Shown here: one piece after another, positions 1 through 64,000 of the stretch | How the letters are laid out: each line of letters begins with the position of its first letter | How positions within the stretch are numbered: position 1 is the first letter of the stretch | NCBI GenBank assembly: GCA_022822005.1 | Contig: JAJECO010000084.1 | Coordinates: 1-64,000 of the forward strand | Source: Candidatus Poribacteria bacterium | GTDB lineage: Bacteria; Poribacteria; WGA-4E; PCPOR2b | DNA: 64,000 nt | Direction: 5' to 3' | Translations under genes and position numbers: made by a program | The notes under the pieces: model-generated | What the model was told of the DNA's origin: nothing | Databases searched by the model: none | The model's input: only the letters and a program-made list of their open reading frames with translations

Positions 1-110
1 GTGTTTGGGATACCCTTAATGTCTACGACGTTCTTTGGCACGATAAAATTGTCTTCACCGAAAGCGCAGCGGAAAAGTTAGAAGAAAAGTTTGGTCAGCC
101 AGCCCAATGA
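1..110 (+). CDS. rplD: Ribosomal protein L4 (C-terminal end, cut by window edge)
   Basis: The reading frame starting at base 3 gives 35 residues (VWDTLNVYDVLWHDKIVFT... to FGQPAQ) and a TGA at 108-110. The 'LNVYD-L--DK-V-T--A---LEE' pattern is the usual C-terminus of L4, a large-subunit protein lining the exit tunnel. It precedes rplW by 23 bases, as in standard S10 operons. The 5' part lies outside the window, so nothing can be said about its start or about autogenous control. The short length is the only uncertainty. Confidence 0.85.
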   Translation, partial: VWDTLNVYDVLWHDKIVFTESAAEKLEEKFGQPAQ

Positions 111-133
111 AGCGGGAAGTTGAGGAAGCATAG

Positions 134-433
134 ATGAAAGACCCATATCGGATTATCAAGCAACCGCTAATAACAGAAAAGACCACAATCCTCAGAGAAG
201 AGAACAAATACGCCTTTGTTGTCGATATCAAAGCCAATAAAGCGGACATCCGTAAAGCAGCTGAAGAACTGTTCGATCTCAAGGATAAGATTGTGAAGAT
301 TAACACCATGCAGGTCCGAGGAAAGACCAAAGGACAATTCTGGCGGTATCGACAGGGGCGGCGACCTAACTGGAAAAAGGTAGTCATCACTGTTACTGAA
401 GGAACAATCATTGAGGCTTTTGAAGCTATCTAG
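134..433 (+). CDS. rplW: Ribosomal protein L23
   Basis: The 99-residue product has the L23 pattern: an N-terminal 'II--PLITEKTT' segment, the 'KYAFVVD--ANKADIR-A-E-LF' helix and strand, and a basic 'RGKTKGQFWRYRQGRRPNWKKV' loop before the final strand. L23 sits at the peptide exit and docks trigger factor and SRP. The length is normal for the family. The ATG has a GAGGAAG Shine-Dalgarno 6-10 bases upstream. It lies between rplD and rplB in the conserved order of the S10 operon and is presumably cotranscribed with them. Confidence 0.96.
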   Translation: MKDPYRIIKQPLITEKTTILREENKYAFVVDIKANKADIRKAAEELFDLKDKIVKINTMQVRGKTKGQFWRYRQGRRPNWKKVVITVTEGTIIEAFEAI

Positions 434-470
434 CGGCGCGCCTTTGAAGGCTTATTAGGAGGGATTTAGC

Positions 471-1295
471 GTGGCAGTTAAAACATATTCACCCGTCACA
501 CCCAGTCGCCGATTTATAACAGGGGATGCCTTTGAAGAGGTAACCCGGCGACAATCCGAAAAATCGTTAACAAAAGGATTAAAGAAAAAGGGAGGACGTA
601 ACTCACTGGGCCGTATGACTGTCCGCAGACGCGGTGGCGGTCATAAACGGCGGTATCGAGCCATCGAATTTAAGCGCGATAAATTTGGAGTCCCCGCCAA
701 AGTTGCCACAATCGAGTATGACCCCAGTAGATCTGCCCGTATTGCCCTGCTCCATTACGCCGATGGAGAGAAACGCTATATCATCGCACCTCTCGGACTA
801 CAAGTCGATGATGTATTAAATTCTGGCCCAGATGCGCCCATCAAAGTTGGCAATGCCATGCCGCTCGAAAGAATCCCACTCGGCACATCGATACATAATA
901 TAGAGATGCAGCCCGGAAAAGGGGGCCAACTGGTACGAAGCGCGGGTGCCGTGGCGCAACTGGTAGATCGCGAAGGAAAATACGCACGGATTCAAATGCC
1001 CTCCGGCGAAGTCCGTTTACTTCCAGTGCAATGTATGGCAACGATTGGGCAGGTAGGTAATGTTGACCATGCAAACCTATCCATCGGTAAAGCAGGACGA
1101 AATCGATGGAAGGGACATCGTCCGAAAGTGCGCGGTGTGGCGATGAATCCACATGATCACCCGCACGGCGGCGGCGAAGGAAAAAGTGCTGGTGGAAGAC
1201 ACCCCGTAACACCGTGGGGAGTTCCAACTAAAGGATATAAGACAAGAGATCCTAAAAAACGATCAGGGCGATATATTGTCAGTCGTCGGAAGTAA
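471..1295 (+). CDS. rplB: Ribosomal protein L2
   Basis: The 274-residue product matches L2 from end to end: 'TPSRRF' near the N-terminus, the '[17 protein letters not shown]' RNA-binding stretch, and the C-terminal '[30 protein letters not shown]' region with the histidine-containing loop ([11 protein letters not shown]) needed for peptidyl-transferase integrity. The start is a GTG at 471, chosen because AGGAGGG at 457-463 is well placed and the protein then begins with the usual MAVK. It is flanked by rplW and rpsS as in other bacteria. Confidence 0.98.
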
Positions 1296-1352
1296 TTTGT
1301 CTCGATTGACATAACGTTTCCGTAGTTTTTTCCGATCTTCAGGAGGTATGTC

Positions 1353-1619
1353 ATGCCCCGTTCAGTAAAAAAAGGACCTTACATAGATCCTAAACTTCTG
1401 AAAAAAGTTGAAGAGATGAATCGGTCTGGGACAAAACGTGTGATTCGCACATGGTCACGCAGATCTATGGTGACTCCGGACCTGATTGGTCATACGCTCG
1501 CCATTCATAACGGCAAGAAATTTTTTCCTGTCTATATTACAGAAAACATGGTGGGACACAAATTAGGTGAATTTTCTCCCACTCGAACATTTAGGTCGCA
1601 TGCGAGTGGTGGGAGATAA
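1353..1619 (+). CDS. rpsS: Ribosomal protein S19
   Basis: The 88-residue product begins '[12 protein letters not shown]' and contains '[49 protein letters not shown]', the diagnostic S19 core of the small-subunit head. AGGAGG at 1341-1346 precedes the ATG at 1353; a second ATG at 1348 is out of frame. The 57-base gap after rplB and 111-base gap before rplV are larger than most in the cluster but contain no other gene. Confidence 0.97.
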
Positions 1620-1730
1620 AATAGACTCGACTGCTAAAATAAACTCGATTCTTGCACTCCCCCTTTGAGAAATCGAGATGATGAGCGGAAGTTAATACAA
1701 ATGCTCAAGCTAATTTAGGAGATTTTTGAC

Positions 1731-2096
1731 ATGGAGGCTCGAGCAAGCATCCGAAACGTGCCGATCGCACCGCGCAAAGCGCGGCTGGTCGCTGATTTAG
1801 TTAAAGATCAATATGTTGACGAGGCAATAAACCAATTAACATTTACACATAAAGCCGCCTCCCCCGTAATTCGCAAACTAATTCAGTCAGCTACCGCGAA
1901 CGCACGATATAACGCACAACAACAGGGTGCCACGATTGATGAAACCAATCTGGTTGTCAAACAGATTGTCGTCAACGATGGCATTACCCGAAGATGGTTT
2001 CGCCCACGGGCACGAGGTATGGCAAACAGAATCTTACATCGTAGATGCCATATTACGGTCGTACTGGACGAGGAGGAAGACGACGAAGATGAATAG
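1731..2096 (+). CDS. rplV: Ribosomal protein L22 with acidic C-terminal tail
   Basis: The 121-residue product has the L22 fold signature: 'IRNVPIAPRKARLVADLV' at the start, a central helix 'SPVIRKLIQSATANA', and the C-terminal beta-loop 'RRWFRPRARGMANRILHRRCHITVVL' that lines the exit tunnel. Most bacterial L22 proteins stop soon after the 'HI-V-V' strand; this one continues with nine almost purely acidic residues (DEEEDDEDE, about 113-121). An AGGAGA Shine-Dalgarno lies about 8 bases before the ATG. The next gene, rpsC, has the opposite feature, a basic tail. Confidence 0.96.
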   Translation: MEARASIRNVPIAPRKARLVADLVKDQYVDEAINQLTFTHKAASPVIRKLIQSATANARYNAQQQGATIDETNLVVKQIVVNDGITRRWFRPRARGMANRILHRRCHITVVLDEEEDDEDE

Positions 2097-2167
2097 ACTG
2101 ACCTATATTCCTTTACCTCCGCCGCTTCGTAACCTTTGCCCAACTGAATTTTGATGAGGAGGTTTTA

Positions 2168-3022
2168 GTGGGACAGAAAACGCACCCGCGTGGATTACGC
2201 CTAGGAATCATTGAACATTGGGACTCGAGATGGTACAACGAAAAAGAGTATGCCCAATGGCTGCATGAGGATTTGAAAATCCAGTCCTTTATTAAGGAAA
2301 GATTGTCGCGTGCCGGTATTTCTCGTATCGAAATCGAACGAGTTGGTGACAGATGTAACGTTCATATACACACAGCACGTCCTGGTATCGTCATTGGACG
2401 GCGTGGCGTTGAAGCGGAAAAGTTACAGGCGGATTTAGAGCAGATCCTACAGGCAGATTCAGGTGCAAACGGTGAAAAGACTGTCCGGATTAATGTCACT
2501 GAAATCAAGCGCCCTGAATTAGATGCTCAACTTGTTGCCGAAGCGGTGGCACTGCAAATTGTACGTCGATCCAACTTCAGGCAGGCGATGAAGAAAAGTA
2601 TTATCGCTTCAATGAAAGCTGGTGCCCAAGGGGTTAAAATCAGTATCGGTGGTCGGCTCGGCGGCGCAGAAATGGCACGCTCAGAAGCAAATATTGAGGG
2701 CAGAGTGCCGCTGCATACGCTCAGAGCGAATATCGATTACGGGTTCGCTGAAGCCGATACAACCTACGGTAAGATTGGTATCAAAACGTGGATTTTCAAA
2801 GGGGAGATTATCGGTCGACCGGAAATCCCCGGAACCGGTTCCTCTTCCAGCCGTGCGACGGAGGTGCCTACCGACGCCTCTGAAAGACGGCCAGGACGTT
2901 TTTCAGCTGATGGTCAGGATACAGATCGTCCAGCGAGGCGCTCCGACGGCAGACCCAGACGCAGAAATCAGGATAGGCGACGGGGACCACGTAGAACCAA
3001 TCGGGAGAATAGAGAATCGTAA
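2168..3022 (+). CDS. rpsC: Ribosomal protein S3 with long basic C-terminal extension
   Basis: This 284-residue S3 has the N-terminal '[14 protein letters not shown]', the type-II KH domain with '[15 protein letters not shown]' (about residues 75-90), and the C-terminal '[27 protein letters not shown]' block. S3 forms part of the mRNA entry tunnel and helicase. Typical bacterial S3 proteins end near residue 210-235; from about 215 this one carries a 70-residue low-complexity tail rich in Arg, Pro, Asp and Gly. The start is GTG at 2168 after GAGGAGG. No frameshift is needed to explain the tail. Confidence 0.97.
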
Positions 3023-3061
3023 ACGCCTGTTCACGAGCGTGAATTAGAAGGAGTACATAAC

Positions 3062-3475
3062 ATGTTGATGCCCAAACGGGTTCTACACCGTAAAGTGCAG
3101 CGAGGTACGCGCCGGGGCAAACCTCGCCGAGGTTCACGAATAGATTTCGGCGAGTACGGTTTGAAAGCAATGGAACCGGGTTGGCTCACGAGCCGACAGA
3201 TCGAATCTGCGCGAATCGCAATCACACGCCACGTGCGCCGCGGCGGCAAAGTTTGGATTAAAATCTTTCCGCATAAACCGGTAACAAAGAAGCCCGCTGA
3301 AACCAGAATGGGAAGCGGGAAAGGAGCTCCGGAATTTTGGGTGGCTGTTGTTAAGCCAGGACGTATCCTATATGAATTGAGTGGTGTTCCTGAAGACGAG
3401 GCAAAGGAAGCCATGACCAGAGCAGCCCACAAACTGCCGATTGAGACAAAGTTTGTCAGTCGAACGGGAGAATAA
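3062..3475 (+). CDS. rplP: Ribosomal protein L16
   Basis: The 137-residue product starts '[15 protein letters not shown]' and carries '[60 protein letters not shown]', which is diagnostic of L16, the protein contacting A-site tRNA. Length is normal. Its ATG follows 'AGAAGGAGTACATAAC', a good ribosome binding site. The 3' end lies 7 bases before the rpmC start, so coupling of translation is likely. Confidence 0.97.
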
Positions 3476-3482
3476 TCAAACA

Positions 3483-3689
3483 ATGACCGCTAATGAGCTG
3501 CGCAGCAAATCATCTGAGGAATTAGAAAACGACCTCCAAGATTTTAGGGACACTGCGTTCAACATCAACTTCCGAAGAATACTAGGACAACTGGAAGATA
3601 CATCCCAATTGACAAAAGTCAAGAAGGATATCGCGCGGATCCGTACAATCCTTCGTCTACGGGAACTTGGGATCGAAGACTCACCATAA
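3483..3689 (+). CDS. rpmC: Ribosomal protein L29
   Basis: The 68-residue product ([18 protein letters not shown]...TVLR-like end '[19 protein letters not shown]') is an L29 helical hairpin that sits near the exit site beside L23. I chose the ATG at 3483 because it gives the canonical 'M-A-ELR--S-EEL' start and follows a GGGAG sequence; an upstream in-frame start at 3441 would overlap rplP and add residues unlike L29. It lies between rplP and rpsQ as expected. Confidence 0.94.
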
Positions 3690-3711
3690 CTAAAGTTACG
3701 AGAGGAAAAGC

Positions 3712-3987
3712 GTGGATAAGCATCAACGAGGTAATCGTAAGCTCAGAACAGGTACTGTCACAAGTGATCGCATGGATAAAACCGTTGCTGTCGAAATTGT
3801 TCGGGCTTATCAGCATCCCCTTTATAAGAAAATTGTGAGACGCTCCACCAAGATTCTGGCTCACGACGAGCAGAATATGTGCAGTGTCGGCGATCTCGTC
3901 CAAGTTGTCGAAGTCCGTCCGATCAGCCGTCGGAAACGTTGGAAAGTTCGTCAGATTGTCTCCAAAACAGAATCTGTTAATGCGTGA
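3712..3987 (+). CDS. rpsQ: Ribosomal protein S17
   Basis: The 91-residue OB-fold protein has the S17 pattern '[61 protein letters not shown]'. S17 is a primary 16S rRNA binder of the small-subunit body. The start codon is GTG at 3712, preceded by GAGAGGA; no ATG gives a full S17 N-terminus. It is spaced 22 bases from rpmC and 38 from rplN. Confidence 0.96.
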   Translation: [91 protein letters not shown]

Positions 3988-4025
3988 AGCGGAAGACACG
4001 GTTAAACTCAGGAAGGTAATAACCA

Positions 4026-4394
4026 ATGGTTCAAGCATACACTCTGTTGAATTGTGCGGATAACACAGGAGCAAAGCAGCTTATGTGCATCCGCGTGCTC
4101 GGCGGTAGTAGAAGACGTTACGCACGAGTTGGCGATGTAATTGTGGCAAGCGTGAAAGAAGCAAACCCAAATAGCCAAGTTAGAAAGGGAGAGGTTGTGC
4201 GAGCTGTAGTCGTGCGTGCAACTAAGGAACATCGCAGACTTGATGGTTCTTATATCAAATTCGATAAGAATGCTGCCGTCTTAATTGATGCCCAAGACCA
4301 GCCTCGTGGAACACGTATTTTCGGTCCCGTTGCTCGTGAACTCAGAGAAAAGGCATTTGCACGAATTGTCTCTTTAGCACCAGAGGTCATTTAA
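4026..4394 (+). CDS. rplN: Ribosomal protein L14
   Basis: The 122-residue product contains '[37 protein letters not shown]', '[47 protein letters not shown]', the classical L14 sequence at the intersubunit face. The length matches the family exactly. The ATG at 4026 follows a CAGGAAGG ribosome binding site. It begins the spc-type gene block. Confidence 0.98.
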
Positions 4395-4416
4395 ATTCGC
4401 CCAGGAGGTAGCACCG

Positions 4417-4767
4417 TTGCACACCAGATTTCACATAAGGAAAAACGACCACGTGTTGGTATTGACCGGGAAGGATAAGGGTAAAATAGGCGTCGTGCTT
4501 GAAATGCTGCCACATAAACGCCGCGCTACTGTTGAAGGGATCCACATGATCAAAAGGCATACCCGTCCGAGCCCTCAAGCCCCACAAGGTGGCGTTGTCG
4601 AAAGAGAAGGGACAATTGACATTGCTAACTTAAAATTGGTTTGTCCAAAATGTAATATCCCGACGCGGACAAAGCTTCGCATCGTTGAAAAGGAAATTGG
4701 AGGGCGAACCAAAAACTACCGTGTCCGTGTATGCAGGAAATGTGGCGCGGATGCTGAACGCGAATAA
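4417..4767 (+). CDS. rplX: Ribosomal protein L24 with zinc-ribbon cysteines
   Basis: The 116-residue product has an N-terminal KOW motif ('VLVLTGKDKGKIGVV') and the L24 'HTRPSPQAPQGGVVEREG-I-IAN' segment. Its C-terminal half carries two Cys-x2-Cys pairs (CPKC and CRKC), so it is the zinc-ribbon (C+) form found in part of the bacteria. The start is TTG at 4417, set by AGGAGG at 4403-4408; no in-frame ATG lies upstream of the KOW motif. L24 is an assembly initiator for the 50S subunit. Confidence 0.95.
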   Translation: MHTRFHIRKNDHVLVLTGKDKGKIGVVLEMLPHKRRATVEGIHMIKRHTRPSPQAPQGGVVEREGTIDIANLKLVCPKCNIPTRTKLRIVEKEIGGRTKNYRVRVCRKCGADAERE

Positions 4768-4819
4768 TTGATATGAAACCTGTCTCAAGGGAACTCCGCA
4801 ATCTATAAGGTACGAATGA

Positions 4820-5362
4820 ATGAGTGAATTTAAATCTTTCTATCAAGAAGAAATCTTCCCTGCATTGCAACAACGTTTCAACTATTCAAATGTTATGCAG
4901 GTGCCAAAACTTAACAAGATAACCCTAAATATGGGGGTTGGTGCCGCTATAGACGATTCGAAACTGCTGGACAATGCTGCCGAAGAACTGACACAAATCA
5001 GTGGTCAGCGGGCGATGATCACTCGCGCAAAGAAATCGGTGTCAGCCTTCAAGATCCGTGAAGGTATGGCGATCGGTTGTAAGGCAACCTTGCGACAGGA
5101 TAGGATGTATGAATTTTTTAATAAACTCGTCAACGTTGTCCTTCCGCAGATTCGCGACTTTCGGGGCCTCTCCCCCGATTCCTTTGACGGACGCGGCAAC
5201 TATTCCTTGGGCCTCCAAGAACAGGTCATTTTCCCAGAAATCGAATACGACACGATAAGCGAAGTTCGTGGATTAAATATCACTGTTGGAACAACCGCTC
5301 CAACCGATGAAGAAGGACGCGAGTTACTGCGCCTGATGGGAATGCCGTTTAGAGAATCTTAA
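4820..5362 (+). CDS. rplE: Ribosomal protein L5
   Basis: The 180-residue product has the L5 hallmarks: '[22 protein letters not shown]', '[40 protein letters not shown]', '[26 protein letters not shown]'. L5 binds 5S rRNA in the central protuberance. The length is typical at about 180. The ATG at 4820 follows an AAGG sequence; the nearby ATG at 4816 is out of frame. Confidence 0.97.
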
Positions 5363-5409
5363 CGCGTGCATACCACCCCTTGATAGCAGTGAAGGAAAGG
5401 AGCCTTCCT

Positions 5410-5595
5410 TTGGCAACAAAAGCTCTCATTGCCAAGCAAAAAAGAACCCCGAAGTTCCAAGTTCGAAAATATAATCGCTGTCGTAGCTGTGGTAGGGCCC
5501 GCGGCTACCTGCGAAAGTTTGATCTTTGCCGAATCTGTTTTCGCCTCTTCGCAAGATCGGGTAAAATTCCGGGAGTTACAAAGGCAAGTTGGTAG
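5410..5595 (+). CDS. rpsN: Ribosomal protein S14, zinc-binding type Z
   Basis: Starting at TTG 5410 the product is 61 residues, exactly the length of short S14 (type Z): '[40 protein letters not shown]'. Two Cys-x2-Cys pairs (CRSC and CRIC) form the zinc site. The TTG is chosen because AAGGAG at 5397-5402 lies 7 bases upstream; an upstream start at 5380 would add ten residues unlike S14. It sits between rplE and rpsH as in standard spc operons. Confidence 0.96.
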
Positions 5596-5631
5596 TGCCC
5601 TATTTGTCGGCACGAGTAAAGGAGAAAACTT

Positions 5632-6030
5632 ATGTCAATGACAGATCCGGTTGCGGATATGCTGACCCGTATTCGTAATGCGAATATCGTTGCGCATGAG
5701 CGCGTCGAAATACCCGCATCAAAACTAAAAATGGAGATTACCCGTACCCTACACGAGGAAGGGTATATCCGAAACTATCGTTGGATTGATGATGGCAAAC
5801 AAGGTATTTTGCGCATCTATTTGAAGTATGGCGAAGGCAAAGAAAGAGTTATCACCGGACTCAAGAGAATTAGCAAACCAGGACGGCGCGTATACTCGAA
5901 AGCAGATCGCCTTCCCAGTGTGTATGGAAATTTAGGGATTGCTATACTATCGACCTCGCAAGGTATTAAGACCGCATCCGAATGTAGAAAATCTGGTATT
6001 GGTGGCGAGGTACTCTGTTATATCTGGTAA
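5632..6030 (+). CDS. rpsH: Ribosomal protein S8
   Basis: The 132-residue product begins '[18 protein letters not shown]', continues with 'SKLK-EI-R-L-EEGYI' and ends '[32 protein letters not shown]', the S8 signature for binding 16S helix 21. In Escherichia coli S8 represses the spc operon; whether that holds here cannot be seen. Two in-frame ATGs (5632 and 5638) are possible; AAAGGAG at 5618-5624 suits the first. Confidence 0.97.
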
Positions 6031-6060
6031 TTTTTCAGTTTGAATTCGGAGACGAATATA

Positions 6061-6627
6061 ATGTCACGAATAGGACAAATGCCGATTCAGTTAGATTCAA
6101 AGGTTAAGATAGCTTTGGACCAAGATGACATCACCGTTGAAGGTCCAAAAGGCACTCTCAACTGGACGATTCCCGCAGGCATAGTGGTCAATTTAGGCGA
6201 CGAACTCATCACGATTGAGCGATTGACAAATCAGAAAATACACCGATCGTTACACGGCTTGGCTCGCAGTCTCATCGCCAACATGGTATCAGGTGTAACC
6301 GAGGGTTTTGAGAAAAAACTTATTCTCGTCGGCGTTGGATATCGTGCGCAAGTAGATCGCCAGAATCGTTTGGTCTTAAATGTTGGGTATTCCCACCCAG
6401 TAACCTATGAGCCTCCCGAAGGGATAACCCTGAGCGTTGGCGATTCCGAAAATGTGGGAGGACAACCTCACACACCAATAACGGTGAGCGGTATTGACAA
6501 GGCAGTCGTTGGTCAGGTTGCCGCCTCAATCCGTCAAATCAAGAAACCCGAAGTCTACGAACCTTCCAAAGGGCTCCGTTACGAAGGTGAACGCGTCCGT
6601 ATGAAGGAAGGTAAAACTGGAGTGTAA
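6061..6627 (+). CDS. rplF: Ribosomal protein L6
   Basis: From the ATG at 6061 the product is 188 residues and begins 'MSRIGQMPI', the standard L6 start. It contains the duplicated L6 fold, with 'GPKGTL', 'LI-NMV-GVT-GFEK-L-LVGVGYRA' and the C-terminal 'KKPEVYEPSKGLRYEGE'. L6 lies near the factor-binding site. A TTG start at 6040 would add seven unconserved residues and was not chosen; GGAGA precedes the ATG. The following 114-base spacer contains a terminator-like hairpin. Confidence 0.97.
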   Translation: MSRIGQMPIQLDSKVKIALDQDDITVEGPKGTLNWTIPAGIVVNLGDELITIERLTNQKIHRSLHGLARSLIANMVSGVTEGFEKKLILVGVGYRAQVDRQNRLVLNVGYSHPVTYEPPEGITLSVGDSENVGGQPHTPITVSGIDKAVVGQVAASIRQIKKPEVYEPSKGLRYEGERVRMKEGKTGV

Positions 6628-6660
6628 GGTAGCAGCTTAATTGCTATATTCTTGTAGGCT

Positions 6661-6719
6661 AAAGGATTTACAAGTCGGCACGCCAAAATTATCGTCGCCG
6701 GATTTGTCAATCCTTTTTT
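6661..6719 (+). terminator. Terminator- or attenuator-like hairpin inside the ribosomal cluster
   Basis: In the rplF-rplR spacer, AAAGGATTTACAA (6661-6673) can pair with TTGTCAATCCTTT (6704-6716) with one mismatch; an inner CGGC/GCCG pair extends the stem, and T6 follows at 6714-6719. A smaller alternative, GGATT-TGTC-AATCC (6700-6713), uses the same downstream bases and also leads into the T run. The small form has the same core as the dispersed GACA/TGTC hairpins elsewhere in the window. The genes downstream are essential, so full termination is unlikely; partial attenuation or transcript processing would fit. Confidence 0.5.
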
Positions 6720-6741
6720 ATTAATGTTGGAGGGATAATCG

Positions 6742-7110
6742 TTGGATCCGTCTAAAGCAAAATATCGCGCAAGGCATAAACGGCAAAAGCGGGTGCGAAA
6801 GAAAATAGCCGGGACAAGCGAAAGGCCGAGGCTTTCGGTTTTTAAAAGCTTGAAACATATTTACGCCCAAATTATCGATGATGAAGCCGGTAACACGCTC
6901 ATTGCAGCCTCAACCCAATCACCAGAGTTGAAAGATAACCTGTCAATACGAAGCAACATCAGTGCAGCAGAGCAGGTAGGCACATTAATCGCTCGCCGGG
7001 CAAAAGAACATCAAATTGAATCAGTGGTCTTCGATCGCGGTGGAAACCTCTATCATGGGAGAATTAAAGCACTTGCAGACGCCGCCAGAGAAGAGGGACT
7101 CCGATTCTGA
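6742..7110 (+). CDS. rplR: Ribosomal protein L18
   Basis: The 122-residue product has a basic N-terminus ('[12 protein letters not shown]'), '[28 protein letters not shown]', and the end '[27 protein letters not shown]', all diagnostic of L18, which anchors 5S rRNA. The start is TTG at 6742, preceded by GGAGGG at 6729-6734 with good spacing, and no ATG is available. Downstream rpsE follows after 45 bases. Confidence 0.96.
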
Positions 7111-7155
7111 AATTCGTAAGATGAACTGACACTTGATCATGAAGGAGAATTGCTT

Positions 7156-7659
7156 TTGAGGGAAAGAATAAATTCCAATGAATTTGAATTTGAGGAACGC
7201 CCAATAGATATCAACCGCGTGATGCGTGTTCGCAAAGGTGGACGGACACCCAGTTTCAACGCACTTTCCGTCGTCGGAGACCAATCAGGGGTGGTCGGTC
7301 TTGGATTCGGAAGCGCAAATGAAATTCCATCAGCCATAGGCAAAAGCATTGCGGATGCGAAAAAAAATCTAATTCGTGTGCCTTTATCAGGAACTACCAT
7401 CCCTCATGAAATCATCGGGAAATATGGCGGCGCGAAGGTTCTGCTCAAGCCAGCGAGTCCCGGTACTGGGATTATCGCCGGACCCGGAACGAGAGCCATC
7501 TTGGAGTTTGCCGGTGTGCAAGATGTATTGACAAAACGACTCGGGTCCCGAAACGTCAAAAACACAGCAGAAGCCACTATGGAAGCCTTAAAAGGTCTGA
7601 AGGATGCCAACGACGTGGCTCGCCTTCGTGGGAAAACAGTTGAGGAACTGCTCGACTAA
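7156..7659 (+). CDS. rpsE: Ribosomal protein S5
   Basis: The product (167 residues from TTG 7156) contains 'INRV-RV-KGGR--SF-ALSVVGD--G-VG-G-G-A-E-P-AI-K-I--AKKNLI-VP', '[43 protein letters not shown]', the complete S5 double-stranded-RNA-binding and C-terminal domains. Two TTG codons are possible (7150 and 7156); AAGGAG at 7142-7147 is only 2 bases from the first but 8 from the second, so 7156 is preferred. The usual next gene, rpmD, is missing. Confidence 0.94.
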
Positions 7660-7681
7660 CCTGTTGTTCCCAGCACCTCGA

Positions 7682-7762
7682 TTGCGTGTGCACCTAATTC
7701 GTTCGCAAAAATCCATCCCCGACAAAAGACAGAGGCTTCTAACCGTAATCACCAATCCATAA
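7682..7762 (+). pseudogene. Possible remnant of rpmD (L30 N-terminus)
   Basis: In the position normally held by rpmD, the frame from TTG 7682 reads LRVHLIRSQKSIPDKRQRLL and stops at TAA 7760-7762. Known L30 proteins begin with a similar strand and loop, of the form 'L-V-LVRS-IG-P-K-RATL'. The resemblance ends after about 20 residues and there is no room for the rest of L30 before rplO. No Shine-Dalgarno is evident. It may be a decayed gene or a chance match; the alignment was done by eye over a very short stretch. Confidence 0.3.
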
Positions 7763-7778
7763 AATGGAGTAAATATCA

Positions 7779-8225
7779 ATGAAACTAAACGAACTCAAAC
7801 CCTCAAAAAACTCGACGCGTGGTCGGAAGCGCGTTGGACGTGGCGAAAGTTCAGGCTGGGGCAAAACCTGTGGTCGTGGCCACAAAGGGCAGAAATCCCG
7901 CGCTGGTGTCTCTATTCCCGCTTGGTTTGAAGGGGGACAGATGCCATTAGTGAGACGCTTGCCTAAGCGTGGTCCCAGAAGAATTGCACATAAACGGATT
8001 GAATATGAGATTGTAAATATCCAGACACTAAATCATTTTGACAATGGGATGACGATTACCCCTGATGTGCTGCGGGAAGCCGGCATTACAAAGAAGAGAG
8101 ATGGAAAGATCAAGATTCTCGGAGAAGGTAATCTGGAAAAGCAATTAACAGTACAGGGACACCGATTCTCAAAGTCTGCTGTTGAAAAGATAGAATCAAC
8201 CGGCGGTAGTATTGAGGTGATTTAA
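7779..8225 (+). CDS. rplO: Ribosomal protein L15
   Basis: The 148-residue product begins 'MKLNELKPSKNSTRGRKRVGRGESSGWGKTCGRGHKGQKSR', the glycine- and arginine-rich L15 N-terminus that threads into 23S rRNA, followed by 'GGQMPL-RRLPKRG' and a C-terminal fold ending 'GGS-EVI'. The length is normal. A GGAG sits about 11 bases before the ATG. Its stop codon at 8223-8225 abuts the TTG start of secY with no gap, indicating coupled translation. Confidence 0.97.
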   Translation: MKLNELKPSKNSTRGRKRVGRGESSGWGKTCGRGHKGQKSRAGVSIPAWFEGGQMPLVRRLPKRGPRRIAHKRIEYEIVNIQTLNHFDNGMTITPDVLREAGITKKRDGKIKILGEGNLEKQLTVQGHRFSKSAVEKIESTGGSIEVI

Positions 8226-9572
8226 TTGATTAAGGCATTCCAAAACGCTTTCAAAATTCCAGAACTGCGACAGCGGATTATCTTTACAGCACTAATGCTC
8301 ATCGTTTATCGATTGGGTGCCCATATCACACTCCCCGGCATTGATGATATTGAATTAGAGAAGTTTTTCGATAGTTTCAGAGGTCGAACCGGCGGAAGCG
8401 TTCTTGACTTCGTGGATCTCTTTTCTGGCGGCGCATTTAAGCAGATGACAATCTTCGCACTCGGTATCCAACCTTATATCAGTGCGTCAATCGTCATGCA
8501 GCTCCTGACCGTCGTTATCCCCTTCCTCGAAAAACTTTCCAAAGAGCCGGACGGACGAAAAAAAATTACCCAATATACGCGCTATGCTACCGTTATTCTT
8601 AGTGCAATCCAAGGTGTCATGATTAGCCTGCTGTTGCAAAGGCCCGGCGCCATTATCAGCAGTGAGAACATTCAAATTGTAACGAATCCAGGCATCTGGT
8701 GGACCCTACTAACTATGATTACCTTGATGGCTGGCACATCTTTCGTCATGTGGCTCGGCGAACAGATTACGGAACGAGGCATTGGTCAAGGTATCTCCCT
8801 AATTATTACAATTGGTATCCTATCGGGTATGCCGGGCGGAATTCAAACAATTTTCAACCAACTCCTCAATCGTCAAATTGACCTTCCGAAACTGGTCATC
8901 TTCCTTGCCTTGGGAGTTGTAGCGATTATGGGAACCGTGTTCATCACCTTCTGTGTCCGTAAAATTCCTGTCCAATATGCACGGCGAGTTGTCGGACGTA
9001 AAGTGATGGGAGGACAAGCAACGCATATTCCACTCCGTGTTAATGCAGCCGGCATGATTCCCATTATTTTCGCCGTCACCCTGATGCAATTCCCTTCAAC
9101 AGTTCTCGGATTGTTGCAAAGTCAATTCCCCACATGGGCATGGATTGGGGGACTTATCGCTGTTTTCAGTGCTACCAGCCCCCTATATTGGACGATCTAC
9201 GCCCTTCTAATTATCGGTTTCACATATTTCTACACAGCCGTTCAAATTAATCCCGTGCAAATGGCGGATGACTTGAGGAAGTATGGTGGATTTATTCCGG
9301 GCATTCGGCCAGGAAAAAAGACCGCAGACTATATTAACGATACCTTAACGAGAATTACTTTACCCGGTGCGGTATTCCTTGCCGCAATTGCGGTTTTCCC
9401 TTTACTTCTACAGGGATGGCTCGGCACTGGCGCATTAATCAGTGGTGCCTCAATCCTAATCGTTGTCGGCGTCGTGTTAGATACAGTGTCACAGATTGAA
9501 TCCTATTTGACAATGAGACATTACGACGGGTTCCTCAAGGACAGACGTGTGAGAGGACGCCGCACAAGATAG
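8226..9572 (+). CDS. secY: Protein translocase subunit SecY
   Basis: The 448-residue polytopic membrane protein has the ten-helix SecY pattern: 'F--PELR-RI-FT---L-VYR-G--I-LPGID' at the N-terminus, the plug region 'SGGA-K--TIFALGI-PYI-ASI--QLL', 'ERGIGQGISLII-IGI', and the cytosolic loop 'ADDLRKYGGFIPGIRPG' that contacts SecA and the ribosome. The C-terminus 'MRHYDGFLKDRRVRGRRTR' is typical. The start is a TTG adjoining the rplO stop. Unusually, adk, map and infA do not follow; rpmJ is next. Confidence 0.98.
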   Translation: MIKAFQNAFKIPELRQRIIFTALMLIVYRLGAHITLPGIDDIELEKFFDSFRGRTGGSVLDFVDLFSGGAFKQMTIFALGIQPYISASIVMQLLTVVIPFLEKLSKEPDGRKKITQYTRYATVILSAIQGVMISLLLQRPGAIISSENIQIVTNPGIWWTLLTMITLMAGTSFVMWLGEQITERGIGQGISLIITIGILSGMPGGIQTIFNQLLNRQIDLPKLVIFLALGVVAIMGTVFITFCVRKIPVQYARRVVGRKVMGGQATHIPLRVNAAGMIPIIFAVTLMQFPSTVLGLLQSQFPTWAWIGGLIAVFSATSPLYWTIYALLIIGFTYFYTAVQINPVQMADDLRKYGGFIPGIRPGKKTADYINDTLTRITLPGAVFLAAIAVFPLLLQGWLGTGALISGASILIVVGVVLDTVSQIESYLTMRHYDGFLKDRRVRGRRTR

Positions 9573-9599
9573 GGTTCATTTTCCAGTAAAGGAGAGATA

Positions 9600-9716
9600 A
9601 TGAAAGTCCGTGCCTCAGTAAGGAAAATGTGTATTCAGTGCAAGATTATTAAGAGAAAAGGTGTTATCCGCGTTATCTGCTCCGCGGATCCAAAGCATAA
9701 GCAAAGACAAGGTTAA
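9600..9716 (+). CDS. rpmJ: Ribosomal protein L36 (zinc-binding form)
   Basis: A 38-residue reading frame starts at ATG 9600 after 'AAAGGAGAGATA' and reads [20 protein letters not shown] and onward to a TAA at 9714-9716. It matches L36 along its full length and keeps the zinc ligands Cys11, Cys14, Cys27 and His33. It was found by direct translation because it is very short. It lies 27 bases after secY and 33 before rpsM. Confidence 0.95.
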
Positions 9717-9749
9717 GCATTTTACGTAGCACGTAAGGAGGAAAAAGAC

Positions 9750-10145
9750 ATGGCAAGAATTGCTGGTGTTGATTTACCCCGAACAAAGAGAATCGATATC
9801 GCCCTGACCTACATTTATGGGATTGGCCGTCATAGCGCCTCAAAAATGGTCGAGGATCTGAACATTGACCCCGCCAAAAAGTCCCAGGATCTTGATGAAT
9901 CTGAAATCAGCCGGTTAAGAGAAACCATTAACCAAGATTATAAGGTTGAAGGGGATCTCCGACGCGAAGTCGAGTTGAATGTCAAACGGTTGATGGATAT
10001 CAATAGCTATCGTGGGTTGCGTCATCGTCGACAGTTGCCAGCACGAGGACAGCGGACGAGCACTAATGCACGGACGCGCAAAGGAAAAGCAAAGACCATT
10101 TCGGTCGGAAGAAAAGCAAAAGAAGCAGCGCGTAAGGGCGGTTAA
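9750..10145 (+). CDS. rpsM: Ribosomal protein S13
   Basis: The 131-residue product shows S13 features: '[26 protein letters not shown]', a helix-two-turn-helix, and the C-terminal '[31 protein letters not shown]' that reaches to the P site and intersubunit bridge B1. It is a few residues longer than average, ending in a basic stretch. A very good AAGGAGG precedes the ATG. It opens the alpha-operon part of the cluster. Confidence 0.97.
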
Positions 10146-10183
10146 TACCACTTGTGCATTGAGCTTCAGAAAGGAGACTAATT

Positions 10184-10576
10184 TTGCGAGATCCAGGTTC
10201 CTCTAATCGTCCAAGGAGGAGAGAAAGAAAGAATATTTCTGAAGGAATCGCTCATATCCAAGCAACCTTTAATAACACGATCATAACGATCACCGACCTC
10301 AACGGAAATGCCATCGCTTGGGCAAGTGCAGGTAGTAGCTTTCGAGGTTCTCGGAAATCTACCCCATTTGCTGCCCAACAAACAGCGGAAACATGCGCAA
10401 GGAAAGCGATGGAGCACGGTCTGAAACGGGTTGAAGTAAGGGTCAAAGGACCAGGATCCGGCAGAGAGTCCGCAATTCGATCCCTCTCAGCAGCTGGATT
10501 AGAAATTACTGCAATGAAAGACGTAACCCCAATTCCTCATAACGGGTGTCGACCGCCCAAACGGCGTCGCGTCTAA
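10184..10576 (+). CDS. rpsK: Ribosomal protein S11
   Basis: The 130-residue product has '[102 protein letters not shown]', practically a consensus S11 of the platform. The start is TTG at 10184, preceded by AAGGAG at 10171-10176 at suitable distance. It sits between rpsM and rpsD. Confidence 0.97.
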
Positions 10577-10634
10577 TGTTTGAAAATTGGGATTTTAAGA
10601 AAGGGGGAACTGGTCCTAGTTTAACCAGAAAAGA

Positions 10635-11261
10635 ATGAGCAAATATTTAGGTTCTGTATGTAAATTATGTCGAAGAGAAGGTGAAAAACTTTTTTTGAAG
10701 GGACAACGCTGCGATTCCCCGAAGTGCTCATTTGAGCGTCGTAGTTATCCGCCCGGTCAACACGGTCAGAAACTGCCTAAAGTCAAAGATTACGGACGCC
10801 AATTACGCACCAAGCAGAAATCGAAGCGCATCTATAGTATTTTAGAAAAACCGTTTAAAAACTACTATACAAAAGCTGCACAACAGAAGGGCGTTGTAAG
10901 AGAGAATTTGCTAACACTGTTGGAACGTCGGTTGGACAACGTCGTTTACCGGCTCGGTTTTGCCAATTCACGCTTGCAGGCTCGACAACTCGTTACACAT
11001 AACCATTTCCTTGTGAACGGAAAAAGAGTTAATATTCCCTCTTACCTGATACAACTTGGCGATGTTATTCAAACACGAGAGAAAAGTCGCAACGTAGCGG
11101 TTATTCAAGAAGCATTAGAACGTTCTGAACACCGGGGTACACCAGATTGGCTTGAGTTGGATAAAGAGAAACAAGAGGGAGTTGTTAGGACGTACCCGAA
11201 CGTCGAGCAACTCGCCATCGACCTCCAAACACAGTTAATCGTTGAACTTTACTCCAAATAA
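10635..11261 (+). CDS. rpsD: Ribosomal protein S4 (zinc-ligand form)
   Basis: The 208-residue product has the C+ S4 N-terminus with Cys9, Cys12, Cys26 and Cys31 in '[23 protein letters not shown]'-type spacing, followed by '[10 protein letters not shown]' and the S4 RNA-binding domain '[41 protein letters not shown]'. S4 is a primary 16S binder and in some bacteria a translational repressor of the alpha operon. The ribosome binding site is weak (AGAAAAG). Confidence 0.97.
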
Positions 11262-11289
11262 CGCAGCCACTTGTAGGAGGATAAGATAG

Positions 11290-12255
11290 ATGACAGGGAG
11301 GGAAATCACCAAGCCAAAGCACCTCGTTACCGATCTTGATACATTGCAACCTGATTACGGGAAATTTGTTGCTGAACCACTCGAACGAGGATTTGGAACG
11401 ACTATTGGTAACTCGCTGCGACGCGTCTTGCTTTCTTCAATCCAAGGTGCCGCCGTGATTGCCGTTGCTATTGATGGGGTAAAGCATGAGTTCTCAACGC
11501 TGGACGGGATGAAAGAAGATGTCACTCAAGTTCTCCTTAACCTTAAAGAGATTCGACTTCGAGTTCATAGCGATGAGATTATCACATTGGGTTTATCCGC
11601 AGAAGGCTCCGGTAACATTACAGCAGCAGATATCCAGCCCAACGGACAGGTTGACATCATCAACCCGGACCAACATATTGCAACGCTCGACAAATGCGAT
11701 GGTTTGAATATGGAAATCCAAGTCTGTGGAGGCAGAGGATATGAGTTCGGGGAAGAACATCTAGACCACAGTCAGCAGATCGGAGTTATCCCGGTCGATT
11801 CTAAGTTTTCGCCAGTCAGAAAAGTCAATTTCTTGGTTGAAGAAACACGGGTCGGACACATGACAAACTATGACCGGCTTATCTTAGAAGTGTGGACAGA
11901 TGCGAGTATCACCCCGAAAGAAGCAGTCACACAAGCCTCGGACATCCTACTAGATCAATTTAGGCTCTTTAGCGATTTCGATGAAACCTACGTGGAACCG
12001 GTCGAGGAAATTGACGAAGAAGAACTTCAGCGTGAGAAATGGCTATCGAAGCCTGTCGCGGAACTTGAACTTTCAGTGCGATCCGCCAACTGTCTGGAAG
12101 CTGCAGAGATCACAACTATCCGAGACCTCGTGGTCAAGACTGAACAAGAAATGTTGAAATTTCGGAATTTCGGTAGAAAATCCCTGAACGAGATTAAGGA
12201 CATCCTTTCGGAGATGGGCCTCTCTTTAGGAATGACCCTTGGCAATGATGAGTGA
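11290..12255 (+). CDS. rpoA: RNA polymerase alpha subunit
   Basis: The 321-residue product has the N-terminal dimerisation domain ('[55 protein letters not shown]'-type) and the C-terminal domain ('[42 protein letters not shown]'), which binds UP-element DNA and activators. Length and domain order are normal. TAGGAGG lies 10-16 bases upstream of the ATG. It is the penultimate gene of the cluster, as usual. Confidence 0.98.
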
Positions 12256-12287
12256 ATTGCCCAAAAATAGAATGAGGATGAATAGCC

Positions 12288-12641
12288 ATGCGTCACCGGA
12301 AAATGGGAAGGAAACTTGGAAGAACAAGCGGGCATCGCAAGGCATTGTTCAGCAACCAAGCCACCGCACTATTTGAACACGAACAGATTCGAACGACCTT
12401 GCCAAAGTGCAAAGAACTAAGGCGGGTCGCTGAAAAGCTGATCACCCTCGCCAAACGAGGCGATCTACATGCGCGCCGTCAGGCCGCTAAGGTTATCCAC
12501 GACCACGACATTTTGCAAAAATTGTTCGACGATCTTGGACCCCGTTATCAAGATCGTAATGGCGGATATACCCGTATCATCAGAGGCGAGCTGAGACGTA
12601 GCGACGCCGCTCAGATGGCGTATATTCAGTTGGTAGAATAG
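12288..12641 (+). CDS. rplQ: Ribosomal protein L17
   Basis: The 117-residue product has '[65 protein letters not shown]' and ends 'GGYTRI-R---RR-DAA-MA-IQLVE', diagnostic of bacterial L17. Length is normal. It is the last gene of the ribosomal cluster and is followed within 22 bases by a strong terminator. Confidence 0.97.
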
Positions 12642-12662
12642 TACCGATATCCATAAAAGCAT

Positions 12663-12699
12663 AAAAAAAGGCGCTGATTTTCAGTCAGCGCCTTTTTTT
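12663..12699. terminator. Symmetric, probably bidirectional intrinsic terminator
   Basis: AAAAAAAGGCGCTGA (12663-12677) and TCAGCGCCTTTTTTT (12685-12699) form a perfect 15-bp stem around a 7-base loop, with an A7 tract before and a T7 tract after the GC-rich core. It therefore works as a Rho-independent terminator on both strands. It lies between rplQ (plus) and the convergent FadL-like gene (minus), where a shared terminator is expected. Confidence 0.93.
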
Positions 12700-12766
12700 G
12701 TTTCTGGACTCTGGTTATACTACATCCTGATAGAGCAGTTCTAATTGTCCCCCGTCACAGCAACCC

Positions 12767-14053
12767 TCAATATCGATATCCCGCAGACACAAACATCCGG
12801 TTGGAGGTTTGACTTTCTGTGAGCAAGTTGCTTGATTGCTCCCATGAACCTCGCATGTAGGCAATATCAATTTTGACAATCTGATCGAAGACCTTGCCTA
12901 TCCCAATCGTCAGAAAGTCTCGGTCACTGTCTATCTCCCTATCTTGGAACGGAATCGGATCCCGGAAGTAACCGATGCGCACACTGGTTTCGATAACCGG
13001 TATACGATACTCCGCACCGACACGAACCTGTATAGTACTGTCATAATACCGATTGAAGTTGTTCTGTGCATCTTCTGCTGGCAGCGGGTCATATTCGGTC
13101 TGTGTCCAGTCCGTAAACTGGACGTCACCGGCTAATGTCATGCGTTTTTCTAAGAGTTTGATAGCAACACCGCCGCCAAACTGAAATGGACGTTCGATAT
13201 CAAATAAGATTGATCCGTCATCGGCTTCCACACTCTCATCACCATCGTCGAATTCCACGATCGTCTGTTGTTCCCACAACTCGCTGACCTCAAGGTCCAC
13301 CGGCAGTGTAACAGTCCCACCAAGCGCCACATTTTCCCCAGCGAAAGCAAGTACGCCTATTCTACCGCCAAGACCTGAATACACTCTGTCTATGGTGTCG
13401 TGATAAGCGAAACTCTCCACTTCTGGATCAATGCTATTAATATCTCCCGCTGCACTGTCTAACTCGTAGAGACTTGATCCGTGCCAAAAGTCTATTGAGC
13501 CGCCAAGTAAGATATTTTCTGAGATAAAGACACCCGTCCCTAAACTCCAGATACCCATACCACCGCTGTTGGAGGTCATTTCATTCACATTAAATCCGCT
13601 AAACGCCGAATTGTCTGACGGATCCACCCCTCGAATGGTAATCTCGGAATCAAAATTTTGAGGTCGATTATATCCGAGCGCAAGCGCAATGCCACCACGA
13701 GTTGCGTATAGAGGGTAGACCAACCCAATCGAATTGGGTCGAGTCTGTGATCCTTCAGCGTCCGCCGTACGACCGCGGGTGAACTTCGCTTCTGTGTCCC
13801 GTTCGCTGTGTGCCAGACCGCCATACAACTCAAACTTTCTAATCTGAGCCAGCCCCGCCGGGTTCCAATACAGCGCCGTAAAATCATCTGCAACACCGAG
13901 AAATGCGCCGCCCATCCCCATCGTTCTTGCACCAAGACCGAAGGTATTACCGATAGCAATCTCCTCCACCTGTGCAACTCCAATTCTGCTCCCAAACACA
14001 AAGCAAGTGAGCATCAACGCCAAAACAATGGCGGTTTTCACTAATCTTCTCAT
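12767..14053 (-). CDS. FadL/TodX-like outer-membrane beta-barrel protein
   Basis: The 428-residue product starts at ATG 14053 with a signal peptide (MRRLVKTAIVLALMLTCFVF, likely cleaved after GVAQ). The mature start 'GARTMGMGGAFLGVADDFTALYWNPAGLAQI' is typical of the OMPP1/FadL/TodX and related PorV-type barrels, which move hydrophobic compounds or act as secretion-linked outer-membrane proteins. Alternating beta-strand patterns continue to a C-terminal aromatic residue (SAGYRY). The Shine-Dalgarno AAGGAGG of this gene lies inside the last codons and stop of the upstream lipoprotein gene, so the two are translationally coupled. The substrate cannot be told. Confidence 0.8.
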   Translation of the reverse strand: MRRLVKTAIVLALMLTCFVFGSRIGVAQVEEIAIGNTFGLGARTMGMGGAFLGVADDFTALYWNPAGLAQIRKFELYGGLAHSERDTEAKFTRGRTADAEGSQTRPNSIGLVYPLYATRGGIALALGYNRPQNFDSEITIRGVDPSDNSAFSGFNVNEMTSNSGGMGIWSLGTGVFISENILLGGSIDFWHGSSLYELDSAAGDINSIDPEVESFAYHDTIDRVYSGLGGRIGVLAFAGENVALGGTVTLPVDLEVSELWEQQTIVEFDDGDESVEADDGSILFDIERPFQFGGGVAIKLLEKRMTLAGDVQFTDWTQTEYDPLPAEDAQNNFNRYYDSTIQVRVGAEYRIPVIETSVRIGYFRDPIPFQDREIDSDRDFLTIGIGKVFDQIVKIDIAYMRGSWEQSSNLLTESQTSNRMFVSAGYRY

Positions 14054-14060
14054 TGGACTG

Positions 14061-14693
14061 TTACCTCCTTCTGGACCTTCGGGACCTGTCACGCCGCGAC
14101 TCAGACGAACCACGAGCGGGCGTCTTATTCTCTTCATCTTTCCTCAACGACCTATCCGGACGCCCTGAAGACGGGTGGCGGGATCTGACACCCCGATAGC
14201 TTTGCGAGCGTCGCTTACCAAAATTCAAATCGCCAATTCTGGAAGTCCGTTGCGGGTAGCGATATCGATAGGGACGATACCCATGATAGCGATATGATCC
14301 ATAGTAGGAATGATATGGATAGTAGGAGTATCCGTAATAGGGATAAAGGGGATGATAGCCACCATAATAGTATGGATAAGCGGGATAGTAGTCGTAGTAA
14401 TCGTAGGAGTAAGACCGATAATAACGGCCAGAATAACCGTAGCTCGGTTTGCGACGTCCGTAGTATCCCTCATCGTCCACTTCGGAGGGTTCTTCTTTCG
14501 CCTCAACTTCCTCTTCTGCCTCCCGTTCAGATCCCATCTTTTCATCCCCATCTTGGTGTCGGCGTTCATCTTGGTGATGAGAGGAGATCTCTCGGACTGA
14601 AGGACGTGGCTCATAGTAGCCAATCTGCGTGTAACACCCTGCGAAAGCAATCACTGCCAGCAGGAATGTAATAAAAAGAACGAATCTGTTCAT
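14061..14693 (-). CDS. Tyr-rich low-complexity lipoprotein
   Basis: The 210-residue product from ATG 14693 has a lipoprotein signal: a hydrophobic stretch ending AVIAFAGC with Cys20 as the lipid site. After an acidic linker (about residues 45-75) comes a 75-residue tract dominated by Tyr, Pro, Gly, Ser and Arg (repeats like YPYYGYSYY), then a basic Ser/Arg-rich tail. No catalytic domain is visible. The start was placed by the AAGGAGG six bases upstream; two earlier ATGs overlap that site. Its stop codon is part of the ribosome binding site of the FadL-like gene. A role at the envelope next to the barrel is plausible but unproven. Confidence 0.7.
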   Translation of the reverse strand: MNRFVLFITFLLAVIAFAGCYTQIGYYEPRPSVREISSHHQDERRHQDGDEKMGSEREAEEEVEAKEEPSEVDDEGYYGRRKPSYGYSGRYYRSYSYDYYDYYPAYPYYYGGYHPLYPYYGYSYYPYHSYYGSYRYHGYRPYRYRYPQRTSRIGDLNFGKRRSQSYRGVRSRHPSSGRPDRSLRKDEENKTPARGSSESRRDRSRRSRRR

Positions 14694-14751
14694 CGTCATC
14701 CTCCTTTTCATAAATTGTTCATAGGTTGACCCGGCGATATGTGTTGGATAT

Positions 14752-14760
14752 ATTATAACA
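14752..14760 (-). promoter_or_regulatory. Extended -10 promoter candidate for the lipoprotein/barrel operon
   Basis: On the minus strand the sequence TGTTATAAT fits an extended -10 element (TGn plus TATAAT), about 60 bases upstream of the lipoprotein start at 14693. No convincing -35 box is present at 17 bases, which extended -10 promoters tolerate. On the plus strand the same AT-rich patch gives TTGACC-N17-TATATT (14726-14754), which could alternatively serve the gene at 15067. The rest of the 373-base spacer (14694-15066) shows no gene. Confidence 0.4.
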
Positions 14761-15066
14761 CATACCCACTGCCAAACGGAAAATCAAACGCTGTTAAGCC
14801 TGCGATCTGTCTGCTATAGATTGTGATTGACAGATACACAAAGTTACCATAGAATGCTCCGCGACAACAGTTTCTTTGATATAAGCAATTAAGATGCCAT
14901 AGTTCAGCTCTATCGAAATAGAGCAGAATCTTTGCAAAACTGCTTAGACTGAACATAGCAAACATAAATTGAATCTACAAATTGTGGCAACAATGATACA
15001 ACTTTATATCGCAAGTGCCACAGGAAACTGTATTCACATCGGCATATAATATAAAAGGAAATCACA

Positions 15067-15963
15067 ATGAAAAGAGAAGTGCGCTGGGAACGGATGTTCC
15101 CCGACGAACTGGAAGCCGCGTTTGAGGAATGTCCTATCGTCTATTTCTGCTACGGCTTGTGCGAACCCCACGGTCCCCAGAACGCAGTCGGACTCGACGC
15201 TTTGAAAGCGCACGCGATTGCGTGCCGAACAGCCCGTGAGCACGGCGGCATTGTTGCTCCGCCCGATTACTGGCATATCCACGAACACGGTGGCTATGCA
15301 CTCTGGGCAAATCGGACTGTCGGAGAGACCCGTCCATGGCTGACCGCGATGCCTGCGTGGATGCATTTCAAGAACATCTGCTATCATGTTCGGGCAGCGG
15401 ATGCCATGGGATTTCATGCTGCCATCCTTTTGACGGGACACTACGGTCCGAACTGGAAAGACCTCAAGACCCTACTTGAAATCTTGCAACCACATTTTGA
15501 TATGCAGCTATACGGTCTGCCCGATTTCGAGGCGAATCAGCCCGGCTTCGACAGCGATGGTAACAGCGGAGGAGATCACGCCGGTAAAGTTGAAACCTCG
15601 CTGCTCTGGGCGCTAGAACCTGATTGCGTCGATGTCTCGCGCCTACCAGCGTTGGACGCACCGGGACCCCACTTTGCTATGGGACCAACCGCACATGAAT
15701 CCGATCGCCAAGTCGGTGAACGAATGGTCGCCGATGAAGTCCGGTGGCTCGGTGCGAAAGCAACGGAACTGCTCGACACCTATACCGAACCATCGTCAGA
15801 ACGTCAACCCCTCACCTTCGATCAGATTGAAGAGATCTGGGAACGCGATGTTCGTCCACAACTGAAGGGCTTTGAAAGTATGCAAAGCAGCTGGAGCGAT
15901 GATGATGGACCGTCTCAAGATTCCCGCTGGTACGCCCAATGGCGTGTACCGGATCGTGGATAG
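15067..15963 (+). CDS. Creatininase-family amidohydrolase
   Basis: The 298-residue product has the metal-binding pattern of the creatinine amidohydrolase family: Glu33 and His35 in 'GLCEPHGP', Asp44 in 'VGLD', His125 in 'TGHYGPNW', and 'GGDHAGKVETS' with Glu176. Family members hydrolyse cyclic amides (creatinine to creatine, or other lactams) with two divalent metals; the true substrate is not evident. It is 21 bases upstream of a PhyH-type dioxygenase gene and shares its strand, followed by a sarcosine-oxidase-like gene. An AAAGGAAA ribosome binding site supports the ATG at 15067. Confidence 0.82.
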   Translation: MKREVRWERMFPDELEAAFEECPIVYFCYGLCEPHGPQNAVGLDALKAHAIACRTAREHGGIVAPPDYWHIHEHGGYALWANRTVGETRPWLTAMPAWMHFKNICYHVRAADAMGFHAAILLTGHYGPNWKDLKTLLEILQPHFDMQLYGLPDFEANQPGFDSDGNSGGDHAGKVETSLLWALEPDCVDVSRLPALDAPGPHFAMGPTAHESDRQVGERMVADEVRWLGAKATELLDTYTEPSSERQPLTFDQIEEIWERDVRPQLKGFESMQSSWSDDDGPSQDSRWYAQWRVPDRG

Positions 15964-15984
15964 ATACGTGAAAGGAGCGGAAAA

Positions 15985-16743
15985 ATGTCTCTCACCGAAG
16001 CACAAATCAAGGCTTACGAGGTAGAAGGCTTCGTGCCAAAAGTTCAAATTTCAAACGACACTGAAGCCGCCCAACATCGGGGGTTGTTCGACGAATTAGA
16101 AGCCAAACTGGGGCGCGAGGAATGTCATCTCGGGTTAGTCGACCGACATTTTGAGGAAGAATTCATCTGGGAGATTGCAACCCACCCAAAGATTCTCGAC
16201 TGTATCGAAGCCTTGATAGGACCCAATGTTATGATGATATCAAGCCACTTCTTCTGCAAATATGGACCAGATGAAAAAAAGTTTGTGGCATGGCACCAGG
16301 ATGTAACCTATTGGGGACTTGAGCCGCCTGAAGCGATTACTGCATGGTATGCGATTGACGATAGCGATTGCGAGAACGGTTGTATGCGTGTAATTCCAAG
16401 CACCCACCGTCCCGGCATTCGGGACCATGGGAAATCCGGACAGGAAGGAAATCTGTTAAGTATCGATCAGGAAGTGCCGGTCAGCGAGGACGAGGAGCAG
16501 AACGCCGTAGATCTAGTTCTAAAGGCGGGCGAAATCTCAATTCATCACGGCACCTTAATTCACGGTAGCCTGCCCAATCAATCTACACGGCGACGCTGCG
16601 GCTTGACAGTCCGCTACGTTCCCACTTGGGTCAAGCAAGTTGAGCAGAACTCGCTGGGACGTAACTGGTTGGCAATTCTGTTGCGCGGCGAAAACAAAGA
16701 GAAGAATTTTGATGAACTACCCAAACCATTCCCGATGAAGTAA
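15985..16743 (+). CDS. Phytanoyl-CoA dioxygenase (PhyH) family oxygenase
   Basis: The 252-residue product shows the 2-oxoglutarate/Fe(II) oxygenase facial triad: His104 and Asp106 in 'WHQDVTYW' and a distal His193 in 'HGTLIHGSLPN', with 'NGCMRVIPSTHRPG' between them. PhyH-type enzymes hydroxylate small organic substrates; phytanoyl-CoA itself is not implied. It follows the creatininase-family gene by 21 bases after GAAAGGAG and precedes the sarcosine-oxidase-like gene by 92 bases, suggesting a three-gene catabolic unit. A second PhyH gene is at 33217-33987. Confidence 0.85.
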   Translation: MSLTEAQIKAYEVEGFVPKVQISNDTEAAQHRGLFDELEAKLGREECHLGLVDRHFEEEFIWEIATHPKILDCIEALIGPNVMMISSHFFCKYGPDEKKFVAWHQDVTYWGLEPPEAITAWYAIDDSDCENGCMRVIPSTHRPGIRDHGKSGQEGNLLSIDQEVPVSEDEEQNAVDLVLKAGEISIHHGTLIHGSLPNQSTRRRCGLTVRYVPTWVKQVEQNSLGRNWLAILLRGENKEKNFDELPKPFPMK

Positions 16744-16835
16744 CTGATTAGGAAGCGAAGATCAGGCAACGGAACGGTTTACAATCCGAATCTCCCATCC
16801 TACTTCACGCATCACCGTATCAGGAGACAAAAGAA

Positions 16836-17954
16836 ATGTATGATGCCATTGTTATCGGGGCAGGCGTAATGGGCAGCGCAACAGCCTATTACCTCGCCAA
16901 GGCAGGGGCACGCACACTGGTATTGGAACAGTTCTCCCGCGGACATACCCTCGGCAGTTCCCATGGAGACAATCGCATTATCCGCCTGATCTACGAGAAG
17001 CAGTTCTATACAGAATTGATGAAGCATGCCTATACAGAATGGCGTGAAGCGGAGAAGGAATCGGGGAAGGATCTGCTGTTCACCACCGGTAGTGTGGTGA
17101 TTGGACCCGAAGGACACGAGTACCTCCACGATATGGGTGTGAGCCTCGAAGCTGCCGGCGTCGAATCCGAATGGTGGAACCAAGGACAACTATCAGATCG
17201 CTTCCCACAGTTCAGGATTGAAGATGGAATGGATGCCCTGTGGCAGAAGGACACCGGTTTCCTGTACGCTTCAGCGTGCGTCTTGACCTACCTCCAACTC
17301 GCCGAAACGCATGGAGCGGAGGTGCGGGAGGATACGCCGATAACAGAGATTAATTGGCAGGGAACGCATCCCGAAGTAATTACAAAAGGGGAACGCTTTC
17401 AAGGAAAAAAAGTGATTGTAACCGCGGGGGCGTGGACCGGACAGATCCTCAACGAACTGAATCTCCCTCTAACCGTCACCCGGCAACAGGTTGTGTACTA
17501 CCGACCAACCGATGCGAGTCTGTTTCAGCGGGGCAGATTCCCGATTTTCCTCGATGTAACGTGGGATGAAGTCTTGTATGGATTTCCCGTGTTCGGACGT
17601 GAAGGCGTGAAGATTGCGCGGCACGGTATGGGGCAGCCGGTGTCTCCCGATACATGTGACCGCACACCCGACCCTGATTACATCAAGCACCTTCGCTCTT
17701 TCCTGCGTGAGCGTATCCCCGATGCTGCCGGCGAAGCACTCTTCGCGCAGGTCTGTCTCTACACCGAAACGCCCGACGAAGATTTTATCATCGACACACA
17801 TCCGGATTGTGCGAACCTTGTCTTAGCAACCGGATTCTCCGGGCACGGTTTCAAGTTCGCCAGCCTTGTTGGACGTATGCTTTCGGAAATGGCGCTTGAG
17901 GGAACAACAGGTTTCGACATCAGTCCATTCCAGTTGGCGCGTTTTGAGCAATAG
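16836..17954 (+). CDS. Monomeric sarcosine oxidase-like FAD amine oxidase
   Basis: The 372-residue product opens with a Rossmann FAD motif 'VIGAGVMGSATAYYLAKAG' and ends with the DAO-fold 'LVLATGFSGHGFKFA'. Near the C-terminus 'VCLYTETPDEDFIID' matches the monomeric sarcosine oxidase / N-methyltryptophan oxidase signature; Cys307 aligns with the cysteine that covalently holds FAD. Such enzymes demethylate N-methyl amino acids, giving formaldehyde and peroxide. Position after the creatininase-like and PhyH genes suggests N-methyl compound catabolism, but the substrate is inferred. Confidence 0.87.
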   Translation: MYDAIVIGAGVMGSATAYYLAKAGARTLVLEQFSRGHTLGSSHGDNRIIRLIYEKQFYTELMKHAYTEWREAEKESGKDLLFTTGSVVIGPEGHEYLHDMGVSLEAAGVESEWWNQGQLSDRFPQFRIEDGMDALWQKDTGFLYASACVLTYLQLAETHGAEVREDTPITEINWQGTHPEVITKGERFQGKKVIVTAGAWTGQILNELNLPLTVTRQQVVYYRPTDASLFQRGRFPIFLDVTWDEVLYGFPVFGREGVKIARHGMGQPVSPDTCDRTPDPDYIKHLRSFLRERIPDAAGEALFAQVCLYTETPDEDFIIDTHPDCANLVLATGFSGHGFKFASLVGRMLSEMALEGTTGFDISPFQLARFEQ

Positions 17955-17992
17955 ACGACCAAGCCATTTACCCGTCAAGCTTTTCTCTCGAA

Positions 17993-18979
17993 TCAGTTCG
18001 CACTCCAGTTGGGTGTCTGAATGGTGTCAGCAATGGCAAATGCCCTTTGAAGCTCAGATTCAGTAAGCGACGGCACATTGATAGCATCCACATTTTGTTC
18101 AATCTGCTGCATCGTTTTCGCGCCTGCGATGACGCAAGAGGTGCCGGGGTGGTCAAGCGTAAAACGCAGTGCTGCTTGAACCATTGTGCGTCCGGTGTTT
18201 TCTGCGAGGAAACCGAGCGCCGGTAGTTTTTTGAAGGCGTCAATTGATCCCGGCCGATTGAAACGCTCGTAACGTATATCCTCCTTCGGAACCTCGCTGC
18301 TCTGGAAATATTTGCCCGTCAACATCCCCTTCGCCAACGGAACGCGGATGAGCGTACCGATGCTTTTCTCCTTGGCGAAATGAAGCAGCGTATCCGCATC
18401 GCGTTCAAGCAGATTGTAGCCAATTTGCAGCAGGTGAATCTCGCCCAACCCCCGCAGTTTATCAATCGCCTCCCGATCATTCGTCGAAACACCGTACCAA
18501 CGAATCTTACCCTCATCCCGTAACCTTGCCAGTGCCTCCATGACAGCCGGCATCGCCCCTTCCAGCGGAATGGCGTGAAGCTGATACATGTCGATGTAAT
18601 CTGTATTCAGTCGTTTCAGACTGCCTTCCACCGCTTCAACGATTCGCTTCTCCGCCTGCGTCGGCAGATCCGGATCGTTCGCGTCCAAGCCGCTGTTTGG
18701 GCTAACCTTGGTGGCAATAATCCATTTATCCCGTCTTCCCTGCAACGCCTGTCCGACGATCTCCTCACTGTGACCCGCACCGTAACTCTCCGCGGAATCA
18801 ATCAGATTCACGCCAAGTTCCTCCGCACGATGGATAAGCGCAATCGATTGCTGCTCGTCGGTTCCCGTCCAACCCGTCCGTGTGCCATCTGCCTGTTGTC
18901 GTACGCCAGAAATTGGAAACGCCCCTATCCCGATTTCTGAAACTTCGAGTCCTGTTTGTCCAAACGCTCGATATTTCAT
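17993..18979 (-). CDS. Aldo/keto reductase
   Basis: The 328-residue TIM-barrel protein starts 'MKYRAFGQTGLEVSEIGIGAF' and has the AKR tetrad: Asp61 and Tyr66 in 'NLIDSAESYG', Lys91 in 'IATK', His135 in 'YQLH'. It reduces carbonyl groups using NADPH; no specific substrate can be named. The start at 18979 is supported by GGAGGACTCTA just upstream; an earlier ATG at 19018 adds residues outside the fold. It converges with the sarcosine-oxidase-like gene with a 38-base gap and no clear terminator. Confidence 0.87.
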   Translation of the reverse strand: MKYRAFGQTGLEVSEIGIGAFPISGVRQQADGTRTGWTGTDEQQSIALIHRAEELGVNLIDSAESYGAGHSEEIVGQALQGRRDKWIIATKVSPNSGLDANDPDLPTQAEKRIVEAVEGSLKRLNTDYIDMYQLHAIPLEGAMPAVMEALARLRDEGKIRWYGVSTNDREAIDKLRGLGEIHLLQIGYNLLERDADTLLHFAKEKSIGTLIRVPLAKGMLTGKYFQSSEVPKEDIRYERFNRPGSIDAFKKLPALGFLAENTGRTMVQAALRFTLDHPGTSCVIAGAKTMQQIEQNVDAINVPSLTESELQRAFAIADTIQTPNWSAN

Positions 18980-19127
18980 TAGAGTCCTCCATCCAGTCAA
19001 AATTGAATTCATTGACATAAATCATTTTACTTGAAAATCCCGCCGGAGTCAAATCGTCTACGGGCTATTGATAGAAGTGTCGGAGAGCTAAACTGCGGGG
19101 CTATTTAACGGCGCATTTTGCCAAAGT

Positions 19128-19203
19128 CCCCCTGACAAGGGGGATTTAGGGGGTTAGCTGTGCATCGGGAGTGCCTAATCAATTCTAAAATCCACCATAA
19201 ATG
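19128..19203. repeat. Dispersed repeat with GGGATTTAGGGGGTT core (copy 1)
   Basis: This copy starts with a hairpin, CCCCCT-GACA-AGGGGG (19128-19143), then GGGATTTAGGGGGTT and about 45 further bases ending TTCACCATAAATG-like. A second copy at 38541-38603 aligns without gaps over 63 bases at about three quarters identity by eye; most of the differences are transitions. Neither copy encodes a protein. The spacer 18980-19842 (863 bases) holds this repeat and the tandem repeat next to it, but no gene. Confidence 0.7.
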
Positions 19204-19278
19204 TCCCTAGCTAGATTGCGTTTATTCTTGACAGATTACCACCTCATTTGTAAAAATAATGTTTATAATTCAAATCTG

Positions 19279-19597
19279 TTAGTACATTGTCAGATAAACG
19301 TTAAGTTCCTGCTCACAGTGGATTGACAAATCCACTGCATGATACGAATATGGCTTGGATATGTCTATCCAAGCCGAGCCGTGAGTGCCTCATCACAATT
19401 TACTTGACAGAGCATTAGTACACTGTCAGATAAATGCTAATGGTCCTGCTCGTTGTGGATTGACAAATCCACAACACCGCCGCAAATCGGGCTTGGATAC
19501 GGCTATCCAAGTCTCGGACTCTCCCCGATAAATCGGGACAGGCAGAACGGAACCGAGCCGTGAGTGTCTCATCACAATTTACTTGACAGAGCATTAG
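19279..19597. repeat. Two tandem copies of a hairpin-pair repeat
   Basis: Unit 1 (about 19279-19414) and unit 2 (about 19415-19597) share a head 'TTAGTACA-TGTCAGATAAA' and a tail 'GCCGTGAGTG-CTCATCACAA' through 'CTTGACAGAGCATTAG'. Each contains two hairpins: a TGGATT-GACA-AATCCA type (19316-19337 and 19452-19475) and a CTTGGATA type (19352-19375 with a TGTC loop; 19492-19511 with a CGGC loop). Unit 2 carries an extra 45 or so bases including CCCGAT-AA-ATCGGG. Outer stem bases differ between units yet stay paired. Confidence 0.85.
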
Positions 19598-19842
19598 GTT
19601 CTGTTGATATTTGACAGGGGCGCATGTAGATGCGTAGGTTAGGTTGAACGGTTAAACGTAACAACCTATCAAGAATAATAAAGGCTGCACCTTTCAGCAG
19701 TGTCCGCTTATGGGTAAATACAGTGAAACCCAACAAAACCCTGATTGACGCGCTCCTGAAATTCTATCGAATTCTTGTAAAAGTGTTAGATTTTGTTAGA
19801 TTTTGATAAATTGAACCAATCGGATAGCAAGGATAGTGGAAG

Positions 19843-21192
19843 ATGCAGGCGAACAATCAACGCATTTACCTTACCAAAACCGCTATTGTTTGCGGGATAA
19901 CTATCCTCCTGATTTTGGGGATTGGTGCCTTACGAGCGACCGCTCCGAACTTCAATGCCGATTCCACATCTTCTTCCATTATCTCTAAACTCATCAGGAA
20001 GCCACCCCCTGACCGTCCAAATCCCGCGTCCAAAAAACGAGACTACCTTAAAAAACCGGACTGGCCCCAAGACTTGCGAATCTACCGTGATTGGTGGAAA
20101 GAACGGGATGCCGCAGTGTATGTCGCTGAAATGAGGCGCGAATCGGAAAACCTTCGCTTTGGTGTTGAACTTGCCAACACCCAACTCTTGGGCAGGGAAA
20201 CAATCAGCGGTATGGCGAGACGACTCGCACAACAAGATATTCCGCTGTTAGCCGGCGTCAATGGCAGTTTTGGCCTCCGTGGAGATCGGGTCGGACGAGG
20301 CGGGGTTATCTTTAACCTCCACATCCAAGATGGGGAATTGGTCAGCATCGCGCCCCGACGCGATTGGTGGGGCTTCCCGCCGCCATCCCCTTGGGGTGAA
20401 ACCAGCTTTGGCGTAACAACGGATGGCGAATTTTTACTTGACGCCGTTGAATTAAACGGGGTTATCCACATCAACGGAGAATCCCTTGAGGTCGATTGCA
20501 TCAACCAGATTCGCGAGACTGGATGCGCCGCCGTGATCTACACACCCCGATTCGGGGAGCAGACCCTTGCACGAAGGAGTTATGAGGTTGTCCTCAAGGG
20601 ACTCAAATTGCCACTTACAGGCAGGTATCGAAGCAGTTTTAAAATTGATGCGGTCAATAGGCGGGGAAACAGCACAATCCCGTCCAACGGAGTTGTGTTG
20701 GCACTCGACTATCAATTAGCCGTAAAATGGGACGCCACATTCAGCGCAGGTGGGACGGGAACACTCGAAATTGCCCTTTCACCGGTCAAATGGCAGCAAG
20801 TATCCGATGGAATCGGGGGAAATCTCCGTCTCTTACGGAATGGAAACATCGAACCGGAACTTGTCGAATTTCACGAGTCAGGCGGCAGATCCAATTACCG
20901 TCATCGCAATGCGGCACGATGGAATCCACGGAGTGCGTTGGGGTTTAACGATGATAAACTGTTCCTTATCGCTGTGGATGGTCGCCAATACGGATATAGC
21001 ATCGGAATGACGCTTTATGAGATGGCTGATTTTTTGCGGGCACTCGGCGCAAAACACGCAATAAACTTTGATGGCGGGGGTTCATCCGCGTTATGGGGAC
21101 TCAATAGCATTGTGAATCGTCCATCGCGCGGCTACGAGCGGTCAGTTTTCAATATAGCGATGATCACGACCCAGAGGAAGGTGAAAAAATGA
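19843..21192 (+). CDS. Secreted/membrane-anchored phosphodiester glycosidase (NAGPA-domain) protein
   Basis: The 449-residue product has an N-terminal hydrophobic anchor (about residues 13-32) and a C-terminal NAGPA-type domain (PF09992-like): 'GVNGSF', 'WNPRSALGFNDDKLFLIAVDGRQ', 'GMTLYEMADFLRALGAKHAINFDGGGSSALW' and a final 'RSVFNIAMI'. Family members include the uncovering enzyme that cleaves N-acetylglucosamine-1-phosphodiesters and bacterial exopolysaccharide-linked proteins. The stop overlaps the start of the sulfatase maturase gene by four bases (ATGA), so the two are cotranslated; a joint role in processing extracellular polysaccharide is an inference. Confidence 0.8.
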   Translation: MQANNQRIYLTKTAIVCGITILLILGIGALRATAPNFNADSTSSSIISKLIRKPPPDRPNPASKKRDYLKKPDWPQDLRIYRDWWKERDAAVYVAEMRRESENLRFGVELANTQLLGRETISGMARRLAQQDIPLLAGVNGSFGLRGDRVGRGGVIFNLHIQDGELVSIAPRRDWWGFPPPSPWGETSFGVTTDGEFLLDAVELNGVIHINGESLEVDCINQIRETGCAAVIYTPRFGEQTLARRSYEVVLKGLKLPLTGRYRSSFKIDAVNRRGNSTIPSNGVVLALDYQLAVKWDATFSAGGTGTLEIALSPVKWQQVSDGIGGNLRLLRNGNIEPELVEFHESGGRSNYRHRNAARWNPRSALGFNDDKLFLIAVDGRQYGYSIGMTLYEMADFLRALGAKHAINFDGGGSSALWGLNSIVNRPSRGYERSVFNIAMITTQRKVKK

Positions 21193-22457
21193 TTGAACAA
21201 GAAGCACCGCGTGCGTTTCATGTAATGACAAAACCGATTGGGGCAATCTGTAATTTGGACTGCGAATACTGCTTCTATCTGGACAAAGAGAACCTTTATC
21301 CCGATACACGGTCATTTCGGATGACGGATGAGGTCTTGGAAAACTATGTGCGTCAATATATCGAATCGCAGCAGGTCAATGAGATAACCTTTGCTTGGCA
21401 AGGCGGCGAACCGACGCTGATGGGGGTCGACTTTTTCCGACGCGCTGTCGAGTATCAGGAGACATACCGACGGGTCGGGACACGTATCCAAAATACATTT
21501 CAGACCAATGCGACGCTCCTGAACGATGAGTGGTGCACCTTCTTCAAGCAGAACAACTTCCTAATCGGTATCAGCATTGATGGTCCCCCCGAACTACACG
21601 ATAAATACCGCTACGACAAACGGGGCAGACCCTCCTCCGATGATGTCATTCGGGGACTGCGATTCCTGCAGAAACATCAGGTAGATTACAATATACTCTG
21701 TGTCGTGAACAGCCACAACGCCGATTATCCGCTTGACGTGTACCGCTACTTCAAAGAACTTGGTGCTCAATTTATGCAGTTTATCCCCGCCGTCGAGCAC
21801 GTGGATGAGAAAGGTGTGACCGACCGCACGGTCCGTGCAGCGCAGTACGGTAAATTCCTCTGCGCTATCTTCGATGAATGGGTTGTCAACGATATTGGGA
21901 AGATCTTCGTTCAAATCTTTGATGTCGCGTTAGAGGCTTGGTTGGGATATAATCCGAGCCTGTGTATTTTCAACGAGACCTGCGGGAACGCCATGGCAAT
22001 CGAGCATAACGGCGATCTCTACTCCTGTGATCACTACGTTGATCCGGAATACTTCATCGGAAACGTTATGGACTCACCGATGGAAGCGTTGGTCGAATCG
22101 ACGTTCCAGCGGAAGTTCGGAACCGATAAACGGGACACCCTACCCCAGTATTGCTTAGATTGCGAGGTCCGTTTCGTCTGTAACGGCGGCTGTCCAAAGA
22201 ACCGTTTCATCAAGACACCGAGCGGCGAAGATGGTCTGAATTATCTCTGTGCTGGCTATAAGCAGTTCTTCAACCATATCGACCGACCGATGAAAATGAT
22301 GGCTGAAGCACTACAGGCTGGACGCCCCGCCGACAGCATTATGCCTTTGCTACGTCCCAAGCCGGTAGTAGTCACACCAAGCACACGGAAAGTCGGGCGC
22401 AATTCCCCCTGTCCTTGTGGTAGTGGCAAGAAGTATAAGCAGTGTTGCTTGAAATAG
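21189..22457 (+). CDS. Anaerobic sulfatase-maturating radical SAM enzyme (anSME) with SEC-C tail
   Basis: The 422-residue product has the radical-SAM cluster Cys21-x3-Cys25-x2-Cys28 ('CNLDCEYCFY'), 'WQGGEPTLMG', 'TNATLL', and a SPASM region with 'CGNAMAIEHNGDLYSCDHYV' and 'CLDCEVRFVCNGGCPKNR' for two auxiliary 4Fe-4S clusters. This is the anSME architecture that turns an active-site Cys or Ser of sulfatases into formylglycine. The C-terminus adds a SEC-C zinc motif ([18 protein letters not shown]). The sulfatase at 31436-32929 with a Cys-type signature is a natural client. A broken copy of the gene's last 190 bases is at 24560-24750. Confidence 0.88.
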   Translation: MIEQEAPRAFHVMTKPIGAICNLDCEYCFYLDKENLYPDTRSFRMTDEVLENYVRQYIESQQVNEITFAWQGGEPTLMGVDFFRRAVEYQETYRRVGTRIQNTFQTNATLLNDEWCTFFKQNNFLIGISIDGPPELHDKYRYDKRGRPSSDDVIRGLRFLQKHQVDYNILCVVNSHNADYPLDVYRYFKELGAQFMQFIPAVEHVDEKGVTDRTVRAAQYGKFLCAIFDEWVVNDIGKIFVQIFDVALEAWLGYNPSLCIFNETCGNAMAIEHNGDLYSCDHYVDPEYFIGNVMDSPMEALVESTFQRKFGTDKRDTLPQYCLDCEVRFVCNGGCPKNRFIKTPSGEDGLNYLCAGYKQFFNHIDRPMKMMAEALQAGRPADSIMPLLRPKPVVVTPSTRKVGRNSPCPCGSGKKYKQCCLK

Positions 22458-22586
22458 GTTAATCCGAGGATACATCCTATTAGTGCGATGAGAAGGAAAA
22501 CTACTAACACGATACGATAGATTTCGATGTACAAGAGCCCCACCTGAGAGATAAACTCGTTTGTAACACCTTATGAGGAAGCAGAT

Positions 22587-24536
22587 ATGAAAAGGAAACT
22601 TTTCGCTTTTTCGTGTATCGCGCTTCTGATTTCAATTGACGTATCCGTGCAGGCGAGGAATTTAGAAGACAAAATTGTCTTCGTTTCTGAACGCCAAGGT
22701 ACTCCCGAAGTCTTCTTAGTTGAAGGCTTAGATGGACGCCCCTTTCAACTCACCCGGAATCTGTTTGCGAGTTGGCCCGCAATTTCACCAGATGGCACTG
22801 AGGTTGTGTTTGTTGCACACGGATCGAACATTTTCAAACTGAACATCGCAACACGCCGAATCGAGCAATTGACCAACAATGCCGAACAGAATACTCGATA
22901 CGAACAGCTAGACTGGTCACCTGATGGACAAAAAATCTTGTTTATCATGGCCACCTCCGTATTAGAAGGTCCAAAAAAAGATCTGTGTGTGATGGATATT
23001 AAACGACGCCAGATTCAACATATCCTTCAACCAGATTCCCCAATGTTGATTGTTCATCCCAACTGGTCCCCCGATAGTGAGCACATCATATATTATTATC
23101 AAAGTAACCGGAGGGCAGGAATATCTATCATTAGCGACGATGGAAATAACATTGTTAATATTACACCAGACCCATTCGAACCAGTAGACCTCCTCACTTG
23201 GTCACCAAAACGCAGCCAAATTGGATACATCGAGAGCACTGTAATCACACAACCGCCCCCGCCGAATCCACTGCAAATCTACATGATGAATTTGGCAAAA
23301 GAGAGCATAACCGCTTTAACGTCCGGGGGTGCTGAGGAGAGAATCCCATTAGCGTGGCACCCAGATGGCCACAAAATCCTATTTGCTATGCTAAATCCCG
23401 TCGGTCGTCCAGGACCTGATTGGAGTGACATCTTCGTCATGGACAACAACGGCGAAAATATAATAAATTTAACACAAACACCAGAGGAAGAAGCGCATGC
23501 TAGCTGGTCCCCCGACGGAGAAAAAATTGTGTTTGACCGATTGGTAAAAAAAGGGGAAGCAATTGGAGACTTCGAATCTGCAATTTTTGTGATGGAAGCG
23601 GATGGTCAAAATCCGCAGCGATTGACTTTTGAACCCGGTCTAAACCTCGCACCCGTTTGGTCGCCAGACGGGAACAAAATTGCCTTCCTCTCATATCGAA
23701 ATGACGTATCGAGAATCCACACGATGGACATAAACGGACAGGATGTCCAGCAAATCACGCACCATGGGCGCGAACTTGATGGACCGCCAATTTGGTCCCC
23801 AGATGGCAAATGGATCGCCTTTATGTCTGGAGACGCTCAAGTTGATTGGGAACAGGTTGTTGATTGGGGACTTTATGTCACAGATCCACAAGGTCGCCAC
23901 GAAAATCTGATTACCCGTTTGAAACTCACCCATCTCTCAGGTCTGGGTTGGTTCCGCCCGGCTTGGGCCCCCGATAGTCAACACCTCATTTATGCTGTCG
24001 AAGAACAAAATTCGGCGGGTTTAATGAAGATTCGGATTGATGAGAAGGTACCAACCCCGTTAAAAACTGACGAACTTATCAATTGGTCAAGTCCTGTATG
24101 GTCGCCGGAAGGGGGCAATCTCCTTTTTAGTGCGAGGGAAGCAAGAGAACCAATAGAACCAATATACCTCGGAACAGAACATACGATGTATTTGATGAAT
24201 CTTGATACTGCGCAAAAACACGCATTCCTGTTACCAAGAACATCTGGAAAAAAGTATTGGGATTTGTCTCGATTGGTTTGGGGACCTGATGGGGCGCAAC
24301 TCATCTTATCAGGAAGAGAGAGAGATTCACTAGGGGAAGAGAGAAGAGATCCAAGAAGAGAAAGCGATCGCGAAACTTCGCTCTATCTGATCGATCTTGA
24401 CACCGAAACCGTGACGCTATGGATGGAAGATGCGAGACAGGCGGATTGGGTCAGACCCGGTTTCGTGTACGCTGTGGATGCTGCCGGAAAACGGATCACA
24501 ACGTGGGGCGAATTAAAAAAACCAGAAAAACCCTGA
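22587..24536 (+). CDS. Secreted TolB/PD40-type beta-propeller protein (large)
   Basis: The 649-residue product has a signal peptide (MKRKLFAFSCIALLISIDVS, cleavage near VQA) followed by about eleven PD40-type repeats of the form '-WSPDG-KI-F', enough for one or two propellers. PD40 propellers of the TolB kind bind proteins or glycans in the periplasm or outside the cell. The C-terminus (VDAAGKRITTWGELK) aligns with the tails of the four smaller propeller proteins encoded on the other strand downstream. It follows the maturase gene by 129 bases. Confidence 0.8.
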   Translation: MKRKLFAFSCIALLISIDVSVQARNLEDKIVFVSERQGTPEVFLVEGLDGRPFQLTRNLFASWPAISPDGTEVVFVAHGSNIFKLNIATRRIEQLTNNAEQNTRYEQLDWSPDGQKILFIMATSVLEGPKKDLCVMDIKRRQIQHILQPDSPMLIVHPNWSPDSEHIIYYYQSNRRAGISIISDDGNNIVNITPDPFEPVDLLTWSPKRSQIGYIESTVITQPPPPNPLQIYMMNLAKESITALTSGGAEERIPLAWHPDGHKILFAMLNPVGRPGPDWSDIFVMDNNGENIINLTQTPEEEAHASWSPDGEKIVFDRLVKKGEAIGDFESAIFVMEADGQNPQRLTFEPGLNLAPVWSPDGNKIAFLSYRNDVSRIHTMDINGQDVQQITHHGRELDGPPIWSPDGKWIAFMSGDAQVDWEQVVDWGLYVTDPQGRHENLITRLKLTHLSGLGWFRPAWAPDSQHLIYAVEEQNSAGLMKIRIDEKVPTPLKTDELINWSSPVWSPEGGNLLFSAREAREPIEPIYLGTEHTMYLMNLDTAQKHAFLLPRTSGKKYWDLSRLVWGPDGAQLILSGRERDSLGEERRDPRRESDRETSLYLIDLDTETVTLWMEDARQADWVRPGFVYAVDAAGKRITTWGELKKPEKP

Positions 24537-24559
24537 TCCACAGCTAACTTGCCCAGTCC

Positions 24560-24750
24560 ACGGAAATGATGGCTGCAGCACTATAGGCTGGACGCCCCGC
24601 CAACAGCATTATGCCCTTGCTGCGTCCCAAACCAGTAGCAAGCACACCAAGCACACGGAAAGTCGGTCGTAATTCGCCCTGTCCCTGCGGTAGTGGCAAG
24701 AAGTATAAGCAGTGCTGTTTGAAATAGATTAATCCAGGGAGCAGCCTATT
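24560..24750 (+). pseudogene. Decayed duplicate of the 3' end of the anSME gene
   Basis: This stretch aligns without gaps to 22290-22480 (constant offset 2270) and covers the last part of the anSME coding sequence, including the SEC-C motif codons, its stop and about 20 bases beyond. Reading in the matching frame meets a TAG at 24583-24585 where the intact gene has CAG. The body of the gene is missing. The large propeller gene lies exactly between the two copies, as if a unit of about 2.27 kb had been duplicated in tandem and the second copy then lost most of its length. Confidence 0.88.
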
Positions 24751-24813
24751 GGACAGACTGCGTACGAACGGTATTTGAGAAGTGATCTCAATGCAATCGG
24801 GGGCATCTTACAA

Positions 24814-25782
24814 CTACCGTCCAAGCCGTTTGAGCCAACCCCATACCGTCATTTGCATGCCCATCGGTGCTACAGCACGCGCAAATCTAGGGTCAAACCA
24901 CGCAGGGGCTCCTTCAGGCACATGATCATGGGTCAACCGTTGCTGGTTCCTGCCATCAGCGTCCATCACATACACCTTTGGAATTGGATCCCGAAGAGAT
25001 ATAAAGGCAATTTTTTTCCCAGTCGGCGACCACGCCGGATGCTGGTCTTCCTCAAAAAATGTGAGCCGACGGACGTTTTTACCGTTGGCGTTCATCACAT
25101 AAATACCGCCACCTGCTCTTGTGGATCTGAAGGCAATCTTTTTACCATCCGGCGACCACGCCGGATCGTTATCGCTTGCGCGATCATCGGTCAAGGGACG
25201 TATATTTCCTCCGTCGGTGTCCATCACATAGATGTCAAAATCGACTCTTTGCCGTCCCCCCGCGGCAAAGGCAATCTGTTTTCCATCCGGCGACCACGTA
25301 GGATGGAGATCACACCCATCTGGACGATTTGTGAGTCGGCGGATATTGTCACCATCGGCACCCATCACATAGATGTCACCCAATACCCCTAGTGGTCTTG
25401 AGTTGAAGGCAATCTGTCTCCCGTCCGGCGACCATGCAGGGAGGAATGTGACCGCTGGCTGCTCTGTGAGCAGACGGACATTCTCTCCATCGGCGTCCAT
25501 CACATAGATACCACCGTTTCCTCGTTTGGACCAGAAAGCAATCCGCTTGCCATCCGGTGACCACGTAGGACCCCCATCCCCGATAACTCCCTTTGTCAGC
25601 TTTTGCAGGTTCCTTCCATCGATATCCATGAGATGAATTTTCCAGTGTTCTTCATTGATTCTGCGGTTGAAAGCGATTTGCGGTTTATCGGGTGCCTGTC
25701 CCCAAACATTGCTCTGTGAGAAAGTACCGCCTAACAGAGCCGCATAGATCGAAACAACTGTTAAACAGTGCTTTCGATTCAT
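24814..25782 (-). CDS. Secreted TolB/PD40-type beta-propeller protein
   Basis: The 322-residue product has a signal peptide (MNRKHCLTVVSIYAALLGGT...) and five regular repeats '[TA]WSP[DT]G[KR][RQK]IAF' each followed by a 'IYVMDADG-N-R-LT' strand pair, forming one six-bladed TolB-like propeller. The last 16 residues (AVAPMGMQMTVWGWLK plus RLGR) match the tails of its paralogues. It heads away from the large plus-strand propeller and is first to end in a set of four tandem minus-strand paralogues, indicating local duplication. Confidence 0.82.
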   Translation of the reverse strand: MNRKHCLTVVSIYAALLGGTFSQSNVWGQAPDKPQIAFNRRINEEHWKIHLMDIDGRNLQKLTKGVIGDGGPTWSPDGKRIAFWSKRGNGGIYVMDADGENVRLLTEQPAVTFLPAWSPDGRQIAFNSRPLGVLGDIYVMGADGDNIRRLTNRPDGCDLHPTWSPDGKQIAFAAGGRQRVDFDIYVMDTDGGNIRPLTDDRASDNDPAWSPDGKKIAFRSTRAGGGIYVMNANGKNVRRLTFFEEDQHPAWSPTGKKIAFISLRDPIPKVYVMDADGRNQQRLTHDHVPEGAPAWFDPRFARAVAPMGMQMTVWGWLKRLGR

Positions 25783-25811
25783 TTTTCTACCTCCACATCA
25801 TTCACTTGGAA

Positions 25812-26723
25812 TCATAAGCCTAACCTGATCTGTCCCCAAGTTACATGCAATTTCCGCACAGGATCTACCGCCGCTGGACCATCAGGCCGCCAAGATGGCA
25901 GCGCGCCATCAAACAGTATGCGCCGATCCTTCCCATTGGCTTTCATCACACCGACTTTACTCTCACCAATCAACGAAACCGAAAAAGCAATATGCGTTCC
26001 CGTTGGCGACCATGACGGATAATACTCGCCCTTATCTGAGATGCGTCTGACGTTGCGCCCATTTGCTGCATCCATGAGGCAGATACCCCTGCCACCTCGA
26101 TTTGAGTAGAAGGCAATTCGACGCCCATTGGGAGACCAAGCTGGCGCGGCATCATTGAACGCATTATCGGTCAACCGACGTAATTTGCCGCCATCAACGT
26201 CGATGACGTAGATGTCGTTTTGCCGATCATGGCGGATGGTGAATGCAATCTGTTTTCCATCTGGCGACCAAGCGGCGTCCCGGAAACCGTTATCCCGCCC
26301 GTTGAAGAACACTTGGGTTTCTACTTTCGTTTCAAGATCAAAAATTATCAGTTCTTCAAACCTTGTGAAGGCAATTTTTGTGCCGTCGGGATGCCAAGAT
26401 GGCCGTCCCTTAAAATGAATAGGCACCAAGCGTTCCAGATTACGACCGTCTACATCCATCACGTAAACGTGGGTATGCACATCGGCAGTAAATGCAATTC
26501 TTTTCCCATCGGCTGACCAAGCTGGCCAACTTGGATCGGGTCTACTTTTTAAGGGTTGGGGAGCGGTTCCATCCGAATTGATGACAACAATTCCTATATC
26601 AGGGTTAAATGCCTTTGATACAAAGGCAATTTGGGAACCCCAAGCAAGATTCGCTTTAGAACCGAATCCCCCAATGCACCCAAACCCCACCGCAATGAAT
26701 ATAACAAACAGGACTTTTTTCAT
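25812..26723 (-). CDS. Secreted TolB/PD40-type beta-propeller protein
   Basis: From ATG 26723 the product has 303 residues, with a signal peptide (MKKVLFVIFIAVGFGCIGG) and five PD40 repeats (AWSADGKRIAF, SWHPDGTKIAF, AWSPDGKQIAF, AWSPNGRRIAF, SWSPTGTHIAF). An earlier in-frame ATG at 26786 overlaps the neighbouring gene and lacks a signal peptide, and AAGGAAAAATCAGA supports the later start. The tail AVDPVRKLHVTWGQIR aligns with the other propellers. The Cys17 within the signal might alternatively mark a lipoprotein, but no strong lipobox surrounds it. Confidence 0.8.
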   Translation of the reverse strand: MKKVLFVIFIAVGFGCIGGFGSKANLAWGSQIAFVSKAFNPDIGIVVINSDGTAPQPLKSRPDPSWPAWSADGKRIAFTADVHTHVYVMDVDGRNLERLVPIHFKGRPSWHPDGTKIAFTRFEELIIFDLETKVETQVFFNGRDNGFRDAAWSPDGKQIAFTIRHDRQNDIYVIDVDGGKLRRLTDNAFNDAAPAWSPNGRRIAFYSNRGGRGICLMDAANGRNVRRISDKGEYYPSWSPTGTHIAFSVSLIGESKVGVMKANGKDRRILFDGALPSWRPDGPAAVDPVRKLHVTWGQIRLGL

Positions 26724-26755
26724 TCTGATTTTTCCTTCAGCAGCAATTACCCCCC

Positions 26756-27775
26756 TCATTGCTTTTCTGATTTCAACCGCCCCCAAAATGTGACATGGTT
26801 GCCTCGTGTGTCAACAGGGAGCGACCGGTCGGGAACCACCCAAGTCGGGTACAGATCATGCCCCGGATGAGTGGTCACCTGCCTCGCTTCACCCCCATTG
26901 GCGTTAACGACGTAAATATCCCAGCCCGTTCGCCCTCGAGGCGACATGAAGGCAATCCACCGCCCATCGGGGGACCAAGCGGGTAAACGGTCTGATTTGG
27001 GGTGATTGGTCACTCTGACGATGTTGGCACCATCGGCGTCCATCACGTAGATATCCTCTTGACCGAGGTTGCGTAGATTGGAAGAGAAAGCAATCTTTGT
27101 CCCATCGGGGGACCAGGCAGGGGCTCGACCCCTTGGACTCAACCGAACGCGATTTCTCCCATTTCGGTCCATCACGAAGATGCCGTGGTCCTTCTCATTT
27201 GCGCCTGCTCCTCCACCCCCCGCGTTAAATACGATTCTTTCTTCATTGGGAGACCAGGAGGGATGGCTATTCTGGTGGTTTTCATGGGGTGCTTTTGTTA
27301 GCTGCTTCCAACCATCCCCGTCTGCCTTTATAATACAAATATTTGAACGGATCTCGTCCCGTAGCCGACATGCCAATGCCAACCACTTGCCATCCCCAGA
27401 CCAGTCAGGGTGGAAAAAATCCATCCCCAATCCTCGCAACTGAGCAGTGATGTTCTTCTGTTTTCCGGTGCCAAGTTCTAATACAAACAGATTACCTTCT
27501 TGTTTGGCGTTGCGCTGACTAAAGGCAACCCATTTGCCATCAGGAGACCACACCATGCCAACAGCGTTAGGGCTATGAAGCCACTTCCGCTCGTTAGTAC
27601 CGTCGGCGTTAATTAGGTAAACCTCTCTCTTACGCCCCTCTCGCTCCGAGTTAAACGCGATGATTCCGGTCGGTTCAGCAGACGCATAATCATAGATCAG
27701 TAGAAGAGATAGGGTTATCAGGTGTACCATCAAAAGGGGGTTAACGTCGGATTTGAGTTTCATCTGTTTTCTCAT
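26756..27775 (-). CDS. Secreted TolB/PD40-type beta-propeller protein
   Basis: The 339-residue product has a hydrophobic N-terminal signal (PLLMVHLITLSLLLIYDYASA) and five PD40 repeats such as 'AWSPDGTKIAF' and 'AWSPDGRWIAF', with strand pairs like 'DIYVMDADGANIVRVT'. The tail PVDTRGNHVTFWGRLK matches the conserved C-terminal pattern of the group. The start is uncertain between ATG 27775 and ATG 27763 because neither has a good Shine-Dalgarno. The gap to the next paralogue is 32 bases, so the two may share a transcript. Confidence 0.8.
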   Translation of the reverse strand: MRKQMKLKSDVNPLLMVHLITLSLLLIYDYASAEPTGIIAFNSEREGRKREVYLINADGTNERKWLHSPNAVGMVWSPDGKWVAFSQRNAKQEGNLFVLELGTGKQKNITAQLRGLGMDFFHPDWSGDGKWLALACRLRDEIRSNICIIKADGDGWKQLTKAPHENHQNSHPSWSPNEERIVFNAGGGGAGANEKDHGIFVMDRNGRNRVRLSPRGRAPAWSPDGTKIAFSSNLRNLGQEDIYVMDADGANIVRVTNHPKSDRLPAWSPDGRWIAFMSPRGRTGWDIYVVNANGGEARQVTTHPGHDLYPTWVVPDRSLPVDTRGNHVTFWGRLKSEKQ

Positions 27776-27801
27776 CGTTTTCGCAGAAATTTAGAATTAC
27801 T

Positions 27802-27829
27802 GAAACCGATGAACTTACCCATCGGTTTC
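27802..27829. repeat. Perfect 10-bp inverted repeat between propeller genes
   Basis: GAAACCGATG (27802-27811) and CATCGGTTTC (27820-27829) form a perfect stem with an 8-base loop in the 109-base spacer between two minus-strand propeller genes. No U tract follows on the minus strand, so it is not a clear terminator. It could be a transcript-stability hairpin or a protein-binding operator. Confidence 0.45.
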
Positions 27830-27884
27830 AAAACAGTGGCTTGGCTGCCCGCCATCTTTTAGCCGCCCTGATTGTCAGATTCAC

Positions 27885-28871
27885 CTACCGTCCAAGTCGT
27901 TTGAGCCAGCCCCATGTGACGACACGCTTACCAACGGTGGAAATCGCATAGGAGGACATGTCTGGGTCAAACCAAGAGGGTGTCCCGTCCCATCCTGCAT
28001 CATTGGTCAAATTGCGTAGATTCTTCCCGTTGACATCTATTACATAAATTTCTACGTTGTTGTTCATATCGTCTCGATGACTCATGAAGGCAATCCTTTG
28101 GCCATCGGGAGACCATGAGGGATCTTCGTTTCGAAAGCGACCGCGGGTCAATCGGCGAGGATTTCCTCCGTCAGCGTCCATGATACCTATGTCCCAGATC
28201 CAGTTGTTATCCTCCCAACCGCTTCTGAAGGCAATTCTTTGCCCATCGGGTGACCACGAGGGTTCGTGACCAACTCTCACCCCCAATTGACGAAGATTTT
28301 TTCCGTCGGCATCCATTACAAAGATTCCAGTTCCTTCGACGCGACTCGAAGTAAACGCAATCTTTCGACCGTCAGGAGACCAGTCCGGAGCCCAGTCACT
28401 CTCCGGATGATTTGTCAGGTTGCGGATATCCGTACCATCAGCGTTCATCACATAGATGTCGATGCCATCTGTATCTCTATGCGAGGAACTGAAAGCAATC
28501 TTTTGACCGTCAGGAGACCATGCCGGCTCACCTACAGCCCCTGGAAAATCTGTCAATTGACGGGTATTTTTCCCGTCGGCATCCATCACATAAAGGTCAG
28601 CCAGTACTCCGTTCCGCCTAGAGGCAAAGACAATTCTCCGACCGTCGGGTGACCACGTGGGCCAGGCATCCCAAGAGTGATGATTTGTCAGGTTACGAAC
28701 GTTCCTCCCGTCGGCACCCATTGCATAGATCTCAAGATTGCCATCACGACTGGAGGTAAAAGCAATTTGTGCTTTACGGGGGACTTGCGCTTCAACGTTT
28801 ACCGATAACATCAAAGTACTCAGCAGCCCAAAAAGAATGAGAATTGCACTTGAAATGTTCTTGGGATTCAT
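27885..28871 (-). CDS. Secreted TolB/PD40-type beta-propeller protein
   Basis: From ATG 28871 the product is 328 residues: a signal peptide (MNPKNISSAILILFGLLSTL, cleavage near VEA) and five highly regular PD40 repeats, '[TADS]WSPDG[RQ][RK]I[AV]F', separated by 'EIYAMGADG-NVRNLTNH'-type strands. It is the most regular of the five paralogues. The tail AISTVGKRVVTWGWLK plus RLGR is almost the same as that of the 24814-25782 product. An earlier ATG at 28916 precedes the Shine-Dalgarno AGAGGA and was not chosen. Confidence 0.83.
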   Translation of the reverse strand: MNPKNISSAILILFGLLSTLMLSVNVEAQVPRKAQIAFTSSRDGNLEIYAMGADGRNVRNLTNHHSWDAWPTWSPDGRRIVFASRRNGVLADLYVMDADGKNTRQLTDFPGAVGEPAWSPDGQKIAFSSSHRDTDGIDIYVMNADGTDIRNLTNHPESDWAPDWSPDGRKIAFTSSRVEGTGIFVMDADGKNLRQLGVRVGHEPSWSPDGQRIAFRSGWEDNNWIWDIGIMDADGGNPRRLTRGRFRNEDPSWSPDGQRIAFMSHRDDMNNNVEIYVIDVNGKNLRNLTNDAGWDGTPSWFDPDMSSYAISTVGKRVVTWGWLKRLGR

Positions 28872-29175
28872 TGAGAGTTCCTCTCTGAATTTGCAGATTG
28901 GATTGATAAAGCGCAACTTTTATACCAAACACGTGCAAATTTCAATGAGAAACGCTGTCGGAGGGAATCGTTGTGGATTGACGCTCTATCCTATTTAGAG
29001 AGCCTTGAGCAACGCAGCCTTAAAGCCGTTTTGAAATGGGACGGATTGTACTTATGCGTTAGAAATTGCCCGACACCGTGCAAACCGAAGGTCAATTTAA
29101 CCCCAAATGTGTGAGTGCACAACACCGTATTGGTCTCTCGGCAGAAAATCTGCGAAATCTATAAATCCGTGCTAA

Positions 29176-29192
29176 CCCCGATTGGATCGGGG
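29176..29192. repeat. CCCGAT/ATCGGG hairpin in a gene-free spacer
   Basis: CCCCGAT-TGG-ATCGGGG is a perfect 7-bp inverted repeat just downstream of the glycoside-hydrolase-like gene's stop (on the minus strand). The same CCCGAT-ATCGGG core appears at 19,520-19,545, 38525-38538 and 53348-53362. The spacer 28872-29215 (344 bases) shows no gene or other clear signal. Confidence 0.6.
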
Positions 29193-29215
29193 CGATTTTC
29201 AATCATCCTAAGCAT

Positions 29216-31219
29216 CTACAACACAATCTCAATCGCTTCAAACAACCTTAGTTCAGGGATCTGAACTGTCAGCAGATCATCTGACAGGCTATACGCACAT
29301 GTCTCCCCCGAAACGAGGCTTCGCACGGACTTCGGCGGATTTGCTGACGGCAATTCAATTTCCAAGTCCACCATCTTGACCGGCGGGTAAAAACTCACCC
29401 CGAAATGTCCCGAACCGTTTACCAGATGCACCAGCTGTGAACTGCTGTCCATCTTTTCAAACCATGTCACCTCAACCATCGGAGACAGATTGCCCCCAAT
29501 TGGCGTCAGTCCAGCAATTCCCTCTAACAGGTCAGCGACAAAATCGGAGGTATTGGGATAGCCCTGCCGGTGGAACAGCTGCCCCGGCTCCCACGGGATA
29601 TAAATCGCTTTTCCGTTTCCAAAGGGACGAACCGCGAACGCCGGATGCGCCGTGACCTGCGTGTAGTAGCACCGCTCCGGCGGACCGAAGTTGTGTGGCG
29701 GAATCAACTTGAATCGTGGCTGGACATCCGACGCATACCCGGCATAGACATACGTCCCATCCATATAGATGAGATCAGTGTCGGAGAACCGTTCAAATCC
29801 CTGTTTATCGTCCAATCTGAAATAGGAACCCCGCATATCCGTCCGTATCCGTCTGATCTCCGTAATACCAAGGCTTTTTAGCCCCGGCGTCGGTCTGGGC
29901 TCATCGTCCGCATCCCGGAATCCGCTCTGGTTAGTGGCAACCACCGTTCCGCCTTCCTCGACAAACCGGTCAATCCGCGCTGCCAGCTCATTGCTCATCG
30001 GTCGAACGTCGGGCAACACAATCGCCTGATATTTGTTCCATGCCAAATCGAGTGCCGCATCCGCTGTCAGGGTATCGAAAAGGAAGTGGTTCTCCACCAA
30101 GAAACGGAACCACCCCTTGAAGGCATCGGCACTAACTCGGTCAGACTTCAGCAGCGCAATATTCGCCTTCGATCGGTTGTCGGTGTATGCCGCTTCATTG
30201 GCTGCGTGATAGTGGTAGATCTCCTTGATAGGTTCAAACCCGGATCTGTCCTCGTGATTGTCCAACCGCCCGATCAGGTAATAATCCAATGCCCCACCGT
30301 TGGCTAAGTTCTGTGCCAGACGTAACGCCTGCTGATGGGGTGACACCGCGACATGCCGGTAAGGAAAGTCGATAAAGTCAACGGTCGTACCGCTCGATAC
30401 CATTTCTGGATAACTGCTCACCGCCCATTTCGTATTGTCGGACGCGCTATACTGCCAATGTGGCAGCGATCGATCTACCGCAGTGTTTGCCTCCATCCGG
30501 TTGAACCCCCGACGCAGCTCCCGGTGGTTGGCAATACAAATATCGGGACGCAGCTTGTGAATAAAATCGTAAACCTTCTTGTGGTGAGCCTGTAAGGTCC
30601 GCTGCTTGAAGAGGTTGTATTTCCGAAATGTGGGATCTCCATGATTCTCTGCCGTCGGCAGAGCCAATCCAAACATCTCTGAAAAAAGCCGTTCACAATT
30701 GGCGCAATGGCAGATCCCGTGATAATTACCGCTATAGTCCCTCGTCTGGTAGCCGCCCATGTTGAAGAAGATCCCGTCGAAATCGTGCGTTGTAAGCAGT
30801 TCCTCAATAATCCGCAAGGCGTACTCCTGCTGATAGCCTCCGTTCAGGCAGACCTGCACATCTCCGTTGTATTCGATGATCTCACCAGAAGCGGTCAGGG
30901 AGGCCCACTCCGGATGGGCTTCATAAATTGGGAAACGCACCTTAGAAAAGTCGGTACGTGCCATTACACGGATATCGGCACGATGACACGCGGCAATGAT
31001 TGTTTGTAGGCTATCCCCCTTCAGAAACGGACTCTGAAAATGGTACGGCAGCTTCGTGGGATAACTCGCGATAATCCCCGCCGCATTAATCATCAGCACA
31101 TTTGCTTTGAACGCCTGCATATCAGCAACCACACGCTCGGCATCAATGTCGAGCATGTCAATCTCTCGCAGGTTCGTTTGGATAAACCGCCACATTTTAC
31201 TGTGCCACCAGTCTGCCAT
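29216..31219 (-). CDS. GHL6-like glycoside hydrolase with beta-galactosidase-type trimerisation domain
   Basis: The 667-residue product begins with a TIM-barrel-like region ('FKANVLMINAAGIIASYPT', 'DSLQTIIAACHRADIRVMARTDFS', 'YALRIIEELLTTHDFDGIFFNMGGYQTRDY--NYHGICHC-NC') that resembles hypothetical glycoside hydrolase family GHL6. A central 'YQAIVLPDVRPMSNELAARIDRFVEEGGTVVATN' segment is like the class I amidotransferase-type trimerisation domain of GH42 beta-galactosidases. A beta-rich C-terminal domain follows. No signal peptide is seen. It lies downstream of the sulfatase on the same strand, fitting a role in breaking down sulfated glycans, but the substrate is unknown. Confidence 0.72.
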   Translation of the reverse strand: MADWWHSKMWRFIQTNLREIDMLDIDAERVVADMQAFKANVLMINAAGIIASYPTKLPYHFQSPFLKGDSLQTIIAACHRADIRVMARTDFSKVRFPIYEAHPEWASLTASGEIIEYNGDVQVCLNGGYQQEYALRIIEELLTTHDFDGIFFNMGGYQTRDYSGNYHGICHCANCERLFSEMFGLALPTAENHGDPTFRKYNLFKQRTLQAHHKKVYDFIHKLRPDICIANHRELRRGFNRMEANTAVDRSLPHWQYSASDNTKWAVSSYPEMVSSGTTVDFIDFPYRHVAVSPHQQALRLAQNLANGGALDYYLIGRLDNHEDRSGFEPIKEIYHYHAANEAAYTDNRSKANIALLKSDRVSADAFKGWFRFLVENHFLFDTLTADAALDLAWNKYQAIVLPDVRPMSNELAARIDRFVEEGGTVVATNQSGFRDADDEPRPTPGLKSLGITEIRRIRTDMRGSYFRLDDKQGFERFSDTDLIYMDGTYVYAGYASDVQPRFKLIPPHNFGPPERCYYTQVTAHPAFAVRPFGNGKAIYIPWEPGQLFHRQGYPNTSDFVADLLEGIAGLTPIGGNLSPMVEVTWFEKMDSSSQLVHLVNGSGHFGVSFYPPVKMVDLEIELPSANPPKSVRSLVSGETCAYSLSDDLLTVQIPELRLFEAIEIVL

Positions 31220-31342
31220 AAGATAGTCCCCTAATTGAAACGTAAAACGTGAAAACTATTAATCCATTAGTTTATTGGGCTAGGAAATCCGGACTACAGG
31301 GTTCATAGAAAAGGAAAGTGTAAAATGCAAAAATCACCGCTC

Positions 31343-31404
31343 GCAGTGGATTGACAAATCCACTGCACACGTAGGGAGATGGCTTGGATATGTCTATCCA
31401 AGCC
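31343..31404. repeat. Dispersed hairpin-pair repeat (GACA and TGTC loops)
   Basis: GCAGTGGATT-GACA-AATCCACTGC (31343-31366) is followed 14 bases later by GGCTTGGATA-TGTC-TATCCAAGCC (31381-31404). Both are perfect 10-bp stems. The same pair in the same order forms each unit at 19279-19597. The spacer 31220-31435 contains nothing else recognisable. Confidence 0.85.
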
Positions 31405-31435
31405 GAGCGGGTATGTTTTCCAATTTCAGCACCCT

Positions 31436-32929
31436 TCACTTATCTTTGCCCTCAGAATGCCACTGAATCTGCGGCATATTCGTTCGTGGAGGTTGGGGCC
31501 AATGCGAACCGCGTTGACTGGAGAGTCCTCTGTTGGGACCGGCGAGAAAGTCTCGGTCAGGCAGTCCGACGAGTTCCCCATTTTCAACCCAAGCTTCATC
31601 GCCACCATAAAGCTGGCTAATCAGCCTGTCAGTTAGGCTGTTGAGGATATCAGCATGATTAGCGGAACCGGAGAGGTCGATCAACTCATCCGGATCGTTC
31701 TGCAAATCGAAAAGCTGCCGGCAGTTGCCAACTGGATAATAGACCAGCTTATAACGTCCGTCGTGAATCATGCGGGTGGCATGGTTATCCTCGCCCACCT
31801 CGCCGTAGAACCAATCTCGTCTCTGTGCTCCGACCATCGACATCCCTTCAACCGTATCAGGGATGTCAACCCCCGCCAAGTCGAGCAACGTTGGCATCAC
31901 ATCCGCCCAGCCGACCAATCGATCATCAACGCGGTTATAACCCACCCGCTCATCCCCAGCAACGCCGAGCAGAATCATCGGGATATTGGCAGAGTATTCG
32001 TAGAACAGCCGCTTCGCCCACATACCGTGGTTGCCGAGCATATCGCCGTGATCGGAAGTAAAGCAGATAACCGTATTGTCCAGCTCACCCTCTTCGCGCA
32101 ATGTTCCGAGAAGGACGCGCAGCTGATGATCAATATGGGTACAGAGGGCATAGAAGGCACGGCGGGCAGCAATAGTCTGATGCGATGTGAGTTTAGCTCC
32201 CCGCGCAATATTGGCTTGCAAGCTTAAGGACAAATCTTCTGAGGAAGCTGCCCAACTGCCGCAATACGGTTCATCAATCGGAATATCGCGGTAGAGATCC
32301 AGATATGTTTGTAAGGGAACAATTGGTGGGTGTGGGTGACGGTAGGAGATGAACCAGAAAGCGGGGCGATTCGGATCCCGGCGTTTGACAATTCGCGCCA
32401 TCTGACTCGTCGCCCAGTTGGTCGCATGGGTCTCCTCCGGGAGATGCCATGGGCGGTTAACATATTCGTTGTTCCCCATTCCGTGGTCAAAGTGCCGCCC
32501 GGCATATCCTTGGTCTCCGAGAAAAAGCTCGTAATCATCCAAAACCCCGTATTGGACGCGCCCCTCCTCGTCCAAAATCACATCGTCGAAGCCGATACGG
32601 TCCCGTTGTGGGTAGACATGCAATTTCCCAACCGCATAGGCCTGATAGCCTGCGTCCCGAAAGGTTTGCGCCATCGTCGGGATTTCGGGCATGGTCAGCT
32701 TATCTTTGAAAACTCGGTCTCCGTGGGTGCGGGGTGGAGTCCCCGTCATCAGAGTACGACGGGCGGGAATGCAGACCGGGCACTCGGCATAAGCGTTACT
32801 AAAACGAACCCCGCTGCGGCAGAGTTCATCAAGGGTAGGGGTTTGGATGGCTGGATGTCCCGCAGCCCCCAACAGGGCAGCGGGCCAATGATCGGTGCTT
32901 ATTAAAAGTACATTCGGTTTGGTAGACAT
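31436..32929 (-). CDS. Type I sulfatase, Cys-type
   Basis: From ATG 32929 the product has 497 residues. It has the N-terminal metal motif 'NVLLISTDHWP' and the sulfatase signature 'CPVCIPARRTLMTG', in which Cys53 is the residue converted to formylglycine (C-x-P-x-R). Further family motifs are 'AVGKLH', 'FISYRHPHPP' and 'FTSDHGDMLGNHGMWAKRLFYE'. There is no signal peptide, so it may be cytoplasmic. The Cys form can be activated by the anSME encoded at 21189-22457. It removes sulfate esters from carbohydrates or similar compounds; the neighbours suggest glycans. AAGGAA upstream supports the start. Confidence 0.9.
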   Translation of the reverse strand: MSTKPNVLLISTDHWPAALLGAAGHPAIQTPTLDELCRSGVRFSNAYAECPVCIPARRTLMTGTPPRTHGDRVFKDKLTMPEIPTMAQTFRDAGYQAYAVGKLHVYPQRDRIGFDDVILDEEGRVQYGVLDDYELFLGDQGYAGRHFDHGMGNNEYVNRPWHLPEETHATNWATSQMARIVKRRDPNRPAFWFISYRHPHPPIVPLQTYLDLYRDIPIDEPYCGSWAASSEDLSLSLQANIARGAKLTSHQTIAARRAFYALCTHIDHQLRVLLGTLREEGELDNTVICFTSDHGDMLGNHGMWAKRLFYEYSANIPMILLGVAGDERVGYNRVDDRLVGWADVMPTLLDLAGVDIPDTVEGMSMVGAQRRDWFYGEVGEDNHATRMIHDGRYKLVYYPVGNCRQLFDLQNDPDELIDLSGSANHADILNSLTDRLISQLYGGDEAWVENGELVGLPDRDFLAGPNRGLSSQRGSHWPQPPRTNMPQIQWHSEGKDK

Positions 32930-33028
32930 AGAATATTCCTTTTTTCGGTGCAAGTTTTCTATGTGTCTCTGTTTTTATCTACGTGAATTTGCGTCCTACA
33001 AAGACTATTCGCCAGAAAAGGTTTAACA

Positions 33029-33057
33029 ATTATAACGCAAGTTGCTAGTGTTGAAAA
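33029..33057 (-). promoter_or_regulatory. Sigma-70-type promoter candidate for the sulfatase gene
   Basis: On the minus strand TTTTCA (33057-33052) is separated by 17 bases from a perfect TATAAT (33034-33029). The predicted start of transcription is about 92 bases upstream of the sulfatase ATG. The -35 box matches four of six consensus bases. Just upstream are the palindromic repeats at 33095-33208. Confidence 0.5.
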
Positions 33058-33094
33058 TCCATCAGTTTTCTGTTAAAACTGAAACTCTGCCTTT

Positions 33095-33208
33095 CGCTCC
33101 AGAGGAGCGATATGTCTATAGAAACACGATAAAGTTAATCCCTGCGCTCCAGCGGAGCGCAATGTGTATAGCAAAAGCGGTTATGGCTTGGATATGTCTA
33201 TCCAAGCC
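33095..33208. repeat. CGCTCC palindromes and a lone TGTC-loop hairpin
   Basis: Two palindromes, CGCTCC-AGA-GGAGCG (33095-33109) and GCGCTCC-AGC-GGAGCGC (33144-33160), are each followed by an ATGT-TATAG-like tag, so they are two copies of one short repeat. They are followed by GGCTTGGATA-TGTC-TATCCAAGCC (33185-33208), identical to the second hairpin at 31381-31404. The spacer lies between the sulfatase and PhyH genes and holds no gene. Confidence 0.75.
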
Positions 33209-33216
33209 GGCAGGTT

Positions 33217-33987
33217 TTACTGGCAACTTAGGTAATTATAATCAAATAGGCATCGCGCAGCTTCACCGAGACGGGAATAGGTTGTTGGATTGAGAACACC
33301 CCAATCCGACGCTGATCTCTCCACATGCGGATCGTGGCGGCGACACCAAAAACTGGTAACGTTTGGGCGGTCGTTTTGGCTGCGATTCAACGTAGCCCCG
33401 TGCCACAGATGGCTATTGAAGACCACAACCGTGCCAGCAGTGCCAATCAATTTTATCTCATCCGGGTGTGCTTCCTCCGGTGCTTCCATCACATCCTGTG
33501 GGTGTTTGCCGCTACGATGAGATCTTGGAACTACACGAGTGGGACCATTATCTTCGGTAAAATCGGTTAGCATCCACATTGAGTTGCAAACATAATACGC
33601 GCCCGATTTGGCTGGCGGTCCGCCGTAGTCAACATGAAGCGGTTGGTGACCGCCCCCTGGCCGATTGGGGCGCGAATGGATTCCAAGAGATCTAAAATCT
33701 TCCTTCAGCACATGAGCGATTGCCGCAAGTAGACATGGGTGCGTGAAGCAGACATCAAAGGCAGAGGATCTGTTTTGCATGTTTGTGCACTCCTTCGGCA
33801 TACCCGGTTCACCGGTGCTTTCGAGGACGAACAACGCCTCCATTTCCGACCGCATCCGAGCGATCAACTCGGCAGAGATGAGGTTCGGAAAGGGGAGAAA
33901 GCCGTCTTGATCTAACCTGAACTTCTCCTCGTCGGAAAGGGTGTTTTCCCGGACACCGAGAGCATAAAGCGCCTCTTGAAATGTCAT
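33217..33987 (-). CDS. Phytanoyl-CoA dioxygenase (PhyH) family oxygenase
   Basis: The 256-residue product carries the Fe(II) ligands His118 and Asp120 ('LHVDYGG') and a distal His196 ('HLWHGATLN'), with 'FTEDNGPTRVVPRSHRSG' between, typical of PhyH-like 2-oxoglutarate oxygenases. Ligand spacing differs from the enzyme at 15985-16743 and the two share little outside the motifs, so they are distant paralogues. It lies upstream of the sulfatase and GH-like genes on the same strand, separated by a repeat-rich 287-base spacer. A strong promoter precedes it. Confidence 0.85.
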   Translation of the reverse strand: MTFQEALYALGVRENTLSDEEKFRLDQDGFLPFPNLISAELIARMRSEMEALFVLESTGEPGMPKECTNMQNRSSAFDVCFTHPCLLAAIAHVLKEDFRSLGIHSRPNRPGGGHQPLHVDYGGPPAKSGAYYVCNSMWMLTDFTEDNGPTRVVPRSHRSGKHPQDVMEAPEEAHPDEIKLIGTAGTVVVFNSHLWHGATLNRSQNDRPNVTSFWCRRHDPHVERSASDWGVLNPTTYSRLGEAARCLFDYNYLSCQ

Positions 33988-34025
33988 AGTGTTGCCTTCT
34001 GTCCGTTTATGCGAATCGACAGCAG

Positions 34026-34054
34026 TATATATGCTAACCGATTGGACCTGTCAA
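34026..34054 (-). promoter_or_regulatory. Strong sigma-70-type promoter for the PhyH gene
   Basis: On the minus strand a perfect TTGACA (34054-34049) is separated by exactly 17 bases from TATATA (34031-34026). The expected start of transcription leaves a leader of about 30 bases before the ATG at 33987. It implies that the PhyH gene is transcribed independently of the aldo/keto reductase gene upstream. Confidence 0.7.
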
Positions 34055-34073
34055 ACGCCCGAAACAGATGGGT

Positions 34074-35024
34074 TTAGCTAGAAATATCATCGGCTTCCAG
34101 ATTCAACCAGCGCATCTCATCGGGGGACAGTTGGATTGCTAACGCCGCAAGACATGAAGATAATTCCTCGTGAGTTAAGGGACCAACGAGCGGAAACGTC
34201 GGAAATGGTTGGTGCAAAACATACGCCAACGAAATCTGTATCGCCGTATACCCCTTCTTCTCCGCAAGTATTTGCGCCCGTCTGAGTCGCTCAAAGTTGG
34301 CATCGTTATAATAGACCCGCACCATGTCCCGGTTTTCCCGCTTTTCAGGAGCGAAACGCCCGCTGAAGAACCCTCGTGCCTGCGAGGACCACGGCAGCAG
34401 CGGAAATTGCGTTTCATTATGCCATTCCCATGCCGTTTCTGATACGGACACAACCCCCTTCCACATCGGTTCCATCGGGACAGCCAAGCTGATATTGTTG
34501 CTGCTGACTACAAATCCGTGCAGCCCATGTTCCGCAGCGTAGTTATTCGCTTCTTGAAGACGTTCAAGCTCCCAATTCGACGCGCCAATTGCCCGAAGGT
34601 TACCCGCACGAATTTCCTGATTCAGGTGCTCGATGATTGTACCCGCTGGAATCTCCGGATCATCTCGATGTAGCAGAAATAGGTCAATATAATCGGTCTG
34701 TAGACGGAGCAGGCTTTCATGGATGTCATGCGCAAGCTCCTCTGGGCTCAAGCGTGGACGTGGTACTGCGGAATGCGGATGTCCACCCTTGTCAACCAAG
34801 AACACCTCAGATCGATTTTTCCGATTTTTCATCCACATGCCGAGCAGCCGCTCGCTATCGCCTCCACCGTAGCTATGTGCACTATCAAGCGCATTGCCGC
34901 CAGCTTCAAAAAATTCGTCTAACATCGAATAGCTGTGTTCCATCGTATCGGGCGTAAATAGCATACACCCAAGCACAAGCTGTGAAATCTCTCTATCTAT
35001 TCCTGGGATTGTTCCGTAATTCAT
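34074..35024 (-). CDS. Aldo/keto reductase
   Basis: From ATG 35024 the product is 316 residues, an AKR barrel with Asp47 and Tyr52 ('NALDSAHSYG'), Lys79 ('LVDKGG') and His119 ('LFLLHR'). It also has 'GASNWELERL' and a C-terminal NADPH-binding loop. It is more like sugar- or aldehyde-reducing bacterial AKRs than the one at 17993-18979, but the substrate is unknown. GAGGAGA a few bases upstream fixes the start; the longer start at 35042 would leave that site inside the gene. Confidence 0.86.
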   Translation of the reverse strand: MNYGTIPGIDREISQLVLGCMLFTPDTMEHSYSMLDEFFEAGGNALDSAHSYGGGDSERLLGMWMKNRKNRSEVFLVDKGGHPHSAVPRPRLSPEELAHDIHESLLRLQTDYIDLFLLHRDDPEIPAGTIIEHLNQEIRAGNLRAIGASNWELERLQEANNYAAEHGLHGFVVSSNNISLAVPMEPMWKGVVSVSETAWEWHNETQFPLLPWSSQARGFFSGRFAPEKRENRDMVRVYYNDANFERLRRAQILAEKKGYTAIQISLAYVLHQPFPTFPLVGPLTHEELSSCLAALAIQLSPDEMRWLNLEADDISS

Positions 35025-35120
35025 TGAATCTCCTCTCAACAAATGTGTTCAATACATGATACCAAAAAAAGGGGAAAAGGTCTATGCCACCCACAATTTT
35101 CCCTTCGCAATCAAAAACTG

Positions 35121-35129
35121 TGCTACAAT
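35121..35129 (+). promoter_or_regulatory. Extended -10 promoter candidate for the enolase-superfamily gene
   Basis: TGCTACAAT fits an extended -10 (TGn plus TACAAT) with a predicted leader of about 32 bases before the ATG at 35168. There is no recognisable -35 box. A TTTTGGAGG ribosome binding site follows. The opposite strand of the same spacer presumably holds the start signals of the divergent aldo/keto reductase gene. Confidence 0.4.
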
Positions 35130-35167
35130 AACATACTGGACTTTTAACCTTTTGGAGGATTTCCGCT

Positions 35168-36352
35168 ATGAAAATTAAAACCCTTGAAATGCTTACGCTA
35201 CACATCCCTTTTTACGCTGATCATGTCACCCGACATATGCAACGTGCCTTGACCCATTCGGAACAGGTAGAGGTATACCGCGTCGAGTTGGATAACGGCG
35301 TTATCGGTTACGGCGAAAATTTGGGGGACGAATCCGGCAACTTCGATCGAGTGATCGGACAAAACCCATTTGCAATCATGCAAGATGATAGTATCGGTTT
35401 CGGTATTCAGATGTCCCTATTTGATGCCGTCGGCAAATCGGTTGGTGTCCCCGCCTACCAATTGCTGGGTACAAAGGTCCGGGATCGCTGCCCGATTTCG
35501 TGGTGGGATATTGACATGCCGCCGGAGGATTGGGTGAAAGAAGCGGAGGAGTCGCTTAGACGGGGCTACACATCAATCAAGCTGAAAGCCCGTCCGTGGC
35601 GGGACATCTTCGAACAGGTGGAAGCTGTTGGAAAGGTTGTCCCAGAAGGTTACAAATTGGACATCGACTTCAACGGTTTCCTCCGAACAGCGGAGGGCGC
35701 ACAGCCTGTTTTGCAGGAATTGGACAAGCACCCCAACGTCGCATACTACGAAAGCCCATACTACCTCGGCACAGATATCGAAGGCGCGGGGCGTCTACAG
35801 GAAGTGGTAGAAAACCGGATTGTCGAACACTTTAATGAATCGTGTCTGCACGCCCGCTGCTGTGGCGGATTTGTCGTTGGAGGTGGAGCAGCGGGGACGC
35901 GGAACATCAATGCGTTGTGCGCTTCGTTCGACAAACCGTTCTGGCTCCAGATGGTCGGCACGGGCATCACAACCGCATATGCCATGCACATCGGCGCGGT
36001 CCTCTCACACGCTCAACTACCAGCAATCACCTGCTTCGAGCTGTGGGAACATGACCTGTTAACGCAACGGTTGGAGGTGGTGGACGGAACGATTGCGCCA
36101 CCGGAGGCACCGGGACTGGGGGTCGAAGTTGACGAATACGCGCTGGAACGCTACCGCGTTGAGCCGGGAACCCCCTCGCCCACAGCGCTCTATAAACAGA
36201 GAGAGCGAACTTGTCGTGTACATATTCCCGACAGTAAAGGTGGCCAAGTTGTTCACGATTTCACTGGTGAGGATGTCTACTATCCCGCTTTCAGTGAAGG
36301 GGAATACCCGGGATTTGTTCGTGGTGTCTCAATGGAAGTAATCGAAGGGTAG
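35168..36352 (+). CDS. Enolase-superfamily (mandelate racemase-like) enzyme
   Basis: The 394-residue product has an MR/MLE N-terminal capping domain and a barrel with a Lys-x-Lys motif ('TSIKLKAR', the second Lys being the usual general base), a metal-ligand Asp in 'LDIDFNG' and Glu in 'AYYESPY'. A later 'WEHDLL' may provide further active-site groups. Such enzymes abstract a proton alpha to a carboxylate, giving racemisation or sugar-acid dehydration. No subfamily is clear. It stands alone on the plus strand between AKR and Gfo/Idh genes, so a sugar or sugar-acid pathway is likely. Confidence 0.8.
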   Translation: MKIKTLEMLTLHIPFYADHVTRHMQRALTHSEQVEVYRVELDNGVIGYGENLGDESGNFDRVIGQNPFAIMQDDSIGFGIQMSLFDAVGKSVGVPAYQLLGTKVRDRCPISWWDIDMPPEDWVKEAEESLRRGYTSIKLKARPWRDIFEQVEAVGKVVPEGYKLDIDFNGFLRTAEGAQPVLQELDKHPNVAYYESPYYLGTDIEGAGRLQEVVENRIVEHFNESCLHARCCGGFVVGGGAAGTRNINALCASFDKPFWLQMVGTGITTAYAMHIGAVLSHAQLPAITCFELWEHDLLTQRLEVVDGTIAPPEAPGLGVEVDEYALERYRVEPGTPSPTALYKQRERTCRVHIPDSKGGQVVHDFTGEDVYYPAFSEGEYPGFVRGVSMEVIEG

Positions 36353-36380
36353 GATAAATCTGAACGTTCGGGTGGGAGGT

Positions 36381-36503
36381 ACTAGGGGCAACAATTCCTG
36401 TTGCCCCTAGTCCTCGTCATTACAAAATTGATAACGTGCTGACACTACAAATCTACGCTCATGTTAAGAAATTGTGCAAGATGCCCCGTAGGCGGGGCAT
36501 CTT
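36381..36503. repeat. Two strong hairpins after the enolase-superfamily gene
   Basis: ACTAGGGGCAAC-(7)-GTTGCCCCTAGT (36381-36411) is a perfect 12-bp stem and AAGATGCCCCG-TAGG-CGGGGCATCTT (36478-36503) a perfect 11-bp stem. Neither is followed by a T tract on either strand, so they do not look like simple intrinsic terminators. They lie in the spacer between a plus-strand and a minus-strand gene and could be dispersed palindromic repeats. Confidence 0.7.
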
Positions 36504-36559
36504 GCCCCGCCCTTAACGCCTGCACCGTAATTGCACTCCGTTTTTACATGAGCCAAAAT

Positions 36560-36979
36560 CTAAAGCATATCAAGTTGAGCAGCAATCTCGGTCAACTTGC
36601 TTTCCATTTGACTCGCAGCTACTTCAAGCTTTTCCTGATCAACTTTCAACCGTCGAACCCTATCATCTTGGTGTGACAGAATGCAAAACTGGTAGTTTTT
36701 CCGTATATCAAAGCCCGCTTGTTTAATGTTTTCTTTCACCGGACCTTCCGGGTAATACCACCGCTGCCCTCGGGTCTGGCTCAGATTCATGTGACAATGC
36801 CCCTCGTCACCACCAAAACAGTCGAACCGCAAAACCTCGTCATCATAGAAATATAAAGAGGCTGCCGGTCCATGACCCCCACGGTCGGACCTCCAATACA
36901 CTTCCACTCTAACGTCATCCTGCACTGGGTATTCAACCCAATCAAACCTTTCCTGGTTATTTACTATCTTAGTCGCCAT
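36560..36979 (-). CDS. Unrecognised 139-residue protein
   Basis: I do not recognise this family. The product starts 'MATKIVNNQERFDWVEYPVQ', has a beta-rich first half with a 'RFDCFGGDEGHCHMNL' Cys/His cluster and an 'RWYYPEG' segment, and ends in a heptad-like helix (about residues 110-138) that may form a coiled coil. There is no signal peptide. The start is well supported by CTGGAGGAACAG upstream. The Cys/His cluster could bind a metal. It has no close neighbours on its strand; the 230-base spacer upstream (36980-37209) shows no other feature. Confidence 0.6.
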   Translation of the reverse strand: MATKIVNNQERFDWVEYPVQDDVRVEVYWRSDRGGHGPAASLYFYDDEVLRFDCFGGDEGHCHMNLSQTRGQRWYYPEGPVKENIKQAGFDIRKNYQFCILSHQDDRVRRLKVDQEKLEVAASQMESKLTEIAAQLDML

Positions 36980-37209
36980 CTGTTCCTCCAGTTATGAGCA
37001 AGTTCAAAGCCCTTCAGGCTTCTTACGAGTGGACATGGGCTTAACACCCAGGCCTATCAGGGAAACCTTCAACCCCTCAACCCTTAATCGAATTTCCCCA
37101 AAGCGCTGTTTCAGAGTCTATCATTAACAGGAAATAATGTCAAGGTTAAGATCTTGTTAATCCCTCTCCAAGGATATCTAAAACCTTTTCCCCGTTCTCC
37201 ACAGATCTC

Positions 37210-38280
37210 TTAAGGTAACTCAACTTCGACCCGGCGACCCGTCTGACTCGATTCCAAAGCTGCATCAATTATGCGAGCGACCTGGAGTGCGTCACGTCCC
37301 GAGGCAGGCGGAGTTCCTTCACCCTGTCCCGCACGAATAAAGTCTCGGATGAACTCCTCCCCGGCAATACCACCATACGCAGGAGATTGAGCCAAGGTAT
37401 AGTCGAATTCACGCTGAGGTCCAGACGCCCAAGAACCCTGAGTTGTTTCAACGCTCATATGTTCTGCAACGCCCGGAGAACCCCAGTGAATCCGACCGTT
37501 CTGACCGTTGACGCCAACATAGGTATCGTAACTCGGTTGATTGGGATATTTGGATCCACTCAGCGCAAGGGTATATCCCGCATGTAAAGAACCAACGGCT
37601 CCCGAACGCAAACGGAAAGAGAGCGTAGCGATATCCTCCACATCAATATCCTCGCCGCTGCGTGTTGCCACCTCGGCAGAGACCGACACAATCTCGTCGT
37701 GAGAGATATAGCGTAGCATGTCGATATAATGACAACCCAACCACGCCAAGATTCCACTCCCTGCGTATTCGTGACTAAATAGCCAACCGTCGGGGTTGCG
37801 GTATTTTACCTGTGTCGTCAGCATACGCATCTCAATCGACATCAACGGGCCCAACAAACCTTGCCCCACAAAATCTCTCGCTTCACGAATCATCGGATTG
37901 TACCGATTTTGATAGCAGACGCCCAGTTGCATACCTGCACGCTCTGCTGCATCAACAACTCGCTGCACATCTGGGGCAGTTCTACCGATCGGCTTTTCTG
38001 CCATCAAGTGTTTGCCGGACTCCAATATCCGTACAGAAATATCGGGCTTCAAGTCCGTTCTCATGGTAGCGATAGCAAAGAACACATCCTCCCGCGCCAG
38101 AATTCCATCCAAATCGTCGGTGATGTCTTCCACCTTACGCTCTCTCGATTGTCGGAGGGACGCTAACGCAGATTCGTCTTCCCCCCAAATAAAAATGCCG
38201 TCCACTTCCGGCAATTCCTGCAATGTGCCTAAGTGTCCTTCAAAATGAGCGTTTCCCGGGCTTAACAGCAACGCTTTCAT
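37210..38280 (-). CDS. Gfo/Idh/MocA-family oxidoreductase
   Basis: The 356-residue product has the catalytic 'HLMAEKPIGR' (Glu95-Lys96-Pro97) of the Gfo/Idh/MocA family and a C-terminal alpha/beta substrate domain with 'YAGSGILAWLGCHYIDMLRY'. The N-terminal nucleotide-binding loop is weak: instead of a clear G-x-G-x2-G it reads 'LLSPGNAHFEGHL', so cofactor binding may be altered. Members oxidise or rearrange sugars and inositols with NAD(P). It is monocistronic, with no gene close upstream. Confidence 0.83.
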   Translation of the reverse strand: MKALLLSPGNAHFEGHLGTLQELPEVDGIFIWGEDESALASLRQSRERKVEDITDDLDGILAREDVFFAIATMRTDLKPDISVRILESGKHLMAEKPIGRTAPDVQRVVDAAERAGMQLGVCYQNRYNPMIREARDFVGQGLLGPLMSIEMRMLTTQVKYRNPDGWLFSHEYAGSGILAWLGCHYIDMLRYISHDEIVSVSAEVATRSGEDIDVEDIATLSFRLRSGAVGSLHAGYTLALSGSKYPNQPSYDTYVGVNGQNGRIHWGSPGVAEHMSVETTQGSWASGPQREFDYTLAQSPAYGGIAGEEFIRDFIRAGQGEGTPPASGRDALQVARIIDAALESSQTGRRVEVELP

Positions 38281-38524
38281 TTACGTCTTTCCTTTCAGTT
38301 AGCAAAATTGTTGAGAAAAATAGTATTCCATTGACGCACTATTGTAAATGAAGTTGTAATATAATAACATCTCTTCACAAAAACGGATAGGTGTATTACT
38401 GATAAATCCTCAAGAGGCAGCATCGCATTTCCAGCCGAGTCGAAAATACAAAGAGCTGAAAGGGCTATTTAGTTTTTCGTTTTTGACCGATTTTGGAATG
38501 ACCCGAATCCGTAGGTGCTTGCAT

Positions 38525-38603
38525 CCCGATTTATCGGGGGGGGATTTAGGGGGTTGGTTGTACATCGAAGGCGTATGAGTAATTGTAGATTTCACCATAA
38601 ATG
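38525..38603. repeat. Dispersed repeat with GGGATTTAGGGGGTT core (copy 2)
   Basis: The copy starts with CCCGAT-TT-ATCGGG (38525-38538) and a G8 run, followed at 38541 by the 63-base block that matches 19141-19203. The two copies agree best at both ends (GGGATTTAGGGGGTT and TTCACCATAAATG-like). The spacer 38281-38702 otherwise contains only the promoter of the next gene. Confidence 0.7.
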
Positions 38604-38627
38604 ACTCTAACGACGGGTATCCATCGT

Positions 38628-38656
38628 TTGACAGGCTAACGGCAGTGTGGTATTCT
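38628..38656 (+). promoter_or_regulatory. Strong sigma-70-type promoter for the Spy-like gene
   Basis: A perfect TTGACA (38628-38633) is followed after exactly 17 bases by TATTCT (38651-38656). The expected start of transcription is about 40 bases before the ATG at 38703, and an AAAAGAGGTG ribosome binding site precedes that ATG. It begins 25 bases after the dispersed repeat ends. Confidence 0.72.
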
Positions 38657-38702
38657 GTTGTGGTGCAATTCGTCAGAACGTTGAATTTAAAAGAGGTGAA
38701 AC

Positions 38703-39170
38703 ATGCTCAAATTTTATATAAGCTTTCTACTTGCCCTGTTGATATTCGCAGTATTTTTCGGGCTTGTGACATCGGCACAGAAGACGGAGGATGGAACTAA
38801 GAAAGAAGGGGTGACGCTAGAAGCACTCGGGGTGACAGCGGAACAGAAGGAACGGATCAAAGCCCTATGGGAATTCAAACGTCAAACCCACCTCCAAGCA
38901 ATTGAAAATTTGCGTCCCTTGAATCGACTTGCTAAAGATAAGATGGCATCAGATGACCAGATTCGAGAGGTGTTAAAAAAATTTCATCTGGAGCGGATAG
39001 CACGAGAACGGAAGGTTGAAATGGCTGAAGAGAGTCTCATCAATTCCCTGCCACCACGTGCACAGCTGCATTTGACCGTCTTAGGCGTGTTAGACAACGG
39101 CTTAATGCCTCGACATCTAAGTACCACTCCGAAAAGAGAAGATAGTACTCAGAAACCAAGCGACAGGTAG
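38703..39170 (+). CDS. Secreted Spy/CpxP-like small helical protein
   Basis: The 155-residue product has an N-terminal signal peptide or anchor (FYISFLLALLIFAVFFGLVT) and a mature part that is helical and charged. 'LEALGVTAEQKERIKALWEFKRQTHLQAIENLR' recalls the LTxxQ-type helices of Spy/CpxP-like periplasmic proteins, which act as chaperones or metal/stress sensors. The similarity is one of pattern and length, so the family call is tentative. It is transcribed from its own strong promoter. A tRNA gene lies on the opposite strand just downstream. Confidence 0.55.
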   Translation: MLKFYISFLLALLIFAVFFGLVTSAQKTEDGTKKEGVTLEALGVTAEQKERIKALWEFKRQTHLQAIENLRPLNRLAKDKMASDDQIREVLKKFHLERIARERKVEMAEESLINSLPPRAQLHLTVLGVLDNGLMPRHLSTTPKREDSTQKPSDR

Positions 39171-39199
39171 GAAATAGAGATCGGCGGGCACAAAAAAGG

Positions 39200-39272
<73 letters not shown>

Positions 39273-39342
39273 ACTTGAACGTTTTTATTTTAACATACTG
39301 CCTGACAAAGTGCAAGGAAAAATCAGTCTTGTCTATAAATCT

Positions 39343-40182
39343 TCAGGAACCTGTGCTGTGATAACGTCGTAGTCCACTATACCAGAAAAGATAACTAATA
39401 CAGACCATCGCCAGTGCAACAACCGGTGCTCCAAATTGAAAAGACTCAGGCATACCGAGAAATTCGCCCTTCTGAAGCAGCTGCTGCGCGGGATAATACG
39501 TCACGAAAGCAACAGGGAGAATAAACGTCAAAAGTAGCTGCACAGCGAGCGGATAGATCGATATCGGAAAAGCCGTCGCCTCTTTGGTCGCGCTAATAAG
39601 CAGATCCGTCAGTTTACCCGATTTCGTCGTCCAGAGTGCAACGGTGGCACTGACTAACATGAGCGTAAGCATAATCAGTGTACCACTCAAAATAGTTGTG
39701 AGCGTGAACAACGCAACCTCCACCGTCCAACGAATCCCCGTTAAGTGGAATGCGACAACGAAAATAACAACACTTGTCAACGCCCGTGAAACATGGACTA
39801 ACTCCACACGGCTTGCAAGGATGTAAAATAGCGGCGCAACAGGTTTAATCAACACACCGTCCAACTCCCCCCGAATGATGTACCGGTCAAAATCGTCCAA
39901 CTGACTCCCCAATATCCGCATGAGTGAGTACGCCAAGTTCCCTAAGCCGTACAAGAATACTACCTCCGCCCACGTCCAACCGTTAACGGTGCGAAATTTG
40001 GCGAGCAGCGCGCCTAACAAGCCGAGCAAACAGGCTTCGCTGATAACAATGCCGAAGCACATGAAACCAAATGAGAGCCGGTATTGAAGCCGAGAACGTA
40101 CATACGCTCCGGCGAGAAGACAGTAGAGTTTGATATAACGTCGCACAATCAAGAACCTATGGAAGATTTTATCGTTTATCAA
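39343..40182 (-). CDS. ABC-2-type exporter permease (second of two)
   Basis: The 279-residue product is a polytopic membrane protein with about six hydrophobic segments and the 'DFDRYIIRGELDGVLIKPVAPLFYIL' loop typical of the ABC-2 family permeases (PF06182-like) that pair with a daunorubicin-type ATPase. It is the third gene of the transporter unit, 142 bases downstream of the first permease, with a dispersed hairpin in that spacer. The exported substrate cannot be predicted; drug or lipid export is usual for this class. Confidence 0.83.
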   Translation of the reverse strand: MINDKIFHRFLIVRRYIKLYCLLAGAYVRSRLQYRLSFGFMCFGIVISEACLLGLLGALLAKFRTVNGWTWAEVVFLYGLGNLAYSLMRILGSQLDDFDRYIIRGELDGVLIKPVAPLFYILASRVELVHVSRALTSVVIFVVAFHLTGIRWTVEVALFTLTTILSGTLIMLTLMLVSATVALWTTKSGKLTDLLISATKEATAFPISIYPLAVQLLLTFILPVAFVTYYPAQQLLQKGEFLGMPESFQFGAPVVALAMVCISYLFWYSGLRRYHSTGS

Positions 40183-40213
40183 CTGCCAGTCTGTTTCTTT
40201 TTAACACACAGAT

Positions 40214-40237
40214 CTGCTGGATTTGTCAATCCAGCAG
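40214..40237. repeat. GACA/TGTC-loop hairpin inside the ABC operon
   Basis: CTGCTGGATT-TGTC-AATCCAGCAG is a perfect 10-bp stem between the two permease genes. Read on the minus strand it is CTGCTGGATT-GACA-AATCCAGCAG, the same type as at 31343-31366 and 19452-19475, with different outer base pairs that remain complementary. It lies in the presumed transcript of the transporter operon and could affect the expression ratio of the two permeases. Confidence 0.75.
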
Positions 40238-40324
40238 GAGCCGCTTGGGGGGGAGAGATAGGGAAGGCAGGGCGGATGGATGGGTGGAAGTTTCTCTTCC
40301 CAATCTTCCATCCTTCCTACTCTG

Positions 40325-41125
40325 TCATCCGCCCTGAATCACCAATTTGCGGAATGCCGCCCGGTATCCAAGCCGTCCTAATCCTATCAATACTGCTACC
40401 CAAGCCAATTGTATTAACATTGCCGTAATGAGACGCTCCCCTATCAATTGGCCGGTATAAATGGCAGTAGGAAAATAGATAATCGCACGAAAGGGCAAGA
40501 CCGCTGCGACCTTGGCTAAGAAAGCGGGATAAAACTCCAAAGGCAAGAAGTAGCCAGAAAACAACATGGACAGTCCCCATATAACCAAGGCGTAAATCCC
40601 GCGAATTTCAACAAGCCAAAAGGCGAAAATGCCGATTATGAATTCCATACTGAACAAAATGACATACCCTAATACCACACTAATTATAAAAAGAAGGACA
40701 GTCAAAAGCGATGGGGGCAATGATAGCCCAAACGCACCGTAAAACAGCAAGAATTTTGGGAGCATATTGAACAGTGCTGTATGGCTTGAAGTCCCCGCAG
40801 CGGTTGCAAGTGTCATTAACTGAAAATCGATCGGCTTCATTAAATCGGTGACCACTTCCCCAGTACGTACCTTCTCTTCGATAATACGTGCCACCCGCAA
40901 TGTAAACGTGAAGGTCAATAGAGTTTGCGAAACGACGATGTAGGTCAGAATCCCATTCAGGTCGTATCCTTCTACCGATGTCTGCCCTGTGTATAACGCC
41001 TTCCACAGATAGACATAGACCAGCATGAACAGCACGTTGATAAACAGTTCCATCCATAACTCAAACCGATATGTCAACGTCCGCTGAAACGCTTTCGTCG
41101 TAAAAGTGAGATATTTTTTCATCAT
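40325..41125 (-). CDS. ABC-2-type exporter permease (first of two)
   Basis: The 266-residue membrane protein has about six transmembrane segments and the family pattern 'YRFELWMELFINVLFMLVYVYLWKALY', 'IEEKVRTGEVVTDLMKPIDFQ', 'FSGYFLPLEFYPAF...LPFRAIIYFP'. It is related to the 39343-40182 product, so the transporter probably works as a heterodimeric membrane part. The start is 17 bases after the ATPase stop, consistent with one operon. Confidence 0.84.
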   Translation of the reverse strand: MMKKYLTFTTKAFQRTLTYRFELWMELFINVLFMLVYVYLWKALYTGQTSVEGYDLNGILTYIVVSQTLLTFTFTLRVARIIEEKVRTGEVVTDLMKPIDFQLMTLATAAGTSSHTALFNMLPKFLLFYGAFGLSLPPSLLTVLLFIISVVLGYVILFSMEFIIGIFAFWLVEIRGIYALVIWGLSMLFSGYFLPLEFYPAFLAKVAAVLPFRAIIYFPTAIYTGQLIGERLITAMLIQLAWVAVLIGLGRLGYRAAFRKLVIQGG

Positions 41126-41142
41126 GATATGATCAGCGGGTG

Positions 41143-42126
41143 TTAGTGGACCCCCAACTCATAGATGCGCCGAACAATCTCCTCAATCTCCGGTTCCGAT
41201 ATCGTAAGATCTTGAATCTCATACCGCGCCGTTAACTGTGTGATGACTTCCGATGCAGAAATCGTATCACGGTCAAATGCAAGCCAGATACGATTCCCGT
41301 CGCGTCGGATCAGATCCACCCCCTCCAGCTGAATATCGGAATATCCCTGTGCCAAGTCAATGATGAGCATCCGGGTTTTGCCGTAACGCTCTTTCAAGGC
41401 ATCGATCCCGCCGTCATAGATAATTTTGCCGCTGTCAATGATGATCAACCGCTGACAAACCTTCTCAACATCATTGAGATCATGTGTTGTCAGAATAACC
41501 GTGACTTGACGTTCCGCGTTAACCTGCCTCAGAAACTGACGGACCTGCTCTTTGGCAACCACATCCAAACCGATGGTCGGCTCATCCAAGTACAGGATTT
41601 CAGGATCATGCAGCAGTGCTGCGGTCAAATCGCATCGCATCCGCTGTCCCAGACTCAATCTTCGCACCGGCGTGGACAGAAATGGTCGTAATTGCAGCAG
41701 TTCGCTGAAAAATTCAAGGTTCTGTTTGTATAGGTTCTGTGGGATTTCGTAGATATGCTTGAGCAGTTCAAAAGAGTCGATAACAGGCAGATCCCACCAG
41801 AGTTGGGTTCGCTGTCCAAACACCACGCCGATCCGGCGAGTATTCTCTTTTCGGTGGCGATATGGCGTCAACCCCATAACATCAATATGCCCCGAAGTTG
41901 GCACAAGGATCCCCGTAAGCATCTTGATGGTCGTTGATTTCCCCGCCCCGTTGGCACCGATGTACCCCACCAATTCCCCACGCTCAAGAGAGAAGTTCAC
42001 ATCATCGACCGCTCTGATAATGTCGTGCTGGCGCGCAACCGTGCTGCTGAGATTGCCCCAGAACCCGGTGCGGCGTCTATAAACTTTGAAATGTTTGCTC
42101 AGATGTTCGACTGTGATAATCGGCAT
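41143..42126 (-). CDS. ABC exporter ATP-binding protein
   Basis: The 327-residue product has Walker A 'GANGAGKST', a Q-loop, the ABC signature 'LSLGQRMR', Walker B 'ILYLDEPTIGLD' and the switch His in 'LTTHDLND'. About 90 residues follow the nucleotide-binding domain ('GNRIWLAFDRDTISASEVITQL'...), like the DUF4162-type extension of DrrA/ABC-2 exporters. It is the first gene of the transporter unit and drives the two permeases encoded downstream. Confidence 0.92.
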   Translation of the reverse strand: MPIITVEHLSKHFKVYRRRTGFWGNLSSTVARQHDIIRAVDDVNFSLERGELVGYIGANGAGKSTTIKMLTGILVPTSGHIDVMGLTPYRHRKENTRRIGVVFGQRTQLWWDLPVIDSFELLKHIYEIPQNLYKQNLEFFSELLQLRPFLSTPVRRLSLGQRMRCDLTAALLHDPEILYLDEPTIGLDVVAKEQVRQFLRQVNAERQVTVILTTHDLNDVEKVCQRLIIIDSGKIIYDGGIDALKERYGKTRMLIIDLAQGYSDIQLEGVDLIRRDGNRIWLAFDRDTISASEVITQLTARYEIQDLTISEPEIEEIVRRIYELGVH

Positions 42127-42219
42127 TTTTGTTAGCGTTAGGTTATCAGGGTGAAAATTCTCAGAACGGAGAGGTTAATTTGTAGAAAGACAGAATTATT
42201 TGCATCAAGACGGGGTTAC

Positions 42220-42228
42220 ATTATACCA
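42220..42228 (-). promoter_or_regulatory. Extended -10 promoter candidate for the ABC transporter operon
   Basis: On the minus strand TGGTATAAT fits an extended -10 element (TGn plus a perfect TATAAT) about 95 bases upstream of the ATPase start at 42126. No good -35 box is present. The plus strand of this spacer presumably holds the promoter of the divergent GNAT gene, which I could not place with confidence. Confidence 0.45.
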
Positions 42229-42348
42229 TAATATCGCATTAGCAAAGTTATTCTTTCATTATTGGAGTAGTACCGTAGGTTAAACCCTCGTGACGGCGTA
42301 ACCTTCAATTCTATTATCGTCCGAAAACATTAATTTTTAGGATGCAAA

Positions 42349-43215
42349 ATGATCGAAATACAACCTCACAACGACGCAAATGAACTTATTTCGCTTTCAG
42401 GTGCTTACCTAGAATTGAACGAGAGTGAAAACAATTTGCCGATCGGTCTGGCTTACAGACTCGCCAAGAATCCTCGCTATTACGGACCCGAATCGCCGCT
42501 GCTGTTGAGTATTTTGGAGCAAAGTAGAGCCGTCGGTGTGGCAATGATGACACCACGGAGGAGACTCATCTTGAGTAGATTCGAGACAAGCGTCGAAGTC
42601 GCTACGGCTCATCTTACACGCTACCTACGTGGAATTGATACGCCCATACCGGGGGTTACCGGACCGGCACCCGAAGCCCAAGCCTTTTCTGAGCGCTGGA
42701 CTGAAGGGATAGCTGGTGTATCACCCAAAGTAGCTACGCGGCTGCGTGTGTTTGAAGCGAGAAGAGTGGCTGATGCACCGCTTTCCCCGGGCAAGTTACG
42801 CTTGGCAAATATAAGCGACCAGCCGCTGATGATACAATGGATTGCCGCCTTCTCGGAGGCAATAGGTGAGCCTATAGATCCCGATAGGGCTAGAAGTAAT
42901 GTCGAGCAATATACAGAGGACAAGCAACTATATATTTGGGATGACGGTGGTCCGGTCTCGATCGCTACAGAAACTCGTCCGACGAGAAATGGGACAACAA
43001 TCAGCACGGTCTACACACCGCCGGAGCATCGTGATAAGGGATATGCGACCTCATGCGTTTGGTCGTTGACAAAGCAACTGCTCTCAGAACGTTACTCATT
43101 TTGTAGTCTGTATACCGATTTATCAAATCCAACTTCCAACAGTATCTACACCAAAGTCGGATATATGCCTTTGGGGGATGCACTATCATTTGATTTCGTG
43201 CCCTCAACGAATTAG
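42349..43215 (+). CDS. GNAT-family N-acetyltransferase (two-domain)
   Basis: The 288-residue product ends in a GNAT domain (about residues 150-285): 'LRLANISDQPLMIQWIAAFSEAIGEPID', 'VSIATETRPTRNGTTISTVYTPPEHRDKGYATSCVWSLTKQLL' with the acetyl-CoA pyrophosphate loop (R-x2-G-Y-A), and 'CSLYTDLSNPTSNSIYTKVGY'. The N-terminal half is a degenerate GNAT-like domain, as in other FR47-type two-domain proteins. Acceptor unknown. It is the first gene of the plus-strand accessory stretch and lies 37 bases before the ADP-ribosyltransferase-like gene. Confidence 0.82.
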   Translation: MIEIQPHNDANELISLSGAYLELNESENNLPIGLAYRLAKNPRYYGPESPLLLSILEQSRAVGVAMMTPRRRLILSRFETSVEVATAHLTRYLRGIDTPIPGVTGPAPEAQAFSERWTEGIAGVSPKVATRLRVFEARRVADAPLSPGKLRLANISDQPLMIQWIAAFSEAIGEPIDPDRARSNVEQYTEDKQLYIWDDGGPVSIATETRPTRNGTTISTVYTPPEHRDKGYATSCVWSLTKQLLSERYSFCSLYTDLSNPTSNSIYTKVGYMPLGDALSFDFVPSTN

Positions 43216-43252
43216 AATCGAACACCGTGTCTATCTGTTCAGGAGGTAACCA

Positions 43253-43660
43253 ATGCGAGATTTCGACTATACACTGACATGGTATCACGGCTCTCAACAA
43301 AAGCTGACGACACTTAGGACCGGAAGTTCGATTACACAGAACAGAAATGTGGCGAAAGGATTTTCTCACAACCCGTCACTGCTCACCCAGTCTGAGGGCG
43401 GTACGGTGAAGCACGACGGCGCGACACCCGGCTATCTCTATACCGTTGCCGATGAAATTGGTCCGGATGACGTCCATCCGCATCCCCATCCAGTGAATGC
43501 CACTCGCTGGGAGTGGCTGACCAACCGGGAATTGAAGCTGGAATTAATCGAACAGACTATCGTAACGGACAAAGAGCGTCTGACAGAGCAAGAAATCGCA
43601 GAGATGAAGCGGAAACAGGAAGAAAGAGGCGAGAGGTCTTTCGTGGAAGAAGATGTTTGA
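43253..43660 (+). CDS. Possible ADP-ribosyltransferase-fold protein
   Basis: The 135-residue product starts 'MRDFDYTLTWYHGSQQKLTTLRTGSSITQNRNVAKGFSH'. The 'YHGS--KL--L--GS-I' opening resembles small ADP-ribosyltransferases such as rifampin-modifying Arr, where the His of 'YHG' holds NAD. The rest, ending in a highly charged helix, shows no further motif I can name, so the assignment is tentative. AGGAGGT supports the ATG at 43253. Its stop overlaps the start of the alpha/beta hydrolase gene by one base (TGATG). Confidence 0.45.
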   Translation: MRDFDYTLTWYHGSQQKLTTLRTGSSITQNRNVAKGFSHNPSLLTQSEGGTVKHDGATPGYLYTVADEIGPDDVHPHPHPVNATRWEWLTNRELKLELIEQTIVTDKERLTEQEIAEMKRKQEERGERSFVEEDV

Positions 43661-44559
43661 TGAAAAACAGAGATTGGAGAACGATGCACGTCTGGAAAGA
43701 ACATACCTTGCAGGTGAACGGACATGAAATGGCTTGGTGTGAGATTGGCGCAGGACCGACCTTAGTTTGCCTTCATGGCAGCTGGGACCACCTGCTTTAC
43801 CATCCGATGGGGGAGCTATTTGCCCCAAAATATAGATGTATCCTCTACGATCAGCGCGGGTCTGGTCAATCGAAACTTCTTGAGAACGGCGCGGACGCAA
43901 TGGATATCAAGAAATTCACCCAAGACCTTGACGCGCTTCGTGACCATTTGGGTTTGGATCAGATGGCACTACTTGGGCATTCGTGGGGCAGCGGATTGGG
44001 GTTAATCTACGCCCAAGCGTATCCTGACCGCCTGTCACACCTCATCTTGGTAGGTCCGGGACCACTCAATTCAGAAATGAGTCGTTGTTATCGTGCGAAT
44101 AGGGATCGGATGGCATATCCGACCTCGCCCGAAGAGTTTGCAGCGATTCGGCGGTCATACGACGAAGCGAGATCTGAAAAAGGTGTGGTTCCACGCGAGA
44201 TTGACGAAGCCTTGATACAGGTATGGTCTCGCGTCATATTTTACTCGCGTGAGACTGCGAGGCAGTTTATCGACTTCTATCTAAAAAATGGCGGCTACCT
44301 TAGACATGCTGAGTCACCCACGAACTTCACGCATGAAATGCAACTCGCAAACGCTGATAGGATTACCGCACCAACCTTAGTTGTGTATGGCTACCAAGAC
44401 TACGAACCAATTACACAGGCATACTTAATCAAGGAGAAAATCCCTCAAACAGAAATTGCTTTTCTGAACGAGTGTGGACACGCGACTTGGGTTGATCAAC
44501 CGGAGGAGTATTTTAAGGTCGTTGACACATTCCTATCCACAGCGATAAAAGAGCAGTAG
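43660..44559 (+). CDS. Alpha/beta hydrolase (proline iminopeptidase-like)
   Basis: The 299-residue product has the nucleophile elbow 'LLGHSWGSG' (Ser108), 'LYDQRGSGQS', an acid residue near Asp247 ('YGYQDYEP') and the catalytic His near 274 ('CGHATWVDQP'). The spacing suits prolyl-aminopeptidase-like or ester/amide hydrolases. The start is placed at ATG 43660, overlapping the upstream stop; ATG 43684 with GGAGA upstream is an alternative that would remove eight residues. A reading frame open further upstream overlaps the previous gene and is not used. Confidence 0.83.
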   Translation: MKNRDWRTMHVWKEHTLQVNGHEMAWCEIGAGPTLVCLHGSWDHLLYHPMGELFAPKYRCILYDQRGSGQSKLLENGADAMDIKKFTQDLDALRDHLGLDQMALLGHSWGSGLGLIYAQAYPDRLSHLILVGPGPLNSEMSRCYRANRDRMAYPTSPEEFAAIRRSYDEARSEKGVVPREIDEALIQVWSRVIFYSRETARQFIDFYLKNGGYLRHAESPTNFTHEMQLANADRITAPTLVVYGYQDYEPITQAYLIKEKIPQTEIAFLNECGHATWVDQPEEYFKVVDTFLSTAIKEQ

Positions 44560-44602
44560 TTTTCTATAGGGACGGAAAGGTACAAATCGAAAAGGAATAG
44601 AG

Positions 44603-45490
44603 ATGGAAATCGTTCAATATACACCCAAGCTGCAAAGTGCCCTGACGGACTTCTATAATTGCCTGACCGCCAATGTTCCGCACTGCTACCCGGTCACGGC
44701 AGAGGAATTCGCTCTTGGGATATGCAGACTTACGGGTGAAGCCGACAAAAATGAAGGGGGACTCGATGCGGAAACAGCCTTCATTGCAATAACAAACGGT
44801 ACTGTACAGGCGTTCATCCACGTCGGTATTGATCGGACGAGTCCCGTAGGCGTTATTCGGTTTTTGGGATACGAGCGCGGTGCGCGGCGTGCCGGGCAAG
44901 CCGCGCTTGAAACAGCGGAAGCCCATCTGGAAGCGTGTAACGTCGCCCAAATTGATGCCTTTTCAGCAGATCACCGGTATCGCTTCTATCATTTTCAAAA
45001 CGCCGGATTATCGGACGGACTTGACCATGTGCAAGCACTCCTCGGATTCAACGGTTATCAATACGGTTCAGGAGAGGTCTTCTTAGATTGGGAAAATTAT
45101 TCTGTCGCACCAATACCTTCAAGCGTACCGGTAACGTTTTCTGTCGAATGGGAACAGGGCAGGGGGCAACGTCCCAACTGCACTGTGCGTGCCTACCTAG
45201 ACGATGAAGAGATTGGAGCATGTGAGTCTGTCTCCGGTGGAGAGTTTTCAAGCCATCCCGATGCACAAGACTGGCTTCATACTACCGGACTTGACATCGA
45301 AGACCCGTATCAAGGCCAAGGTATTGGACGTTATCTGCTCCAATACTCGCTTCAAGAGATGCACAAAGTCGGATACCGCCACGCGACGATTAGCACCGAC
45401 TGGGAAAACTACCGTGCATTTCTCTTTTATAGCAACTGTGGCTATCGCGCCGTAGATTGGACTTACGAATTGGAGAAATATTTCGATTAA
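44603..45490 (+). CDS. GNAT-family N-acetyltransferase (tandem)
   Basis: The 295-residue product has two GNAT-like halves. The second (about residues 160-295) keeps the acetyl-CoA loop 'DPYQGQGIGRYLLQYSLQEMHKVGYRHATISTDWENYRAFLFYSNCGYR'. The first half shows only the fold pattern ('IRFLGYERGARRAGQAALETAEAHLEA'). The acceptor is unknown. It follows the hydrolase by 43 bases with a GAAAAGGAA ribosome binding site and precedes the rhamnonate-dehydratase-like gene by 30, consistent with cotranscription. Confidence 0.82.
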   Translation: MEIVQYTPKLQSALTDFYNCLTANVPHCYPVTAEEFALGICRLTGEADKNEGGLDAETAFIAITNGTVQAFIHVGIDRTSPVGVIRFLGYERGARRAGQAALETAEAHLEACNVAQIDAFSADHRYRFYHFQNAGLSDGLDHVQALLGFNGYQYGSGEVFLDWENYSVAPIPSSVPVTFSVEWEQGRGQRPNCTVRAYLDDEEIGACESVSGGEFSSHPDAQDWLHTTGLDIEDPYQGQGIGRYLLQYSLQEMHKVGYRHATISTDWENYRAFLFYSNCGYRAVDWTYELEKYFD

Positions 45491-45520
45491 AGGTTCATAA
45501 CGTAATAGAAAGGAAATTCT

Positions 45521-46684
45521 ATGAAGATTAAAGAAATTCGTGTTGTAGAAATTGAGTTAAATCCGAAACCGACAACACCCGCACGGACACCGAGTCGAGC
45601 CAGTACATATCCAATGAATCGACCCATTTCTCGTTATCCAACGTTCGACAAAAAAGTGGGGGATGCCTCCTTAGAATGGAAAAGACCCGCATGTATCGTG
45701 ACAGCGGAAGATGGCACTTGGGGGTTCGGTATCTCACTTCATGGCGGTCCAGTGACCCGAATCATCTCGGATTACTTTGCCCCGCGCCTCGTTGGCGAAA
45801 ACTGCATGGCGACAGAGAAACTATGGGATATGATGGTGCGATCATCAACCGCCTTTGGTGCAACCGGATTGATCAGTTACGCGATCAGCGCAGTCGATTG
45901 CGCCCTATGGGATCTCAAAGGCAAAATTTTGAAGAGACCTGTTTATGAACTGTTGGGCGGACCACAGAAGGAGAAAATTTTCTGTTACGCTTCCGGCTTT
46001 GATCAGGAATGGTATATGGAACTCGGATTCAAGGCGACAAAACTATTCACACCTTACGGTCCGGAGCAGGGGAAAGAAGGCTTAATCAAACTCGAAGAAC
46101 TGGTGGCGAGTACGCGAGAGGTGATCGGCGATAAAGTTGAATTGATGTTGGATGCGTGGACCGGCTTTGACGTTGAACATACCGTGCGTGTCTGCGAGAG
46201 AATGAAACCCTACGACTTGAAGTGGATGGAAGACTACATTTCTCCCGAGGATTTTGTGGGCTACGAAACCTTGCGTCAACGCATTCCTTGGCAAACGCTC
46301 GCCACCGGAGAACACTGGTATCTGCCAACCGTTTTTGCCGCTGCAGCGGGGCGACGCTTAGTCGACATCTTCCAGCCAGATGTTTTGTGGTGTGGAGGTA
46401 TCACTTCTGCGGCCAAAATCTGTCACATCGCTGAAGCAAACGGCATCTCTGTGATTGCGCACGGTGGAATGAATTATCCCTACGGTCAACATCTGTCATT
46501 TGCCATGCCTGCTATCACATGGGGAGAACGTTCCGAGGGGATTTCTCCTCCCGGTGTGCCACTTGAGGAGATGGTCAAGCTGCCCGGCACTCCAGTCATC
46601 AAAGATGGCTACCTCGTCCCATCGGATGCCCCCGGTTTCGGTCTTGAAATTGATGAGGCTTGGATAGAGAGTATAAGCACATAG
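45521..46684 (+). CDS. L-rhamnonate dehydratase-like enolase-superfamily enzyme
   Basis: The 387-residue product matches the rhamnonate dehydratase pattern: 'MNRPISRYPTF', 'GFGISLHGGPVTRII-DYFAPRLVGENC-ATEKLWDMM-RSS--FGATGL-SYAISAVDCALWDLKGK', 'YEL-GGP', 'KATKLFTPYGP', 'VELMLDAWTGFDVEHTVR', 'WMEDYISPEDFVGY', 'LATGEHWYLP' and 'HGGMNYPYGQH'. It would dehydrate L-rhamnonate or a close sugar acid to the 2-keto-3-deoxy form using Mg2+. It converges with a Gfo/Idh/MocA gene that may act on the same sugars. Function beyond the subfamily is inferred. Confidence 0.78.
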   Translation: MKIKEIRVVEIELNPKPTTPARTPSRASTYPMNRPISRYPTFDKKVGDASLEWKRPACIVTAEDGTWGFGISLHGGPVTRIISDYFAPRLVGENCMATEKLWDMMVRSSTAFGATGLISYAISAVDCALWDLKGKILKRPVYELLGGPQKEKIFCYASGFDQEWYMELGFKATKLFTPYGPEQGKEGLIKLEELVASTREVIGDKVELMLDAWTGFDVEHTVRVCERMKPYDLKWMEDYISPEDFVGYETLRQRIPWQTLATGEHWYLPTVFAAAAGRRLVDIFQPDVLWCGGITSAAKICHIAEANGISVIAHGGMNYPYGQHLSFAMPAITWGERSEGISPPGVPLEEMVKLPGTPVIKDGYLVPSDAPGFGLEIDEAWIESIST

Positions 46685-46705
46685 AATATACAAGGAGGGT
46701 AGACT

Positions 46706-47791
46706 TTACCGCTGCTCGTATTCAAATGGGAACGTCACCGGTTCACCATCGTTCGCCCACGATGCCGCCATCGCCACGTCAATCTCCCGATCCTTACGAC
46801 CATTGTAAGCCCCATACTCGGGCTCGGTATCGTTGCGAACAGCGTCTGTGATACTCATCAGTTCAGACGCAACGGGAATTTCGCCATCACTGAGCGGGTA
46901 ATTCTGCAACGGATTTTCCCACACCGCCTCCGGCGTTGTATCCGCCACAAGTGCGGCGAGGGTCTCAAACCCATCAACATCGTTGGTTTTGCGGGTGACT
47001 GTGACTGCGCGTTGCGCATCGGCACTGTCGCTCAGAATGACCGCTTCGTCACGGAAGCACATCCCGCGTTCGGCGTAGAACTTCGTGCCGTTGAAACCGC
47101 GAAGCGGTGACCCGTAAGACAAGCTGCTGAAATTAAATACCCCAACCGCGCCATCGGCAAATTCGATGATGCCCTGCTGCCACTCTTCTGAGTCGCGCGT
47201 CGGTTGACCTTGCCGCCAGACGTGCTCCTGCACTGTGAAGCTCTTTTGGAAACCGAACACACGAAGGGGTTCGTTATCAAATCCGACGTAACTGCGAATC
47301 AAGCCGATCCCGTGATACCCGTGTCCGCGAAATTCGTTGTAGGCGACGTTGATTTTGCCGAATACACCCGCCAGAATCATCTCGCGTTTAATCCGTTCCG
47401 ATGGCACACGATAATAGTTTTCGTTGACCTCAATCTTCGTTCCGTGCTGCTTTGCAGATCCGATCATCTTGTCCGACCAGCCGAGGTCTGTGTCGATCGG
47501 CGTCTCGGTGCAATAGCTCACCCCATGTTCAGAGCACAGCAGCCCCGGGATGTGATTGTTGCTCGGCGTAATTACAATGGAGCAGATATCTGGTTTGTCT
47601 TTTTCCAGCATCTCAGCGGTGTCTGTGTATGTGGCAACGTTATACTTTTCGCCTTGCTCTTTGACGGAATCTTCGTGTAGATCGCAAACGGCGACCAGTT
47701 CAAGGTCGTCCTTCAACTTCGCAATGAGCGGAAGGTACACGCTCGTTCCACGATTCCCTGTGCCGATATGTGCAATTTTGAGCTTGTCCAT
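46706..47791 (-). CDS. Gfo/Idh/MocA-family protein with altered catalytic motif
   Basis: The 361-residue product has a clear Rossmann motif 'IAHIGTGNRG', 'VAVCDLHEDSV', and a C-terminal Gfo/Idh/MocA domain. At the position of the usual Glu-Lys-Pro the sequence reads 'YCTETPIDTD' (Glu96-Thr97-Pro98), so the catalytic or cofactor-positioning Lys is replaced by Thr. It may have lost dehydrogenase activity or act on another chemistry. GAGGCGAATCA precedes the ATG. The gene converges with the rhamnonate-dehydratase-like gene. Confidence 0.82.
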   Translation of the reverse strand: MDKLKIAHIGTGNRGTSVYLPLIAKLKDDLELVAVCDLHEDSVKEQGEKYNVATYTDTAEMLEKDKPDICSIVITPSNNHIPGLLCSEHGVSYCTETPIDTDLGWSDKMIGSAKQHGTKIEVNENYYRVPSERIKREMILAGVFGKINVAYNEFRGHGYHGIGLIRSYVGFDNEPLRVFGFQKSFTVQEHVWRQGQPTRDSEEWQQGIIEFADGAVGVFNFSSLSYGSPLRGFNGTKFYAERGMCFRDEAVILSDSADAQRAVTVTRKTNDVDGFETLAALVADTTPEAVWENPLQNYPLSDGEIPVASELMSITDAVRNDTEPEYGAYNGRKDREIDVAMAASWANDGEPVTFPFEYEQR

Positions 47792-48223
47792 TGATTCGCC
47801 TCCTCTGGAAATTGAAGATTGAAGGTTGTTTTCACACTGAAACAGAGTAGACTATGGATGCGGTTTCTGTTCAACCTAAAAGCACCGCGGACCAAAGACG
47901 ACGGTAACCTGAAAAACCGAGCAAAGCAGAATTGAGACGGTATATTCTGATTACATCGGTTTTTCTCCGCTGCGAAAGGCGACTCAACACTGCAATCTAA
48001 CTCTAAACGCATTATAGCAAAAGGCTTTGCAGAAGTCAATTTCTGTTGATTTTTGATTTACAGGAGTGAGTAAAGAAATTGTGCTTTACGGAAAGCATCG
48101 CCGGTAAAGCGGTATCTGGATTGCCTGTTTGGCTAACAATCGCTGCATCGAAAATTGATTGAGGCACGATTAAAACACAGTAGCAAGTTACCCGGATTAT
48201 CTTGCGAAAGGAAAATCCGCGCA
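47792..48223. other. Gene-free spacer with a long-range inverted repeat
   Basis: I find no gene in these 432 bases. A GAAAAACCGA segment near 47911 can pair with TCGGTTTTTC near 47958-47967, about 40 bases apart, giving a possible stem-loop. The spacer separates a minus-strand and a plus-strand gene, so it should hold promoters for both, but none reaches a good consensus. Confidence 0.4.
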
Positions 48224-48736
48224 ATGATAGAGATACGAGAAGAACAGCGAAGGGAGCATCAGGAAATCCGTCAGGTTATCGTCGCTGCATTCGGTGGCGA
48301 CACCGAAGCCAACCTCGTTGAATTGCTGCGAGACAGAAACAAAGCACTGGCCGCGCTCGTGGCAGTTAGTGACAATAAAATTGTTGGCCATATCATGTTT
48401 TCACCAGTGACGATAACACTCGCGCCCAAGACACTTCGTACTGTTGGATTAGCACCCCTATCCGTCCTGCCAGAGTTCCAACGGCAGGGCATTGGCTCTA
48501 TGTTGACACGCGAAGGGTTAAAAAAATGTGCCGCGGCTGGGTTTGAGATCGCGGTCGTGTTGGGAAGTCCCTACTACTATCCACGATTCGGTTTCTCCCG
48601 TGCCAGCCTTTACGACTTGGACAACGAATATGACACCGACGAACATTTCATGGCAATGGAATTGAAGAATGGCGCTCTTGATAAAGTCGGGGGCACCGTG
48701 CGGTATTCACCAGAATTCAAGGAATGTGGTTGCTGA
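48224..48736 (+). CDS. GNAT-family N-acetyltransferase
   Basis: From ATG 48224 the product is 170 residues: 'MIEIREEQRREHQEIRQVIVAAFGGDTEANLVELLRD', 'LAALVAVSDNKIVGHIMFSPV', and motif A 'GLAPLSVLPEFQRQGIGSMLTREGLKKCAAAGF' with 'VLGSPYYYPRFGFSRAS'. This is the YhbS-like branch of GNATs that acetylate small molecules or proteins. A start at 48155 would add 23 residues outside the fold; AAGGAAA precedes the chosen ATG. Confidence 0.87.
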   Translation: MIEIREEQRREHQEIRQVIVAAFGGDTEANLVELLRDRNKALAALVAVSDNKIVGHIMFSPVTITLAPKTLRTVGLAPLSVLPEFQRQGIGSMLTREGLKKCAAAGFEIAVVLGSPYYYPRFGFSRASLYDLDNEYDTDEHFMAMELKNGALDKVGGTVRYSPEFKECGC

Positions 48737-48912
48737 GAAATCCATCCACAGGATAATCGGTCAATGAAACTGACAAAGCGATTTGAAGATCTCACAAACA
48801 AGGTTGACTTGCTCATCTAAATACGATATATTGCCTCTGAAAACCAATGTGTTGAGTTTCCACCCCTTAGCCTATTTGGAGACGCAAGCAATAAGCCCAA
48901 GAAGGAATTTGA

Positions 48913-49182
48913 ATGCCTGAAATTTGTCGATTTTTCGGTATCATAATACGAATGTATGTGGAACCTCAAGCACCTCATCATAGACCCCACTTTCATGCTT
49001 ATTATCAAGAGAACGTTGGTGTATATGCCATTGATACGATTGAATTGATCGCTGGTCAACTCCCTAGGCGGCAGCATCGTCTGGTCGAGGCTTGGGCAGA
49101 GTTGCATCAGAGAGAATTGCTGGCAGATTGGGAACGATTACAATCGGGCCAAATGCCATTTAAAATTGATCCGCTTCAATAA
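48913..49182 (+). CDS. DUF4160 protein
   Basis: The 89-residue product matches DUF4160: 'MPEICRFFGIIIRMY-----APHHRPHFHAYY', 'AIDTIELIAGQLPRRQHRLVEAWAELHQRELLADWERLQSG'. The 'RPHFHA' motif is highly characteristic. DUF4160 genes are regularly paired with DUF2442 genes, and the pair has been suggested to behave as a toxin-antitoxin or regulatory module, though the biochemical role is not settled. The DUF2442 gene starts 11 bases downstream. AGAAGGAA precedes the ATG. Confidence 0.88.
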   Translation: MPEICRFFGIIIRMYVEPQAPHHRPHFHAYYQENVGVYAIDTIELIAGQLPRRQHRLVEAWAELHQRELLADWERLQSGQMPFKIDPLQ

Positions 49183-49193
49183 AGGAGGGTGGC

Positions 49194-49496
49194 ATGAGTC
49201 ATCCAATATATCGCGTAGTTTTTTTTGAAATACAGGCACCTTACACACTTCGAGTTTGTTTTGATGACGATACGGAACAGATTATAGACTTCCAAGACAC
49301 ATTAGAAGGAGAATTGTTCGGACCACTTCGCGATGGTTCCTTATTCAATCAAGTTCAGATTGATCCAGAGGTCCACACGTTGGTATGGCCGAACGGGGCC
49401 GATTTTGATCCAGCGACCTTGCATGATTGGCATGAGCATTTGCCGGAGCTTAAGAGAATGGCCAAGGGCTGGTCTCCTTCAGAAACCACAGAGTAA
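49194..49496 (+). CDS. DUF2442 protein
   Basis: The 100-residue product has the DUF2442 pattern: 'YTLRVCFDDDTEQIIDFQDTLEGELFGPLRDGSLFNQVQIDPEVHTLVWPNGADFDPATLHDW'. 'WPNGADFDP' is the family hallmark. It follows the DUF4160 gene by 11 bases after a strong AAAGGAGGGTGGC ribosome binding site, forming the usual pair. Which member would be inhibitory, if any, cannot be told from sequence. Confidence 0.88.
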   Translation: MSHPIYRVVFFEIQAPYTLRVCFDDDTEQIIDFQDTLEGELFGPLRDGSLFNQVQIDPEVHTLVWPNGADFDPATLHDWHEHLPELKRMAKGWSPSETTE

Positions 49497-49652
49497 CATA
49501 TTCTTGGGAGTACTACAGCCGATAATAGCGGTTTACGCTACAAGTGACGAGCACTCTCAGCTCTTTGAACAATGCTTCATTGGACCGAGGCATTCGCAAA
49601 TCGTAAGATATTATCAACAATGGGATAATCTGATTAAGCTTGGAGGCTGCAC

Positions 49653-50117
49653 ATGGAATTCAATTTTCGGAATGCCACTAGGGATGACTTAGGCAAAGTG
49701 GCTGCGCTGTACCGCGATTGGGTGTCCGAAGCCTTGACCCGCGGACTTGTCGCTGACACGACTGACGATCTGCGACATCGACTTGGACCTCATTTCATTC
49801 TCGCAACACATACAGATGGCCATATCGTAGGATTTGCTATTGCCGAGGTATCTTCGGAGCACGTTTGTGTCTTTTCCCGCGGTGAGAGCTATCTGGTTTT
49901 GCATGAGTTATATGTCACTCCCGATAGTCGTAGGCAGGGTGTCGGTTCTGCGCTCGTGGATGCTATCCTGCAATCGGGCAGAGCCCGCGGTATTCACCGC
50001 TTCACCACATACTCTGCAAACAAGCATTGGCAGCCAACTCTCGAGTTCTATCGCGAACTTGGCTTTGAAGTGTGGTCCTTTGCTTTATTTCTCGACGAGA
50101 CACTGACGTCCACTTAG
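49653..50117 (+). CDS. GNAT-family N-acetyltransferase
   Basis: The 154-residue product is a compact GNAT: 'FRNATRDDLGKVAALYRDWVSEALTRGL', 'GHIVGFAIAEV', 'YLVLHELYVTPDSRRQGVGSALVDAILQSGRARGIHRF', 'FYRELGFEVWSFALFLDE'. The R-R-Q-G-V-G-S pyrophosphate loop is intact. It has a good ribosome binding site (TTGGAGG) and lies 40 bases before a methyltransferase gene. The acceptor is unknown. Confidence 0.88.
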   Translation: MEFNFRNATRDDLGKVAALYRDWVSEALTRGLVADTTDDLRHRLGPHFILATHTDGHIVGFAIAEVSSEHVCVFSRGESYLVLHELYVTPDSRRQGVGSALVDAILQSGRARGIHRFTTYSANKHWQPTLEFYRELGFEVWSFALFLDETLTST

Positions 50118-50157
50118 CGAAACTTGACATACTGCTGTAACATCTTGGAGAGGCATA

Positions 50158-50943
50158 TTGATCGATCACGACAATCTTGAAGAGTTCTCCGATCCAGCCA
50201 ACTATGATATGGAGGATGCTAGCGATACAGGTATTGCGTTTTACACTGCTCTAACACAAGAGACCGGCGGTCCCGTGCTCGAAATTGCCTGTGGTACAGG
50301 TCGTGTCAGCATCCCAATCGCGCGATTGGGTTTTTCCGTAACCGGTTTAGATATCGTACCGGCAATGATAGAGCGGGCATGTAACAAATCCGTTGGCTTG
50401 CCTATGCGTTGGATTGTGGGGGACGCCCGGACATTCGATCTTAGCGAACAATTCCAGCTTATCTTTTTGACTGGTAACGCTTTCCAAGCTTTTTTGACAA
50501 ACGCCGATCAAGGAGCACTGTTACAACGTGTGTATGCACATTTACACGACAAGGGATTATTCGCTTTTGAGACGCGTAACCCAATTTTCCCACACTCCCA
50601 ACCCCCAAAAGGACTATTTGTGCCCCTTGAAACAAATGCAGAGGAACAAGAGTGGTCCCCCTTTATTGATACAAGTGGGCGCGAAGTGCGTGTGTCGAGA
50701 ACCTCCGTATATGACCATATGACTCAGATCCACCATTGGACAACCTACAAACGCTGGCATGACGGTGGAGAGGAGCACACCAAGATCACGCGCACTGCCC
50801 TGCGCTACACCTTTCCGCAGGAACTCACGGCACTGCTGTACTACAATGGCTTCAGCATCGAACGGCAATATGGCGATTGGGATCGAGAGCCGCTGACTGC
50901 TGATAGTCCTAGCATTATCTCAGTCTGCTGCAAGCGAGGCTAA
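50158..50943 (+). CDS. Class I SAM-dependent methyltransferase
   Basis: The 261-residue product has motif I 'VLEIACGTGRVSIPIARLGFSVTGLDIVPAMIERA', motif II 'IVGDARTFDLSEQFQLIFLTGNAFQAF' and motif III 'YAHLHDKGLFAFETRNP'. The C-terminal cap suggests a small-molecule substrate. The start is TTG at 50158, supported by CTTGGAGAGG upstream; no in-frame ATG lies before motif I. The transglutaminase-Nudix gene follows after 14 bases, so the two are likely cotranslated. Confidence 0.87.
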   Translation: MIDHDNLEEFSDPANYDMEDASDTGIAFYTALTQETGGPVLEIACGTGRVSIPIARLGFSVTGLDIVPAMIERACNKSVGLPMRWIVGDARTFDLSEQFQLIFLTGNAFQAFLTNADQGALLQRVYAHLHDKGLFAFETRNPIFPHSQPPKGLFVPLETNAEEQEWSPFIDTSGREVRVSRTSVYDHMTQIHHWTTYKRWHDGGEEHTKITRTALRYTFPQELTALLYYNGFSIERQYGDWDREPLTADSPSIISVCCKRG

Positions 50944-50957
50944 GTTGGAGGATTGAT

Positions 50958-51971
50958 ATGGATAAATACCTGCGTCCCACAGACGTGATAGACTATAACC
51001 ACCCCGAAGTCCAAGATCTAGCACGTACTCTAGGAGACGGAATCTCAAATCAAACGGCAATCGCAAAACGCTGCTTTGAATGGGTCCGAGATGAAATCAA
51101 GCATAGCGGCGACTTCAAGATGAATCCGACGACCTGCGCCGCGTCCGAAGTCCTACGTCATAAGACAGGATGGTGTTTTGCCAAGAGCCATCTGCTGGCT
51201 GCGCTCTTAAGGGCAAACCGTATACCCGCTGGTCTGTGTTACCAACGACTCACACGAAATGGTAAAACGCCTCCCTTCACGCTACACGGTTTGAATGCAG
51301 TTTTGCTGCCTGAATTTGGGTGGTACAGAATCGATCCAAGAGGCAACAGAAGCGGAGTGGACGCTCAATTCGATCCACCCAACGAGAAATTAGCCTGGCA
51401 CATAGCCGTTAAGGGAGAAAGAGATCTCAGAGGCGTGTGGGCAGCTCCGCTGTCGTCAGTCATTGCTGTCTTGAAGAACTATGACACTTGGGAAGGGGTT
51501 CGCGATCATCTACCAGACCTGCCCTTTCATGGACGAGATATTCGATATCAGGCAGTCATCCTAAAGAATCATCATGTCCTCTTACTGAAAATCGAAGAGG
51601 AAGGCAAGGCGGTTTGGATAATTCCCGGAGGCGGGAGGGAGGGTTCGGAATCCGAAGAAGAATGCGTGATACGAGAAGTGTGGGAAGAGACACATCTCCA
51701 CGTAGAAGTAGAGCGACTCATTCTGGACGAGAAGGTCCCGCAAGACCCCTTCTACGAGCGACACAAGACGTACCTATGCCAGATTATCAAAGGTATGGCA
51801 CGACCTGGGATTGAACCCGAGGTAGGCAATGCAGAATCTCCAATAAAGGACATTGGCTGGTTTGATCTCCGAGCGGTAGATTCCTGGGATGCGCTTGGTA
51901 CGAGTCCGCCCTTTGCCTTCTCGCTCCTAAAACGGATTAGGGGAAAGCTGGGTTATGCAAGAGGAACTTAA
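50958..51971 (+). CDS. Transglutaminase-like / Nudix hydrolase fusion protein
   Basis: The 337-residue product joins two domains. Residues about 15-170 form a transglutaminase-like cysteine domain: 'TGWCFAKSHLLAALLRANRIPAGLCYQ' (Cys), 'LHGLNAVLLPEFGWYRIDPRGN' (His and Asp). Residues about 195-330 form a Nudix domain with the box G-x5-E-x7-REVxEExHL ('GGREGSESEEECVIREVWEE'), where the usual Gly near the end is His. The two domains are in one frame with no sign of a stop or frameshift. A peptide-modifying activity linked to nucleotide hydrolysis is possible but unproven. TTGGAGGATTGAT supports the start. Confidence 0.85.
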   Translation: MDKYLRPTDVIDYNHPEVQDLARTLGDGISNQTAIAKRCFEWVRDEIKHSGDFKMNPTTCAASEVLRHKTGWCFAKSHLLAALLRANRIPAGLCYQRLTRNGKTPPFTLHGLNAVLLPEFGWYRIDPRGNRSGVDAQFDPPNEKLAWHIAVKGERDLRGVWAAPLSSVIAVLKNYDTWEGVRDHLPDLPFHGRDIRYQAVILKNHHVLLLKIEEEGKAVWIIPGGGREGSESEEECVIREVWEETHLHVEVERLILDEKVPQDPFYERHKTYLCQIIKGMARPGIEPEVGNAESPIKDIGWFDLRAVDSWDALGTSPPFAFSLLKRIRGKLGYARGT

Positions 51972-52145
51972 ACAATTGAAGAAGCCTTGCAATCAATATT
52001 GCCTTTGACTGAGTTTGTTTTTTCTGTAACAAAGTAAGCTCCCCTGCACACCATTCGGCGTTTGCAAACCGTGAGAACATCACGGGAAAAGAGCAAGGTC
52101 CTTTATCAGTTGTCATCGTGACTTATATGAGCGGAATAATCAAAT

Positions 52146-53225
52146 ATGGATATCCCGTTATCACTTATAGAACAAAGCCTTTCAAATACTCTCGAATGCG
52201 AGATTCGGCTTGCAAAGTGCACGAAGTTCAAGAAGAATCGTATCTTTCGCTGTTGGATAGCTGACGGACCGAGTTACCTGCCAGAAGTGTTGCTTGTCAA
52301 GATGGCTAGACAGACCAAGCACGAACCGTATGATCGTGAACGGGATTGCATCGGAAGTTCGGCTTGGAAACTCTTCAATGAATGGGCTGCGCTTCAATTC
52401 TTGGGTAAAATCAATAGTGATAAGATGATTACTCCCAAGTTCATTGCCGGCGATGCTATACAGGGGTTAATCGCATTTGAGTACGTGTCGAGAGCGCGCT
52501 CGTTCAGGGATATATTGCGTAAATCCAATGCAGTCGAGCGAGCACACGCTCTGCTTGCCCACGCTCAGGCAATGGGACGTATGCACGGAAGCACCTATGG
52601 AAGGAAAAACGAATGGCTCAGTCTACGGACGAGTTTGGGAATCCACTACCAAGCAGACACAGATTCATTCGATGGAATCCTCCGGACTTTTCGTAGATTC
52701 GCGACATTCGTTGGGCAACCAGAATCTATCGCCGTTGAGAGCGAACTGTCTGAATTGAAGGAGATTCTTTCAAACGCTGAACCATTTTCTGCTTTTAGAC
52801 ATGTGGATATTGCTCCCCAGAACTATCTGTTAGTGAATGACGGTGTGAAACTTGTCGACTTTGAGTATAGTAGTTACGGGTATTTTCTACTCGATGCTCC
52901 TCTAGGTCCTTTTCCTTTTCCGGTGCGCTGGAAATGCAATGAAGTTTTGGCGCAAGAGATCGAAAGCGTTTATCGAAAAGAATTATTCTCCGGTTTTCGT
53001 GGAGCACTAAATGATGCTATCTACTACAAAGGAATACTGATAGCCTGGATATATTGGCTACTACGTCTTGGACCCATTCCCCAGACGCGTGCAGATATGC
53101 TCAAAGTATCCGATGAATTAGCACGTCGGTGTAGGGCGGTAGCACGTTTGAGCCGCGAGATTGAATACCTGCCACATATTGGGCGTACATTTGAGCAAGT
53201 GGCAACCGCTCACAAAAGTCATTGA
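52146..53225 (+). CDS. Aminoglycoside-phosphotransferase/choline-kinase-like protein
   Basis: The 359-residue product has the kinase catalytic loop 'FRHVDIAPQNYLLV' (His219, Asp221, Asn226) followed by the metal-binding 'VKLVDFEYSSYGYFLLDAP' (Asp238), as in the APH/HSK2 family. The N-lobe is less clear; 'VLLVKM' may hold the ATP lysine. Substrates of the family include antibiotics, choline and sugars. It lies among other small-molecule-modifying enzymes. The ribosome binding site is weak, and a 174-base spacer precedes it. Confidence 0.78.
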   Translation: MDIPLSLIEQSLSNTLECEIRLAKCTKFKKNRIFRCWIADGPSYLPEVLLVKMARQTKHEPYDRERDCIGSSAWKLFNEWAALQFLGKINSDKMITPKFIAGDAIQGLIAFEYVSRARSFRDILRKSNAVERAHALLAHAQAMGRMHGSTYGRKNEWLSLRTSLGIHYQADTDSFDGILRTFRRFATFVGQPESIAVESELSELKEILSNAEPFSAFRHVDIAPQNYLLVNDGVKLVDFEYSSYGYFLLDAPLGPFPFPVRWKCNEVLAQEIESVYRKELFSGFRGALNDAIYYKGILIAWIYWLLRLGPIPQTRADMLKVSDELARRCRAVARLSREIEYLPHIGRTFEQVATAHKSH

Positions 53226-53526
53226 CGAGGTCTACCAATCAGTGTGCCTTCATTGCACGGTCTATCACCACCCGGTAGATAGGACATCTGGTCTCCCCGC
53301 AGTTTGTAGTAGCGCAATTCATTGCGCGTTCTTATGGCGGTTTCGATCCCGATCTGATCGGGGCCAGTTGAGCGGCAGCGAATCCCGCCTGTCCCCCTGG
53401 TCTCGGAACGGACGATTCATCGGGGGTCTATCGGGGCAATAATATGGGAGAATTAATGCCCCGATATTTACACGCTATTCAGCGTTCGTAAATCGTGAAA
53501 ACTTAGACGAAACGGCAAGAGGAGAA
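53226..53526. repeat. Spacer with CCCGAT/ATCGGG palindromes
   Basis: No intact gene is visible in these 301 bases. CCCGAT-CTG-ATCGGG at 53348-53362 belongs to the dispersed CCCGAT type, and 'ATCGGGGGTCTATCGGGG' follows near 53420-53436. Near the end, 53479-53502 reads Ser-Ala-Phe-Val-Asn-Arg-Glu-Asn in the frame of the next gene and resembles segments before two other genes (52055-52078 and 49590-49607). Confidence 0.5.
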
Positions 53527-54591
53527 ATGACCTCGACTACAACCAATGATACCTTCAACGATGGCACCACCTTCGTAAGCGGTATTGATTTAGCTCGGAT
53601 GTTCTACATTGAGGTTGTGCGCCCGCTCATGGAAGGGCGAGACCATAGTGCAGCGAGACTAGGTTCAGGGTCGGATGTCCTCGGTTTTGACACCCCTCGA
53701 TCAACTGACCATGGTTGGGGTCCACAGCTACACCTTTTCGTAGCAGCCTCTGAGGTAGACACTATCCGCACAATTATCGATTCCGGTTTGCCAGAGGAGT
53801 TTCACGGCTGGTCCGTGCGCTTCGGTTGGGATGAAGTCGTCGTTCAGCATCACGTGCACGTTGGTCCCCTTGGGGAATGGCTGAAATCACATCTGGGATT
53901 CGATCCGCAGGTGGATATCACGGTCCAAGATTGGCTTACGACGCCGCAACAACTACTCCTTGAGGTGACAGCAGGTGCGGTCTTTCATGATCCCGACGGA
54001 GATTTGAGACGCGTTCGCAGTAAACTGGAGTGGTATCCAAACGATATTTGGCTATGGCTCTTGGCGTGTCAGTGGCGTCGAATCGCTCAAGAAGAGGCGT
54101 TTGTTGGTCGCACAGCTGAAGTGGGCGATGAACTCGGTTCACGAATCGTGGCAGCCCGAATCGTACGCGACCTCATGAGGCTCTGCTTCCTTATAGAACG
54201 GCAATATGCACCGTACAGCAAGTGGTTGGGCAGCACATTCCACAATCTCCGCATTGCCTCCGGACTCGCACCGCATCTGGATGCAGCACTTAAGGCGACG
54301 GACTACCCTACCAGAGAAACGGCACTCTGTTCCGCTTACGAATATGTCGCACATTGCTACAATCAACTAAACCTCACTCCTCCCGTCGATCCCGAAGTTC
54401 GCATGTTCTATAAACGTCCCTTTCGGGTGCTCGGAGGAGATCGATTCGCTAAGACGTGCCTGGCAGCCATCCAAGACAAGTGGTTGAGAAAGCAACCGCC
54501 TGTAGGAAGCATCGATCAGTTTGCAGATAGTACGGACATCCTCAGCAGTGCACATCGATCCAGGCGTCTGACCAATATCTATGACGATTGA
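53527..54591 (+). CDS. DUF4037 protein (nucleotidyltransferase-like), copy 1
   Basis: The 354-residue product resembles DUF4037 proteins: an N-terminal nucleotidyltransferase-like part with 'RLGSGSDVLGFDTPRSTDHGWGPQLHLFV', and a helical C-terminal part with 'RIVRDLMRLCFLIERQYAPYSKWLGSTF' and 'YNQLNLTPPVDPEVRMFYKRPFRVLG'. The 'STDHGWGP' motif is the strongest mark. The function of the family is unknown; it may transfer nucleotides to small molecules or act in resistance-like roles. A second copy lies at 58460-59443. AAGAGGAGAA supports the ATG. Confidence 0.78.
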   Translation: MTSTTTNDTFNDGTTFVSGIDLARMFYIEVVRPLMEGRDHSAARLGSGSDVLGFDTPRSTDHGWGPQLHLFVAASEVDTIRTIIDSGLPEEFHGWSVRFGWDEVVVQHHVHVGPLGEWLKSHLGFDPQVDITVQDWLTTPQQLLLEVTAGAVFHDPDGDLRRVRSKLEWYPNDIWLWLLACQWRRIAQEEAFVGRTAEVGDELGSRIVAARIVRDLMRLCFLIERQYAPYSKWLGSTFHNLRIASGLAPHLDAALKATDYPTRETALCSAYEYVAHCYNQLNLTPPVDPEVRMFYKRPFRVLGGDRFAKTCLAAIQDKWLRKQPPVGSIDQFADSTDILSSAHRSRRLTNIYDD

Positions 54592-54925
54592 GAACCATTT
54601 GTCTTACAAGCGCGTCGCCCAATCGCTTCGTGGTTCGGGTACATTGGGAGTGTGGATTCAGGACGTACAAACGGGCAACTCAGTCTTCCCAAAAGAAACC
54701 AAGACCGCTATCGCTAGATTAGTTGAAGTGAAAGACGTGGAAGAGATTCTATCTATTGCGGGATTTATCGAGTCTGAAATTAAAAGTGTATTGCGGCCTA
54801 TGTTCTCAGTCAGATGTGGACAAAGAACTGACTTGTCCATGTATGCACACGCAATTAAAAGAAAGATACGTCACAAACAAGTAAAAGAGATAACGAATCT
54901 CGATTGGTGGGTTCATCTCGGATGA
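54581..54925 (+). CDS. Unrecognised 114-residue protein overlapping the DUF4037 gene
   Basis: I do not recognise this protein. The ATG at 54581 lies within the last codons of the DUF4037 gene, an 11-base overlap that suggests coupled translation. The product is mixed helical, 'ETKTAIARLVEVKDVEEILSIAGFIESEIKSVLRPMFSVRCGQRTDL', with a basic middle ('IKRKIRHKQVKE') and a Trp-rich end (LDWWVHLG). There is no signal peptide or membrane segment. Base composition matches its neighbours. Confidence 0.5.
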   Translation: MTIENHLSYKRVAQSLRGSGTLGVWIQDVQTGNSVFPKETKTAIARLVEVKDVEEILSIAGFIESEIKSVLRPMFSVRCGQRTDLSMYAHAIKRKIRHKQVKEITNLDWWVHLG

Positions 54926-55051
54926 ACAGGTGGTGCTGTAGATTGATCGCCCTCAACCCAATCTAGAAGCTGCGTCTGTGCGGAAGCTGCCTTTCGACAA
55001 CTCCCGACACAATTCAACTGAATCGTAAAAAAAGAAAAACCATTGATTACT

Positions 55052-55864
55052 ATGGATGACTTAACCGATATACGCGAGATGTACAACGCTGGCTGGGATA
55101 TCGAAGCAAGCAGATTGGAGCGCCACCAACTTGAAGCTGATATTACTTGGTGCTATTTGAATTTATACCTCCCAACGCACGGCAGGCTCCTTGAAGTTGG
55201 TTTCGGCACAGGGTTTTACACCTTTCCTCTAGCACAACGAGACTACCAAATCACGGCTGTCGACCTTGCCGATGAATACGTTACCCGGTGCAAGACGAGG
55301 GCGGAAGAACTTAATCTTTCTGATCAGATTGATTTCCGGATTGGCGATGCGCGCAAGCTAGATGGGATTCCGCGTGGCAAATTCGAGGCTATTCTGCTTA
55401 TGGGACCGCTATACCATCTACTGCTTGAAACTGATCGAACAGCAGCCCTGCGGTCAGCCTACGCTTGTCTAAGGCCGGGGGGAGTAATCTTTTCTGCGTT
55501 GATTTCTAGATTCGGTATTCTTGGGAACCTCATCAAGGATCACCCTGCGTGGATTGAGAACCAGAAAGAGGTCTGGTCGCATGTTAGAGACGGCCACCGC
55601 CCTGCTGATGCTCCAAGAGGTGGCTTCCGCGGCTATTTTGTCCGGCTGGATGAGATCGCCCCTATGCACGAGACTGTGGGATTCCGCACCCTCAAGATTG
55701 CAGGTGTCGAGCCGGCTATCTCTGCAGACGATGAGAGCTACAACACACTTGAAGGGAGGCAGAGAGACCTTTGGTTGGATCTTCTATTCAAAATCAGTGC
55801 AGAACAAAGCATTGTGGCTTCGTCCAGACACATTCTCTATGTGGGCCAAAAACCAGACAACTGA
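55052..55864 (+). CDS. Class I SAM-dependent methyltransferase
   Basis: The 270-residue product has motif I 'LLEVGFGTGFYTFPLAQRDYQITAVDLADEYV', motif II 'FRIGDARKLDGIPRGKFEAILLMGPLYHLL' and motif III 'AYACLRPGGVIFSALISRFGIL'. 'GPLYHL' is common in small-molecule methyltransferases. I chose ATG 55052; TTG 55043 is three codons upstream and neither has a strong Shine-Dalgarno. A clear terminator follows the gene. Confidence 0.86.
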   Translation: MDDLTDIREMYNAGWDIEASRLERHQLEADITWCYLNLYLPTHGRLLEVGFGTGFYTFPLAQRDYQITAVDLADEYVTRCKTRAEELNLSDQIDFRIGDARKLDGIPRGKFEAILLMGPLYHLLLETDRTAALRSAYACLRPGGVIFSALISRFGILGNLIKDHPAWIENQKEVWSHVRDGHRPADAPRGGFRGYFVRLDEIAPMHETVGFRTLKIAGVEPAISADDESYNTLEGRQRDLWLDLLFKISAEQSIVASSRHILYVGQKPDN

Positions 55865-55992
55865 TATTCGACCACGGCAGCATATAACTTTTCCAATTCT
55901 GCGCCGTCGTGGATGTCGCGGTTAATTGGCTTGCGGCGCACAAAACGAGGTGAACTGATGGCGGGTTCGGTGATTCAGTGAAAATCTTCAGT

Positions 55993-56026
55993 AAGGGGAT
56001 TCTCAATAGATTGGGAATCCCCTTTT
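55993..56026 (+). terminator. Intrinsic terminator after the methyltransferase gene
   Basis: AAGGGGATTCTC (55993-56004) pairs with GGGAATCCCCTT (56013-56024), with one G-U pair, and T4 ends the stem. It separates the methyltransferase gene from the sigma-factor operon, which therefore has its own transcription unit starting after 56026. The sequence between 56027 and 56110 must hold that unit's promoter, but no good housekeeping -35/-10 pair is visible there. Confidence 0.78.
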
Positions 56027-56110
56027 GCGTTTAAGCATTATTTTCGATGCCTGATCCCGTTTTCTTCGTCATAATATCCTGAAAACACAAGCCGACGAGG
56101 TACTGTATTT

Positions 56111-56668
56111 GTGGAGGCATCATTCACCGAAGCGTATGAATTACATGTTGACGCTATCTATCGGTTTATTCTGCGGTTACTGGGAAATCCAACGGATGCC
56201 GAGGATATGACCGCCGAAACCTTTTTGCGAGCGTACCAAAGCTGGTCTGAGTTGCTCGACTCCGCATCTGTCCGGGCGTGGCTTTTTCGCATCGCATATA
56301 ATGGGTGCATTGACCTAATGCGCCAGCGTCAGCGATACTGGACGGTTCCATTGGATACGACCGCTGCGGACGAGATGGCGCAGGCGTTTACTAGCCCGGC
56401 AACTTCGACGGAAACTCCACTCAAGGAATTAATTCGTTCCGAAAGCGTGGAATTTTTGCAAGAAGCCCTACTTCAATTGCGTCCGATTGACCGGACTGTA
56501 CTGGTGTTGGGCGAATTGGAGGGCACATCGAATAGAGAAATTGCAGAAATCGTCCAACGGAGTGAAACCGCTGTGAAATCTCTTCGGCAACGTGCGCGGA
56601 AAGCCTTGCGTGATGAAGTGTTGCGCTTATTGAAACAACGGAACACATCGCTCAAGGACCTGTTCTAA
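56111..56668 (+). CDS. ECF-type RNA polymerase sigma factor with LKDLF C-terminus
   Basis: The 185-residue product has sigma region 2 (about residues 9-80: 'AIYRFILRLLGNPTDAEDMTAETFLRAYQSW', 'VRAWLFRIAYNGCIDLMRQRQR') and region 4 (about 117-172: 'LQEALLQLRPIDRTVLVLGELEGTSNREIAEIVQRSETAVKSLRQRARKALR'). Region 3 is absent, as in ECF factors. The start is GTG 56111 with GAGG upstream. After region 4 the protein ends NTSLKDLF, a hydrophobic-acidic tail like clamp-binding peptides. No anti-sigma gene is adjacent; instead a DnaN-like clamp gene follows 85 bases later on the same strand. Confidence 0.92.
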   Translation: MEASFTEAYELHVDAIYRFILRLLGNPTDAEDMTAETFLRAYQSWSELLDSASVRAWLFRIAYNGCIDLMRQRQRYWTVPLDTTAADEMAQAFTSPATSTETPLKELIRSESVEFLQEALLQLRPIDRTVLVLGELEGTSNREIAEIVQRSETAVKSLRQRARKALRDEVLRLLKQRNTSLKDLF

Positions 56669-56753
56669 ATTTGAACTGAGAAAGTACACCCAATGGGGCA
56701 TCGCTGGCGAAAAGACAGTTCCCGATACCTGCCCCGTGGATAGGGAGGAACCG

Positions 56754-57875
56754 ATGAAATTTACCTGTAATGTTGCTACGTTGAAACGTGCCTTAGCCCT
56801 GTTGAAACTTGATGAATCGAAAACGCACCTGTCAATAACAGCGGAAGCGGCGCAATTGCAGTTTCGATGCCACACTGATGATGGGAACTTCTGCATTGAC
56901 CACACGATTCCAGCCGAAGTTGAACTCCCCGGTACGGTAACCATTTCCGCAGATGCGCTGCCGCGCATTTGTGAATATACGGCTAGTGAGACGTTATTGT
57001 TCAGTCACCACGAAAGACATGGGTGTCTGGACATTGAAGGTGAGCAGCATCACCACGTCGTCCGTACATACGCCGAAAAAGGGCTGAACCCGGCACTTGA
57101 AGAACCGATAGATGTACACGAGTATGAAATTCCAGCGTCGCAGTTCGGGAGGTCACTGAATTCTGTTCTGTTCGCATCAGAAAAACCGTCAGACGCGGAA
57201 GGGGCGGAACGACGCGCTAGCATGTGGGGGGTACTTCTTCATCGGCATGATGGCGAATACCGAATCGTGACCACCGATGGCAAACGGATGGCGGTGTTGA
57301 CGTTGCCAGTCATGCGTGAGTTGGGGGACACGGAAACACCAGTCCCAAAACGAGCAATATCTTATAAAGCTTGTGTAAAAATAATTGACCTAATAGAATT
57401 CTTAAAGCCAGAGGTTTGCCGATTATGTTTCGCTGAAAACGCTGTGGGTTTTGAGGCTGAAGATGTTATGTTAAGGTGTCTCTTGCCACAAGAGAATTAC
57501 CCAAATTATCTATCCGTTTTGGAAGGTGCAGCCGCCCCTTTAGAGGTCAAGGTAAATCGCGAAAGGTTGCTCTGGGCACTCCGAATCATTCATGTGGAAG
57601 ATAATCCCAATCACCGCACCGAGTTTCGTTTCAGCGATGGACAGTTGACTGTTGGAAACAACACCCACTTGGGAAAATCGGAAGCTAGTGTGCCGATTCA
57701 GTATGAGGGTCCAGATACGGCCACAACCATTGATAGCTGGTTCTCTGAAGAAGCCCTCTTACATACCGACGCGACCAACGTTACATTCTGGCTGAATCCA
57801 GACACACACCGTTTGTCACCGATACTCCTTGATTTAGCACAAAGCTTTCGTTATCTTGTTATGCCCTTGAGATGA
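56754..57875 (+). CDS. Divergent DNA polymerase III beta clamp (DnaN) paralogue
   Basis: From ATG 56754 (GGGAGG 5 bases upstream) the product is 373 residues, the normal clamp length. It keeps the three-domain DnaN layout: 'MKFTCNVATLKRALALLKL' at the start, 'YRIVTTDGKRMAVLTLPV' where DnaN has its 'ATD--RLA' strand, 'LPQENYPNYLSVL' where DnaN has 'G-(F/Y)PDY--V', and the C-terminal 'YLVMPLR' strand. Much of the sequence between is unlike housekeeping DnaN. The surroundings are not the dnaA-dnaN origin region, so this is probably a second clamp. It lies between an ECF sigma gene and a small gene with clamp-binding-like motifs. Confidence 0.85.
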   Translation: MKFTCNVATLKRALALLKLDESKTHLSITAEAAQLQFRCHTDDGNFCIDHTIPAEVELPGTVTISADALPRICEYTASETLLFSHHERHGCLDIEGEQHHHVVRTYAEKGLNPALEEPIDVHEYEIPASQFGRSLNSVLFASEKPSDAEGAERRASMWGVLLHRHDGEYRIVTTDGKRMAVLTLPVMRELGDTETPVPKRAISYKACVKIIDLIEFLKPEVCRLCFAENAVGFEAEDVMLRCLLPQENYPNYLSVLEGAAAPLEVKVNRERLLWALRIIHVEDNPNHRTEFRFSDGQLTVGNNTHLGKSEASVPIQYEGPDTATTIDSWFSEEALLHTDATNVTFWLNPDTHRLSPILLDLAQSFRYLVMPLR

Positions 57876-58168
57876 TGCAAACAGATTTTTTCACCGACAC
57901 ACTCATACAATTGATGCGCGAAGTTTTCACTCAACAAGGGATTTCTTCCGAACAACGCGCCCGAATTTACGCCCGCATCGCATCGAATCGGAGCGTGGGG
58001 ACAGTGGAGCAGATGGATTTCTGGGGTACTTCAACGATTCTACCTGACGAACCGGCCGTTGAGGATACCCCGGAGGCAGATGAGGCGGATCAGCTCTGGC
58101 TGTTCACTGATTTTGGGACGCCGGAGACCTCCGTCGAACCAACCACATTTTCGTTATTCCACAGTTGA
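57872..58168 (+). CDS. Small acidic protein with clamp-binding-like peptides
   Basis: The 98-residue product overlaps the clamp gene by four bases (ATGA), so the two are cotranslated. I know no family for it. Residues 3-38 form a likely amphipathic helix pair; the rest is acidic and probably disordered. It contains QLWLF at 74-78, close to the QL(S/D)LF consensus by which bacterial proteins bind the DnaN clamp, plus the weaker QMDFW (47-51) and TFSLF (92-96). It is followed by a terminator, making it the last gene of the sigma-clamp unit. A role as a clamp partner or coactivator is inferred. Confidence 0.7.
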   Translation: MMQTDFFTDTLIQLMREVFTQQGISSEQRARIYARIASNRSVGTVEQMDFWGTSTILPDEPAVEDTPEADEADQLWLFTDFGTPETSVEPTTFSLFHS

Positions 58169-58212
58169 CCCATTAAAGCCACATAGTCAATCAAATTGAA
58201 ATCTCAACATAG

Positions 58213-58248
58213 AAAAAGCCTAGTTGGAGAGTCCAACTGGGCTTTTTT
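58213..58248 (+). terminator. Intrinsic terminator closing the sigma-clamp operon
   Basis: AAGCCTAGTTGGA (58216-58228) pairs with TCCAACTGGGCTT (58232-58244), with one G-U pair and a 3-base loop. An A5 run precedes the stem and T6 (58243-58248) follows it. It marks the end of the ECF sigma / clamp / small-protein transcription unit about 45 bases after the last stop codon. The A-run also allows some activity on the other strand. Confidence 0.9.
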
Positions 58249-58275
58249 AATGGTATCCGACATTTTTTGGGCGTA

Positions 58276-58284
58276 TGGTATAAT
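58276..58284 (+). promoter_or_regulatory. Extended -10 promoter candidate upstream of DUF4037 copy 2
   Basis: TGGTATAAT is an extended -10 element with a perfect TATAAT, just after the terminator of the sigma-clamp unit. There is no convincing -35 box. The predicted leader to the ATG at 58460 is about 170 bases and contains a short direct repeat, 'GGTTAGTCGTCTCTAGAT' at about 58374-58391 and 58392-58409. Confidence 0.45.
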
Positions 58285-58459
58285 ATCAGCCAAATCCAAA
58301 TATCCACTCAAATTTTGAAGCAACTGGCTACTAACATGAATACGGTATCGTCTATCATTGATTTTCAAAAAGGGTTAGTCGTCTCTAGATGGGTTAGTCG
58401 TCTCTAGATCTGGAACTAGTATTCGGTGCTATCTAAGAAATGTCTTCGCGGAGGACTCT

Positions 58460-59443
58460 ATGAAAGGATTTGAACTATCAGAGCGATTCTTCCGGGAGAT
58501 TGGGCTTCCTACCATTGAACAGCGATTGCCTAGGTGTATCCCGAGACTGGCAGTGGGAGTTGGTGAAGGCTCACAAGCGCACAAGAACGACGACGAGGTG
58601 TCTCGTGATCACGGTTGGGGGCCGGGATTCACGGTGTGGTTTGCCAAAGAAGATTTCAATGATTACGGCGAGCATCTACGGGAAGTACTCGGTACGCTGC
58701 CCAATGCGTATGACGGATTTCGATGGAGGAATCCACCGGCTAGGACCTGTGGTGTAATCGAAATCGGCAGCTATATAGAATCTGTAGTCGGATTTTCAGA
58801 GCCTCCCGAGTCGCTTATGGACTGGTTGCGAATACCAGAATCGCATCTGTTTGAACTAACCCCGAGCAGGCTTTATCACGATGGGCCTGGTATTGTCAGT
58901 GCGCGCTTTAGGGCGTTCTCTAAATACCCCGATGATGTATGGAAGCAGCGAATGGGAGCTTGCCTTTCTTGGCTCTGGGAGTGGGGACGAAAGCATCTTT
59001 TCAGGGCAGAAGCTCGACGAGACTATGTGAGCGCATCTTGCTATTGGGCGCGATTCGCCGAATACGCAATGAAGGTTGGTTTTCTAATGAGTCAGAATCA
59101 TGCACCCTACCACAAATGGTTGTGGAAAGAGTTTAGAAAGTTAGGTGCTATTGCCGACGAAGTTTCTCCTTTGCTGGAGGAGGGATTCGAGAAGGTAAAT
59201 GGTAGACGAGAACTGGTTGACCGCATAGAGATGATCTATATGGAGATGCTTCAGAAGTTGGGCTTTTCATCAGAAATCACGGTCCAAGTAGCTGCCGGAA
59301 GATTGGCCTATCCGGACAATGCACTACTTCGATATGCTCAGAGTGTTCGGGGCACAATTGAAGATCCAGAAATCAAGAAGCTACACTTGAGAGAAGAACT
59401 TGTCTATCCAGCAACTAAGGCTGCATGGACGTGGTTACGATAG
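58460..59443 (+). CDS. DUF4037 protein (nucleotidyltransferase-like), copy 2
   Basis: The 327-residue product shares the plan of the copy at 53527-54591: an N-terminal part with 'GVGEGSQAHKNDDEVSRDHGWGPGFTVWF', then 'RLYHDGPGIVSARFRAFSKYPDDVWKQRMGACLSWLWEWG' and a helical 'EYAMKVGFLMSQNHAPYHKWLWKEFRKL'. The shared 'DHGWGP' and 'APY-KWL' motifs show the relation, but overall divergence is large, so this is an old duplication or separate acquisition. CGCGGAGGACTCT supports the ATG. Function unknown. Confidence 0.77.
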   Translation: MKGFELSERFFREIGLPTIEQRLPRCIPRLAVGVGEGSQAHKNDDEVSRDHGWGPGFTVWFAKEDFNDYGEHLREVLGTLPNAYDGFRWRNPPARTCGVIEIGSYIESVVGFSEPPESLMDWLRIPESHLFELTPSRLYHDGPGIVSARFRAFSKYPDDVWKQRMGACLSWLWEWGRKHLFRAEARRDYVSASCYWARFAEYAMKVGFLMSQNHAPYHKWLWKEFRKLGAIADEVSPLLEEGFEKVNGRRELVDRIEMIYMEMLQKLGFSSEITVQVAAGRLAYPDNALLRYAQSVRGTIEDPEIKKLHLREELVYPATKAAWTWLR

Positions 59444-59591
59444 GGTACACTTGGTAGTCGGCACCTAAAACCGTGCCCCTGATCCTAGCTTTTCGCCCAA
59501 ACGCTGCGCGTTTCAGGACCCCTGAAACGTTAAAAGAACATAGGCTGAGATTGCACTTCCACAGTTCGATCATTAGCTGAAGGGCAAAGCC

Positions 59592-59804
59592 ATGAACATA
59601 CATCGTATTACCGCGATGGTTCCAATAACCGATTTGGCTCAAGCTATAACCTTCTACTCGCAAGGGCTAGGCCTTCAAGTCATCCAACGTAAAGACGAAT
59701 GGGGACATGCCCTGCTGGAAGGTGAACACGGTTGCCCAGTCCGTAGGTCGAGTTTTCATACTCGACTGTCTTTTAGATATGATAACGCAGGTTGCCATCT
59801 ATAG
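59592..59804 (+). pseudogene. Truncated VOC/glyoxalase-like gene
   Basis: The first 45 or so residues (MNIHRITAMVPITDLAQAITFYSQGLGLQVIQRKDEWGHALLEGE) are a typical start of a vicinal-oxygen-chelate (glyoxalase/bleomycin-resistance) domain, which normally needs about 115-130 residues. The match ends at about 59730 and the frame then runs through the hairpin GTCGAGT-TTTCAT-ACTCGAC (59747-59766) into unrelated codons and a stop. The gene looks cut by insertion of a short repeat or by a deletion. Confidence 0.65.
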
Positions 59805-59851
59805 TCCCAATAATGTGATAGGTGTATAGCATTATATCTGAATTTTTTCCC

Positions 59852-59880
59852 TTGATACTTAACACATGTTATGCTACAAT
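59852..59880 (+). promoter_or_regulatory. Sigma-70-type promoter for the toroid-like gene
   Basis: TTGATA (59852-59857) is separated by 17 bases from TACAAT (59875-59880), which is also preceded by TGC, giving an extended -10. The predicted leader to the ATG at 59958 is about 70 bases. Confidence 0.63.
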
Positions 59881-59957
59881 TACATCCACTATCTCACTTT
59901 CTGCAACAACCGGTGTATATGGTAGATTCTACAATTATAGTCTAGGGCGAGGGAAAA

Positions 59958-60884
59958 ATGAATAGATTGACACAAGCTGCATTTCAGAGCGCAAAAAATT
60001 TCATAATGGATCACGGGAGGGAGTTGGACCAAAAACGTTTTGAATTTCACTTTGAAGCCGGATCTGCCGGTGCCGTCCTTACCGAACTGGCATCTTATCA
60101 AAACGACGACGGGGGTTTTGGCAACAGTCTGGAACCTGACATCAGGACATCGGCTTCGTCTGCGATTGCGACTACGGTAGGTTTTCAGATTCTCAGGGAA
60201 ATTGGTGCACATGCGGGGCACACGCTGGTGCGAAAAGGAATCGAGTATTTTGTCGCTACCTACGACGTATCCCGGGGGGTATGGCCAATCATTCCACCCG
60301 AAGTGGAGGAGGCACCTCACGCCCCTTGGTGGAATTACCAGAACAGTGCCGAAACTTTCGGCCAGTTTCTGGTCAACCCGCGTGCTGAGATTGTCGGATA
60401 CCTGCACGAATTCAGCGATGGAGCGCCGACAGAATTGCTGAAGCCATTAGCCGCAACCCTTCTGGAACATCTGGATTCCATGCCCGACAAAATGGAGATG
60501 CACGATATCCTCTGTTTCGTTAAGCTCGCAGAGACGGAGACTCTACCGAATAGCGAGAAGGTTTGGGAAAAACTCGCCCAGGCAGCGGCACCTCGTATCG
60601 CCCGAAGTCCAGAGCAGCTAACTGGCTATGTGCTCAAACCTCTGTGGTTGGTTTCCTCTCCGAAATCACCGCTCGCCGCTGAGTTCAAAGGCGAAGTGGC
60701 GATGAACTTGGACTTTGAGATCGAGCAGCAGGGCGGAGACGGCTCTTGGTCTCCGAATTTCTCTTGGGGAGATCAATACCCAGAGACGTGGCAAATAGCC
60801 AAGAAGGAATGGCAATCCAGGTTCACAGTCGATACTTTGATAACGTTGAAAGATTTCGACCGCATCGAACAAGTAGATAAATAG
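59958..60884 (+). CDS. Prenyltransferase/terpene-cyclase-like alpha-alpha toroid protein
   Basis: The 308-residue product contains 'ELASYQNDDGGFGNSLEPDIRTSASSAIATTVGFQILREI' and 'GGDGSWSPNFSWGD', repeats of the kind that build the alpha-alpha toroid of prenyltransferases and squalene-hopene cyclases. No cyclase DxDD or protein-prenyltransferase metal site is evident, so it is a toroid-fold protein of unknown activity. There is no signal peptide. It has its own promoter and a GAGGGAAAA ribosome binding site. A kinase-like gene follows after 41 bases. Confidence 0.7.
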   Translation: MNRLTQAAFQSAKNFIMDHGRELDQKRFEFHFEAGSAGAVLTELASYQNDDGGFGNSLEPDIRTSASSAIATTVGFQILREIGAHAGHTLVRKGIEYFVATYDVSRGVWPIIPPEVEEAPHAPWWNYQNSAETFGQFLVNPRAEIVGYLHEFSDGAPTELLKPLAATLLEHLDSMPDKMEMHDILCFVKLAETETLPNSEKVWEKLAQAAAPRIARSPEQLTGYVLKPLWLVSSPKSPLAAEFKGEVAMNLDFEIEQQGGDGSWSPNFSWGDQYPETWQIAKKEWQSRFTVDTLITLKDFDRIEQVDK

Positions 60885-60925
60885 AATTCAGATAGGAGTA
60901 TAATACTCTTGACACCAGAAACCTT

Positions 60926-61492
60926 ATGGACACTACTCGCGAATTAGGGAAAATCATTCTCATCAACGGCGCGTCAAGCTCTGGGAAGTCAACGCTTGCA
61001 CGCGAATTACAGCAAACACTGCCAATGCCATTCTGGCACTTTTCGTTTGACCATCTCCGCGACTCCAACGCCCTGCCAATGACACGTATTCGCAGCGGTG
61101 AAATTGATTGGTCAACGATGAGGCCTGCAGTCTTCGATGGGTTTCACCGGTGTTTGCCAGTTTTAGCAGAAGCAGGCAATAATCTCATCGTTGATCACAT
61201 CATTGAAAATGAGATGTGGATGTCGGACCTCGTGAAATTACTCACCGGTTTGGATGTATTCTTCGTTGGTGTACACTGCCCGCTTCCTGAACTTGAGCGC
61301 AGAGAGCGCGAAAGAGGAAATCGGCGAATTGGAGAGGCACGGACAGACTATCAAACAGTACACAGTTTCGTTGAATACGATCTGGAAGTCAACTCAATGC
61401 AGCCGAACCAGACCAATGTGGAGACATTAGTTGATGCTTGGAAATCTCGCCAATCCCCCAGCGCATTTGAGCGGATGGCTACGCGAGAATGA
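60926..61492 (+). CDS. Chloramphenicol phosphotransferase-like P-loop kinase
   Basis: The 188-residue product begins with a strand and P-loop 'IILINGASSSGKSTLARELQQTLP' (Walker A about residues 15-23), then 'FWHFSFDHLRD', 'NLIVDHIIENEMW', and 'VFFVGVHCPLPELERRERERGNRRIGEARTDYQTVH', matching the CPT family, which 3-O-phosphorylates chloramphenicol in Streptomyces. Many relatives have unknown small-molecule substrates, so resistance is not proven. The ribosome binding site is poor; TAGGAG lies about 27 bases before the ATG. Confidence 0.83.
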   Translation: MDTTRELGKIILINGASSSGKSTLARELQQTLPMPFWHFSFDHLRDSNALPMTRIRSGEIDWSTMRPAVFDGFHRCLPVLAEAGNNLIVDHIIENEMWMSDLVKLLTGLDVFFVGVHCPLPELERRERERGNRRIGEARTDYQTVHSFVEYDLEVNSMQPNQTNVETLVDAWKSRQSPSAFERMATRE

Positions 61493-61567
61493 AGGTTCTC
61501 ACGCGCCATCCCAGTTAGACCTTAGAGACCGCACCGCATACAGGAAGGGATATACCACAGCAGATTC

Positions 61568-63361
61568 TTAACCATCATCGCCATACATCTGATCAATCGC
61601 TGCTTTATGCTTCTCCATAATAACCTGTCGCTTGAGTTTGAGCGTCGGCGTTATATCCCCAGATTCCTGCGAAAATTCCTCCTCCATTAAAGTGAACCTT
61701 CGAACCCGCTCAAAGTCAGCAAAATCGCTCGAATGCTGGTTGATTTCACCTCGAATCAGCTGCTGAATCTCTCGCGTCTGGAGGAGTGCAGGGAGATCCT
61801 CGGCATCAAGCTGCTGTTCTGCCGCGTACTCCTTAATCTCATCATAATTTGGCACGATCAGCGCAGTAACAGTGCTACGCTGATCACCGAGAAGCATAAT
61901 TTCGCTGATGTAGGGGCTCTGCTTGAGTTGATTCTCAATGGGCTGCGGCGCGACATTTTTGCCATTGGAGAGAACAAGGATGTTCTTCTTCCGATCCGTT
62001 ATTTTTACAAATCCTTCCGCATCAATCTCCCCAATATCACCCGTGTGGAACCATCCATCTGAATCAATCGCTTCCGCCGTATCTGACGGTTTGTTGAAAT
62101 AGCCCTGCATAATGTGGGGACCACGCGACAGAATCTCACCATCTTCAGCGATCTTTACCTCTATGCCCGGAACAACGGGACCCACAGTGCCAAACTTCCA
62201 CTGATCTGGACGGTTCACACTAATAACAGGCGAGGTTTCAGTCAGACCATATCCTTCAAGGATGAGGATGCCTGCTGCATGGAAGAACTCTGCAATCGCC
62301 TGCGATAAGGGCGCACCACCGGACACAAAAAATCGCAAGCGTCCACCGGTTGCCGCCTTAAGTTTCTGGAAAACCAGCTTGTCGGCAATACTCGCCTTCA
62401 GCGATAACATGGAGGAGGGCTCTCTTTTCTCCTGTACGGCTTGGCTTACCTTCGAACCAACACCGACGCTCCAGTGGAAAATCTTCTGCTTGAGACCAGA
62501 ACCTTCCTTAACAGAACGGAGTATTCTTTCGTGCATCCCTTCATAGAGGCGGGGTACACTCATCATAATTGTGGGGCGAACGTCCTGCATATCTTGGCGG
62601 ATCGTAAACAGGCTTTCAGCATACGATATATTCGCACCACCGCTAAGTGGCAGATAGTGCCCACCCATCCGTTCAAATACGTGCGATAACGGAAGGAAGG
62701 AAAGGAAAATGTCATCAGGGGTGATTGACACAATCCCCGTTGCCGCCTGCACATTCGACATAAAGTTGCCGTGGGTCAGCATAGCGCCCTTCGGATCACC
62801 TGTTGTGCCGGAGGTATAAATAATCGAGGCAAGATCATCGGGTTCAACAGCCTCACTCGCTTGCTGGTACTTCTCATCACCGTTTTCAACCTGCTGTCCA
62901 AGCTCACATACCTGATCAAATGTACGCACCGAATCGTCCGGTAAATCATCAAAAACAATAATGTGCTGTAGATTCGTTGTGGCATTTGTGTCAAAGGCTT
63001 TGATCTTCTCCAACTGTTGTTCACTGGATACACAGATGACCTTTGCCCCCGAATCCCTGACGATGTACTCTACCTGTGCGGCCGTCAACGTTGAAAACAT
63101 CGGCACAGTAACGCCACCACCGGCAAGCGTTGCCAAGTCCGTTATTGCCCATTCCGGTCGGTTTTCCGATAACAGGGCGACTCGATCTCCTTTCTGCAAG
63201 CCGAGTTCAGCCAACCCCAAGCAAAAGTGCTTTATCCGCTCTCCAAGCGTTGCATAGGAGATGTCCTGCCACTGCTTATCAACTTTGTAAGATAACGCAG
63301 ACTTCGATCCGTGTTGCTGGATGGTATTTTGTACCATCTGGTTGATTGTTACTTTATCCAT
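61568..63361 (-). CDS. Long-chain acyl-CoA synthetase (AMP-dependent ligase)
   Basis: The 597-residue product has the ANL-superfamily motifs 'IIYTSGTTGDPKGAMLTHGN' (A3), 'SFLPLSHVFER', 'ILEGYGLTETSPV' (A5), 'GWFHTGDIGEID' (A7) and 'ITDRKKNILVLSNGKNVAPQPIE' (A8). The length and 'SHVFERMGGHY' are typical of bacterial FadD15-like long-chain fatty acid-CoA ligases. It activates fatty acids with ATP and CoA at the membrane. The ATG at 63361 has AAGGAGG six bases upstream; the TTG two codons earlier is less well placed. A good promoter lies at 63503-63532. Confidence 0.93.
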   Translation of the reverse strand: MDKVTINQMVQNTIQQHGSKSALSYKVDKQWQDISYATLGERIKHFCLGLAELGLQKGDRVALLSENRPEWAITDLATLAGGGVTVPMFSTLTAAQVEYIVRDSGAKVICVSSEQQLEKIKAFDTNATTNLQHIIVFDDLPDDSVRTFDQVCELGQQVENGDEKYQQASEAVEPDDLASIIYTSGTTGDPKGAMLTHGNFMSNVQAATGIVSITPDDIFLSFLPLSHVFERMGGHYLPLSGGANISYAESLFTIRQDMQDVRPTIMMSVPRLYEGMHERILRSVKEGSGLKQKIFHWSVGVGSKVSQAVQEKREPSSMLSLKASIADKLVFQKLKAATGGRLRFFVSGGAPLSQAIAEFFHAAGILILEGYGLTETSPVISVNRPDQWKFGTVGPVVPGIEVKIAEDGEILSRGPHIMQGYFNKPSDTAEAIDSDGWFHTGDIGEIDAEGFVKITDRKKNILVLSNGKNVAPQPIENQLKQSPYISEIMLLGDQRSTVTALIVPNYDEIKEYAAEQQLDAEDLPALLQTREIQQLIRGEINQHSSDFADFERVRRFTLMEEEFSQESGDITPTLKLKRQVIMEKHKAAIDQMYGDDG

Positions 63362-63502
63362 GACCAACCTCCTTGTATTAGGATTATGGGTAATCTGGAA
63401 AACGCTGACGTAAATACCTTATCGCTTACTCTCTATTCAGTTTCGCAACTGTCCCTCAACACTTGAGCTTCAATGCTCGTAGCACATATAGCACCGATGC
63501 GC

Positions 63503-63532
63503 ATTATACCCTTACTTACAAAAGAGGGTCAA
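63503..63532 (-). promoter_or_regulatory. Strong sigma-70-type promoter for the acyl-CoA synthetase gene
   Basis: On the minus strand TTGACC (63532-63527) is followed after 18 bases by a perfect TATAAT (63508-63503). The predicted leader to the ATG at 63361 is about 135 bases. The promoter lies just downstream of the peptidase stop, so the synthetase is transcribed independently. Confidence 0.68.
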
Positions 63533-63572
63533 CCGGAAAATAAGAGGATAAGAAAATGTTAAAACACGCCTA

Positions 63573-64000
63573 TCACACACTTTTCTCCTCATCACCTTTC
63601 ACATCATGGGTAATGTACTTGTTATACCACGCCAACTGGCGCGTTAGCACATCCAACTGATGGCGCGGCTCCCCAATACTATGCCCCTCGCGTGGATACT
63701 TGACAAACAGTGTCTCAACTCCAACAGCTTTAAGACCAGCGTAGAATTCCTCCGATTGTGGTAAGGGAACACGGATATCTTCCTCGCCGTGCAGGATGAG
63801 AGTCGGAGTCAGGGCACGATCCACATGGTTAATCGGCGACCGTTCACGATACAAGTCTAAACCCTTTGATGGAGGACCTGCAAAGTAGAGTGACATAAAA
63901 CTTGGAATATCGGTTTGTGCATAAAAACTGACCAAGTTGATGACGCCACACACATTACAAGCCGCTTTGAAGCGATCGGTATGAGTGATAACCCAGCCAG
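63573..64000 (-). CDS. S9-family (prolyl oligopeptidase-like) peptidase, C-terminal end
   Basis: The frame is open to the window edge and gives 141 residues of a peptidase catalytic domain: 'GWVITHTDRFKAACNVCGVINLVSFYAQTDIP', then 'TPTLILHGEEDIRVPLPQSEEFYAGLKAVGVETLFVKYPREGHSIGEP'. The Asp of 'GEEDIRVP' and the His of 'REGHSIGEP' are the catalytic acid and base; the serine elbow lies beyond the window. Acyl-aminoacyl-peptidase-like S9C enzymes match best. A GTG at 63953 is an internal codon, not the start. Confidence 0.85.
   Translation of the reverse strand, partial: GWVITHTDRFKAACNVCGVINLVSFYAQTDIPSFMSLYFAGPPSKGLDLYRERSPINHVDRALTPTLILHGEEDIRVPLPQSEEFYAGLKAVGVETLFVKYPREGHSIGEPRHQLDVLTRQLAWYNKYITHDVKGDEEKSV

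Follow-up and report, generated by a model that had tools for sequence, protein, structure and literature searches.

In Escherichia coli, the attenuator between rplL and rpoB is an intra-operon terminator that tunes a ribosomal-protein operon. Functional internal terminators have also been described in archaeal operons for ribosomal proteins and RNA polymerase, as the ioTTS of Methanococcus maripaludis (PMC10450193). The S10-leader attenuator of E. coli lies in the 5′ leader and is controlled by L4, and in the spc operon of the same organism the S8 control site is a helix 21 mimic that acts at the level of translation (PMC10931766). Regulation of the spc operon in Bacillus subtilis and other species is termed unknown in the same review, which dates from 2024 (PMC10931766). 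Distinct RNA regulators of a single ribosomal protein, S15, are described as having arisen in different phyla (PMC4137082), and the dispersed palindromes of the REP/BIME type are known together with RAYT transposases (PMC2817692, PMC3733652). A limited literature search turned up neither a described attenuator between rplF and rplR nor a description of REPs in Poribacteria.

The window, by which we mean the whole stretch of 64,000 nucleotides of DNA that was analysed, contains the S10-spc-alpha cluster with the gene order rpsH, rplF, rplR, rpsE, rplO, secY at the locus of interest. It comes from a Candidatus Poribacteria genome, as Poribacteria MAGs supply the top four L18 matches in the named species collection. 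The first-pass annotation had placed a hairpin site between rplF and rplR, and the identities of the flanking L6 and L18 genes were confirmed by NCBIfam profiles. The spacer between the two genes spans 114 bases (6628-6741), with the hairpin and a run of six T (T6) at 6661-6719 inside it. In what follows, G000 denotes this genome, G001 to G005 the other members of its genus, and G007 a genome of another genus in the same family. The features of the locus are as follows.

6061-6627, plus strand: rplF (ribosomal protein L6), the upstream gene; NCBIfam TIGR03654, 202 bits against a cut-off of 168.6
6651-6656, plus strand: CTTGTA, possible upstream arm of a weak alternative hairpin with TACAAG at 6669-6674; from the sequence
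6661-6679, plus strand: 5′ arm of the long hairpin; from sequence, folding and covariation
6680-6696, plus strand: loop of the long hairpin, 17 nt; three extra pairs are possible in G000 and G003 only
6697-6716, plus strand: 3′ arm of the long hairpin, including the 14-base core GGATTTGTCAATCC at 6700-6713 (the short stem)
6714-6719, plus strand: T6 tract at the base of the long hairpin; kept in six of six genus members
6729-6734, plus strand: GGAGGG, separated from T6 by 9 bases; probably the ribosome-binding site of rplR, from sequence and inferred from position
6742-7110, plus strand: rplR (ribosomal protein L18), the downstream gene, with a TTG start; NCBIfam TIGR00060, 138.9 bits against a cut-off of 87.9

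Like the ioTTS of M. maripaludis and the rplL-rpoB attenuator, the rplF-rplR candidate is a site of terminator type that lies between genes in an essential operon, where leakiness is to be expected; unlike those sites, which concern ribosomal-protein versus RNA polymerase genes, it separates two genes for equimolar ribosomal proteins. It shares with the S10-leader attenuator a terminator-like hairpin in a ribosomal-protein operon, but that element lies in a 5′ leader and answers to a known protein, L4, whereas the rplF-rplR hairpin is found in mid-operon and is predicted from sequence. Two other features of the window were recorded. The gap between rpsE and rplO, the usual position of rpmD (L30), measures 119 bases (window 7660-7778) and is too short for that gene. 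At window 25004-28736 there are many diverged direct repeats of 37-61 bases, often spaced by about 126-141 bases, which probably sit within minus-strand repeat-protein genes.

The long hairpin is an imperfect structure of 18 pairs with a folding energy of about -21 kcal/mol, and T6 follows it directly. Residues 6661-6668 pair with 6709-6716, 6670-6676 with 6701-6707 and 6677-6679 with 6697-6699, the irregularities being a 1x1 mismatch at 6669/6708 and a bulged G at 6700. The orientation is sense, with T6 on the sense side and only T3 on the other strand. The whole spacer, 6628-6741, whose folding had been proposed as a check on the first-pass annotation, folds at -31 kcal/mol (z -2.8), and 4 of 200 shuffles were as stable. 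With a second set of shuffles the spacer scored a z of -3.5. Of the 21 gene junctions in the S10-spc-alpha cluster, 13 have spacers long enough for folding, and among these the value is the lowest, the next being -1.65. The hairpin is single-copy in G000: apart from the site itself the covariance model finds only its own opposite strand, and BLAST finds no second copy.

The description of a long and a short stem that precede T6 and have one 3′ arm in common matches the sequence. Both stems of the supposed "alternative hairpins" exist, but a switch between them is not evident. As a competing structure the short stem, GGATT-TGTC-AATCC, was rejected, being about 19 kcal/mol weaker than the long one (-2.2 versus -21.0 kcal/mol) and lost in G002 and G007. 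Because it is nested in the long 3′ arm and both stems end at T6, the two do not form a terminator/antiterminator pair, and the short stem is a by-product. The other potential alternative, between CTTGTA and TACAAG, folds at -4.6 kcal/mol when the stretch is taken alone, and its formation would disrupt the long stem. It is kept in five genus members, with either C-G or U-G as the first pair, and inspection by eye did not reveal it in G002 or G007.

For the comparison of spacers, matches to L18 were obtained in 54 of 58 relatives and in 78 of 84 genomes of the phylum. The rplF-rplR regions were read from these 78 genomes, the end of rplF being detected automatically in 65 of them, with raw upstream sequence used for the remaining 13; regions were read up to 190 bases, so that the longest spacer (G042) is covered in part. 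The hairpin with T6 is kept in all six genomes of the genus. In G000, G001, G003, G004 and G005 it is nearly identical, and in G002 the stem takes another register with about 9 pairs and T6 still stands at its end. Outside the genus, a diverged hairpin with a shorter T run occurs in one of the three other genera of the family: G007 keeps the stem with compensatory changes, followed by TTTTC only. The 29-base spacer of G006 has no hairpin, and that of G008 has other hairpins.

The identity of the hairpin and T6 to G000 is 54/59 in G005, 55/59 in G004 and 54/59 in G001, compared with 67%, 69% and 61%, respectively, at four-fold degenerate sites of the cluster, so the element is more conserved than these sites (binomial 1e-5 to 2e-7). 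The 33 bases upstream of the hairpin are less constrained, with identities of 29/33 (G005), 28/33 (G004) and 24/33 (G001). Three of the 18 pairs carry double changes: in G007 an A-U and a U-A pair have each become C-G, and in G005 a C-G pair has become U-A. Of all cells, 97.2% are paired. Nine of 500 shuffles reach the observed pairing and double changes, and every slid control is lower. We regard the covariation support for the long stem as modest, because the carriers of the hairpin are limited to G007 and six genomes that are close relatives of one another. A covariance model built from six sequences recovers all six of its source sites, as it must, and in addition G002 at an E-value of 0.003; since matches of equal strength arise elsewhere in four g6 genomes, G002 is counted by its position and not by its score.

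The terminator-like character of the site was assessed with our own scan for a hairpin ending at a run of at least 5 T (6 of 8) over each ribosomal cluster slice, and the terminator at the end of the operon served as a yardstick:

12663-12699, no strand assigned: end-of-operon terminator after rplQ; from the scans and the comparison of stem feet

The scan finds the rplF-rplR site in six of six genus genomes, with energies of -12 to -21 kcal/mol; G007 falls short of the T threshold because its run is TTTTC. The rplF-rplR hairpin is at least as stable as the rplQ terminator in four of the five genomes scored (-21.2 and -18.9 kcal/mol, respectively, in G000, -21.2 and -21.2 in G003, -16.9 and -14.5 in G005, -17.2 and -17.0 in G004), the rplQ hairpin being the stronger in G002 (-12.1 and -17.3); the slice of G001 ends before rplQ. 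Other cluster sites below -10 kcal/mol lie at 13145 in G000 (beyond rplQ), at 3769 in G001 (in rpsC), at 4408 in G007 (in rplN) and at 11357 in G005, in an expanded rpsK-rpsD spacer of 426 bases. Across the 78 rplF-rplR regions, every one of the six genus members has a hairpin of -8 kcal/mol or lower with a T run, as do 2 of the 72 other genomes, namely G027 (-8.1) and G057. The spacer of G057 (L156) contains repeats of a GTAGGAGCGAGTGTTTTTG...TTTGTACC unit, which bring T runs with them and account for its larger size.

A mirrored A-tract/T-tract foot is common to the rplF-rplR hairpin and the terminators after rplQ and rplL. The loops of the latter two are compact, with 3-4 nt (4 bases in the case of rplL), versus 17 nt in the rplF-rplR hairpin. 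As in an intrinsic terminator, a T-rich tract comes straight after the stem on the sense strand in all six genus members; the compact, G+C-rich, short-loop hairpin of that class is not found here, where the loop has 17 nt and the stem is imperfect. A consensus terminator scan reports no excess of terminator-like sites (16 versus 15.7 in shuffles) and omits the rplF-rplR site, because it limits loops to 8 and requires at least 3 G-C pairs. Owing to the long loop, the imperfect stem and its absence from the consensus scan, we call the site terminator-like and not a proven terminator.

Taken as a whole, the rplF-rplR spacer probably contains a leaky intrinsic terminator, an attenuator-like element that lies in the sense direction within the spc operon. 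The 18-pair hairpin would form in the nascent RNA as RNA polymerase leaves rplF, the polymerase would pause or partly terminate at T6, and the fraction that reads through would yield rplR and the genes beyond. That termination occurs at T6 we infer from the structure, its conservation, the T run, the single copy and the sense orientation. It would have to be leaky or regulated, because only 9 bases separate T6 from the ribosome-binding site of rplR, which leaves almost no room for a promoter, and because the downstream genes are essential; termination is on these grounds predicted to be partial. The only hints that it may be regulated are the conserved loop and the weak alternative hairpin. 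A sizeable reduction of L18, S5, L15 and the other downstream products is hard to square with equal ribosomal-protein stoichiometry, unless the effect is small or regulated, and this speaks against a terminator. The first-pass annotation had offered an attenuator as one of two explanations, and this prediction gains comparative support from the hairpin and T6 in six of six genus genomes, the compensatory changes and the single copy.

The main rival to a leaky terminator is a hairpin for RNA processing or stability, at which an RNase III-like cut or protection of the 3′ end of the upstream half of the mRNA would segment the transcript post-transcriptionally, the T run being incidental. A near-continuous stem of 18-21 pairs with compensatory changes would suit such a role, as would the retention of the stem in G007 next to a weak T run. 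On the other hand, T6 is kept in six of six genus members, including G002 with its changed stem sequence, and the stem of G002 has only about 9 pairs, which is short for RNase III. We consider this explanation rather unlikely.

More doubtful is an autoregulatory site, where one of the operon's ribosomal proteins (L6, L18, S8 or another) would bind the hairpin and set termination or translation at rplR. The position in the spc operon, a loop that agrees with those of four genus members at 14-16 of its 17 positions and a differently shaped structured RNA in the same spacer of genus g8 are in keeping with such control, and the hairpin has AAGTCG in common with the S8 site (helix 21) in the 16S rRNA of this genome. 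The S8 core, as we read it off that 16S, presumably consists of AAGTC with GATACT in helix 21, and when both strands were looked for in the hairpin, AAGTC was present and GATACT, the opposite strand, absent. The site resembles the E. coli S8 site in belonging to the same operon and differs from it in lacking the second strand of the mimic. Mimicry of 16S and 23S rRNA was rejected, since 8-mers in common with them are at chance level (two with 16S versus 1.0 expected, none with 23S). Rfam at the gathering threshold gave only one tRNA in the window, and no match for 6500-6800 at E-values up to 5; a search for the 5S rRNA motif near the 23S gene found none. Sequestration of the rplR ribosome-binding site was also discarded, as it is paired in the minimum-energy folds of G000 and G003 only.

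Genus g8 belongs to family f3. Many of its rplF-rplR spacers have a conserved GCGCGC/GCGCGC outer stem and a variable inner stem, with no T run, just upstream of AAGGAG, the ribosome-binding site of rplR (e.g. L041-L046, L049, L053, L057). An RNAalifold consensus of 25 mixed sequences was weak because of length variants, and the 16 long forms were counted instead. Among these, 84% of cells pair and the covariation score is above shuffles (4 of 500 reach it), and the count of double-change pairs is not (150 of 500 reach it).

It is highly improbable that a separate rplR transcript starts from an internal promoter that overlaps the stem (TTTACA at 6667, 17 bases, TATCGT at 6690): the candidate has 9 of 12 consensus matches and by eye is kept in five genus members, but promoter-like matches in this region are no more frequent than chance predicts (16 versus 18.4 in shuffles), and by eye the -10 element is lost in G007 and the -35 element in G002.

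The statement that the short stem is the core of dispersed hairpins holds: GGATTTGTCAATCC occurs five times in the window, where 0.05 are expected with up to one mismatch, and 126 times genome-wide, a reversed control pattern giving none. Thirty loci with the core were read (L002-L031), and in most of them it lies within a double hairpin of about 75 bases, GCTCGGCTTGGATA...GCAGTGGATTTGTCAATCCACTGCGAGC, with the loop motif TGTC in both palindromes in opposite orientation; several loci keep the second palindrome only. Dispersed palindromes of this REP-like kind are found at window 19320, 19457, 31348 and 40219. At about 206 kb in C58 of G000 (L212:1426-1983), a 185-aa ORF matches Y1_Tnp (PF01797; 22 bits, or 25.5 when neighbours are included, against a cut-off of 23) and is flanked by several core copies, which we take to be the REP repeat/RAYT gene arrangement. 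The dispersed palindromes thus look like a REP/BIME-like double-hairpin family with a Y1 (RAYT-like) transposase gene. Exact core copies number 0 to 59 in ten relatives, with 59 in G003, 28 in G009 and 18 in G002.

That such a mobile palindrome entered the ribosomal cluster, as the first-pass annotation had suggested, is scarcely credible in spite of the exact 14-base core (0.04 copies expected genome-wide by base composition), because the spacer locus (L016) has the core alone, with neither the double-hairpin unit nor the longer second palindrome, G001, G004 and G005 have nearly the same spacer length and flanks around a core that is one base off (GGATTTGTCGATCC), G002 and G007 have no core, and core copy number (0 to 126) shows no relation to where the hairpin occurs. 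Core counts in this genome and ten relatives, the contexts of the copies and the spacer alignment are all against a mobile-repeat origin, and in its flanks, copy behaviour and conservation in place the site is unlike an insertion of a REP/BIME repeat. From GGATTTGTCGATCC in the aligned sister spacers and the unrelated copy number, the identity to the mobile repeat would most simply be one substitution in a conserved arm, a striking resemblance that is not evidence of descent. A different mobile repeat has inserted into the spacer of G001 (OY282444.1; L036/L063), where about 54 extra bases, including GGGTGTGGGAGTATGTCAA, lie just downstream of T6 and the hairpin, T6 and the ribosome-binding site are intact. 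Similar sequences with at most two mismatches number 6 in G001 and 9 in G004 and vary mostly after TCAA, and the repeat resembles an IS200/IS605 end.

If the leaky-terminator reading is extended, a genus-specific regulated attenuator would split the spc operon between L6 and L18, the polymerase's choice being set by a protein or by the status of the ribosome, acting via the conserved loop and the weak alternative hairpin upstream. Because genus g8 has a different conserved structure in the same place, Poribacteria lineages would in that case have repeatedly and independently evolved control RNAs for ribosomal proteins in the rplF-rplR spacer; we put this forward as a tentative proposal. The 14-base core also illustrates how a motif in common can mislead, the identity to a mobile repeat having come down to one base in a conserved hairpin. 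A conserved terminator-like element in the middle of the spc operon of an uncultured phylum would be a concrete and testable candidate for regulation.

Follow-up and report, generated by a model that had tools for sequence, protein, structure and literature searches.

A conserved operon and independent gene fusions pair ECF sigma factors with sliding clamps in Poribacteria

Why would an ECF sigma factor, a second sliding clamp and a small acidic protein be encoded side by side in a bacterial chromosome? This question is raised by a 64,000-nucleotide stretch of DNA (hereafter, the window) from a Poribacteria MAG of 6.0 Mb in 97 contigs, in which three plus-strand genes encode an ECF sigma factor (56111-56668), a DnaN paralogue that we denote DnaN2 (56754-57875) and a 98-residue acidic protein (57872-58168). 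An earlier note on this DNA had described these genes as one plus-strand unit between two terminators and proposed that it couples the sigma factor to a dedicated clamp, in a manner resembling the late-transcription module of phage T4. The unit is indeed present, and the last two genes share the letters ATGA, an exact 4-base overlap. The upstream intrinsic terminator (55993-56024, plus strand), with a 14-pair stem and a T-rich tail, was called by the terminator tool, is also found in G004 and isolates the operon from the genes upstream. The downstream one (58213-58248, plus strand), a palindrome with AGTTGGA-GAG-TCCAACT at its core and a T run behind it, was read by eye and is listed by the tool in minus-strand form only.

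Genes for DUF4037 proteins lie on both sides of the operon (53527-54591 and 58460-59443), and elsewhere in the window (24814-28916) four consecutive minus-strand genes encode secreted-looking proteins assigned, by eye only, to TolB/PD40-type beta-propellers. The sole PADLOC match in the surroundings of the locus is a generic methyltransferase next door, with otherwise no defence match. No relatives of the module were found in the phages, plasmids and viral contigs searched, which leaves a phage origin without support.

The sigma gene (plus strand) starts with GTG at 56111 and encodes a protein of 185 aa that ends in TSLKDLF. Regions 2 and 4 are intact (Pfam Sigma70_r2, 4.7e-16; r4_2, 1.4e-13), and the restriction to these two regions, together with an ECF-type promoter with a CGTC -10 element, places the protein among the ECF sigma factors; it has no C-terminal extension domain of the kind found in ECFs regulated by such extensions. 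Its orthologues are 91, 72, 75 and 45% identical, the last being that of G062, and pairwise dN/dS is 0.09-0.14. The four genomes G000, G004, G006 and G012 contain ~31-41 matches to sigma region 4 each, many of them in frames of 400-1250 aa, suggesting that large C-terminal sigma extensions are general in Poribacteria.

The C-terminal tail LKDLF (56651-56665, plus strand) is a candidate clamp-binding peptide. The form [LI][KE]DLF is retained in all four orthologues, with LDDLLK in the distant G062, and occurs at the end of none of the ~24 unfused control ECFs (from 30 control ECF loci in four genomes); thus, this ending, singled out in the earlier note, does not vary freely. Glutamine matters in bacterial clamp-binding motifs, and the tail has no leading Q, which makes the sigma-tail half of the clamp-binding proposal the weaker one.

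DnaN2 (plus strand) is a divergent sliding-clamp paralogue of 373 aa when read from the better start, ATG at 56754, which is preceded by the Shine-Dalgarno sequence GGGAGGA. It matches the three-domain clamp over its full length: NCBIfam TIGR00663 over residues 9-379 (4.8e-23), the PHROG clamp family phrog_947 (3.7e-30) and clamps in the PDB (best, 4e-22). The TIGR00663 score of 81.7 bits falls under the equivalog cut-off of 137.65, which points to a paralogue and not to DnaN proper. In the host genome, canonical dnaN adjoins dnaA, recF and gyrB (neighbours named from sequence), and its product is 21% identical to DnaN2. Pairwise dN/dS of DnaN2 is 0.18-0.25. When the G062 clamp was searched against ~200 genomes from other phyla, no match had an E-value below 2e-31, while clamps of its own kind reached 2.6e-152; the matches examined were canonical-type clamps or adjoin dnaA. 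Two further Poribacteria genomes contain unfused dnaN paralogues, extra or in tandem, outside the canonical locus (L049 4583-7094, G024:C57; L021, G029), and in genus g8 clamps are often duplicated.

At most positions of the peptide pocket (T172, G174, L177, P242, V247, V360 and M362-R365 in E. coli numbering, in part after PMC3716654), DnaN2 has the same residue or a conservative replacement, so that the pocket is recognised by residue conservation. Alignment to the E. coli clamp shows that the R24 loop is deleted and that E. coli-type DNA contact residues are changed. Also mostly replaced are positions K74, R96, R103, R105, E298, E300, E301 and E304, the salt-bridge partners at the dimer interface of the E. 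coli clamp; some of the E. coli interface residues differ in the canonical Poribacteria clamp too. The net charge of the hole-lining helices is comparable in DnaN2 and the canonical Poribacteria clamps and does not separate them, so that DnaN2 may still form a ring. The loss of the R24 loop and of the E. coli-type interface residues makes it uncertain that DnaN2 is loaded on DNA. An AlphaFold model of DnaN2 (two sequences) had a pLDDT of 38.6 and no usable fold.

The small protein (57872-58168, plus strand) contains 17 D/E against 5 K/R residues and is predicted by AlphaFold to form a helical hairpin (residues ~6-44, pLDDT ~66-84) followed by a disordered acidic tail (pLDDT below 50), which in the model is the anatomy of a tethered adaptor. 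Orthologues are 78, 49 and 48% identical, with pairwise dN/dS of 0.29-0.41. The protein has no family match in Pfam, NCBIfam and PHROG and no recognised flap-binding domain. The disordered tail carries a candidate clamp-binding motif, QLWLF (residues 74-78; 58091-58105, plus strand), close to the consensus QL[S/D]LF or, more generally, QxxLF (PMC12309361). As the earlier note had anticipated for a clamp ligand, this motif does not drift: it is invariant in four of four orthologues and in a decayed remnant in G009, within an otherwise variable tail, has the counterpart QLELY in the distant G061, and a QLxLF pattern arises by chance in the shuffled protein with p = 0.002. The two further motifs suggested at the same time fared less well, because QMDFW varies to QVDLW or GMELW, in which W alone is constant, and only two of the four orthologues keep TFSLF.

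The gene order is conserved beyond the source genome. Among the 85 Poribacteria genomes surveyed, the intact operon with the same order is present in G000, G004, G006 and G012, spanning four species, three genera and two families; the overlap of the final two genes is 4 bases long in three of these operons and a single base in G012. A distant version exists in a third family, where G062 has the same order with a sigma factor 45% identical to that of the window, and where the clamp and small genes of G061 lie at the start of a contig. Remnants were detected as well: in G009 (L042 5486-6196), an internal deletion left only the ends of the locus, with the promoter and the QLWLF tail surviving, and in G070 (L043 431-1276), a sigma-clamp remnant persists after an internal deletion. 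Altogether, the module or its remnants occur in only ~8 of the 85 genomes, and in pairwise dN/dS comparisons all three genes are under purifying selection. In G062, the tail of the small protein differs and QLxLF was not found in it; an IS200-like transposase gene lies just downstream of the small gene (L045 4609-5232). The small gene there is truncated, and its clamp motif was probably lost through the IS200-like insertion.

Upstream of the sigma gene, we identified a putative autoregulated ECF-type promoter, TTTCGATGCC-N15-CGTCATA (56042-56073, plus strand). The pattern TTYCGRTSCC-N15-CGTCWTA recurs with identical spacing upstream of sigma at six loci, including that of the distant G062, and CGTC is a typical ECF -10 element. 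Without mismatches, the motif occurs exactly once per whole genome, before the sigma gene, in G000, G004, G006, G012, G009 and G062, and is absent from the whole genomes of the operon-less relatives G001, G002 and G005; this pattern, built on these very loci, is a strict one that may miss weaker targets, and with three mismatches allowed, 1.5 chance matches are expected per window. The simplest reading is that the operon looks autoregulated, with a very small regulon. Given that the single exact promoter is the operon's own, there is no sign of a regulon of late genes.

Elsewhere in the phylum, sigma factor and clamp are joined covalently, which is a new finding of this work. Tracing DnaN matches in unusually long frames, we identified, in no fewer than 13 further Poribacteria genomes, single ORFs of 473-617 codons that fuse an ECF sigma in frame to DnaN. 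Lineage A is represented in G048, G084, G082, G026, G036, G078, G045 and G055 (loci L061/L115 from G048:C1, with the ORF at 4949-6733 of L115, and L116, L118, L086, L087, L101, L108 and L082), and lineage B, with a different ECF sigma lineage, in G031, G039, G050, G047 and G019 (L111 388-2133; L112 1036-2781; L113 8787-10529; L114 994-2736; L117 5254-7017). A Pfam scan of the two types found all three clamp domains in both; the clamp of the G084 fusion (L082) is shortened. The assemblies of G048, G026, G050 and G019 are single contigs, making chimeric assembly an unlikely source of the fusions, and the frame stays open across linkers of varying length, which argues for translated fusion proteins. 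A Shine-Dalgarno-like sequence is retained just before the clamp ATG (AAGGAGG in type A), suggesting that free clamp may also be made besides the fusion. No small-protein gene was found next to the fusions.

In a maximum-likelihood tree of clamps, the window type (support 100/98), fusion A (100/99) and fusion B (100/100) form separate clades, with the fusion A clamps nested among those of genus g8; the long branches leading to the window-type clamps make their deeper position unsure, but the tree sets them apart from A and B with good support. The sigma tree likewise resolves the window, fusion A and fusion B sigmas as three ECF lineages. Sigma and clamp were thus joined at least three times. 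This recurrent pairing, the independent fusions included, supports a functional sigma-clamp link.

The clamp is one of several fusion partners. Relatives of the fusion A sigmas occur fused to FtsZ alone (L121, L124, L126, L130) or to FtsZ and the PHP-NTPase-finger part of DnaE (L128 577-4875 in G035; L131 in G022; L099; L097); the DnaE in the latter is an extra copy, a normal DnaE being also present. WD40 or BNR repeats are found on other Poribacteria ECF sigmas. A recognised class of ECFs bears protein-interaction extensions, is regulated by them and has no anti-sigma gene (PMC8999054), and in Poribacteria these extensions include core replication and division proteins. We therefore toned down a simple Rosetta stone reading of the sigma-DnaN fusions: with the same sigma family fused to FtsZ, DnaE and WD40, and BNR repeats also among the ECF partners in the phylum, a clamp fusion by itself says less here than it would in other settings.

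Taking these observations together, we tentatively favour, as a possibility somewhat short of probable, a self-contained and self-regulated cassette in which the clamp paralogue is the dedicated partner of the ECF sigma factor. The sigma factor would read the promoter upstream of its own gene, so that sigma, DnaN2 and the small protein are produced together. Its C-terminal DLF tail would occupy the DnaN2 peptide pocket, and the small protein would use QLWLF to dock in the same kind of pocket, either at the second site of the dimer or in competition with the sigma factor. Occupancy of the pocket would set the activity of the sigma factor, and the cassette would report the state of the clamp or of replisome partners, the operon achieving by docking in trans what the fusions achieve covalently in cis. 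The clamp may activate the sigma factor, as in T4, or restrain it. The gene order, the conservation of motif, pocket and promoter, the purifying selection and the three independent sigma-clamp pairings are observed features, and we infer the docking, the sign of its effect on the sigma factor and the signal. The missing Q of the sigma tail, the rarity of the module and its decay by deletion in G009 and G070 count against this cassette, as do the Shine-Dalgarno sequences before the fused clamps, the lack of the small gene beside the fusions and the many other fusion partners of ECFs in the phylum. The coupling to a dedicated clamp put forward in the earlier note is upheld in part, by the conserved order, the motifs and the independent fusions, and its T4-style mode of activation is partly contradicted.

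In that mode, a DnaN2 ring loaded on DNA would tether the sigma-RNA polymerase complex through LKDLF and the small protein, so that cognate transcription follows replication. The same three kinds of part, with conserved motifs, do occur in one operon, and fusions occur elsewhere; in T4, short C-terminal clamp-binding motifs hold gp55, gp33 and gp45 together, and activation requires the motif of gp33 (PMC7892883), and gp55-gp33 fusion proteins remain functional (PMC2988020). The window sigma, however, retains region 4, DnaN2 lacks the R24 loop and the E. coli-type interface salt-bridge residues, and the single exact promoter per genome is that of the operon. On these grounds we rank a regulatory partner above a DNA-tracking activator, consider T4-style activation rather unlikely and retain the likeness to T4 as an analogy only. 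We regard as unlikely, too, a purely local switch in which the sigma factor serves only to express a spare clamp and an adaptor that binds clamps, for repair or polymerase exchange under stress, and makes no contact with the clamp: a promoter found solely before the operon and the common duplication of clamp paralogues in Poribacteria would fit, but the conserved DLF end, unique to the window sigma among the control ECFs, and the independent covalent fusions would be left over.

The pocket of DnaN is also a target of the toxins SocB and RipA (PMC12795458). This precedent, the rare, accessory and decaying character of the module and the tight ATGA coupling would suit a toxin and decoy antidote, with the small protein blocking the clamp via QLWLF, DnaN2 serving as a co-translated sponge and the sigma factor autoregulating the pair. 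We know of no toxin-antidote system that includes a sigma gene or whose antidote resembles a clamp, and the fusions lack the small gene, which makes this arrangement very unlikely; purifying selection on the three genes does not discriminate for or against it. Hardly credible is a duplicated drug target, with the spare clamp conferring resistance to a clamp-binding antibiotic as GriR does for griselimycin. A spare, diverged clamp is a known route to self-resistance, but no biosynthetic cluster was recognised, by eye, among the neighbouring ORFs, the pocket, which is the drug site, is the conserved part of DnaN2, and the small protein would go unexplained.

The dedicated-partner cassette may belong to a broader theme. 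A possible but doubtful generalization is that Poribacteria have a whole class of wired sigma factors, tied to copies of replication and division proteins (DnaN in trans or in cis, FtsZ and FtsZ-DnaE), the state of which would set promoter choice, the window operon being the in-trans member. To our knowledge, T4-like phages offer the only known case of a sigma factor coupled directly to a sliding clamp, and no paper on a bacterial sigma-clamp module was found in the open-access literature. If the wired-sigma reading is true, the window operon would be the first cellular counterpart of the clamp-coupled transcription of T4. The chromosomal operon and the fusions make coupling of transcription to the replication clamp directly testable in cells, and they extend the list of possible ECF sigma regulators to sliding clamps.

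Compared with known systems, the window operon shares with the SocAB and RipA toxin-antitoxins a small protein putatively aimed at the clamp pocket but adds a sigma factor and a clamp paralogue and has no antitoxin homologue, a SocAB/RipA homologue being absent from the libraries searched. DnaN2 belongs to the same three-domain family as the bacterial beta clamp DnaN, with the pocket kept, but is a second copy distinguished by its low identity, the deleted R24 loop and the replaced E. coli-type interface residues. The T4 late module (gp55, gp33 and gp45) consists of the same kinds of part as the window operon, namely a sigma factor, a sliding clamp and a small acidic protein, with short hydrophobic-acidic clamp-binding peptides that have candidate counterparts in the window, but no sequence kinship with the window operon was found. 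Whereas gp55 lacks region 4, the window sigma has it in addition to the C-terminal DLF, so that a gp33-like flap protein is not needed; set against gp33, a coactivator that binds the RNAP beta flap and the clamp, the small window protein has a conserved candidate clamp motif, no family match and no recognised flap-binding domain. Unlike gp45, DnaN2 has the three-domain build of bacterial clamps, and its ring residues are doubtful; the operon, in contrast to the T4 module, is chromosomal and apparently self-regulated, with no regulon seen. In the extension-regulated ECFs, as in the window, the operon contains no anti-sigma gene, and their partner-domain layout is matched by the sigma-DnaN fusions; the proposed partner in the window, by contrast, is a sliding clamp encoded as a separate protein and putatively reached by the tail peptide of the sigma factor.
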